Shown here: positions 1-64,000 of the stretch, in pieces
Position numbering within the stretch: the first letter of the stretch is position 1
Layout: the number at the start of each line of letters is the position of its first letter
Origin: Mesostigma viride
Taxonomy: Eukaryota; Streptophyta; Mesostigmatophyceae; Mesostigmatales; Mesostigmataceae
Length of the DNA: 64,000 bases
Direction: 5' to 3'
Assembly (NCBI GenBank): GCA_009746045.1
Contig: RPFO01000052.1
Span: 73,501-137,500 of the forward strand
Translations under genes and position numbers: made by a program
Notes under the pieces: model-generated
What the model saw: the letters and a program-made list of their open reading frames with translations, nothing else
The model's database searches: none
What the model was told of the DNA's origin: nothing

Positions 1-837
1 TTTTGGTCGCGCGGAATCAAATAGAATTCATGACAGCGGCAGCAAAATCGCGTTTTTGGTGGTTGTTCTGACTGTGAAGCAGGCATTAATATCGGTAGCA
101 TCGACTTCTAAACCGAGCGGGTGCTTTTTGCCACATTTTCGGCCATTGTCGGTAAGTAATTATTCAGGCCTGCGCAGTGCGTGTCTGACCTGTCCGTGGA
201 AGAACGGCTGTTGTTGCGCGCCTGCCGGGCGAGGGATTTACGAGGGCAAGGTACAGATTTGTCGCGAATGTTATCTGCTATCAGTGCTTTCTTCTATGAG
301 CTCATCGTTCGAAGTTTTTTGCGCTCTTTTTGGGCAGTTTCTGCCAGCTAGCTCGCCGTTGCTTGCCGTTGTGTTGTCGAATACCTGGCAGCTTTAGATT
401 GTTTTCATTGATGTTGTGGTCAGGACCGCTTCAGTCGTAGCCTATAGCTTCTCGGGAAGGTTTTAAGGCATTAGTTTCATGAAACGTGTTCTGGCAAGGA
501 TGTTGTGCGTATGGATGCTTGTTGTTGTGTGAGAGTGACGCACCCTCTCTCAGTTCGCAGCGTCATCACAGCGCTCAGAAGCTGAAGGGCCGCCAATGTT
601 TTCTTTGCATTTTATCGTGCAGGGATGGAAGTGTTAGGATGTTGCATTTGTGTGACTGCATGTAGATAGCTGCCACTGTTGGTTTATTTGAGCTTTCCCT
701 TGTTATGATGATGTGACAAGACTACATTCCCCAAGTCCATTTACATTTGGCGGATCCCGCTACACCAAAATGGTGTTTTTTGGAAATAGTGGATATTACT
801 TCTATTATAACTTATTTTCATTTGGGAACATACAAAC
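1..837. other. No recognisable gene
   Basis: Mixed-composition sequence with only short open frames that lack any motif I recognise. I see no clear splice signals, RNA gene or repeat structure. It is probably intergenic or intronic. Confidence 0.4.
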
Positions 838-1132
838 CCCCCACCCACTCACCTACCCCACCCAAGGACCCAGCATGCCCCCTTTGCCCCCCCCCCCAAG
901 CACCCAAGCACCCACGCATTCATGCACCCAGGCACCCAGGCATCCAGGCACCCAGGCACCCAGGCATCCAGGCACCAAGGATCTCATCTATCATGGCTAA
1001 GTATCATGTGCATGGAACATACGACAACCCCCCCCCCAAGGACCCAGCATGCCCCCACCCCACCCACGCACCCACCCACCGCACCCAGGCAGTCCGGCAC
1101 AAGGGTGGATTGCATCTATCATGGATTACTAC
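838..1132. repeat. C-rich imperfect tandem repeat, the LINE target
   Basis: Two imperfect copies of a unit of about 140 bp are visible. Each has a run of C, then AAGGACCCAGCATGCCCC, then CAGGCACCCA-type 10-mers, then ATCTATCATGG. The second copy is broken at 1132 by the LINE and resumes after the LINE tail at 13531, where AGCATCATGTGGGAACATA resembles GTATCATGTGCATGGAACATA at 1001-1021. No gene is seen. Confidence 0.6.
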
Positions 1133-2148
1133 GAGGAAATCGCTCTCCTGCAACCTGGTGAGTTTCCCGCCATCCAGATCTTCGTCGACTTCATCAAGGC
1201 TTCTGATTCTGTCCTCTGGGACGCTCTATGGGCTGTACTTGCTCGCGCTCGCGTCCCCACTCCCCTGATTACCGTCATCCGCACCACGCTGTATGAGGGG
1301 TCGACCACTTCGGTGCGCACTCAACACGGCATCACCCCACCATGCCCACTGCAGACCGGCGTCTGGCAGGGTTGCGTCCTGTCGCCGTACCTGTTTATTA
1401 TTGTAGTGGATTATGTTATGCGCCAGGCACGTGCTCGCTTTGCTAGCATTGCAGGCAGTGCCCCTGGCCTAGCGATCACGAACGAGCTTGGAGAAGGGGG
1501 GCCGACTAACAAGCAGAATTTACTAGCTAGCTGACCTCATTTATGCCGACGACATCACGCTCATCGAGAAGCCGGAGTCTGCCCAACTTTGGCTGGACTG
1601 CCTGGCGCTCGAGGCTCGGGCGGTTGGTCTAGAAATCAGCCCCAAAAAGGAGGCCCTGGCCCTCGGCATCATTGGCAGGGCCCCCACCCACACTCCGCCT
1701 CTTAGACGATGCCGAGGTCAACTACCCTTAGTACTTCAGGCCGCTTCAAGCTGCTCGGCAGTTGGCTTCCCGACTGCGAGGACGACATGACGACACGGAT
1801 CGGCATGGCGTGGGCGCACCTCCAGTCCTCCATGACCACCGCCGCTGGTGGAGCAACCCCGCCCTACCCCGGATTGTCAAGCATGACCTCTTCAAGGTCG
1901 TCATTCTGACGATCCTGACCTACGGCGCCGAGACGTGGACACTGACGCAGGAGCTGGAGCACCGACTCGACGGCGCCGTCACCAAGATGCTGCGCAAGGC
2001 CCTTAACATCCCCTTTGGTTTGCACATTAGTAATGAGGATTTGTACGCTGATTTGCCTAGCTATGTTTCCCACATTCTTAGGCACAGGCGCCTGGGCCTA
2101 GCCGGGCATGCACCTGGCCCGCACAGATCAGGTAGATACCTCAGATAG
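1133..2148 (+). pseudogene. LINE ORF2 reverse transcriptase, broken
   Basis: Remnant of a non-LTR reverse transcriptase. In order: FVDFIKASDSVLWDAL (motif A, normally FVDFxKAFDS), LQTGVWQGCVLSPYLFI (motif B, normally GxxQGxxLSPxLF), YADDITLIEK at 1542-1571 (catalytic YADD), then FKLLGSWL and LTYGAETWTLT, the usual thumb-side signature of LINE RTs. These motifs lie in at least three frames, so there are several frameshifts and stops and the copy is dead. A second copy of the downstream part lies on the - strand at 57.6-58.1 kb. Confidence 0.8.
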
Positions 2149-2161
2149 ACTAGCTGGCACC

Positions 2162-2830
2162 TGTTACGGCCCAGACCTTTGTATGGGCGTAACAATGCCT
2201 TCAATAAATAAGTCGAAAGTCATTTGTTATTCGTTTGGGACTTTCGATAGCTCGCTTTCATAGTCCGCCGGACTATAGGACTCAATTCGGGACTTATTTG
2301 GGAATTTGTCCTAAGTTCGGGACTTTATGTGTTTATTTGGTATACTTTGTGTGTTCCGGACCAGCTATTTTGGGCCTAGCCAGAAGTACAAGATCTTCTA
2401 GGGGCCGGGCCGGCCCTAGATGTCATACAGAACCTATTGGGGCTTGACGGCAGTATCTGGAAGATCGGCGCGCATGTCGGCGCGCCTGCACACCAACTTG
2501 CCAGCTTGGTAGCGCAGCTAGGTGAAATTGGTCTGAGGACGATGGACTCTCTCTCTTTGGTTTGATGATTAATGAAACGAGTGTTGACGACTCTCTCAGA
2601 CCAAGGGGCACTAATCCGGATGTCATTTGCCTCATGACATGCCGTGTTATATAGCTAGATTAATTAATCATGCTATAAGGCCTAGCTGAGGATAAACCGC
2701 TGCTTAGTTAGTCAATTTACTGCGATCTTTGCTTGCTATCGCGGTACACGGATGCGCGGCTGTGCCGGCTTATTAAACTGCACCTTATACTAGATTAGAT
2801 CTTTCGCACCGTCCGGCTCCGGACGTAACA
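2162..2830 (+). repeat. 5' LTR of LTR-RT1
   Basis: 669 bp, bounded TGTTAC...GTAACA and nearly identical to 12408-13076. It contains an inverted repeat TTGGTCTGAG / CTCAGACCAA with about 68 nt between the arms, and a TATATAG stretch near 2649 that could serve as the U3 TATA box. The promoter role is inference. Confidence 0.93.
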
Positions 2831-2831
2831 C

Positions 2832-2842
2832 TGGATCGGAGG
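2832..2842 (+). other. Primer-binding site of LTR-RT1
   Basis: TGGATCGGAGG starts two bases after the 5' LTR. The sister element has TGGTATCGGAGG at the same place, close to the TGGTATCAGAGC complement of initiator tRNA-Met used by many plant LTR elements. The LTR-RT1 site lacks one or two bases of that consensus. Confidence 0.65.
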
Positions 2843-3549
2843 TAGTTCTAGAGGTTTTCCACAGGTGCTCGCGAAGAGCCCTTGTGTTTAAGCCGCTAGG
2901 TGCATTCTTAATAGCGCAGGGCCTGCGCAGGTCCGGCCCAATATTTAGCGAGATAGAAAGCCGAGTTCGACCCGCCAGCCTGGGAAACTGGCTGTGGTGA
3001 ACGGCGGCATCGTCTAGCTCAAAGGGCGGACATAGTGTAGGGCTTAGAAGCATCTCCTGTCGACTGGGCACCGACGGGGAGCTCGGCTCTGCACCACTAC
3101 AAGGAATCGGCGCCAAGCTAGGGAGGAAAGTCGGCTGCGCAACGCCAAGGTACGTTTTGTCATGCAGTATGTGGTAGTCGCTTGCAGCCAACCGCCTTGC
3201 TCCGTCTCTCTTACCTGCACGCGTAGGAGGTGAGGTGATGTGCGCCCATCCTTGTTGTTTTGTTTGTGAATTTGTCGTTTCTGTGACGTATTGTGACTAG
3301 CGTCCTGGCTGCGAAAGCTGTGGGCGCTGGTAGGGTGGTTTCCGTGGCTTCGTCCTTGCGAAAAGGCGGGCAGTTATCACGGAGGCTACCCTCTTGTATG
3401 GAATTAGGGGCGCGAAGCTCCTGATTTCTGTGATAGTGATTAGATTAGAGCCAGTTGGCATCCCCCCCCTGTGACAGGCCACACACTAGAGGTAAAAAGG
3501 TTCCTTTCTCTTTTCTATCTCTGTCTGCTGGCAATAGACAACGTGTGTG

Positions 3550-3972
3550 ATGGCTAATAGTAATAATAGAAATAATATTAGATATAATAATGGACTTGGG
3601 GGTTGGGATAGTGATGTATCTAGGCAACTTTACTATGCTGTGGCACATGATGGAGGCACAGGGAAAGTAGGTATTTTCTATAGCTGGGTAGACTGCAAGA
3701 ACTATATAGTGGATAGGCATAGGGCTATCTTTAAGGGATTCAAGACAGCATGGGAAGCAGATAGGTTTATCCAGGAATACATGACACGTCCAGTAGGCTT
3801 GCACGTAGAGGCACCACCTCAGGAGATTAGGACTCGCCCAATGCCTAGGGGCCGTAGCTGTGCACCCAATAGTGCAACAGTAGAGAGCAGGACGGGGGAC
3901 ACACAGGCTGTCACAGTCACGTTCAGCCAACTCACTGTCAGCACCCCACCTAGGCAGCCACCTAGTTTCTAG
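3550..3972 (+). CDS. ORF0: Cauli_VI / RNase H1 hybrid-binding-domain protein
   Basis: A 140-aa ORF between the 5' LTR and gag. I chose ATG 3550 because it begins MANSNNRNN. Residues about 28-80 match the pattern of the RNase H1 N-terminal RNA:DNA hybrid-binding domain, also found in caulimovirus viroplasmin: LYYAVAHDGG, GIFYSWVDCKNYI, then IFKGFKTAWEADRFI. The family pattern is YYAVxxGxxxGIYxxWxxCxxxVxGxxxAxFKxFxxxxEAxxF. The C-terminal tail ends near AVTVTFSQLT, also present in LTR-RT2, so the whole ORF is conserved between two diverged elements. No RNase H catalytic domain follows; the pol protein carries its own. A role in binding RNA, RNA:DNA hybrids or reverse-transcription intermediates is inferred. 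A 159-bp gap separates it from gag. Confidence 0.7.
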   Translation: MANSNNRNNIRYNNGLGGWDSDVSRQLYYAVAHDGGTGKVGIFYSWVDCKNYIVDRHRAIFKGFKTAWEADRFIQEYMTRPVGLHVEAPPQEIRTRPMPRGRSCAPNSATVESRTGDTQAVTVTFSQLTVSTPPRQPPSF

Positions 3973-4131
3973 AGGAGTAGAGTACTAATTATAGCTTACT
4001 ATATAATAGCTACATTAGCAGAATAACGTAGGGCAGTCGCTTGGTTGATTGCTTGTGGGCATGTGCATGGCATTTTCCTCCTTCTTCCTCTCTCCTTCCT
4101 TCCTTCTCTTGTGGATGTGGTACTGGTAAAC

Positions 4132-6257
4132 ATGCCGCGGGGTAAAAAGAAGGTACGCGGCACGGCTAGGAGTCATTCCGAGGATGGAGGTGCAGACTTG
4201 GATAGGCAGGGCAGCCCAGAGTACCAAGTACAGGAGGTATCACAACAGGGCTCGTCCTACCAGCAAGGCAGTCCTGTAGGTCACCCAGGTGAGCTGGCTA
4301 GTACCTCCCGTGAGCCGCGAAGGCCACGAGGAGCGGATAGGATGGATAATAGGGAGGAATACCAGCCGCAGCGAATGCAGGCTGAGTATAACCAGCTGAT
4401 GGAACGGGCAGGTGATGAGGCCCGGCCCAGATCGAATCCCACGAGTGCAGCCCAGCACCTGGCAGTGCAGCCGCAGCAACACCCGCCAGTGCAGCCGCAG
4501 CAGCACCCCGTGCAGTCCCCACAGCAGCATTCGGAACAGCAACAGCCGTTGCCGCAGCAGTGGCAGCAGCAGCCAGTACAGCAGCAGCAGCCACCGCCGC
4601 CGCAGCAGCAACAGTGGCAGCAGCCGCAGCAGCTTCCGCCGTTGCAGCAGCAGCAGCAGCCGCTAAGCCAGCCGACCGGGTCGCAGATGTTTGGTCCGCT
4701 TAGTCAGAACGCGACCTATTATCACGCGCAACGTGCCCAACGATTACAACATCCCTGGGCGAGCGGTCGACGGGTTTCTTTTGGCAGTGACCTGCAGTCC
4801 AATGCGACATCGCTGTGGACCCAGGACGAGGCTAGGGTTCCACCGCCGGTATACGATGAGGGTGGGCCCGCGTCGTCCCATCCGGCGCGCAATGTCCCAG
4901 CAGCCGGACCTGCGCGGCCGAGCGTGTCGCATGGCAATAACCTCAACTTGAGTCGCATGGCACCCAGTGATCCTGGCTACGCGCATCCCTCGTCTGTCTG
5001 GCTACAACGCAGCGCGACTAGGTCAGCGCCTGCATCGGCAGATGACTCGTTGTCGATCTTTAATGTTCCGCCATATCGCGCAGTGGGCGGACCTCGGGCC
5101 GACGCGTTTAAGGCGCCGCCCATGCCTGACTTTAAACCAGTGCCCAAGCTGCGCGCGACTATGAACCCTCGCGAGATCGACGAATGGACGCGTATGTGGG
5201 TACAGATCTACTGGGCGTGGTGCAACCACAATGGGTGGGAGCTAGCTACCGAGGTTCTTATCTCCTACGTCGTCACCAACTGCATGGATCCCTCAGTGGT
5301 CGGCATACTCAACTGTGAGAGTGTCGCGTCGCGCTTGTACCCTCGCACAGTAGAGGAGCTACTAGAGCGCATTGAGCGCAAGCTGGTGCCCCCTGACTGG
5401 AAGCTCCACGAGCGTCTGGCTTTTTCCAAGCTACGCCAAGGCACCACACCGTTCCGCGAGTTTCTGACAGAGTTTGAAGCATTCTCGGCTCGCCTTGAGG
5501 ACTTGACCTGGACCGAATATAGGGCGCGGTTCATTGAGGCGCTGAGTCCGGAACTCCTAGATGAGGTGCTAAAGCGCTTTGCTGAGATACCGTGGGAGCA
5601 GTGGGATGTGATCGAGATCCAGCAGTACCTTCTAAAGGTGTCAGATGTGCTCGCACGCCGCCGCGCAGCGGTCACCTATCGGCATGCTGGTGCTGCACCG
5701 CGTCGCGTCCACTTCACTACGGTGGACCAAGATGGGTCCTCTGAGGACATTATCGACCACGAGCAGGAGGACGGCGACTATGAAGCGCCCCAGGTCAATG
5801 CAATCGATGCGTCCAAGGCGCGATGCTTCCGGTGCGGCGAGGTCGGTCATCTCAAGAAGGACTGCACGCGCGACCACCACGGGATCGCGATCGTGGCGAC
5901 GAGCAGACGTCACCCCGTTTCTCCGGGCCTGCCTTCGGTAAGCGCCCGGAACAAGCATGGCGCCCAGACCGGCCTCGCAACGCGGGCGAGCGCGCAGCCA
6001 AGCTGCAGGACGCCCGGCAGCGTCCCACGCAGCACCAGACGCCCCGCGCTACGGGTCCTTCGTTCCAGCAGGTGAACCGCGAGTTGAATGAGTTGTTCTC
6101 ACAGCAACAGGATTCGGGTAATGGCGCCTCGGGGGTTATGGATGGCAAGGCGGTCGCCGGTTATGGGCATGGCGACGAGGAGGATGAGGTAGAGGGGGAA
6201 GAGTGGACCGGGCGGTCGAACGAGGCGGTCTCCCGGCCCTCCGCTCCTCGTGCGTAG
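4132..6257 (+). pseudogene. gag: gag of LTR-RT1 (one frameshift)
   Basis: Capsid/nucleocapsid precursor. Start chosen at ATG 4132 (MPRGKKKVRG) because the sister element starts similarly (MPTRYQ at 15697); the frame is open further upstream. The N-terminal third is Gln/Pro-rich. The capsid-like core includes PREIDEWTRMWVQIYWAW and RARFIEALSPELLDEVL, and is followed by a CCHC zinc knuckle CFRCGEVGHLKKDC at 5824-5865. Just after the knuckle (about 5870-5915) the frame shifts. The conserved tail (RFSGPAFG, DRPRNAGERAA, an acidic Glu/Asp stretch) continues in the third frame to the stop at 6257, as in LTR-RT2. A pyrimidine-rich tract (4076-4110) precedes the start in both elements. Confidence 0.88.
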
Positions 6258-6260
6258 TGT
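6188..6260 (+). promoter_or_regulatory. Candidate -1 gag-pol frameshift zone
   Basis: The pol frame is -1 relative to the gag tail. It opens immediately after TGA at 6185-6187 and runs past the gag stop; the first pol-frame ATG is far downstream at the protease. A G-run (6194-6198, GGGGGAAGAG) lies just after the opening point. LTR-RT2 has the same geometry: TGA at 20036-20038, then eight Gs at 20051-20058. The slip site is inferred; in LTR-RT1 it is not a perfect X XXY YYZ heptamer. Confidence 0.45.
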
Positions 6261-7392
6261 CCCTGCCTACACGGATAGAGGTAGATGTAGGACAGGTAGA
6301 TAGGGTAGCGCAAGTCAGTAACGTCGGACAGACAGACAGCTTAGATAAGGACACCCCGTTGGTAGCGAATACCAGCGCGGGCGCAGAATCAGTCGTTACA
6401 GTAGATAGTCGCACCCCGCTTGTAGCGAATACAAGTGCGGATGCATCCTTGGGCGAGAACTTTGCCCCAAGCACGCAGCCGGCCACGGGTAGCGCAGCGA
6501 GCTCCGACCCGCCTACGCGCGCAACTCCGGCTGGTACCCGCAACTTGCTCCTGTTTAGGGGAGGTCTGGCTGTACCGGGATCAGCATTAGACCCCTACCT
6601 CAAGGACAAGACCGTCATGGACGTGCAGTTCATGGTGGACATGGGTGCGTCTACGTCGTTCATCAACGAGGCATTGGCGCGTCGCGCAGGATACGACATC
6701 CGGCCACATGCGACAGTGGTGAATGTGACCTATTCAGATGGTCGCAAGAGCCCCTCGCCTGGTCGGGTTGATATCAAGGCTGTGATTCAAGGCATCCCTG
6801 TGGAGCTCACAGCCACGGTCGCACCGCTGGGAGCTGCCGACATCATCATCGGCATCGACTGGCTGGACGCGCAGGATGTGGACATTAGCATTCGGCGTCG
6901 CGTGGTGTGGTTCCCTGACGGTTCCTTTTGGAGCCCTGTCAGCGAATACAAAGTGCAGGGCCCCGGCGTGCATAACATCACGCACGAGCGGGAAGTCACC
7001 CAGCCCCGCAACGCCTCGCAGATCCTCATGAGCCTCAAGTCACTGGAGAGTAAGCTGCGTCGAGGCAAGGAGTACTACATGTACCGTCTTGACCTCTCCA
7101 ACATAGAGGTTCTCCTTAATGAGATCGGCGTGGGGTTTACACCCGAGGAGACGGAGCGTTATAACGCGGTTCTAGCGCGACGGGAGAAGCTCTTTGACGA
7201 AAGCAAGCAGGAGTTTCCCCCGCACCGCTCAGTGCTCCACCGCATCCAGGTGAAGGAGGGCTATGGTCCCACGTCCTCCCCCATGTACCGCATGGGTCCA
7301 GTTGAGCTGGTGGAGCTGAAGAAGATCTTGATGGCGCTCTTGGAGCGGGGTCTCATCGAGCCTAGCAATAGCCCCTTCTCGGCTGGTGTGCT

Positions 7393-7586
7393 CAGTGTGA
7401 GCTAGTACGGCAATACGGCAATACGGAAAAACCTCGGCGTATTGCGTATTTCGTATAATACGTGTATTATACGCGTATAATACGGCGTACTACTAGCAAA
7501 ATTTCTAGTACGGCAATACGCCAAACCTCGGCGTATTGCGTATTTCGTATAATACGGCGTATAATACGGCGTACTAGCTCACACTG
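7393..7586. mobile_element. hAT-type MITE inside pol
   Basis: A 194-bp insertion with perfect 17-bp terminal inverted repeats CAGTGTGAGCTAGTACG and an 8-bp target duplication GGTGTGCT (7385-7392 and 7587-7594). An 8-bp duplication and CAGTG-type ends are hAT hallmarks. The interior consists of two related blocks of GTACGGCAATACG and TATTATACG palindromes and would fold strongly. LTR-RT2 has the uninterrupted site at about 21115. It introduces a stop in the RT domain and has no coding capacity. Confidence 0.92.
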
Positions 7587-10500
7587 GGTGTGCTACTGGT
7601 CCCTAAGCCTGGGGGCAAGTGGCGGCTCGTCACGGACTACCGGAAGCTCAATGCTAAAGTCCAAGTACCCCCTTCCGCGCATCGACGATATCTTCAACCG
7701 CGTCCAAGGAGCCACGTGCTTTACAGTCCTAGACTGCGCGGATGGCTTCTGGCAGCTTCGCATCGCCCCGGAGGATTGTCACAAGACGGCGTTCAACACG
7801 CCCTTTGGGCATTACCAGTTTCGGGTGGCCGCGATGGGTTTGTGCAATTCCCCCGCGAGCTTCCAGATGCTCATGAACGACATCCTCCGCCCTGGCATGG
7901 GAACCGCGCATCTTCCGCAGGTTTCCCGTGACCTCAAGGACCCCAACAGGGGCGTGAAGCCCCCGTGGTCCTACAAGCGCACATGCGCTCTCGCGTACCT
8001 GGACGACATCCTCGTGTACTCCAAGACTTTCGAGGATCACTTAGAGGACGTCGACACAGTGTTGCGCATTATGGAAGAGGAGCATCTTTCGGTCCGCAAG
8101 GCCAAGGTCCGCGCTGGACGCAGCGTGCCCTTTTTGGGTCACACCCTCTCTGCCGCTGGCGTCGCGACGGACCCCGCAAAGATTGCTTCCATCCAACAGT
8201 GGCCGACCCCGACCGACGTCAAGGGTGTGCGCAGCTTTTTGGGTATCGCGTCATACTACCGACGCTTTATCCCCCGCTTCGCGACAATAGCTGCCCCCAT
8301 CAACGCCCTCCTCAAGAAGGGTGTTCCCTTTGTCTGGTCGGAACCGTGCCAGCAGGCCTTCGAGGCCCTCAAGCACAGCTTGACCACAGCACCCGTGCTC
8401 GCTATCCCGGATCCGTCAAGGCCCTTTGTGGTGGCCACGGACGCGAGCAAGGTTGCGATTGGCGGCGTCCTCCTGCAGGACCAGGGTCAGGGGTTACAGC
8501 CGGTTGAGTATATCTCCCGCACCATGATCCCCGCCGAGCGTAACTACCCGGTGCATCAGCAGGAGCTTCTTGCTGTGGTCTACTGCTGTCACACTTGGCG
8601 CCATCATCTTCTCGGGGCTCAGTTTGACGTTGCGATTAGCGAGCAGGGGGACCTTGATCCCCACCGGCTGATCATCCACACGGACCATCGGCCCCTCACG
8701 CATCTGCTCGCCCAACCTAACTTGACGCCCCGTCAGGCGCGGTGGATGGAGTACTTGTCTCAGTTTGCCCCTTTCAAAATTCAGTACGTGAAGGGTGCAG
8801 AGAATGTGGTCCCGGACGCCCTTTCTCGGCGGGCGGACTACGCAGATTTTTATGAGACTATGGACGTACTTCACACCACATGTGGCTCCGCGCAGGAGCC
8901 TGGCTCGCCTTGTGGCGACCCAGGGTCGCCGCACAGTCGCTATCTGTTCCACACCGGTCGCACGACCCAGGACGACCTGTCTCCCGACTGGGAGGCCGCG
9001 CGCGAGGACGTGCGCGCCCCCGGGGAAAGGGAGGGGTCCCGGTCACGAGTGCCACTCAGCCACGTGGTACCGGCTCAGGGAATTTTTCACCTGCAGCGCA
9101 TCGGGCCCCCTACCATTTTTTCGGAGTACGTGCACCAAACCCTTGAGGAGGAGGCGGACACGTACACGATCACTTCTGTCCTGGAGACGTTGATTAGTCG
9201 GTTCACTGTCACGGAGCCCGCGGCCTTAGAGGCAATCAGGTCGCACCCCAAGCAGATGGGCAAGCTCTCGTGCAAGTTCCAGGACGGGCGACTCTATGTC
9301 ATGGTGAGGCCAGACTGCTGGCGCCTGTACGTCCCGGAGATATGTCGAGCGGGTCTGCTCCATGAGCTCCATGACTCTCTCGCCGGTGGCCACCAAGGGA
9401 TCCACCGCTTGCTGCCACGGGCCCGAAAGAACTTCTATTGGCCAGGCATGCGAGAGTACATTGAGACGTACGTGCGCAAGTGTCCATCATGTCAGATCAT
9501 GAAGTCCCGCAATACGGGCTCACAGGCGGTCCCCCAGACCCTACCAGACCCAGTGGGCCCTTGGGATTCCTCGATGATGGATTTTGTTGGCCCCTTCCGG
9601 AAGACCAAGAATGGCAACAGCATGATTCTGGTTTTCCTGGACCGTTTGACGCGCATGTGTCACCTGGCACCATGTCCGGCCGAGCTCACGGCCGAGGCTT
9701 GCGCTAAGCTATACCTTCACCACGTGTTCAGGTACCACGGACTCAGCCGGCAATTCATATCGGACCGAGACAAGCTGTTCACGGCCCGCTTCTGGCAGGA
9801 GTTCTTTGAATGCCTGGGCACCAAGGTGTCGCTGGGGACAGCATATCACAGCTCGTCCTCCCACCTGGTGGAGAGGCTGAACCGCACAGTGCAAGAGACC
9901 ATGCGCCACTACACCGACGCGGTGGGAAGCAACTGGGAAGAGTTCTTGGGTTTGGTGGAGTTCTCCCTGAATAACGCCCCCCAGGCAGCTCATGGCTTCA
10001 CACCATTCTTCCTCAACACGGGCAGGCATCCGCTCACGCCGACTGACCTTCTCACAAGCCCAGCCTTAGCTGAGAAGTCGGTCCGGCGAGACACCCTCGA
10101 AGGGGTGGAGAGGTTGCTGGTCCAGATGCGCCAGGCCCATGACAGTGCGGTCAAGGGCTACCGGGCCGCCGCAGAGCGCTACATGGCGAGGACTGCTGGC
10201 CGCCTAGATGCGCGCACGCCGGCCATCGAGGTGGGCGACTGGGTACTGGTGGAAGGCCCCCGCCTAGGACGTTTCTCTGAGAAGGTAGAGGGTGAGCTCA
10301 AGACAAAGCTCCGTCCTATGTTCCTGGGGCCACACAAGGTTCTGGAGAAGCTTGGAGATGTGATGTTCAAGGTGGACATCCCGAGCTCCTGGAACACTTC
10401 CTCCAACTTCCATCGAGACCAGCTCAAGTTATACCACCAGAACTCCATCCAAGGTCGGCTCAACCCGCCGGCCCCTGTCGAGTACAACCCCGAGACTGGA

Positions 10501-10759
10501 GAACAGGAAGACGAGGTGGCCGAGATCGTGGACCACCGGGACATCAAGCGTGGGAGAGGTAGACAGCGACAGTATCGCGTACGGTGGCGTTTTGCTCAGC
10601 ATGATTACGAGGATTCGTGGCGAACCGAGAATGAGCTAGAAGGGTGTGAACGTCTGCTTCGCGAGTATAAGGCCAATTAAGCATGCCCTCCACTAGGCTA
10701 CCGCGAAGGTAGTAGTGGTGGGGGCGCTATGACAACGGGCTTGATCACGTGTAGCCAGG

Positions 10760-12074
10760 ATGCCGCGAAGGCACTTGTGTTATTCACGTCGATGTGTACG
10801 CACCATCGTGGTAATTGGGTCGAAAAGCATCCCCAACGCCATGTGCAAGCAGGGCCGACTCGGCGAACGGGCGGTTGTCACACCTGCGGTGACACCGATC
10901 CAGCAACAGGACGGTGATGTCGTGCGAACCATTCGGACTCAGGGCACGGGCGGAATGACGGTTCTTGTCGGGACGGGACCGACCCGGCGAACGGGCGGCT
11001 CGACCGACTCGACTAAGCTGGATTCTGAGGATATCGAGCGCAACCAGAAACGGCCCAAGTGGAACCGGATGCCCAGCGAGAAGTTAGACGTCGCGCATGT
11101 ACGAACGAGGTGTCGGCGGGCAGCGTCTCCGCGGATTCCCAGAGTCCGCGCCGAGAAGCGAACTTACTCGATCAGAGCGGGTGGCCCGCGTGGAGACGTC
11201 CCGCGCCCATTTACCAGAGAGGCGTGGCCCGATACCAGCGGTGGGCTTTATATCTCCCGCGCAGGGGTCTTTGATCGTACGGGCGGTGGCTCGACCGGCG
11301 CCATGGACGGTGGGCGCTTACGTCAGCGCGTTTCCCGGCCCACAACGAGTACGCCCCTTACGCGAGTTTCGGGGTGTTCCCGTCTACATTGAGCTGCCAC
11401 CATCGCCGTTCGTGGCCGTCGACAGCGCGGACTATCATCGACCGCAACCGCTGCACTTTGAGGCAGGAACTCATGCGTATGTGGAGCGAGGCTCCATGCG
11501 CGAGCTAGTCTGCTTCGACTTGCACCCAGGGAGGGCGGCCCCGCGACCCCAGGACTGCCTAGAATCGACGCCAGAGGGTTCTGGTACGCGTTACGGCCCC
11601 AAGCGGGAGCTGCCAAAATACATGGTAGATGGTAAACCTCGAAAGGTTGACTGTCCCAAGTATGCTCCGTGCGAGGGAGAGGCATTCCTCGACTGGGTTG
11701 TGCCCAACTTTGTGAGGGCTCCGGGCTTTCGCTTCAACGCTCTCCAGGTGCGCGTCGTAGTGTTGACCATGGCGGGAGGTTTCTTTGCGGAGCATGGATG
11801 TGGGGTTATTGATTGGAACGCGGGCACAATCATGTTCACGCACCCGCAATACCTGGCCGCATTCATGTCGTACTGGCCCACCGGGACGTGGGTAGACCTC
11901 GCTCAAACGCGCACCAACGTGAACGAATACCAGCTCGCATACAATGCGGATCACCTCGCTAACCCCGGGAAGATCCTCGAGGAAATTGGTGAGCAGGGTC
12001 GCCAGGTACTCCACGAGTATCGTCAACGGAAGGCGCGGTCGGGAGGGGTGGGCCCCAGCATTGGAGGAATGTGA
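10760..12074 (+). CDS. 3' ORF (ORF3) of LTR-RT1, conserved, function unknown
   Basis: Coding sequence in the env-like position after pol. The best conserved part is 11330-12060 (third frame, open from about 11097). It contains PLHFEAGTHAYVERGSM, EGEAFLDWVVPNF, GCGVIDWNAGTIMFTHPQYL and SYWPTGTWVDLA. The matching protein in LTR-RT2 reads PLVFQAGPWCAVDRGAYW, EGRAFLDRAVPDF, CGVVDRSALTLIFTHPQYY and MWPRGTWVELS. Upstream, 10760-11100 is open in the second frame with NRMPSEKLDV, like NRMPSDLRVD in LTR-RT2, so a frameshift or splice near 11090-11110 joins the two parts. No signal peptide, membrane segment or known domain is visible, so I do not call it an envelope. Confidence 0.65.
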
Positions 12075-12407
12075 GGGTCGCGACCTCCTCATGGATGGAT
12101 TGCAACGGGATGGCGACAGCATCCCATCGGCTATCAAGGAATTGTCCTTGTGTGGCAACGCCGGGGAGAATTGGCTTTACTAACCCGCTGGCGAACAGGG
12201 GTTGGGACATAGTATCCCCATGGCCGATTTTGTACTATTGTTCTCTATAGCTGACTGCCCAGCCTGGGCAATTGTCGCTTTTGTGTGTTGCTTGTTTTGC
12301 TTGCAAGAGCTTCTTTTTTTTCTTGTTTGTTTGTTTGTGTTAATTGTCTTGTTGCGTGCGCCCCAAGCCTGGACGATATAGCTATCGTCCCCTGGGGAAG
12401 GGAGGAG
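12075..12407 (+). other. 3' UTR of LTR-RT1 with conserved motif and PPT
   Basis: Non-coding. It holds the 17-bp motif GGGGTTGGGACATAGTA at 12198-12214, identical in LTR-RT2 (27166-27182) although the surroundings have diverged. It ends with a purine tract TGGGGAAGGGAGGAG (12393-12407) touching the 3' LTR, the expected plus-strand primer. Confidence 0.75.
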
Positions 12408-13076
12408 TGTTACGGCCCAGACCTTTGTATGGGCGTAACAATGCCTTCAATAAATAAGTCGAAAGTCATTTGTTATTCGTTTGGGACTTTCGATAGCTCG
12501 CTTTCATAGTCCGCCGGACTATAGGACTCAATTCGGGACTTATTTGGGAATTTGTCCTAAGTTCGGGACTTTGTGTGTTTATTTGGTACTTTGTGTGTTC
12601 CGGACCAGCTATTTTGGGCCTAGCCAGAAGTACGAGATCTTCTAGGGGCCGGGCCGGCCCTAGACGTCATACAGAACCTATTGGGGCTTGACGGCAGTAT
12701 CTGGAAGATCGGCGCGCATGTCGGCGCGCCTGCACACCAACTTGCCAGCTTGGTAGCGCAGCTATAGGTGAAATTGGTCTGAGGACGATGGACTCTCTCT
12801 CTTTGGTTTGATGATTAATGAAACGAGTGTTGACGACTCTCTCAGACCAAGGGGCACTAATCCGGATGTCATTTGCCTCATGACATGCCGTGTTATATAG
12901 CTAGATTAATTAATCATGCTATAAGGCCTAGCTGAGGATAAAACGCTGCTCAGTTAGTCAATTTACTGCGATCTTTGCTTGCTATCGCGGTACGCGGATG
13001 CGCGGCTGTGCCGGCTTATTAAACTGCACCTTGTACTAGATTAGATCTTTCGCACCGTCCGGCTCGGGACGTAACA
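12408..13076 (+). repeat. 3' LTR of LTR-RT1
   Basis: 669 bp starting TGTTACGGCC and ending GACGTAACA, followed by GCACC (13077-13081), the copy of the target site found at 2157-2161. Confidence 0.95.
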
Positions 13077-13081
13077 GCACC

Positions 13082-13440
13082 AAGCCCGCCCAGCCTGGGC
13101 GATATGTCCTCACCTGGCGTGCCCCCGGCCGCGCGCGGCAGGGCCGCCACCCGTGGACTTTTCATGATAGACTCGGCATGGATATGTGCTACACTAGACG
13201 TGACGGGCTCACACCCGGGCAGCCTCCTGGTTTGTCTGTAATATGGAGGCAGATGGTGCGCAAGGATAGATGGCAAGTAGTGATGAAGGAGACCACCCCC
13301 AAGCCTGTGGGGGCTCCGCGTGCGACCAAGTATGGCATTCATAGCGATTCGGGCCGCGGTGCCCACACCCCTGTCACTATAGGACCTAGATAGCTTATAC
13401 CATCCATTCCATCCCATGTTCCCCTCCCACTGAGGACTTA
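13082..13440 (+). pseudogene. LINE ORF2 C-terminal end
   Basis: Continuation of the LINE after the LTR-RT1 insertion. A frame at 13178-13393 reads DMCYTRRDGLTPGQPPG, then SVIWRQMVRKDRWQVVMKE. The same peptide with few changes is encoded on the - strand at 57317-57583, so the frame is under, or was under, coding constraint. Terminal DRWQ/DRxxW peptides near the end of ORF2 are common in LINEs. The 3' end CCCATGTTCCCCTCCCACTG and CAGTCACGTGTCTATTAATT is shared with the - strand copy (56548-56606). Confidence 0.7.
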
Positions 13441-13470
13441 TGCTCATGTGACGCAGTCACGTGTCTATTA

Positions 13471-13520
13471 ATTAATTAATTAATTAATTAATTAATTAAT
13501 TAATTCATTAATTAATTAAT
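13471..13520. repeat. (TTAA)n tail of the LINE
   Basis: About 50 bp of ATTA/TTAA repeats directly before the target-site duplication. This is the 3' tail of the LINE in place of poly(A). Confidence 0.8.
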
Positions 13521-13558
13521 GGATTACTACAGCATCATGTGGGAACATATACATCCAG

Positions 13559-14137
13559 TGTTACGTCCCGGCCCTTTTGGTCGGACGTAACAATATGGAA
13601 TAAATTACTAAGGCCGTTTGGTCTGTTGTAATGGGTTTTATGGATATTGTGTGAATTGGACTAGTTATTTTGGTTCTAGGTTGACCTTTCAGGGGCCGGT
13701 GCAGTGGCGCCGCGCCAGTTCTGAGTCCGTCTGTAGTTCTATGCGTGGATCCTGTAGTTGAGGGTCGATGTCGGCCCGGATCCTACGTGGAATGATTGAC
13801 TTGGAGTGTTCTAGAAGGATTGGCGTTGTATCTGCGCCGCAACCGACCTAGGTTAAATTAGTCCGAGGACGAGAGTCTCGTCCTCTTGGTTTGATGATTG
13901 TTAAGTGCGAAAACGCCTTTACATTGAGCCCGGGGCAATCATCCATTTGTAATTGGTATTGCTAGCCAATATAAGTGTGTACAATTAGCTTGGCATCAAG
14001 CCGCGGTGCCAGATATCTCACAACTCACGTCGTGAAGCGCAATCTACATTAAGCCACCTTGAATTATTCCTGATTCCGGCAAGGAGGATCTTTCGCTACG
14101 TAGCTCAGGCTAGGTGTGTCTGGGCCGGGACGTAACA
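13559..14137 (+). repeat. 5' LTR of LTR-RT2
   Basis: Starts TGTTACGTCCCGG and ends GGACGTAACA. It contains a near-perfect hairpin GAGGACGAGA-g-TCTCGTCCTC at about 13864-13884, placed like the inverted repeat in the LTR of LTR-RT1. Its first 158 bp match 27258-27420. Confidence 0.9.
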
Positions 14138-14138
14138 C

Positions 14139-14150
14139 TGGTATCGGAGG
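14139..14150 (+). other. Primer-binding site of LTR-RT2
   Basis: TGGTATCGGAGG one base after the LTR. It resembles the complement of the 3' end of initiator tRNA-Met (TGGTATCAGAGC in many plants). Confidence 0.75.
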
Positions 14151-14862
14151 AAATGTGCTGGAAAGGTTAGCTAACTCTCGCGGAGAGGGTTAGTGAGGCC
14201 AATTAGGATACCAAGGCGGAGCTTGGCGTAGATAGAGGTTCCGGAATTCAACGATTGCTGACAGGTCGGCGGCCAGCCCGTAAAGGGATTCAACGACGAC
14301 CTACATAGACAGCAAGCGGCCAGTCTGGGATACTCGGCGGGGCTAGCCATAGTCCTGTGGTGAGGTGCTGTCAACGATAGCGTCCATTTCTCCTGCCTTC
14401 AACGACACCAGGTGGCGGCCAGCTCAGGGGGGATTAACGTCATCGACGATGGTACGTCCCCTAGTTAGAATTCCTTCTTTATAAGCTATGCCTGCTGAAG
14501 GCTAGCTGGTGAGCTCGCTTTCTCTCCGGGTCCGCACGCGTAGGGGGTTTATGTTAAACGTTGTACCTTCTATAGGTTGTAAATGTTGTTGGTGCCTATG
14601 GACGTCGCGGAGACGGACATCGTTGTTTGACCTGCAAGGGGTCGTAGGGGTGGATACCGTCTGGCCGTTGCCGACTATGTTGACGGTGTTTACCTCCGAG
14701 TGCTTATCGTATAGCCCGTGCCGCGGAAAGCTCGGGCGTGTGCTGTGTTAGACTCTGTGCTTCTCCCTCGTTTGTTTTGGTAAAGGTCACTGCACCTAGA
14801 GGTAGCCCTGGGTACTCCGGCTTTTCTCCTTTTTGCAAGCTTCTGCTAGGCTACTATGTAAC

Positions 14863-15206
14863 ATGCCCAGACGCAACAGAATAAATAAGGGTGGTCAATC
14901 TGGATTTCCTTACTATGCCGTGGCCCATGATGGGGGCGAGGGTAGACCAGCCATATTTTACAGTTGGAAGGCATGTGAAGAACACATCAAGGAGAAGATA
15001 ATGTCCAAAGACTCTAGTGCTAAGTGGAAGGGGTTTGATAACATCACGGATGCAGATAGGTTTGTTATAGGGAGCACATGCCATTGCCTGAGGGGATGCA
15101 CACCACTCGTGAATGCTCTAAGCCACCCACGCACAGCAGCCAGGAGGAGGGGACAGCAGTTACAGTTACCTTCTCTCAGTTGACCATTGGCCCTAGCAGA
15201 CAATAG
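14863..15206 (+). pseudogene. ORF0 of LTR-RT2: hybrid-binding-domain protein (frameshifted tail)
   Basis: Begins MPRRNRINKGG at ATG 14863. The domain YYAVAHDGGEG, AIFYSWKACEEHI, then KWKGFDNITDADRFV matches ORF0 of LTR-RT1 and the RNase H1 N-terminal / Cauli_VI pattern. The frame then slips near 15070-15140: the open frame ends at 15183, while the conserved tail TAVTVTFSQLT continues in another frame to TAG at 15204-15206. The position between the LTR and gag is the same as in LTR-RT1. Independent decay of this copy together with a shared domain and tail indicates past purifying selection. Confidence 0.68.
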
Positions 15207-15256
15207 AGGGGATTATTACTAGGGAGTAGTATTAGGTTCTATATATATTTGGGGCC

Positions 15257-15463
15257 ATGGGGCCCCTGACCTCCGCCTTCTTCAAGGAGTGTTGCCGGCT
15301 CCAGGAGGACCGGCTGGACCTGGAGGGCCAGCGGGCCCCATGGTCGGCGCGGACCTGGACGTCATATTGGCGTCAGCGCTTGTCGGTGGCGCTGACTCGG
15401 GCCATGGCTGACATCATGCTCCGCCGTACGCGGGCTGATTTTGCGGTGCAGCAGGGCTATTAG
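15257..15463 (+). CDS. Small ORF between ORF0 and gag, unknown
   Basis: A 68-aa frame starting MGPLTSAFFKECCRLQ. It has no counterpart in LTR-RT1 and no motif I recognise. It may be chance, or a captured fragment. Confidence 0.2.
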   Translation: MGPLTSAFFKECCRLQEDRLDLEGQRAPWSARTWTSYWRQRLSVALTRAMADIMLRRTRADFAVQQGY

Positions 15464-16845
15464 GTTCCTCCCGTTAGGCGTTTCCATTGGTCTTATCGTA
15501 GTATAGAGCTTTGACATGGCTCTGTACATAGGTTTATAGCTGGGCGTTTGCTTTGGTTTGAGTGATTTCACTCTGCTGTAAGTAATTATATTTTTAATAT
15601 ATATAGATCTATAGCACGTGGTTGCTCTCTCTCTCCCTCTCTTTCCTTCTTTCTGGGGAGGTGTTGCCTGCAGTGTAAGGTACCGGTACGAGCACCATGC
15701 CAACACGGTACCAAACAAGGAACGCAAGAGAGACAGAAGATGAGACTAGAGAAAGAGACTCAGAGAATAGAGGGGTAGAACAGGTAGACAACCACGAGCA
15801 CGGTACAGAGGTGATAGAGGTACCACCGGTGTGCAGCAACAACATCAGCAGCAACAGTCACCGCAGCAGCAACGGCAACAACACTGGTAACTCCGGCCGC
15901 AGCAACAACAACCTCAGACGAGACCACAATGGCTATCACATGATCCTGAGCAGCACGGAGACGAGAGTGAAGATGCCCTGCACTACCGTTATCGGCAGCC
16001 CGCCACAGGGCGGCCATTGCATCCTTGGGCGGGGCGGGGGCGTCCCCAGGGACCTCCGCCGGCCTCCACCCACCGTGGCAGACGCAGAGTGTCCTTTGGC
16101 AGTACTTCCCTGCTACCCAAGGCACTATGGAATTCGGATGACGAGGGGGAGATTCCAGGGGCAGATGACGAGTTCGGCGATCTGGAAGGGACCGGTGAGG
16201 ATGACGAGGGTCCAGGGACACAGGGCCCGCCCGTTGGTACTCATAGACCACGGGCCCGGCCAGGGGATGACCGAAGCAGCGTCACTGCCCGAGACGAGGA
16301 GACTCATACGCCCGTCCAACGTCCTGTACCCCAACCACAGCGTCCACGGGCGCTGGACAGCAGTGTGGCCCCCTCGCCCGCGACCGTCGGCAACCTGAAT
16401 TTCAGCAGGGTGGCATTGGATGACCCGGGGTATGAACACCCCTCATCGGTACAGGTGCGGCGGACGCATGGTACGCCGTCCAGATCCGGATCTCTCCCCC
16501 GGTCGCAGCCCCCCGCATTCGGCTCCATCTCCTACAGAGAGGTCGGTGGGCCTATTACCAACACGGTAAAGGCCCCACCGATGCCCACTTTCAAGACTGT
16601 ACCCAAGCTGCACGCGGATATGAAACCGCGAGAGGTCGACGAATGGGGACGCATGTGGCAACAGCAGTATACTGTCTGGCGCAATCACAACAGCTGGAAG
16701 CTTGCCACCTGTGATCTGATCCCGCACGTGGTCAACACCTGCATGGACCCCTCGGTGGTGAGCATCTTGAACTGTGAGAGCATCGCATCCCAGTCGTACC
16801 CGCAAACCGTGGAGGAGTTGATGGACCGGGTGCGCCGCAATTGAT

Positions 16846-17446
16846 ACTAGTTACTCATTGGAGGCCATGGAGTTAGGAAACCAACCAGATACACTAGTTT
16901 GTTACAAATACGTGCCTGCCCATAAAAGGCGGCAAGCTCATAAAACACAGTTTTCAGCTGAGAAATTCGTTCACTAGCTCCAGCCCGCTGGCATGGCAGC
17001 AAAGTCCTACTGCAGTGGGTGGGTGGGTGGGAAGCTGCAAGGAGGACGCCTCCCCTCCCCTCCACCGCCCTTAGTACAACGCTAGCTCCACAACCGGAGT
17101 ACGGATGAGGGCCTTAAAGTTAAGGCCGGTAAGTATATGGTAAGTCGCCTACGGAGAGGGGTGTATGCCACAAAATTATTCTGGCACCAATACACCCCTT
17201 CCGTCCTTTCTTACATGACACCGACGGTACCCCTAATCAGGTGCCGCACACCTGACATTAGATAGGCACCACCGGCCCTAGCTCCTATTCCCTATTCCCA
17301 TTCCGTCATTTTTACTAGGTCGTTTTTCAGGTCGGGGGGTAAAATACCCACATTAGATAGGAAACTATCTAACCGGCTGGCTGCCCTTCCCCTTGAGCCC
17401 CTTTGTCGTTCAAATATAAAACGAGCATGAGCTCACCAAATACCCC
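16846..17446. mobile_element. Insertion in gag of LTR-RT2, about 600 bp, unclassified
   Basis: It interrupts gag between the codons for RVRR and PPDAEIHERL. The interior has a hairpin: GGGGTGTAT...ATACACCCC flanking GCCAC/GGCAC at about 17158-17206. I could not define terminal repeats or a target duplication, so the class is open and the ends are approximate. It has no coding capacity. Confidence 0.5.
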
Positions 17447-17594
17447 CAGACGCGGAGATCCACGAGCGACTCGCCTTCGGCAAGCTGCGCCAGGGGACCA
17501 CTCCATATCGCGATCGGTTTCTGTCCAAGTTTGAGTCCAGCGCCGCTTACCTGACCGACATGACCTGGTACGAGTACAAGATCAGATTCATTGA

Positions 17595-19372
17595 TGTTAG
17601 CGCTCCCACGGTCCTAAATTTAGGACTTTGTCCTAAATCGTCCTAGTGGTCACTATAACCGAGGTACCGGGGGGGGGGGGTTCACTATATGGACCGTACC
17701 CCATGTGGACCGTACCCGGCATGATGTACCCGACCCGTGGTACCGGCACATGGTACCCGGATTCCGTACCCGGGTACCGGGTATAATGGCGGGAAAGTAG
17801 GTACCTCGACCAAAAATATAACCGATTTTGGAGCGAAAAAGTGGGTGCGGGAATGAAGTGAGGTGGATATGGCGACCTGACAATCGTGGCCGGCGTTTTC
17901 ACGTGCGTTTATCATTTCGGGCGCCCAGTAGCAAAACCGAAAGGTGGTTAGTTATGCTTAAAGGCTGTGAATACTATCTGCGCAAGTTTTTATGTGTAGC
18001 GCTGTAGCACAGCGGCACAACACAAATGGGTCGCAGATCGCCTGCTCGCGGAGGGTCGATTTTGGCACAAACATGTTAGTGTATTAGCGATGGTGGTGCG
18101 AATCAAGCCAGGAAATTTTTGTGGACGATTTGCATTATAGTCTGGATCGAGTTTAGAAACGGAGTATTTGACATGGGAGCGCCTGGGCCGTGATATTCTT
18201 GCCCGATTTCCATTGTCGACCATGTTTTAGGGACGTTCAGGCTGGGCAGCGAGCGCACCTTATAGGTCTTCACTTTCGGTATTTCTTGGACCTAGAACGC
18301 AGCAAAAGCGTGGTTTATATCATTTTCGAACCGGTTGGCCAGCTTTGGTGCGCTCAGCTCTCGGAAAGCTGACCTCGCTGCGGATTTCAGCGACTTTTTT
18401 GCAACCATCTGGAATGAGGCGACGTAAGTAGCAGGTACGTGCCGGGGTGTCCTAGATCATGAGTGTAACTGGCAACGCTGTCGTGGTGTTTTGAGTCAGC
18501 CAGCTATGCCTAAAAAGAGGGGACGCTCTCTGTGCACATAACTGTCACACATAGTTGGTTTACGTCATACAATTTTTTACGTCTCTATCTTCGTCGTCCG
18601 CTGCAGCTAAAACACACATGCGTAAGAGCAGTTTTACTCATGTGTTAGTTATAAACCATGGTCCTATGGCCTGCAGTCGTTCAGGGTGTTCTCAGACAGT
18701 ATATACAGTATGGTTTACGTGTTACATGCACCCTGAATTCGCTCACAAAGCGTTGCATGTTAGCACAACGTTGTTTTGTAACTTGATTTGGCTGCATTCA
18801 TGTGTTAGTTGCAATGCAAATGCATTGTTTTTTCATCGCTGGGTGGTGGCCAGCATGTCCGTGATGTCAAAGAAGGTTTGGCATATGCTTAGAGAAAGTT
18901 TACCGCAAGGGGTGGGCCATGTTCAAGCCGGGCAACCTCAGCAACCATGCAACCGTATATATTGCATTACCTGCACCATCTGTGACACCGTCAAGCACGC
19001 GTATATATAGAGGCAGCCACAGCAGGGTATGGCCTTGTTATACGCTGCCCGGCCGCCATCCCAAGGCCTCGTAGGGTCCCCTAGCGCTTGTAAGATGCTC
19101 AAGGGACCGTGTGGATAGCATGGTAATGCGTTGACACTAATTGGTCCTAATGGTCCCAAAACCCACATTTTGGCCATATTCGCGCTTTGAGGTCTGGCAG
19201 GTGGCAGGGCCCATTCATGCACTAAATGTAATTATTTGACCCCAGGTTTTTGATAGAAACTAAAAAAGTGTGTTATCTGTCATGGGCACGAATGCCAGGG
19301 TCAAATTTTAATGTTTGCATGTATATATTTTAATTCCACGTGGTCCTAAATTTAGGACTTTTACTGGGAACA
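17595..19372. mobile_element. Insertion in gag of LTR-RT2 with palindromic ends, 1.78 kb
   Basis: It interrupts gag between RFI and EALSPEL. Both ends carry the perfect 16-bp palindrome GTCCTAAATTTAGGAC (17611-17626 and 19343-19358), and the tips read TGTT...CCCA inward on both sides. CATTGA flanks it at 17589-17594 and 19377-19382 (4 nt after the right tip), suggesting a 6-bp or degraded 8-bp target duplication. Near the left end lies a cluster of GGTACC/GGTACCGGG palindromes (17660-17810). No transposase is seen, so it is a non-autonomous DNA transposon of uncertain family, possibly hAT. Confidence 0.6.
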
Positions 19373-20038
19373 TGGACATTGAGGCACTCAGCCCCGAGCT
19401 GCAGGACGAGGTATACTAAAGCACTACGCTGAGGTTCCTTGGAAGGAGTGGGACATCTTGAATATCCAGAGATATCTTCTGCAGGTGGCCGATGTGGTGA
19501 CTCCCGGGCGCGCACCCTCAGTGCGTCGTTTCTTCAGGCCAGCTCCCCCGAGGCGGGTGAATCAGATGTACTCCACTGAGTTCGCCGGAGAGGAGGAGGA
19601 CGATTACCTCGACGACCCTGATGATGATGGCTACACTGACCAGGGTGTCAACGCGATTGATGCTAGCAAGGCGCGGTGCTTCATGTGCAGCGAGGTGGGA
19701 CACCTCAAGCGTGACTGCCCCAAGCTCCGGGGCAAGCACGCCGGTCGCGGTGCAGGGGAGACGGAACCCAGTGTTCGCTTCTCTGGTCCAGCCTTCGGCA
19801 GCCGCCCCGACTCCTCCGGTCCCCGGGACCGACCCCGCAACGCGGGCGAGCGGGCGGCTCGCCTGCAGCATGCCAGACAGGTCCCGACTCAGTACCAGCA
19901 GCCGCGACCGCCCGCGACCAGCTCTACCAAGGGCGTGTTGCGTGCGGTTAACGAGATTGAGGCGCGGCGACAGTCCTCCTCTTCCGGTCAGGCGCACGCC
20001 GTGGCTGGCTACGAGTATGACGACGAGGAAGAGGCTGA

Positions 20039-23000
20039 CGAAGAGGAGGAGGGGGGGGAAGAGGGCGGGCGGTCGGGCGAGGCGGCCTCCCGTCCCACCG
20101 CTCCTCGGGAGTAGTAGCCTTGCCCGTGGGCTTGGACCCCGGGGTAGATGATAGGGTAGAGAAATCAGATGGTAGTCCTGACGCGGAGTCAATTAGAGTA
20201 GAGGTAGACATCAATAACGTGGCTTCCGACGCGGCCACCCAACGGGCGCGTGTATCTCAGGGAGGCTCGCGACATTTGTTTCTTTTCAGTGGAGGGTTAC
20301 TGGTTCCTCCCACCGTCCTTGACCCGTATTTGAAGGAGAAAACGGTCATGGACGTGAAGTTTTTGGTCGACACCGGCGCCTCCACGTCCTTCATTAATGA
20401 GGCCCTGGTGCGCCGGCTGGGCCTGGTTCCACGACCGCACAACACGGCAGTGCATGTCACCTATTCGGATGGCCGGCGACACCAATCGCCGGGCCTGGCA
20501 GACATCAAGGGCGTGCTGCAAGGCACGCCGGTGGACCTGGTGGCGACTATTGCGCCGCTGGGCGCTGCAGACATCATCATTGGAGTGGACTGGTTGGACA
20601 AGCAGGATGTAGACATAAGTGTACGCCGACGGGTAGTTTGGTTTCCGGATGGATCCTTTTGGTGCCCCTACAGCGAGTACAGGGCACAGGCCGCCGAGGT
20701 CCATAACATTACACACGAGCGCTCGGCGGACGGGCCTCGACCAGCGTCCCAGATCCTGATGAGTCGCAAGACGCTGGCACGCCAGCTTCGGAAGGGCAAG
20801 GAGTATGCGATGTACCGTATAGACCTGGACAGCACTCAGGCCATGCTCAACGAGATCGGCGACGGCTTCACTCCGGACGAGCTGGCGCGGTTCAACGCCG
20901 TCTTGGAGAAGCGCTCTACTCTCTTCGCGGATCGCACGCCCCAGTTCCCTCCCAATCGATCGGTGCTACACCGTATCCAGGTCCAGGAGGGTTCCGGGCC
21001 GACAGCGTCTCCCATGTACCGCATGGGCCCGGTCGAGCTGGTGGAGCTCAAGAAGATCCTCATTTCGCTGCTCGACGCCGGGCTCATTGAACCCAGCAAC
21101 AGCCCCTTTTCAGCGGGCGTGCTGCTCGTTCCCAAGCCAGGGGGCAAGTGGCGTTTGGTGACTGACTACCGGAAGCTGAACGCCATCACTGTCAAGTCCC
21201 GGTATCCCCTACCGAGGATCGACGACATCTTCAACCGTGTCCAAGGGGCTACGTGCTTCACTGTCATCGACTGTGCGGACGGGTTTTGGCAGCTGCGCAT
21301 CGCGCCGGAAGACTGCCACAAGACCGCGTTCGCCACGCCCTTCGGCCACTACCAGTTTCGGGTGGCGGCAATGGGCCTGTGTAATTCGCCTGCGTCCTTC
21401 CAGATGCTGATGAACGACATCCTCCGTCCGGTGATGGGCACGGCCCACCTGCCGCAGGTCTCCAAGGATCTGACGGACCCGCAGAAGGGGGCGCGCACCA
21501 TGGACCTACAAGCGCACGTGCGCGCTGGCGTACCTGGACGACATCCTGGTGTACTCCAAGACGTTCGAGGAGCACCTGGAGGATGTTGACGCAGTGCTGC
21601 AGATCATGGAAGACGAGCACCTGTCGGCGCGGAAGGCCAAGGTGCGCGCCGGCCGCTGTGTGCCTTTTCTGGGCCATACCCTGTCCGCGGACGGCATCGC
21701 GACCGACCCGGAGAAGATCGAGGCCGTACAGCAATGGCCGGTCCCCACGGACGTGAAGGGGGTGCGCAGTTTCCTGGGGTTGGCATCCTACTACCGGCGG
21801 TTCATTCCGAGGTTTGCCACCATCGCCGCCCCGATCAACGCTCTTCTCAAGAAGGGTACCCAGTTCCTTTGGGCTGAGCAGTGCCAACAGGCCTTCGAGG
21901 CACTTAAGCGCCACCTCACCACAGCGCCTGTCCTCGTCCTACCGGACCCGTCCCTTCCTTTCGTCGTGGCTACTGACGCCAGCAAGGTGGCCATCGGGGG
22001 CGTTCTCCTGCAGGATCAAGGCAAGGGCCTTCAGCCCATTGAGTACATCTCACGCACAATGATTCCGGCGGAGCGGAACTATCCAGTGCATCAACAGGAA
22101 CTCCTGGCAGTAGTTTACAGCTGCCACACGTGGCGTCATCATCTTTTGGGAGCCCAGTTTTCGGTGGCCATTAGTGAGCAGGGGGGTCTCGACCCTCACC
22201 GCCTGGTGATCCATACCGACCACCGGCCGCTCACCCATCTCCTGGTGCAGCCCAATCTGACGCCCCGCCAAGCGCGGTGGATGGAGTACTTGTCGCAGTT
22301 TGCGCCGTTCAAGATCCAATATGTCAAGGGTGCGGACAACGTGGTGCCCGACGCCCTCTCGCGACGGGCGGACTATTGGTTCTACGAGGACATGGACGTG
22401 CTTCAAGTACCACCTGTGTACCAGTGGCCGCCCCGGGGACCGCCTATGGCGTGGAGCCACGGTCCCCCCGGGCCCGCCACCTGTTTCATCTTGGGCACAC
22501 CACCATGGATGACTTGTCACCCCTCCTGGATGAGCCGGCTCGGCAGAGCGCCCACGAGGACGTGGACACCCCCGGGGAGGGGGAGGGGTCGCATACGCGC
22601 GTGCCCCTCGATCAGTCATGTGGTGCCGCCCCAGGGAATTTTTCAGCTTCAGCCGCTCGGCCCACCCACAGTCTTCTCAGAATTCGTCAACCAGGCGAGA
22701 ACGGATGCGGAGGACAGTCTCGGCCGAGGACGCGTTCACAGTTACGTCGGACCTAGAGACGATGATCAGTCGTTTCACGGTCACGGAAGAAGCGGCGCTC
22801 GAGGCCATCAGGGCACATCCCCAGCAGATGGGCGCCTTCCCTTGCAAGTTCCAGGAAGGGCGCCTGTTCGTGGGTGTCCAGCCGGAGGAATGGCGGCTGT
22901 ACGTCCCTGAGCTTTGTAGGGCCGCCTTGCTCCACGAGCTCCATGATTCCCTCCTAGGCGGACATCAAGGAAGCCACCGTCTCCTTCCCCGGGCCCGCAA

Positions 23001-24260
23001 GCATTTCTACTGGCCAGGGATGAAGGAGTATATCGAGACGTATGTGCGCCAGTGCCCCTCGTGCCAGATCATGAAGTCCAGGAACACGGGCTCTCAAGCC
23101 GTCCCTAAGACGTTGCCTGATCCGATGGGTCCGTGGGATTCCATCATGATGGACTTCATTGGGCCGTTCAAGAAGACGAAGAGCGGCAACAGCATCCATG
23201 GGCTTGGTGTACGTGGACCGCCTGATGCGTATGTGTCACCTGGCCCCGTGTCCGGCCGACCTCACGGCGGAGGAGTGCACCAAGATATACCTGACGCACA
23301 TGTTTGGGTTCCACGGTCTCAGCCGACAGTTCATCTCTGACCGTGACAAGCTCTTCACGGCCAAATTCTGGCAGGAGTTCTTCGAACAGCTGGGCACCAA
23401 GGTGTCGCTGGGCACGGCCTATCACAGCTCGTCGTCGCATCTGGTGGAGCGGTTGAACCGCACAGTGCAAGAGACCATGCGACACTATGACCGACGCGGT
23501 GGGCAGCAATTGGGAGGAGCTTCTGGGCTTGGTGGAGTTCTCCCTGAACAATGCCCCCCAGGCCGCCCATGGATTTACCCCCTTTTTCCTCAACTCCGGC
23601 CGACACCCTCTCACGCCGCCCGAATTGCTTCTGAGCCCCGGACTTGGAGAGGATCAGGACAAGCTGGACACCCTTCAGGGGGTCGATCGGCTGCTGCAGC
23701 GGATGCACCAGGCGCATAACAGCGCCGTCCAGGGCTACCGCGCAGCGACAGAGCGGTATCTGGAGAGGACAGCCGGCAAGCGGGATAACCGGACGCCGTC
23801 CATCGAGGTGGGCGATTGGGTCCTGGTGGAGGGCCCGCAGATCGGACGATTTTCACACAAGGTGGAGAAGGAGCTGAAGACTAAGCTCCGTCCCATGTTC
23901 CTGGGTCCCTACAAGGTCCTCGCCAAGTTCGACGATGTCATGTTCCAAGTGGACATCCCAGTGTCATGGAACCTCACGTCCAACCGCTTCCATCGTGACC
24001 AGCTCAAGTTGTATCACCAGAACACCATCCAGGGCCGGGTCAATCCCCCAGCCCCGCTGGAATTCAATGCGGACACGGGGGAACAGGAGGATGAGGTGGC
24101 AGCGATCGTGGGACACCGGATGTCAAACGGGGACGAGGAGTCCAGCGACAATACCGGGTGCGATGGCGATTCGCGCAGCATGAGTCTGAGGACTCCTGGC
24201 GCACCGCTACTGAGTTAGCTGGGTGCGCCCGTTTATACTAGAAGCATACAAGAAGACGCA
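20039..24260 (+). pseudogene. pol: pol of LTR-RT2: PR-RT-RH-IN-chromodomain, frameshifted
   Basis: The protease keeps the active site (FLVDTGASTSFINEALV at about 20366). The RT has LVPKPGGKWRLVTDYRKLN; a frameshift near 21497 precedes the catalytic YLDDILVYS at about 21532. RNase H (VVATDASKVAIGG, HTDHRPL, PDALSRR) follows. The linker at 22380-22620 is frame-scrambled. The integrase zinc domain (LHELHDSLLGGHQG, CPSCQIMK) and DDE core (MDFIG, ISDRDKLF, HLVERLNRTVQ) are present with frameshifts near 23198 and 23490. The chromodomain (RWRFAQHESEDSWRT) is read only after another shift near 24120. At least four frameshifts make it inactive. Confidence 0.92.
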
Positions 24261-24342
24261 CCAGGCTCGAGCTACCATGGTCCGGATTCTCCCGATTTCT
24301 GGCCTGCGCTGGTTGTCTCTTTGATACAAGAAGACGCACCAG
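24246..24342. mobile_element. 59-bp cassette flanked by a 19-bp direct repeat
   Basis: ATACAAGAAGACGCACCAG occurs at 24246-24264 and 24324-24342. Between them lies a 59-bp unit (GCTCGAGCTACCATGGTCCG...GGTTGTCTCTTTG) that recurs at 56710-56768 (- strand, full length) and 29883-29931 (+, internal deletion) in unrelated surroundings. It reads as a tiny mobile insertion with a long target duplication, at the very end of the pol chromodomain. Confidence 0.65.
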
Positions 24343-24392
24343 TTGCGTTAGCAGGCTACATACGGTACAGCGGTGTAGGGTGAAAGTGGTGT

Positions 24393-27036
24393 GTGAGCTG
24401 GGTACCAGGTACACGCCGACTCATGCCCTGGTATCTTGTGCATTGCTATGGTGTGGGCTGTGCAGGCCTGCAGGGGGACGCCGCGGAGGCGCTTCCCAGA
24501 GGACCAACTTCCTTCAGTGCCGCGGAGGCAGCAGATGCAGAGATCCGGGAAGCAGACGGGGAGTCAAGCGAAGAAGATCTGGTTGACATGGACATGCCGG
24601 ATCAACCTGAGGTCCCTCAACCAGAAAGGGATACGAGGGCGCAGACAGCTCGCGGAGAGCCTGCGGCCCGAAAAGAGGCCTTAGGGGCCGGAGGGTCGGG
24701 TGGTGGTGGCCGGCAGGCGGGGCTTTCATCCGGTCGCGAACGCCGGCAAGAGACGTCACTCAGGCCAGGCGCGCCGGACGCGCGCGCCATGCAGCTGGTG
24801 AAGGAGCTGAACGAGGAGACATTTAATCCCCGAGTGTTCTTGCGCGACTATATGCCGCCGGGAGGGTGAAGCCTTGTTGGAACGACGGCGTCGGCGCCAT
24901 AACCGGATGCCTTCTGATCTCCGTGTCGATTCCATTCTGGCGCGGGTCGCCCATGGGCAGTTGGAGAATTTCCGATGGTTTGTGCGGAGGAATGTGGGGT
25001 TCAAGGTGGAGACCCGCACCGCAGAGCGCGACGGTGTGGTGGTCGGCACGGCTTGGGATACCCACGAGCGGGAGTGCGGCTTTGCAACGCGTGCGTGAAC
25101 ACGCTGGATGCGGGTCTGGTATTTCCACGGCTTTTGCTTCTTCTAGTTCCACCAGCGGTGCGGAACCTGCTGAGGAACCACTTTCCCCGGTACCTCCCGC
25201 CGGAAGGTGCGTTGCGGGGCGAAAAGTGCCTACGTGCGGGGCAGTATTCGCTACGACAGGCCCTGGATCGCATCGTGACTATGGATGACGAAGATCAGGA
25301 CGATGGGAGTGATGGCTACGATTCCGATTCAGATGACCTTCCCTCACGCCCTCCTCCACGTTCTCCCCCGCGGGATCCACCGTCTCGGGGCACCTTGGAG
25401 GGCGGCGCAGGATCTCGTCCTGTGGCGCGTTATGAGGCGCCTCCGCCGTCGACCGGCTGGGGGCGACCCTCCGGACGTGAGTCGCGGAATATCCCGAGGG
25501 CAACAGGATGGGGCGGGGGAAGTCAAGCAGCTCCTCGGCGTGCTCCGGAACGACCTGCACTTCGCCGTTCGCCCTCGCCGCCCTCGCGTTCGCGTTCCCG
25601 CTCGGACTCGGGGACCGAGGTACGAACCGCTCGCCGAGCGTCTCCGCCGCAATCTCGTCGCCCGGATGATCGCCACTGGGAACGAACGTGGGGGGCCACG
25701 CTTGAGTTGGAGCGGGAGGCGGCACGGCGACCGCAACAGGAGACGACGGAGGCCACTGCGGCCCGGACAGAACAGCCGGCCAGGGGGGAGCCCTCTGATG
25801 CGGCCCCCGTGGGTCCTCCGCCGGATGTGGGCCAACAGGAGCCTACCTTCCTTGTCTCCTTGGAGCCTCGTCCCCGGCCGGAAGTGGGCCAACCGGAGCC
25901 TACCTTCCTTGTCTCCTTGGATCCCTGTCCCCGTCCGGACCGAGCCGGGTCGTCATCGTCACGTCCCGCGGAGGGACCCAGCAGACCCACCACGTCGGCT
26001 CGACACTCCGACCGTTCTGCGGAGGAACCGTGCCTCCAGACCAGGGCTGAGACGCCACCTCGGGTCGCGGAAGGTCCCAGGGAGACGGGCATTCAGGTGT
26101 CGGTGGAGTCCGTGGTACACCTTGAGGCGCTCGTGGCAGCGGTACAATCGGGACAAGACCTGATACAGCGTTTGTTGGTCCAGCACGGTCGCCAAGGCGA
26201 TCATTCCGCCGCCACGTCAGTGGGCTATGATGCAGCTTCCAGGGCTTCGGGGTCTTCACACGAGGAGTGGTCAATGGGGGATTTCATACGGGTGGTACCA
26301 GGCAGGGTGGTAAGGTACGGTGGGCCAGGGCCTCGTACGGAAAAGCTGTCACTGTGTGCTCTTCGAGGGACCTGCGTCTCTCCAGGCCCCTCCTGGCACG
26401 CATTTGCCGGCCGAACCCCTGGTGTTTCAAGCGGGCCCCTGGTGTGCGGTGGATCGCGGGGCATACTGGGAACAAGTGGAAATAACCTTCTTCCCTCAGA
26501 TGCCGCTGCCAATACCGCAACCCGCCGTCCCTCATCTTCCCCTCGCGGTGGGACATACGGTGCGGTTTGGTACTGAAGATTGGTGGGATTGGAGATATCA
26601 AGTGGATGGGGTGGGTCACGTGGTGGCGCCTCCCAAGGTGGCCCCCACGGAGGGGCGTGCCTTTTTGGACAGGGCGGTGCCCGACTTTGCGGGGGCTCAG
26701 AGGGCGACAATCAACGATGATCACGTGCGCACGGAGGTTTTTATGATGGGGGTGAACTTCTTTCGGGTGCACCGCTGTGGGGTGGTGGATCGGTCGGCAT
26801 TAACTCTCATATTCACCCATCCCCAGTACTACGCTGGGTTTCTGGCCATGTGGCCCCGGGGTACGTGGGTGGAGCTTTCCAAGGTGGGCCGGCAGAAGGT
26901 GTCCCCTTACCAGGTGGCTTTTGAGTGTGACCTGTGCTCACACCCCGGGACTATGATCCGGCAAATGACTCACGTGGGGCGTCGGGCTCTTACTGAGGCC
27001 CAGCAGCAGCGGCGTGCCACCAGCGGCGGACGCTAG
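24393..27036 (+). pseudogene. 3' ORF (ORF3) of LTR-RT2, long, frameshifted
   Basis: About 850 codons can be followed across frames. N-terminal part (24393-24869): acidic and Gly-rich, ending LNEETFNPRVFLRDYMPP. Then 24874-25098 in another frame: RRRRHNRMPSDLRVDSI and LENFRWFVRRNVGFKVE; NRMPS recurs in LTR-RT1. The middle (about 25260-26290) is disordered and rich in Ser, Arg and Pro, with SRSRSRSDSG and two copies of EPTFLVSLxPxPRP. The C-terminal domain (26320-27036) matches LTR-RT1 ORF3: PLVFQAGPW, EGRAFLDRAVPDF, LIFTHPQYY, WPRGTWVELS. No catalytic or membrane signature is recognised. The conserved C-terminal domain with a variable N-terminal half suggests a structural or nucleic-acid-associated protein; this is inference. 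Confidence 0.65.
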
Positions 27037-27257
27037 AGTGGTTGTGAAAGTTTTTGTGACGGATAGCGGAATGATCCAGTCACCAGAGTCCTTTGCTACT
27101 ACGTCAGGGTTGGTCCTGTGTATCAACCTCTAGAGGAACTGGTATTACTGACCTGCGGGTGAACCGGGGTTGGGACATAGTACTCTTATAGTAGCGTCGC
27201 TTTACTTGTTCCATCTTTGTACGGTAGGGACTACCGACCCCCGTGGGGGGGGAGGAG
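27037..27257 (+). other. 3' UTR of LTR-RT2 with conserved motif and PPT
   Basis: Contains GGGGTTGGGACATAGTA (27166-27182), identical to 12198-12214 in LTR-RT1, and ends in the purine tract TGGGGGGGGAGGAG (27244-27257). Confidence 0.72.
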
Positions 27258-27420
27258 TGTTACGTCCCGGCCCTTTTGGTCGGACGTAACAATGGAATAA
27301 ATTACTAAGGCCGTTTGGTCTGTTGTAATGGGTTTTATGGATATTGGCTATTGTGTGAATTGGACTAGTTATTTTGGTTCTAGGTTGACCTTTCAGGGGC
27401 CGGTGCAGTGGCGCCGCGCC
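27258..27420 (+). repeat. Truncated 3' LTR of LTR-RT2
   Basis: Matches the first 158 bp of the 5' LTR (13559-13716) with a 7-bp insertion and small changes. It stops at GGCGCCGCGCC, after which unrelated sequence begins. The missing remainder is not found elsewhere in the window. Confidence 0.88.
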
Positions 27421-27780
27421 ACACTAGGAGCTGGGTGTTGACAAAGTGTAACAAATTTTTGTCAACAATTGTCAAATTGTTGACAATTGTTGACATGTCA
27501 ACTGCCAGGGCCTTGACAAAACTAGACAAAACTATACAAAACTAGACAAAAAAATGTCAACAACTTGACAAAAGTTGACAGAATGTTGACAATGTTGACA
27601 AAACCTTGACAATCGTTGACATGTCAACTTTATGAGCATGTCAACAAATGTCAAAACACTGACAAGACAAGGTGATTTGTCAACAAATGTCAAGACGTTT
27701 ACAAAGGCAGGCCAAACGCAAGAAAAATGTCAACAAAATGTCAACAAATGTTAACATGACAAAATGTCAACGTGATAAAC
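27421..27780. repeat. Dense cluster of TTGACA / TGTCAA hexamers
   Basis: About 22 copies of TTGACA or its complement TGTCAA occur in 340 bp, often as TTGACATGTCAA (27491 and 27616). The forward form dominates the left half; the last eight copies are all TGTCAA. The cluster starts abruptly where the LTR is cut (CACTAGGAGCTGGGTG). The arrangement resembles subterminal transposase-binding repeats of DNA transposons. TTGAC is also the W-box core in plants. Confidence 0.6.
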
Positions 27781-28365
27781 AATGGCACATAGCAACCTGA
27801 CGAATCAACACCACGCACAGGTAAACTTACTTCATTCAAATCAATATGGCTGCTGCCTTGCTGCCTGAATTGCGGTTTTCTGCATTACATTAGCATGACA
27901 AACTTTACTGACAAAACACATGAATGAAGAGTGCACTCAATCACAGTCCGAGGGTGGCGTGCAAGATGTACAACCGCAAGCATCTCACAAATGCAGTATA
28001 ACATCCGTCGTAGGGCTCTCCCAGCGATCATTGCTGAAAAAAATGGACTCTCTAGAAATTTATCGCATGACAATGTCCAGTGCTACAGCGATGTGACGAG
28101 GGCTCAGAGCCTACAAAATCTGTGTCCGCAGGTGCCCTCCCCGCCATGCTGGCCAATGTGTCCGCCATGGTTGTGTTAGGTAGATCGCCTGCATGCAAGG
28201 GATACATGCGTTATCTGGCAAAGCAGCAAAGGGAACACACAAAGATCTTAAGTGAGATGAATACCCGAAATCAGCTGTGTGTAATGAGACGTCGTGAGAG
28301 CACAGCAGTCGCGTGGCTGTTTGTGAGTAATGGCTTGATTTTAGGACCGAGAAAGTGAGATAGTG

Positions 28366-28369
<4 letters not shown>

Positions 28370-28423
<54 letters not shown>

Positions 28424-28465
28424 GATAGAGATAGAGATAGAGATAGAGATAGAGAGAGAGAGAGA
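28370..28465. repeat. (GA)n / (GATAGA)n microsatellite
   Basis: GA dinucleotides, then GATAGA hexamers, then GA again. Confidence 0.95.
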
Positions 28466-29882
28466 ATGGGACTGGTATTCTCACCTAACTCGTCCCCATG
28501 TACCTCACAAGATGTGGGGAACAGCGAAACCCCAGGAATCCCTAGAGAAGAGCGCTGCGTTGCAAACTGCCGAAAAAACAAGTGGGAGCTGTAAAGTTTC
28601 TCCAAGATGCCAGGATGCTTTACGATCTACTTTCTTGCAATCTCACTATGGTTAATACGGCACTCTGAGAAAGAAAGAAGAAAGATTGACGCCAGATCAA
28701 TGCGAAGGAAAAGTTAGGCCAATCAACTGAATATATGCCCCGTACAGTGTACGAATAAAATCTAACGAGGTAGAAGGCATCATAACTAAAGTTGACAGAG
28801 AAAGGAGTCATTTGGTGTGTGGGGGTGTGGGGTGGGTGGGTGGGTGGGTGAAAAAATCTTGTGATTATCAGCAAAAAGACGCTACTAAGGCAAGAAAGAA
28901 AGAAAGAAAAAATCTATCCATGCCACGCATGTCAGCCAAGGCTTCTGGATTTCACAGAAGAGCCTCCCAACGGCAAAGGAGTTCGTATGATTTGTGGCTG
29001 AAAGCAGGGCTCTAAAAATATGCACAGAAGCTGGAAGCACAAAATACACTTTCCAAACTGCTACATTTAATTCCAATTATGAATGCTGGAGGGATCACCA
29101 CCTACAAACGGTTAATAAAACAAGAATGCAGAAAACAAATTATTCCCGTGTTTGCTCTCCTGTCTGCTTTCTAGCAACCAAACAAACAAAGAAAGCGTAC
29201 ATTCTTTGGCTCTCCAATGTGCCTCTTTAGCGTTAAAACCAAAGAAATACAATTCTTCGGCTCACAATTGTGCTTCATTGGCGGTAACAACAGTGCTGCC
29301 GGCTGGGCTATACCAGAACACAAAGAGCTATCAAACGGCACAGTCAGTAGAACCGTTTTAAAGTACTAAACAAACGAACAAACAAACAAACCAGAGTTAA
29401 ATATTCAAATAAAGAAGGCGTTCCCATGAGGGAATTACAACCGATAAAACATCATTATCAAGTCCCGAAGGCCCTTTGGGTGCCCCTGGACTAACTTACA
29501 ATGCGGACATCTAATGGTGGCTGCAACGCACAGCATGTTTACAGCTTCGTGAATGGACACTAGATAAAGAATTATGACAGTTGCTCACCATAAAAAATTG
29601 GCCGCACTTGACAGCCGACCACGCCGCTGCCACATACGATGGGGCCACGTGCACGTCCAACGGTATCAGGCATCACAAGTACACGCGCGAAATTGACATC
29701 GAAATGGCAGCACAGATGCAAACATACGAATGTGTGGAGAACCGTTAGCTTAAACAACGGAAGTTTGTGAAAAGAAGGAAAGTGACGCAAGAGCAGACCG
29801 TGTCATACATGATACGCTCAACCTGTACATTATTTAAATACCTAATTCATAAGCACGTGACGCAACCTGTATATATCGGCAG

Positions 29883-29931
29883 GCTCGAGCTACCATGGTC
29901 CGGATTCTCCCATGAGCTGGTTGTCTCCTTG
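29883..29931 (+). repeat. 59-bp cassette, internally deleted copy
   Basis: GCTCGAGCTACCATGGTCCG and GGTTGTCTCCTTG match the unit at 24265-24323, with about ten bases missing in the middle. It shares the upstream CGGCAG with the copy at 56710-56768. Confidence 0.8.
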
Positions 29932-30746
29932 ATATCGATGCCCTTCATAAGAATTGAACCAGATTTGGTTTGAATAGTACAATTGACCTTGTGTATATAG
30001 GAGAAAATGAATGTACTGCGAGCATGGCAAACTTGGCGTGAAACTCTGAGCGGCCCATGTAGCATCATGGGCGGTGGGCCCCAGGGCAATGCATGAGAAT
30101 GTCACGTGCGTACGGCGTGTTTAAGTCGATGCAAGACTGTCAGTATTTCGGACGAAGAATTACTTACTCACCTCAAACGGTTAAGAGTGGGTTAGCTTCT
30201 GGATGTCCGAATGGCGCTGTGCCTGCCAGCGAACAGATCGATGACAACTTAATTCTAGATCCTGGCTGTGTTTCTCCCCCGATGGCTTCTTCTGGCCCTC
30301 CGAGCTAGCTAGATAAATTTCATCAAGGACGGCGATTTAATTGCTAAGTAAATCATGACGGTCATCAGTGAGTCTATGATCCTATTCCTTAGACGTAGTT
30401 ATTCGTTCCTACCATACCGACATTGCTGAAAAAGTCACAGCATGTAATTCCCACCTTGGCTGCGAGCCTTGGCGTAGCTTCCGTCTTCCACCTTCCCCGG
30501 CCACAAGCTTTTCCTTGGAGCACAAGCACGTCTTTCGTTTGTCATCGTTTAGCTTCAACGGTAACACCCGCGCAAGTCGCAAGTCGCAACCACGGGAATC
30601 ACTTGCACGAGGCAGAAGGCGACGCCTCCATCAAGTTTCGTTTAAGTGGCCAGCCGGAGCGGCTGCTTAGGTTTTAGCGGACAAGTGTTCGAAGCGCGTC
30701 ATTGGTGAATTACTAGGGAACTTGGGTTTCCCCGCGAAACTCCAAC

Positions 30747-31058
30747 CGCACGTTCAGATTTCCAAATCTCAAGTTAAGTTCGGCGCAACTTTCTGAACAG
30801 GGGCAGTTGACGAGCAGCATTCCTCCGGACGAATGAATTGCGTTCCATACTTGCGCAAAATTTTGAAAGGTAGCTTGCGTGCAGCCCTACTAAAATTTGC
30901 GCGCACGTTCAGATTTCCAAATCTCAAGTAAATTTCGGCGGAACATTCTGAACGGGGGTAGTTGGCGGGCAGCGTTCCTCCAGACGAATGAAATGCGTTC
31001 CATACTAGCGCAAAATTTTGAAAGGTAGCTTGCGTGCAGCCCTACTAAAATTTGCGCG
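30747..31058. repeat. 155-bp tandem repeat, two copies
   Basis: Copies 30747-30901 and 30902-31058, each starting CGCACGTTCAGATTTCC and ending CTACTAAAATTTGCGCG. Confidence 0.92.
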
Positions 31059-31060
31059 AA

Positions 31061-31250
31061 GTGTGGGACTGAAAATTCGTAACGGAAACTGTTTGGTAGT
31101 TGCCGTCACTTCCTCTTGTGCAAACGTGTGGGAGTGAAAATTCGTAACGGAAACTTTTTGGTAGTTGCCGTCACTTCATTTTGCGCGAGTGTTGGGCTGA
31201 AAATTCGTAACGGAAACTTTTTGGTAGTTGGCGTCACTTCCTTTGGTTCG
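31061..31250. repeat. Tandem repeat of about 64 bp, three copies
   Basis: Starts at about 31061, 31126 and 31189. Shared core TGAAAATTCGTAACGGAAAC, then TTGGTAGTTG and CGTCACTTC. Confidence 0.9.
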
Positions 31251-31495
31251 ACTGAAAATTCGCTGAAATTCGCTGAATTCGTACCGTAGCCTAATTTTTA
31301 GTACCTCGAAGTGACGGGGCACCTAAAAATTTGCCCACAAGTACACTTGGCAGCGCGCTCACTGGGAAAAATTGTACAGCCGCTCCGGCGGGCCACTTGA
31401 ACGAATTGTAATGTGATCCCCCGCATGGATGCGAAAACAGGACTCTGCAGACTCATGACCTTGAACAGCTACCCCCCCCACACGTTTAAGATTAA

Positions 31496-32169
31496 GGGCC
31501 AACTCACACGGGTCGCGATCCGTGGTTCGTACGGTCATGGTTCGCGAACCGCTTTGCCGAGTGGCATCGAACTTTCTGCCACGTGGAACAGAAATTGGTT
31601 GACGAACCGGTCGCACTCACACGGCGGGTCGCGGGCGTTCGGATTGTTCAGATAGATAAAGATTGGTTCACAGTACCTTTTTTGCTGGCGTTTCCGCACT
31701 TTCCGCTCTTTTCCGCACTCCTCCTCAATCTCCTCGTTGTCGCCACCTGTCCTTGGATTTACACATACAGCGGGATATCTACGATATCGTATTCTGATTA
31801 TTCGGGTGTATCCAGTGATTATTTGTCTTTACTGGACGATACTAAATTCTACCTGGCGAGACCGGCTTCGCTGGATCGAAGCTGTCCAGTTTTCTTCAGC
31901 ACCCTGCCGTACTGGTTCTACGCCGACTGAATTCGTACAGTTAATTCCCGTACTTTCAGGTCTTTTTCGCACTTGTCAGGTTCGATTCACGGACACGTGG
32001 ACTTTTCGCTCGCGAACATGGGTCGCGACACGATTTCCCGCGAACCACAAAGTCGGGTCGCGAACCATGCCCGTTTTCCGGCACTATCTGCCGACGCCGT
32101 GAGAAGATTCCTGCCACGCATGACAAGAGTGCTCACGAACTACGGATCGCGACCCGTGTGAGTTAGCCC
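31496..32169. mobile_element. PIF/Harbinger-type MITE
   Basis: 674 bp. Terminal inverted repeats of about 35 bp start GGGC[C/T]AACTCACACGGGT and continue CGCGATCCGT[G/A]GTTCGT. TAA flanks both sides (31493-31495 and 32170-32172), and the empty site GATTAAGGGTCC is preserved at 60168-60179. A 3-bp TAA/TTA duplication with GGGCC-type ends is the PIF/Harbinger signature. Inside are several subterminal TCGCGAACC motifs. No transposase is seen. Confidence 0.9.
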
Positions 32170-32284
32170 TAAGGGTCCGGCCGACCCAGGGCTGCGATCT
32201 TAAACCTAAAATCCAATCCAGGGCTGAGGATCTTAAAGTTGAGAGCGGTTGGATCTTAAACCTGATGCGGTATATAATCTATAG

Positions 32285-35200
32285 AGCTTTTGACAGATCT
32301 GAAAAGTTAGGGCCCGAAAAATACAGATGGCTAGGCGTATATGCAGATCTGTTTTTTTATTCCAGATCTGTACGTAAACTCCGACGTAATGCCCTTACGT
32401 CTTCGAGACTCGTCCCGGGCCATGCATGCGGGCGGTGCGGCACAAATACCTGAAAATTAGCCAAAATTAGTCAGCCATGGTTTTAAAAGTAAGCTAATGG
32501 AATTTTAAGGCATGGTAAAACCAGTCCTGAAAAGCTAGCAGCCCAGTTTTATCGCGTGTAGATTGTTTGCTTTCTCGACATTTTGTTCGGACGCGAGTGC
32601 ATTATCACGGGAAGCATTACGATTGGTAGGCAACGATGTCGACGTACGTGAAGCCTCTGCTCTATGACGGGAAGGCATCTGGCGTTGCTGCAACTGGAAT
32701 CAGGCCAGTGCCATGTTCGGCACCGTGCACGCGGAAATAAGGCGCCGTCACGTTAGATAGCACTGCTGAGGACGAGCTGCGCCTGCCTGCCCATAGTTAC
32801 CGAGTTTTTCTCGCATCGCACTGCATTATTGCTGGCCAGACTTTGCTGCCTTTATGCCCGACAGATTGGTTCACGAACCGTTTTAATTTGCTGCGTGCGT
32901 GGCTCCTGCCCTTCCATGGCAATGTTTGCAATTTCGCACTTTTTCGTTGTGATTGTTGGCACATACTACATAGCCATGCACATGACATACTGCATGAAGG
33001 TCGCAAAGTTAGGTATAGTTTCTGCTTGTAAATCCTGACGTTATTGCTTCACACACGCTTCCTTGCAATGAAGGCCCTGGCCGAAGCTCGTTGCTTGCCA
33101 AAGCCTTCCTGTGTTGAACAGCGGTTCTCAGTGGGCACATGAAAGAGACGTTGCCAGGCATTGTAAGATTTCCAACCACACGCTTGTCCTGTAACCATGC
33201 AATTCATTCCATTTGCGTTATGAAGCTGGCAGCTTGTGAGCCTGCAACCATTAATTGCAGTTTGGCACATGTTACAACAAGTAGGCTCCTTGAATTTAGG
33301 CTGCTTTCTCGCTTATTTTTGCTGATGCTACAGGCAACTTTGGACTTTACACGAACTTGAGTCCCACCCGCATCCAGCCCCCCCAATCATCCATCCACTC
33401 CGTCCCTACCCACCCAATTATACCACCGTCTTCCCGCCCACTCTTGAACTAATCAGCCCAACCCCCCAGCCCAAGACACAGGCAAATGCCCATGTAGCCA
33501 CCCATGTGCGCGTGCAAAGAGACACTCAACTAGCTAGGCTGCATATACGTGCCATGGGGGCATAACAGGTGCATGGGCGCAGGTGCACATGCAGGCCCGC
33601 AGGCATGCACACAAGCAGGCAGACAGGCTGACAGATGGGTGGGCAGTAGGCGGGTGGCAGACATGCAGGCGGGCAGGCGGGAGGATGGGCAGAACGTTGG
33701 GTGGACAGGCGAGTAAGAAGGTCGTTGGGTCCAAGCAACCAGTTTATTGGTGATGGATTAATGTATGTGGCGCATGTGTGCAAGTCTGCCTGTGTTTGTG
33801 TGGGATTGTATGCATGTGCACGTGTGCTCGTGGGTGTGTGCACATTTGTGTGCATGTGTGTTCTGACGACGATGTGTGTGTTAGTGTGTGCGCATGTGTT
33901 AGCGTGCATGTGCGCACGTGGGTGTGTGCATGTGTGCATGTGTGCGTGTGTGCGTGTGTGCATGTGTGCATGTGTGCGTGTGTGCGTGTGTGCGTGTGTG
34001 CGTGTGTGCGTGTGTGCGTGTGTGCGTGTGTGCGTGTGTGCGTGTGTGCGTGTGTGCGTGTGTGCGTGTGTGCGTGTGTGCGTGTGTGCGTGTGTGCGTG
34101 TGTGCGTGTGTGCGTGTGTGCGTGTGTGCGTGTGTGCGTGTGTGCGTGTGTGCGTGTGTGCGTGTGTGCGTGTGTGCGTGTGTGCGTGTGTGCGTGTGTG
34201 CGTGTGTGCGTGTGTGCGTGTGTGCGTGTGTGCATGTGTGCATGTGTGCGTGTGTGCATGTGTGTATGTGTGCATGTGTGTATGCGTGCGTGTGTGCATG
34301 TGTGTGTGTGTGCGTGTGTGCATGCGTGCATGTGTGCATGTGTGCATGTGTGCATGTGTGTATGTGTGTGCGTGTGTGCATGTGTGTGTGAACATTTGTG
34401 TGCATGTGTAGTATGTGGGCGTGTGTGTGTGAACATTTGTGTGCATGTGCAGTATGTGGGCGTGTGTGTGTGTGTGCATGTGTGTGTGCTGGGGGGTAGG
34501 ATGGATAGGGAAAACAAAGAGTGAAAAATGCAAGGTGTGGGGGAGTTCAATGTTTCACCTCGCGGCAAAAGTCATTGTGCCTGCCGCGTGTATTGACAAG
34601 CAGCTGTGGGCACGGTTGCAGCAAGTGAGTACACGCCAAGGGCCTAGACGGTTCATGCACTAGCACACAGCCAATGGGACGAAACATCTGCACATATAAC
34701 TTGGGTTCATCAATTCTGCACATTACCGGCTTGGGTTCATCAACTGAATTCTGCACCTTACACTTGCATGGCTCATGGTTTCAATCGCTGCTCAATTGAC
34801 AGAAAATGCACAGGCCATCAACATTCAGATATGTTAATCCTGAAAAGTGACCTTCCACACCAGGAGAATGAAGGTCGATGCTGCTTTGACGCATGAGCCT
34901 AATCCACGTGCTCTCGGAGGTCTCCACCTCGGCAGGAGCACCTGCAGGCGTCGTGGCTCGCTTACCTCAAGCAATATGCGCATGCTGAAAGCTACCGGGG
35001 TCTATGCAGAGTTACATTATCGGCCCGGACAAAGCACATCTTTCTCGGCAACGAAGCTCTGAGCAGCGCTATATTGTCGTGGCCGGACTTCAATGTCGCC
35101 ATTAAAATGTCAAAAGCTGTTTGATTCGTCCAAGGAAAATGCGTGCATGGTAGACAGATAATAAGATGCCCGGGCGTATAGACATGACAAGCAACTGCTT

Positions 35201-35633
35201 AGATGGCGCTCCTCGCGTTTTCCCTCGACTCAGTTCGTAATGGCGCCTAATCCAATGCAGCAAATGCACATGGGTGTGACCAGAATACAGAGCCTAGTGC
35301 ACGCGGCGATATTGTTTGGTCTGTCGCACAATTGCTGTTGTGTTTGCAATTATTCTGCTCGCTCAGATGCAGGATTAACTTCGGCTTGATTTCTTAATTA
35401 CCCTCGTGTGCAGGTCATCCGGCTGACATTCCTCTAGCTTTCGTACAGTAGCCATGGCTGAATTTTGCTTCCAGGTACTGAACAAGTGAACACGGCCTGC
35501 ACCTCGACCCCCGCAGACGTAAAGGCATTACGTCGGAGTTTACGTACAGATCTGGAATAAAAAAACAGATCTGCATATACGCCTAGCCATCTGTATTTTT
35601 CGGGCCCTAACTTTACAGATCTGTCAAAAGCCC
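32285..35633. mobile_element. MULE-like non-autonomous element with 119-bp TIRs
   Basis: 3,349 bp with inverted repeats of about 119 bp (32285-32403 and 35515-35633) differing at only a few sites; they begin G[A/G]GCTTTTGACAGATCTG. The candidate 9-bp target duplication is TAATCTATA (32276-32284) versus TATTTAATA (35634-35642), six of nine matching. The empty site TATAATCTATATCGCATACC exists at about 60280. Long TIRs with a 9-bp duplication suggest Mutator-like. The interior has no transposase; about a fifth of it is a GT-rich array. Confidence 0.72.
33775..34490. repeat. GT-rich array with (TGTGTGCG)n core
   Basis: An almost pure octamer TGTGTGCG runs from about 33980 to 34232, flanked by TGTGTGCA/TGTGTATG variants. 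It lies inside the MULE-like element. Octamer registry leaves long open frames on both strands (Cys/Val and His/Thr repeats), which are artefacts. Confidence 0.95.
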
Positions 35634-36049
35634 TATTTAATATCGCATACCACTGACCAGCCATTTGTACCTACTTTACGGCCGTAGCAAGATCGGATCG
35701 CGTAACGCTAACGTAACTCCCATAACCGCCCGAAAATTAGGTGGTGGAACCGCTGTGTACGAACTGGGTACGGCGGTACCTAGTTCAAGTTAAAATGGGT
35801 CCGATTTTTAATAAATCAGCGCATTTTAAGGGGGGTCATATAATGGGCTACTCGGCAACATAACATAAAATTGGCGGGAGAATCTCGACTGTAAGATTTT
35901 GCCGTCCACCTTATAACGTCTTCGTACTGTTCCCCACACGCGCCGTATGCCTCCGTCCACGGTGACTTGAGCCCAACCTTTTTAATAAAACTAGTGTCAC
36001 CCGCTGGCTTCGCCCAGCCCAAAACAGGGTCCCTTTTTTTGGCAGTACT

Positions 36050-36260
36050 TCGCCCCGCTGCCCGCTGCCCGCAGCCCGCAGCCCGCTGCCCGTTGCCCGC
36101 TGCCCGCTGCCCGCTGCCCGCTGCCCGCTTCCCGCTGCCCGCTGCCCGCTGCCCGCTGCCCGCTGCCCGCTGCCCGCTGCCCGCTGCCCGCTGCCCGCTG
36201 CCCGCTGCCCGCTGCCCGCTGCCCGCTGCCCGCTGCCCGCTGCCCGCTGCCCGCTGTACG
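36050..36260. repeat. (TGCCCGC)n heptamer array
   Basis: About 28 units of GCCCGCT/TGCCCGC with rare variants. Confidence 0.95.
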
Positions 36261-36284
36261 CTGCTCGCTGCCCGCTGGATTAGT

Positions 36285-36735
36285 ACGCTGCGAGCGAATT
36301 GGTGCGCAGTACGCTGCCCGCTGCCCACTGGAAAGTACGGTGCTCGCTTCGCTGGCGGATTGGTGCGCAGTACGCTGCCCGCTGCCCGCTGGAATAGTAC
36401 GGTGCTCGCTTCGCTCGCGGATTGGTGCGTAGTACGCCGCCCGCTGCCCGCTGGAATAGTACGGTGCTCGCTTCGCTCGCGGATTGGTGCGCAGTACGCC
36501 GCCCGCTGCCCGCTGGAATAGTACGGTGCTCGCTTCGCTCGCGGATTGGTGCGCAGTACGGTGCTCGCTCGCTTCGCTCGCTCGCCGTACGGTGCTCGCT
36601 CGCTTCGCTCGCTCGCGGTAGGGTGCTCGCTCGCTTCGCTCGCTCGCCGCGCGCAGCGCACAGCTCGCTGCGCTCGCCGTGCGCTGCGCGCCAGGCCGCT
36701 TTCAGCGGCCGCTCGCTCGCTTCGCTCGCTCGCTG
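36285..36735. repeat. Higher-order repeat built on TGCCCGC and TTCGCTCGC
   Basis: Units of about 61 bp (GGAATAGTACGGTGCTCGCT, then TCGCTCGCGGATTGGTGCG) occur at least four times, then decay into CGCTCGCTTCGCTCGCTCGC motifs. Confidence 0.88.
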
Positions 36736-36950
36736 GGATTGGTGGTTAGTTATTCCGGTTGTTATGGATTGGCGGGGAAGTTGCGATGCCCTGGATAGTG
36801 CGGGATTACCTTACATTGCTAAATTAATATATAGGATTCGTATAGACCGGGCCTAAGGAGATCTTTTGCCCAAAACCAGCCCTGCGAACCTGAAATTCCA
36901 AAATCCAGGGTCTCAAGATCTTAAACCTGGGAATCTTAGACGTGGGGGGG

Positions 36951-37692
36951 TGGAGTTAGTTTGTATCTAGGCAAATCCGGTCGCAAATACGCCATGTCGC
37001 TGTATCAAATCAAGTATAATAATAAAACCTGCCCAGTGCCTGTGTGAGACGTTTTATTGAAGATTAACACATCAGTTTGCTACTATAATATCGAGTGGCG
37101 TTAGAACTGGAAAATGCGTAGAAATCCTGTTTATTACATCGCGCTGCTGCTTCTCGCCTGCATTTACCAGCTTTGGGCGCCACCTCCATGTACCGGTACG
37201 TACCGCGCGCAATTATGAGATTTATGCGCGGACTTGCCAATTCGTCATCACAGTACGTTACCCCGGCCATGCTTATCAGCTCGTGTACCTACACCGCCCA
37301 TGCTCATAAGCGTATCGGCGTGCGCCACGCCATTGCATACCATGCTTTGGGATGCCGTTGCTGCCCATAGAATAGTATGGGCAACCCGACTGCAAACCCT
37401 CACCAAGAACAGTTCTAGTATCGTAACCCTGTAATTAAAGGGGGCGCGTGCGCGGGAATTGGGGGGGCGCGGGAGGGCCGGGATTCTTGGGTGGGTGGGA
37501 CGTCGGAGATACAGTAGCAGCAAAGGGGCTCTGTGCCATAAGGGCCACGTGGCATCTCCAGCTGCGCCGCGTGGAGACGGGCTTCAGCGCATTCTTTCTT
37601 TTTCCTTCTCTCTTCTTCTCCTCTCCTTGCGTCTTTCTTCCGTCTTCTCTTGCTTTCTCTTCTTCGTCTGTTCCTTTTGCTCTCCCTCCGCC

Positions 37693-37733
<41 letters not shown>

Positions 37734-38138
37734 CTCCTCCTCCTCCTCCTCCTCCTCCTCCTCCTCCTCCTCCTCCTCCTCCTCCTCCTCCTCCTCCTCC
37801 TCCTCCTCCTCCTCCTCCTCCTCCTCCTCCTCCTCCTCCTCCTCCTCCTCCTCCTCCTCCTCCCCCCATAGATCTATGCCGAGTAGATCTACTGCAGTCA
37901 TAGCGTGTCCAAGGATGTTTGATGGCGTGACTCGTTTCCTCGTTGCAGTGGGCTCAAAAGCATGCATGCCAAAGGTTGATGCTCAGTGGCCTCCCAATGG
38001 GGCAACGCGTTTTCAGATGGTTATTGCTGTAGCTACCCACACTGTTGAGCGTATGGGAGGTGCCATGATCTCTGCCTGAGACTGCTCCATGCATGAGTCA
38101 TGTGTGCTTCACGACTCCACCTTCATTGCATCTGACAG
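36951..38138 (+). other. Region upstream of the first recognised module exon
   Basis: Conserved in copy B, so the true 5' end of the gene (start codon, signal peptide) may lie here. I could not identify a start exon with confidence. It contains the CCT array and a polypyrimidine-rich stretch. Confidence 0.3.
37683..37862. repeat. (CCT)n microsatellite, copy A
   Basis: About 180 bp of CCT/TCC with a few CTT variants at the left edge. The counterpart at 61155-61370 is longer and purer. Confidence 0.97.
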
Positions 38139-53505
<15,367 letters not shown>

Positions 53506-53593
53506 TTTCAGCAAGGCATGGGAAGAGTAGCATTGTATTGTGCGTTGACCTCGACAGGAAATCGATTCTGTTGGCAGCGCGTAAGTTAGAGCA

Positions 53594-53598
53594 TGTAA
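53594..53598 (+). terminator. TGTAA polyadenylation signal candidate
   Basis: TGTAA 89 bp after the stop codon. This is the usual polyadenylation box in Chlamydomonas-type green algae. Confidence 0.45.
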
Positions 53599-54366
53599 AC
53601 TGCCTGTGCGCGCTACTGGCTTCAAGGCACGAGCGCAAGTACATGCGCTCTAGAATTGCCAGCATCGCACTGTTACAAAAGCATGTTGGAAGGTGACTGT
53701 TTTATAAATTTAAGTTATCACTCGCTCCAGTCGGGGATTCGGGGAGCAGTCAACCCTCTTATGGATGTGAAGAAGTTTTTACCAATCTAACTGAGTCTAA
53801 TGCTGTAGCATAAGGGGCCAGCGCCCTGGTTGACGCAGTTGCGGCCATGATGTTTCAGATGCGCCTGCCCTACCGGAGGACGCTTGTTTGTTTAACTTTT
53901 GTGTTGTCATTCTGACATTTTTAATTCGAGATTAGCATAGTACTCCGTGGCATGCCTATTCGCATGGCACGCAAGTACTCACTTACTAACCATATAGGAT
54001 TCGATCAGAATATAGGATTGATGGCCTCCACTCCCTGATCAATGCGTAAATTAATCAATTAATGAAGATTACGTGTAAACAATGTTCGAACTTGAACGCT
54101 GCAACTGTCTGATTGAGATTTATTGAATTGCGAGTCGACATCAAGTGTGTTGACGTCAAGAGTGTCGACATCAAGTGTCAATCAATTAGTTAATACCAAT
54201 CAGTCAATCCACAGTATAGCCACGAGCCACGAGGTAGCCATGGCTGACGGCGGAGCTCATAACTTTCACGTTTGAGCACCGAATTTAGCTGTGAATATTA
54301 CAATCGATGCGTCTTTCTACGACGCACATGCTGATATAATTTTCCGAAGCTATTACGCAATATACG
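53599..54366. other. Intergenic, no gene seen
   Basis: AT-richer sequence. A short array at 54131-54182 has three 17-18-bp units of the form TCGACATCAAGTGTG / TTGACGTCAAGAGTG. Confidence 0.5.
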
Positions 54367-55760
54367 ATGAGCAAACGCCTCTCGACGCAACGCAGCCTGG
54401 CGGCTGCGCTCGGCAATGAAAATACGCCTGCAGCTTCGGCTGCAGCTTCGCCCCCCGGCCCAGACGGCGACGGCGACACTAGTCGTGCACTGGTGCTCGC
54501 CCAGCCCCCCGGGCTTGCCTCGCCATCCGCATCGCCTGAACCTAAGCGCAGTCGCCCTGCTGAGCCGCACTGGGACGAGATCACCTTGGACATCAACTCC
54601 TCCAGCTACTGGCAACGCAGCCCATCGTACTTCATGGAAGACGTGTTTTTCGGCACGCACGCCTCGCTTCTAGCCCTGTGCGTGCACCTCACGTCCCACA
54701 ACCGCGGCCGCTGGCCTGGTGATGGCCAGATTGCCGACCCCGCCGAGGCTCTCTCCATCATTCACCGCATGACTCGCCCCAAGCTCCAACGCTTCGCCCT
54801 CTGCTCCCTTGTTGGACGCTCCGAAACCGCGATCTGGGCTTCCTCACCGCCCCCCCCCACCTTCCCCACCGAAGCCACCATCCGCACCCTCCTTAAGGAA
54901 GCTCTCGAGCAACACGTGACCCCCCTTGCCGCAGATCGATGTGGCGGCAATTGGAGGGACGCTGGCTGCTGAGCTTCCCACCATCCCCACCGCCACCGCC
55001 ACCCTCCTCGCCTCCACCCCCCCCCCCTCCGCCTCCACCAACTCCATCACCGCCCAGCTCCGCGACATCGACCAGCGCCTCAAGGATAATGCAATCGCTA
55101 TCGAGGTCCTGCAGAACACAGCAGGCCTCACCGCCCAGGCAGTGAAGGACATTGCCGCCAAGCCAGCCCCGGCTGGCCTGGCCGGCAATGCTCCTCCCAT
55201 CACGACCTGGGCGGACATGCTTAAGTAACATACCACCTCCACCACCTCCGCCGTCGCAGCCCAGCTCCAGCGGCAGACGCTTGACCTCCGCGAGGAGGCC
55301 GAGCTCGCCAAGCGCAGCCTCAACGCCATACTCAAGAACTTCGACATGGAAGAAGGTGAGAATTTCGAGAAGCTTGCACGTGCGTTTGAGAGCAAAATCC
55401 TTGCACGCATGGGCCTCCTTGGTGAGATTAAGCTGACCGCCCACCGCCTCCCCCGCGCGCGGGGTAAGGCAGCTAGGGGCGCCTCCGCTTCTTCTCATCT
55501 TTGAGAGCCCAGCGGACAAGATTTCGTTTCTCAGACGCCGCAAGCGGCTCGAGAAGACTCACTTCACCGTGGACGACGACTTGACCCTGGCGCAGCAACA
55601 ACGGCGACGGGAGCTATGGCCGACCTACCTCCAGCTCCGGCAGACCAAGGCGGGCCAGCCGGTGTACTGGAAGGGGTCGGCCATCTACGTCGGCCACAAG
55701 CCCTGGCACGCGACCCCCTCGACCACCGCGGCCCCAGCGACTCCAGAAGCCCCAGCCTAG
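54367..55760 (+). pseudogene. LINE ORF1-like protein remnant
   Basis: Starts MSKRLSTQRSLAAALGNEN; the N-terminus is Ala/Pro-rich. The frame shifts at about 54950 and again at about 55480, with an in-frame TAA at 55226-55228. The middle looks coiled-coil-like (AQLRDIDQRLKDNAIAIEVL; LREEAELAKRSLNAI). The end ESPADKISFLRRRKRL, then VDDDLTLAQQQRRRELWP and QPVYWKGSAIYV follows the pattern of LINE ORF1/RNA-binding C-terminal domains (RRRLKG...DLT..Q...R..L...Y..LR). No RT follows on this strand. Which LINE it belongs to is unknown. Confidence 0.6.
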
Positions 55761-56709
55761 GGGAATACAGCAGCAGTAGTGTAGAATAGTTAGACAGTGG
55801 CCTTGTACATGCCCGCCTACTACAGGCACTATACCAGCTGAGGCCTAGCCTTTTTAGTCATGTACATGTGTGCCTATGATGAGCCACCCTCCAGCTAATG
55901 ATGCCTAGCTTTATTTAATTATGCAGTGCCCATGCAGGGAGTCCCTCCCTGCTGAGAAGCCATGCCCTAGCTCTCGTATAGCCATGATGATCTTCCCCCA
56001 CATGGCATGCTCCCCCCTTAACTGGGCATAGCGTGATAGACCATGAGGGTGCAGGTGCCCTGGTGCACCTAGAGCAAGGGTAGCTTACATTCCCACCCTT
56101 GCATGAAGTAGCCTAAATTAAATTAAATTAAATGATAACATGCCTCCGTGGGGAGGTCATGTAGCACATATTCCATGATGGATGGGGTGGAGGAAGCCGC
56201 GTGATCGAACTATCCTAACTCTAAGCTATCTAGAAAATCCTAACTACACTACTCATCAAAACGCCTCCTCCGCTTGGGGGGAGGTGGCTTGCCCACAGGG
56301 TCGGGCGTGTGCGCCTTGACAATCTTCTTCCACCGCGAAGTAGCCTAGAATGTATTAAAAGCCATATGCCCCTTCTTAGGGCTATGTGCTACATTTACTC
56401 CCAACGGAGTGATGTTCCTAATTAATTAATTGATTAATCAGTCAATTAATTAATTATTTAAATAATTAATATTAATTAATAAATAGTATTTAATTATTTA
56501 AATAATTAACATCAATTAATTAATATTATTTAATTAGTTAATTAATAGACACGTGACTGTGTCACGTGAGCACAAGTCCTCAGTGGGAGGGGAACATGGG
56601 ATGATTAATTAATTCATTAATTAGACTCGTGCTCCCGTTGGGGAGTCACGGAGCATTAACCCCAATGGTTGGATGGATGCAAACAGTCCTCTCGGTCTAA
56701 CTAAATTAT
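55761..56709. other. AT-rich non-coding stretch with TTAA-type arrays
   Basis: No gene. It includes (AAATT)n at 56113-56131 and a long mix of ATTA/TTAA/TTTAAATAA at 56423-56545, then ACACGTGACTGTGTCACGTG (a near palindrome) at 56549-56568, which is the 3' end of the - strand LINE. Confidence 0.6.
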
Positions 56710-56768
56710 CAAAGAGACAACCAGCGCAGGCCAGAAATCGGGAGAATCCGGACCATGGTAGCTCGAGC
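56710..56768 (-). repeat. 59-bp cassette, full-length copy
   Basis: Reverse complement of the unit at 24265-24323, apparently identical over 59 bp. It lies in unrelated sequence. Confidence 0.88.
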
Positions 56769-57316
56769 CTGCCGTTATCTTTTCCGCGTTTTCGAGTCGT
56801 TCAGGATGATGAAGATGAATGGTGATGGAAATGTGTATCCTTGTGCATTGAAATTATGGCTGGCTTACGTGTGGAGCGACTAGATGACCTAGACGGTGGG
56901 GCCGGAAACAGCATGCTTGATCAGGGCGTGTGTTTCTAGCAAATTATGGTTAATTAAGAGAGCCTAGAAGCTACCAGCAAGGCATTGTACATAGGACCTT
57001 TGGCATGACTTCGCGGCTGTGTGAGTCTTCTGATCCGAAGGCATCTCACTTAACGTTTCGAAACAGCCCAACTGCGAAAAACCTCTTTACCGGAGAGGGG
57101 TGCCAATATGTCCGGTATTGCTGAATCTATAGTAGAAGATGGATGACTCACCACTAGACCGAAGTGCGCAGGAGTACTACGCATGGACCTACGCGATATT
57201 CTAGTATCGCCGAAGTAGGCAGGTTGACCACGGCTGGAATCTGGTTGTAGTGTGACGTACAAACCTAGAGGACGTAGCCGAAACTAACTAATATTACTCC
57301 GTCACACCGTACTTGG

Positions 57317-57583
57317 TCACACGCGGAGCCCCCACGTGGACTTGGGGGTGGTCTCCTTCATGACTACCTGCCACCTATCCTTGCTAACCATCTGCCTCCA
57401 GATGACAGACATGCCAGGGGGCTGCCCTGGCGTGAGCCCATTGCGATGTGGGTAACACATATCCGTGCCTAGCCTATCCCGGAAGGTCGACGGGTGGCGC
57501 CCCGGCCGCGCTCGGCCCGGGGCACGCCATGTGAGAAAAAAACGCCCATGTTTGGCGGGCGTGGTGCCTGCTGAGCTGTCCAT
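57317..57583 (-). pseudogene. LINE ORF2 C-terminal end, second copy
   Basis: Encodes TDMCYPHRNGLTPGQPPG, then SVIWRQMVSKDRWQVVMKE, matching 13178-13300 in frame. It diverges after ETTPK. Confidence 0.7.
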
Positions 57584-57639
57584 CGTGTCTACCTAATTTG
57601 TGCGTGCAAGGTGCCAGGCTAGGCCCAGGCGCCTATGCC

Positions 57640-58085
57640 TCATAATATGGGAAACATATGGTAAATCAACATATACGAATCCGCGTGGCTAATGGGCAGG
57701 CTTAATGGAACATTGAGCACACTACGTAGCATCTTAGTGACCATGCCATTGAGTTGCTGCTCCAGCTCGTGCGTCAGCGTCCACGTCTCGGCTCCGTAGG
57801 TCAAGGTCGTCAGGATGAGGACCTTGAAGAGGTCGCGTTTGACAGTCCGGGGCAGGGCGGGGATGCTCCACCAGCGACGGTGCTCGTGGAGCTGTGCCCA
57901 GGCCATACCAATCCGGTTCGTCATGTCGTCCTCGCTGTCGAGGAGCCAGCTGCCGAGCAGCTTGAAGCGACCGGAAGCGAGGAAGGGCACTGGGGTGACG
58001 TCTAACAGGCGGAGCTCAGGGGGGGGGGGCGGCCAAGCCGAGGGCCGTGGCTTCCGTCTTGGGGCTGATTTCAAGACCAACAGCA
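57640..58085 (-). pseudogene. LINE ORF2 late RT region, second copy
   Basis: Contains FKLLGSWLLDSEDDMTNRIG and LTYGAETWTLTHELEQ, the counterparts of 1744-2000. The fragment lacks the catalytic RT motifs. Confidence 0.8.
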
Positions 58086-58165
58086 AACACAAGGACCATG
58101 TCCTTGACGCCCCCCTTACAACACATAACCTTGCTCTAGTGCTATCGTGTCAAGTATAACACTTA

Positions 58166-59930
58166 GAGGAAAAAGCTCTCAGCCCCTGTGGGCATATACA
58201 ACTGCATATCTAAGTAGACACCAGCAGCTTGTCCCGCAGGGTGATGAACCGTGCCCTTCCAACAGGGCCTTGGTGAAGATGTCCGCCAGGTTGCCCTTGC
58301 CAGGGCAGTGACGCATGCAGATGGAGCCCCCCTCCACCTGCTCACGGATGAAGTGGTAGCGCACGTCGATGTGCTTGGTGCGCTTGGGGTGCAGAGGGTC
58401 CTTGGCCACGGCCACCGCGCCAGTGTTGTCGCACAGCACGGTCGTGGGCCCCTCCACAGGTGCACCCAGGTCTCCCAGCAGGCGCCTGAGTGGCAGCACC
58501 AGCTGGGTGACGCTGCTCGCAGCAATGTACTCTGCCTCGCCGGAAGGCAGAGCAACAATCGGTTGCTTGCGGCTGCACCACTCCACGGGCGCACTGCGGG
58601 GGCCCCGGTACATGACCAGGTTGCCCGTCACAGAGCGCCTGGACTCTGGGCAGTTAGCCCAGTCAGCGTCAGTCTACGCCTCCAGCCCCCCTTCCTGACC
58701 ATACCGCAGACCCTTGTCCCTCGTGGTGTAGAGGTACCGGATCAGGCGGTCGGCAGCCTCCATGTCGGCCGCTGTGGGTGCCTGCATGTGCTGGGCCAGT
58801 TGGTTGACAGCAAAAGCAATGTCTGGACGTGTCCACAGCGCGGCATACAGCAGGGCACCAGTTTTGGACTGATACAGCTGGGTGTCTTGGGCATTACACA
58901 TTCCCCCCTCGCGTTGGCCGGGGACTAACACGGGACACATGCACTGACAGGGGTGCGTACAGGGTAGGAGGGAGAAAGCCCAAAACGGGCAGCCATGGCC
59001 TCAATATACACATTCTGGTGCAGGGAAAGAGATCTGGAAACAGGGTCGACAAGAAGAGAAACACCGAGGAAAAAAGAAGGGTTATCTGACTCGGTGATCT
59101 GAAACTTGTTGGCCAAACGATAAGACCACGAGGCCAGCCAGGAAGAGGAAGGGCTGCCTGCAATAATGTCGTCGACATGGACAAAAACAAACGTACGAGA
59201 CGAGGGGTACACTAACAGGCAGGCATCCGTTGGGCTTTGTACAGCACCATCGGAAAGAAGATAGGCCCGAAATGTTTTGTGCCAGTTACGTGGCGCCTGC
59301 TTGATGCCATAGAGGCTGCGTTGCAGCTTCCACACCAGCAGGTCACCGGCGGCATCACGTTGCTCAAAGCCGGCAGGAGGACGAACATAGACGTCCTCAG
59401 AAAGCGGGACGTACAGAAACGCAGTACGAACATAAAGTTGCTTCACATACCCAGACGAGACACCGGCAAAAGCCAGTGCCAGACGAATGGTAGAGGAACG
59501 AACAGTAGGGCTAAAGACCTCAGTGAAGTCGATGCCCTCCCACTGAGCAAAGCCCTTGACAACAAAGCGGGCCTTGAAACGGCCATCGCTTTTGACAGCC
59601 AGCACCCACCGAGATGGAAGCACCTTGGCGGCGCGAGGAAGGGACTGGGAAGAAACGAGCGAATATACATACTGCATGCTCGCGAATGCTAGACAGCACA
59701 CTATCCATCGCAGCACGCCACTCAGGGCTAGCATGGGCCTCAGCAAGGAAGGGATGGTGGAACCTGAGCTAGCACGGAATGAGAAAGTATCAAACATGTC
59801 ACGTACACTCATATAGTCAGGGTAAAAACGAGCCCATTTAGGGGAAAACACGATCGAGAGGGGTTGTGGGCAACACCTGAGCGAGGGGATCATGTGCAAC
59901 ACCATCGGACACCAGCGCAGCAGTGGCCAT
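58166..59930 (-). pseudogene. Ty1/copia pol remnant: RT and RNase H
   Basis: RT part (59905-58925): VVKGFAQWEGIDFTEVFSPT, VWKLQRSLYGIKQAPRNWH and the catalytic FVHVDDIIAGS. Then LLYAALWTRPDIAFAVNQL (58850-58794). RNase H part (58631-58179): ALPSGEAEYIAASS, LCDNTGAVAVA, KRTKHIDVRYHFIREQV. A frameshift near 58930 and an in-frame stop near 58670 disable it. gag, protease and integrase are absent. Its 3' edge (TGTTATACTTGACACG on the - strand at 58162) could be an LTR start, but no second LTR is seen. Confidence 0.9.
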
Positions 59931-60149
59931 AGCGGCAGCAGGCTGCTTGCCGCGGAGGGCCTGCACTAAAAGTAATTTGTGCGCACAAGCTTAGTGCGCA
60001 CAGTAATCTGTGCGAACAAGCTGGTGCAGCAGCAGGTGGGTCAGCCGTCGACACGTGTCCAGGCGGTGTAGAGGCAGAAGGCGACGCCTCCTGATCCCCC
60101 GCATTGATGCGAAAACAGGACTCTGCAGACTCATGACCTTGAACAGCTA

Positions 60150-60433
60150 CCCCCCCCACACGTTTAAGATTAAGGGTCCGGCCGACCCAGGGCTGCGATC
60201 TTAAACCTAAAATCCAATCCAGGGCTGAGATCTTAAAGTTGAGAGCGGTAGGATCTTAAGCCTGATGCGGTACAGTATATAATCTATATCGCATACCAGT
60301 GATACCACTGACCAGCCATTTGTACCTACGTTAAGATCTTTTGCCCAAAACCAGCCCTGCGATCTTAAACCTGAATTCCAAAATCCAGGGTCTCAAGATC
60401 TTAAACCTGGGAATCTTGAAACGTGGGGGGGGG
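60150..60433. mobile_element. Intact TA-flanked MITE
   Basis: 284 bp. Ends CCCCCCACACGTTTAAGATT / AATCTTGAAACGTGGGG; TA at 60148-60149 and 60434-60435. GATCTTAAACCT repeats inside. The intact form of the element split at 31472-36950. Confidence 0.62.
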
Positions 60434-61154
60434 TAAGTTTGTATCTAGGCAAAGCCGGTCGCAAATACGTCATGTCGCTGCATCAAATCAAGTATAAAAC
60501 CTGCCCAGTGCCTGTGTGAGACGTTTTATTGAAGATTAACACATCAGTTTGCTACTATAATATCGAGTGGCGTTAGAACTGGAAAATGCGTAGAAATCCT
60601 GTTTATTACATCGCGCTGCTGCTTCTCGCCTGCATTTACCAGCTTTGGGCGCCACCTCCATGTACCGGTACGTACCGCGCGCAATTATGAGCTTTATGCG
60701 CGGACTTGCCAATTCGTCATCACAGTACGTTACCCTGGCCATGCTTATCAGCTCGTGTACCTACACCGCCCATGCTCATAAGCGTATCGGCGTGCGCCAC
60801 GCCGTTGCATACCATGCTTTGGGATGCCGTTGCTGCCCATAGATTAGTATGGGCAACCCGACTGCAAACCCTCACCAAGAACAGTTCTAGTATCGTAACC
60901 CTGTAATTAAAGGGGGCGCGTGCGCGGGATTTGGGGGGGCGCGGGAGGGCCGGGATTCTTGGGTGGGTGGGACGTCGGAGATACAGTAGCAGCACAGGGG
61001 CTCTGTGCCATAAGGGCCACGTGGCATCTCCAGCTGCGCCGCGTGGAGACGGGCTTCAGCGCATTCTTTCTTTTTCCTTCTCTCTTCTTCTCCTCTCCTT
61101 GCGTCTTTCTTCCGTCTTCTCTTGCTTTCTCTTCTTCGTCTGTTCCTTTTGCTC

Positions 61155-61370
61155 TCCCTCCTCCTCCTCTTCCTCCTCCTCCTCCTCCTCCTCCTCCTCC
61201 TCCTCCTCCTCCTCCTCCTCCTCCTCCTCCTCCTCCTCCTCCTCCTCCTCCTCCTCCTCCTCCTCCTCCTCCTCCTCCTCCTCCTCCTCCTCCTCCTCCT
61301 CCTCCTCCTCCTCCTCCTCCTCCTCCTCCTCCTCCTCCTCCTCCTCCTCCTCCTCCTCCTCCTCCTCCCC
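61155..61370. repeat. (CCT)n microsatellite, copy B
   Basis: About 215 bp of nearly pure CCT, about 35 bp longer than the copy A array. Confidence 0.97.
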
Positions 61371-61644
61371 CCCATAGATCTATGCCAAGTAGATCTACTG
61401 CAGTCATAGCGTGTCCAAGGATGTTCGATGGCGTGACTCGTTTCCTCGTTGCAGTGGGCTCAAAAGCATGCATGCCAAAGGTTGATGCTCAGTGGCCTCC
61501 CAATGGGGCAACGCGTTTTCAGATGGTTATTGCTGTAGCTACCCACACTGTTGAGCGTATGGGAGGTGCCATGATCTCTGCCTGAGACTGCTCCATGCAT
61601 GAGTCATGTGTGCTTCACGACTCCACCTTCATTGCATCTGACAG

Positions 61645-61764
61645 CCATCTGCACCGACGATGCCCTGGGCGCGGCGAAGGACACCGGTTGCAACGACCCA
61701 AATGCCCCGATATGCGTGGATGGGGGTCCAAGCGACGCAACTGGCTCGGGAAGCGCTTGCGCTG
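61645..61764 (+). CDS. Copy B exon 1: cysteine module
   Basis: Identical by eye to 38139-38258, including the TCTGACAG acceptor and the unusual GCAAGT donor. First recognised exon of a probable tandem paralogue. Confidence 0.75.
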
Positions 61765-62360
61765 GCAAGTATTTTGTGTTTTAGTGCGTGCAGGCACCTC
61801 AGGGCCGCTTCAGCTTTGATTGGTTAGCCTGGAAGCAATTGGTAGTTTCAGATATCAGACATTTGAGCTATTTGGGGAAGGCCACGCAGTTACTCGTTGG
61901 ATGTCATCGTGGGTTTTATTTCATTGTATTGTGTGCGGCTGCTTGTGTTGCTTCCTTTTTAAATAAAATGTTCTAGTCCCACCATGCTCATCTTCAGTGC
62001 ATGTGACCTTCGGGAAAACCAATAAAGGCGAGAAAAAGTTCTTACCATAAGCAAGAACCATAAGCGTGGTATGGAAACTTTGGTTTTTGCGAATGTATTA
62101 CACTTCATGGTGGGAAATGGACCTGCAGCCACGTAGTACAGGCTGTTATAATCCTTCACGTACGCATTAGTTGTGCAACTAAATGTTTTGGGGGGAGATC
62201 TTTAGCCTTTAGGTCATTGCCTTTCACAAACCATTGGGATTTCCTCTCTTAAAGGTAGCTGCTCTTCGGAGCCATATCACTCACACCACAGGGTATGACG
62301 CTGACAGCCATGGATCTCGGTCACTCCACACTTTGATGTGTGTAGCATAACCATGTGGAT

Positions 62361-62582
62361 TGCTGCGCGCAGTTTGCATCAAAACCCACCAGTTAACTTA
62401 CTGTCAACTTTATATCGTATCCTTGTGGAATGCTGCGCGCAGTTTGCATCAAAACCCACCAGTTAACTTACTGTCAACTTTATATCGTATCCTTGTGGAA
62501 TGCTGCGCGCAGTTTGCATCAAAACCCACCAGTTAACTTACTGTCAACTTTATATCGTATCCTTGTGGAATGCTGCGCGCAG
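62361..62582. repeat. 70-bp tandem repeat of the exon 2 acceptor, three copies
   Basis: Units start TGCTGCGCGCAGTTTGCATC at 62361, 62431 and 62501; the next TGCTGCGCGCAG at 62571-62582 is the functional acceptor. Each unit thus carries a decoy acceptor plus the first bases of the exon. Confidence 0.92.
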
Positions 62583-62732
62583 TTTGCATCGATGATGCGG
62601 CGGGGTCCGGAGTGGACACGGGCTGCGCGGGTGTGCTCGACCCTTCCATAATGCGTACAGGCCTGCCGGCCCGCGTCTGCTTCACGCTATCTGCCAGCGC
62701 AGGGGCCTTTGCAGGGGGAACTGCGTGCGCAG
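62583..62732 (+). CDS. Copy B exon 2: cysteine module
   Basis: 150 bp, phase 1-1, donor GTACGC. One visible amino-acid difference from copy A (Lys to Ile: AAA to ATA in the DPSxM stretch). Open throughout. Confidence 0.78.
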
Positions 62733-63631
62733 GTACGCGATGCTGAACCCATACAGTGTACCTTTACAAGAAGATGCGATGCCTGGGTAGTCCTGACATT
62801 CCTCGCCGCATTGCCGCCTAAGAATATAGCTGGGTCAGCTGCCCCTGCGTGCACGGTGGTGCGTTATTGGGCTTGGTGTGCCGCACTGCTTACATGCCTG
62901 TACGCTGCTACTGTGGTCTGTGCATGGCCTTCCCTCTTCACCCACTACCCGTGCTGTAGCAACCTGTGCCTGTACCCAAGTGACACCGACACGCTGCATT
63001 CTACCTGCAACGGATGGCATAGATCCTGCAGGCCCCACAGCCGCCATGCTGTACCTAACCTGGCGATGCGAAGCAGGGCGGCTGCACCCACGCTCGTGCC
63101 CACCTGCCTATGCACATCCCTTACATTCATTCACGCCTTAAGTTGTGTTCACGCCTTCAGTTGGGTCGCATAGGGTTTCGGCAAGTTCAGAATAATATAT
63201 TTTGAGTATCCTTAGTTCAAATTAGTACAATTTAGTAGAGCCGTTCACGCCATAAGTCGTGTTCACGCCTTAAGCCCTCGAAAACCTCAAACCCAACTTA
63301 AGGCGTGAATGACTGTACTGTGTATGTGTTTAATCCCGCCACCACCGTGTGCATGGAGTGTCGTCCAGTATCACCGAGCAATGCATTGTGGCAGACTGCC
63401 TGTATGTGCATGCAAGGCTGTGTCAACCTCCCCTTTTCACTCTCTGCAGCCCCGGAATTTCTCTCTTGGTTTGTTGAAGCAGAAAGTATTGAAAGCTGAT
63501 GTGACTGACGTGGGTCGAAGCATTGCAGTTCTCTATGTGTTTTTCTCACCACCCTGCATCCATTCATCAAAGCTTCACTTTGCATTCGTTGGGGTGCACA
63601 TGCTCTGGGTGCATGCTCATATGTCCCGCAG

Positions 63632-63772
63632 TCTGCGTGGACGATCAGACGGAGGACCGCAGGGATTCTGGATGCTCCGAGGCGTCCCATCCTTTCTGCG
63701 CTGATGTATTGGGTGATGATGCAACTGATGGCTGGAGGAATGATGGCAACTTCTACCAGGGATTTTGCGTAG
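63632..63772 (+). CDS. Copy B exon 3: cysteine module
   Basis: 141 bp, phase 1-1. It encodes CVDDQTEDRRDSGC and ends GFCV. Several replacements relative to copy A (LS to QT, DDDGAN to GDDATD, LNDGSFHQGL to RNDGNFYQGF), but all four cysteines and the frame are kept, suggesting a functional paralogue. Confidence 0.8.
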   Translation, partial: SAWTIRRRTAGILDAPRRPILSALMYWVMMQLMAGGMMATSTRDFA

Positions 63773-64000
63773 GTGTGTATCCTATGCCCTAAAAGTTAGC
63801 TACCAGTGATGTGTTGGTTGTACTATGATGTGGTGGATGGTGGCAGCAACTAGTGCTGGGGACACGCCTGCGCAAAGGTGTACTGCGTGACTTTTCCGGG
63901 TTTTGTGAATCTTGCTGACGCTGGAAGTATGTGTAGGTCACCCCAGCAAGAGCCCCATGTGGCAACCTTGATTGGTTGTACTAAGTACGAACTGGTTTGC

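Follow-up and report, generated by a model that had tools for sequence, protein, structure and literature searches.

A stand-alone RNase H1-type hybrid-binding domain gene ahead of gag in Ty3 chromodomain retrotransposons of a streptophyte alga

The window, a stretch of 64,000 nucleotides from contig RPFO01000052.1 of the Mesostigma viride assembly GCA_009746045.1, contains an LTR retrotransposon on the forward strand at 2162-13076, whose family we call family 1. Its 5' LTR (2162-2830, +), with the ends TGTTACG...CGTAACA, is 98.2% identical to its 3' LTR (12408-13076, +), and a GCACC target-site repeat is found on both flanks (2157-2161 and 13077-13081). The internal region encodes gag (4132-6075, +; 647 aa), with a Q/P-rich N-terminal part and a CCHC zinc knuckle over the zf-CCHC cut-off, followed by an aspartic protease ORF (6617-7405, +; gag-asp_proteas, E = 2.1e-10) and by reverse transcriptase (RT), RNase H, integrase and a chromodomain (7651-10680, +; RVT_1, RT_RNaseH, Integrase_H2C2, rve and Chromo). 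The LTRs, the target-site repeat, gag, the protease-RT-RNase H-integrase order and the chromodomain identify the carrier as a Ty3 chromodomain element. Retrotrans_gag scored 18.1 bits in the window copy, under its cut-off of 24.1, and passed it in the related copies L040 and L042. In the window copy RT begins in a different frame, which splits the RT match, so this copy is probably defective, though the accessory gene described below is open.

Several neighboring features were recorded. The N-terminal part of gag is rich in Q and P at 4450-4680, and long Q runs occur in family 1c (L045-L052). Open frames were seen between integrase and the 3' LTR, both in the window (10760-12074, +) and in L040 (7666-9501, +); the two in the window matched no Pfam family, and tblastn found no counterpart of them in L039, L040 or L042. 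ARAGORN found no tRNA gene in the window. Elsewhere in the window are a copia-type RT (58925-59905, -; RVT_2, E = 1.4e-45) and an RVT_1 fragment (1049-1534, +; E = 5.3e-10).

Between the 5' LTR and gag lies the accessory gene, ORF0 (3550-3972, +), encoding 140 aa. Residues 28-73 (3631-3768, +) match positions 2-44 of the 44 in PF01693 (Cauli_VI, the RNase H1 N-terminal domain) with 33.8 bits (E = 4.1e-8), against a curated cut-off of 21 bits. The first-pass annotation, made from motifs that are indeed present in this product, had predicted a stand-alone hybrid-binding domain (HBD) in its own slot ahead of gag, with no nuclease fused to it. The significant profile match and the gene order bear this out, and Pfam detected no RNase H family in ORF0, which thus lacks the fusion of HBD to RNase H that defines RNase H1. 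Directly after the HBD is a GLHV motif (residues 83-86; 3796-3807, +) whose G and H are invariant in all eight rows of an ORF0 alignment. In a single-sequence search the closest solved chains were RNase H1 HBDs, with weak scores (3bsu, E = 0.022; 1qhk, 0.045; 6vrd, 0.26); a fold comparison using single-sequence models only gave no match at E ≤ 0.001, and RNase H1 was absent among the matches listed. The window holds a second Ty3 element with an ORF0 in the same slot (14863-15183, +; HBD at 14911-15066), identified by tblastn and reading frames and scoring 29.2 bits against PF01693; its C-terminal tail lies in another frame, so this ORF0 is broken.

We searched the window's own assembly (440 Mb) for further copies. 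Among the best 150 of 1178 candidates, from which 151 ORF0 matches were reported, at least 76 copies were full-length (1-140) and free of stops, and with the PF01693 profile the best 150 of 1764 candidates were all over cut-off. A gag-core search was evaluated on the best 150 of 2735 candidates: 116 matches at ≥70% identity were used and 34 at 61-63% were set apart. Among these 116, 98 had an ORF0 match on the same strand 500-2500 bp upstream, mostly at 1450-1650 bp, and 11 of the 18 without one had a match 2.5-20 kb upstream.

Related families were chosen by RT and gag similarity, as a sample of the Ty3 elements present. ORF0 occupies the same pre-gag slot in seven of the eight families sampled, the outcome that the first-pass annotation had expected of relatives. 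Family 1b (L039, L044) has an ORF0 about 70-75% identical to that of family 1. In family 1c, seven of eight upstream stretches, fetched from the 34 gag matches at 61-63%, contained an ORF0 match; L050 has its HBD and tail in different frames, and L047 carries an insertion, its fetched stretch stopping short of the ORF0 slot. Families Z (L057, L058) and Y (L055, L056) have ORF0 in both copies of each. In family 2, it precedes gag-pol in L040 and L041 and was also found in L026-L038, where the flanks covered 1.5 kb only; in family 3, a double HBD precedes gag-pol in L042, and ORFs, some shortened or with stops, were also found in L012-L017 and L021. The PF01693 cut-off was passed by ORF0s of families 1, 2, 3, 1c, Z and Y and of the window's second element, relatives scoring 26.1-78.5 bits. 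Lengths range over 112-229 aa, or 112-142 aa without family 3. A further open frame lies between ORF0 and gag in family Y (L055:1367-1909, +; L056:1346-1861, +).

Family X is the exception: gag was readable in L053, L059 and L060, where searches of the upstream sequence by tblastn and with a local ORF0 profile detected no HBD, and none was found upstream in the disrupted L054. In a small, midpoint-rooted RT tree (10 rows, 8 of them different, 186 columns) family X pairs with the ORF0-bearing family 3 at 95/92 support, so that loss of ORF0 in family X is the more parsimonious reading. Together, the domain, the slot and the spread over families confirm that ORF0 is a real, conserved accessory gene of this Ty3 clade.

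The assembly contains 33 chlorophyll-binding matches, several on ORF0-bearing contigs (for example C446, C1413, C1457 and C1901), and one 236-aa LHCII matches a Mesostigma viride entry at 100% identity from end to end. These matches mark the host as a streptophyte alga and speak against a fungal host, which the type of element might have suggested. Outside this genome, the ORF0 protein gave no protein at E ≤ 0.001 and, like an RT query, no viral contig, and the ORF0 alignment gave one match among 7982 scored protein candidates. Residues 58-130 of a family 2 ORF0 (L040:1367-1756) recur with 100% identity in a 73-aa EukProt protein labelled Alexandrium andersonii. The simplest reading of this identity would be transcriptome cross-contamination; if so, family 2 ORF0 RNA is made.

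HBDs were also observed in other settings in this assembly. In L043 an HBD-bearing ORF (5056-5940, -; 57.8 bits) precedes a LINE-like endonuclease stretch that scored 21.7 bits, below its cut-off, suggesting that HBDs may also occur in another type of retroelement in this genome. In L009 (1159-2061, +) two HBDs, with 141.3 bits in all, are followed by a Pif1-helicase-like stretch below its cut-off. The second HBD of the family 3 ORF0 (L042, L012) is nearer to cellular HBDs (58% to L009) than to other ORF0s (22-41%).

Selection on ORF0 was estimated as dN/dS by NG86; some dS values exceeded 1 and are approximate. Ratios below 1, which the first-pass annotation had named as supporting evidence, were found throughout: 0.17 for family 1/L039 (bootstrap 0.07-0.29), 0.20 for family 1/L044 (0.10-0.32) and 0.09, 0.11 and 0.11 for three family 2 pairs, with higher values of 0.51 (0.23-1.16) and 0.48 (0.28-0.79) for the close pairs L039/L044 and L012/L042. 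As yardsticks, family 1/L039 gave 0.31 for the N-terminal part of gag, 0.13 for its C-terminal part and 0.06 for pol. Of ten pairs compared by region, seven gave finite ratios for both the linker and the part from the HBD to the GLH, and in all seven the latter ratio was the lower. These ratios support the view that ORF0 is under purifying selection.

The linker is followed by a short C-terminal tail, VTVTFSQLTV in family 1 (residues 121-130; 3910-3939, +). Its counterparts are VTVTFNQLTI in family 1b, VTVTFSQLTI in 1c, VLRALEQLHL in Z, LTLEFGSLSI in family 2 and IVISIQNLCI in family 3; four hydrophobic positions spaced phi-x3-phi-x2-phi-x-phi are kept in these six of the seven families, 5-13 residues before the C-terminus, while the residues between them vary, and the pattern is missing from the ORF0 of family Y. 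The pattern is a weak one: it turns up in 0.6-19% of C-terminal parts after shuffling, and three of the six tail-bearing families (1, 1b and 1c) are closely related. Synonymous and nonsynonymous changes in the tail numbered 3/0, 5/0, 3/0, 4/0 and 0/0 in five family 2 pairs, 3/0 in L045/L049, 0/1 in L045/L048, 8/2 in family 1/1b and 7/3 in family 1/1c; between 1c and Z they were mostly nonsynonymous (5.8 versus 12.2). The same spacing is found in class 1a CRM1 export signals such as the peptides described in PMC4596688, where most matches to the export-signal pattern are said to be non-functional. We treat the tail as a putative conserved docking motif, for which export is one guess. The tail, like the window's second ORF0 and the absence of ORF0 from family X, goes beyond the first-pass annotation.

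Residues at the nucleic acid-binding surface are partly retained. Tyr at the position of human RNase H1 residue 29 and Trp at that of residue 43 are invariant in all eight aligned rows, from which family 3 was left out; in family 3 the first HBD has His at the Tyr29 position and the second keeps Tyr. The position of human K60 is G in families 1, 1b, 1c, Z and Y and in the second HBD of family 3, and K in family 2. W43 and K59 of the human domain presumably also make nucleic acid contacts. The structural account of PMC7657459 assigns DNA-backbone contacts to human Y29 and K60, and contacts with 2'-OH groups to the main chain of R52 and A55. The same source describes HBDs as binding RNA:DNA hybrid and, more weakly, dsRNA; the Drosophila and human domains prefer the hybrid, the yeast domain dsRNA. 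ORF0 thus resembles the RNase H1 HBD in its profile score and in keeping Tyr29 and Trp43, but differs in having no nuclease, in the replacement of K60 in most families and in the addition of the GLHV motif and the conserved tail; a host RNase H1-like ORF (L011) has both HBD and RNase H. Binding of nucleic acid by ORF0 is likely but unproven.

The position of ORF0 raises the matter of how gag is translated. In the window, a spacer of 159 nt with a pyrimidine-rich tract and three ATGs (3973-4131, +) separates the ORF0 stop from the gag ATG; in seven copies examined from five families the spacer is 93-184 nt, without an ATG in five of the seven, and each ORF0 holds 4-8 internal ATGs. The family 1 leader contains four ATGs. 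Because ORF0 precedes gag and holds these internal ATGs, ribosomes seem unlikely to reach gag by plain leaky scanning; separate mRNAs, splicing or reinitiation may account for its translation. An ORF0-gag fusion made by splicing would fit the pyrimidine tract ahead of gag and, in family 1c, a CAG close to the gag start codon. Family 1, however, has no AG within the 60 nt before the gag ATG, and such a fusion is possible but not supported.

We propose, with a probability of about 0.5, that ORF0 encodes a two-module accessory protein acting on the element's own RNA. In this clade of a streptophyte alga, the product would be a small adaptor in which an RNase H1-type HBD grips an RNA-containing duplex, either RNA:DNA hybrid or folded RNA, and a loosely constrained linker joins it to a short hydrophobic tail that would dock on a protein partner. 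The reading is drawn from the PF01693 matches, the shared slot, the low dN/dS, the contrast between HBD and linker, the tail spacing and the invariant Tyr and Trp. Having bound the element's RNA, the protein may use its tail to recruit a host factor or Gag to handle genomic RNA after transcription. By analogy with Rev or with CERV of Cer1, that step could be nuclear export by a CRM1-type route, ORF0 binding unspliced genomic RNA and exporting it; this is a guess, and a rather doubtful one.

Other functions would account for parts of the same evidence; the first-pass annotation had suggested that ORF0 could coat RNA:DNA hybrids, organize assembly sites or influence translation of the downstream ORFs, and each of these roles remains conjectural. 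The gene order, with ORF0 93-184 nt before gag, and the internal ATGs are compatible with a translation factor resembling the caulimovirus transactivator/viroplasmin (TAV, P6), by which ribosomes could reach gag on a polycistronic RNA, as TAV enables for the long caulimovirus ORFs, and the TOR-binding domain of TAV is described as containing an RNase H1-type motif (PMC5902531). Yet none of TAV's other testable parts is present in ORF0, and, according to the relevant passage of that source, TAV-like reinitiation activators were as of 2018 known from Caulimoviridae alone; we consider such a role unlikely. We give similarly low odds to ORF0 binding the hybrid during reverse transcription, as a coat that protects it or a cofactor that tunes RNase H: the hybrid preference of the Drosophila and human domains (PMC7657459) and the HBD near a LINE-like endonuclease in the same genome would fit, but a stand-alone ORF outside gag-pol has no obvious way into the particle, unless the tail gives it one, and Gag already has a CCHC knuckle.

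Since HBDs can bind dsRNA, which the yeast domain prefers (PMC7657459), ORF0 might instead shield the element from RNA interference; the matching domain of TAV is reported to be dispensable for RNAi suppression (PMC5902531), and we regard this role as improbable. At the far end would be a functionless fragment of a captured host HBD, copied along as a passenger. The host has a possible source in its RNase H1-like gene, capture of a PF01693 gene is on record for a Pleurotus Helitron (PMC4289320), and family X does without ORF0; against this stand dN/dS values of 0.09-0.20 in five diverged pairs, the presence of ORF0 in seven of eight families and the constrained tail. The selection data largely disfavor the passenger, which we consider very improbable.

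Among known systems, TAV resembles ORF0 as a PF01693-family gene of a retroelement with a possible link to polycistronic translation (PMC5902531), a likeness drawn at the level of the Pfam family; ORF0 differs in its length of 112-229 aa and in standing before gag in an integrating LTR element. The first-pass annotation knew of no standard Ty3 plan with such an ORF, and the HBD in a pre-gag slot is indeed unusual, but additional ORFs of plant LTR elements, upstream or downstream of gag-pol, are already described in PMC7264820. Those share with ORF0 the conserved ORF beside gag-pol (PMC7264820, PMC9289625), but as described there most of them sit downstream of pol, ahead of the 3' LTR, and most lack known domains, unlike ORF0 with its pre-gag position and known domain. 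CERV of Cer1 is a precedent for an export factor encoded by the element (PMC10309623); like it and retroviral Rev, ORF0 may be an accessory protein for genomic RNA and may have a motif resembling an export signal, although no sequence relation is claimed and export is a guess for ORF0. The capE gene of the Pleurotus Helitron is likewise a PF01693 gene on a mobile element, but one of a DNA transposon in a fungus, described as a captured gene (PMC4289320). Judged by titles, the starts of abstracts and selected passages, none of the papers listed in the literature searches describes an LTR retrotransposon with an HBD ORF.

Several LTR retrotransposon families of this early-branching streptophyte alga thus retain an RNase H1 HBD in a first gene of its own, accompanied by another conserved module. 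A bolder and rather unlikely extension is that this first gene would be a dedicated duplex-binding regulator of the clade's own genomic RNA, Rev- or TAV-like but built on an RNase H1 HBD, and that caulimoviruses then inherited such a use or repeated it independently. Two questions can now be put to the test: do simple retrotransposons, like complex retroviruses, encode regulators of their own RNA, and did the domain of the caulimovirus transactivator have forerunners among green-lineage retroelements? The elements of this clade, at least, seem to supply an RNA-handling factor themselves.
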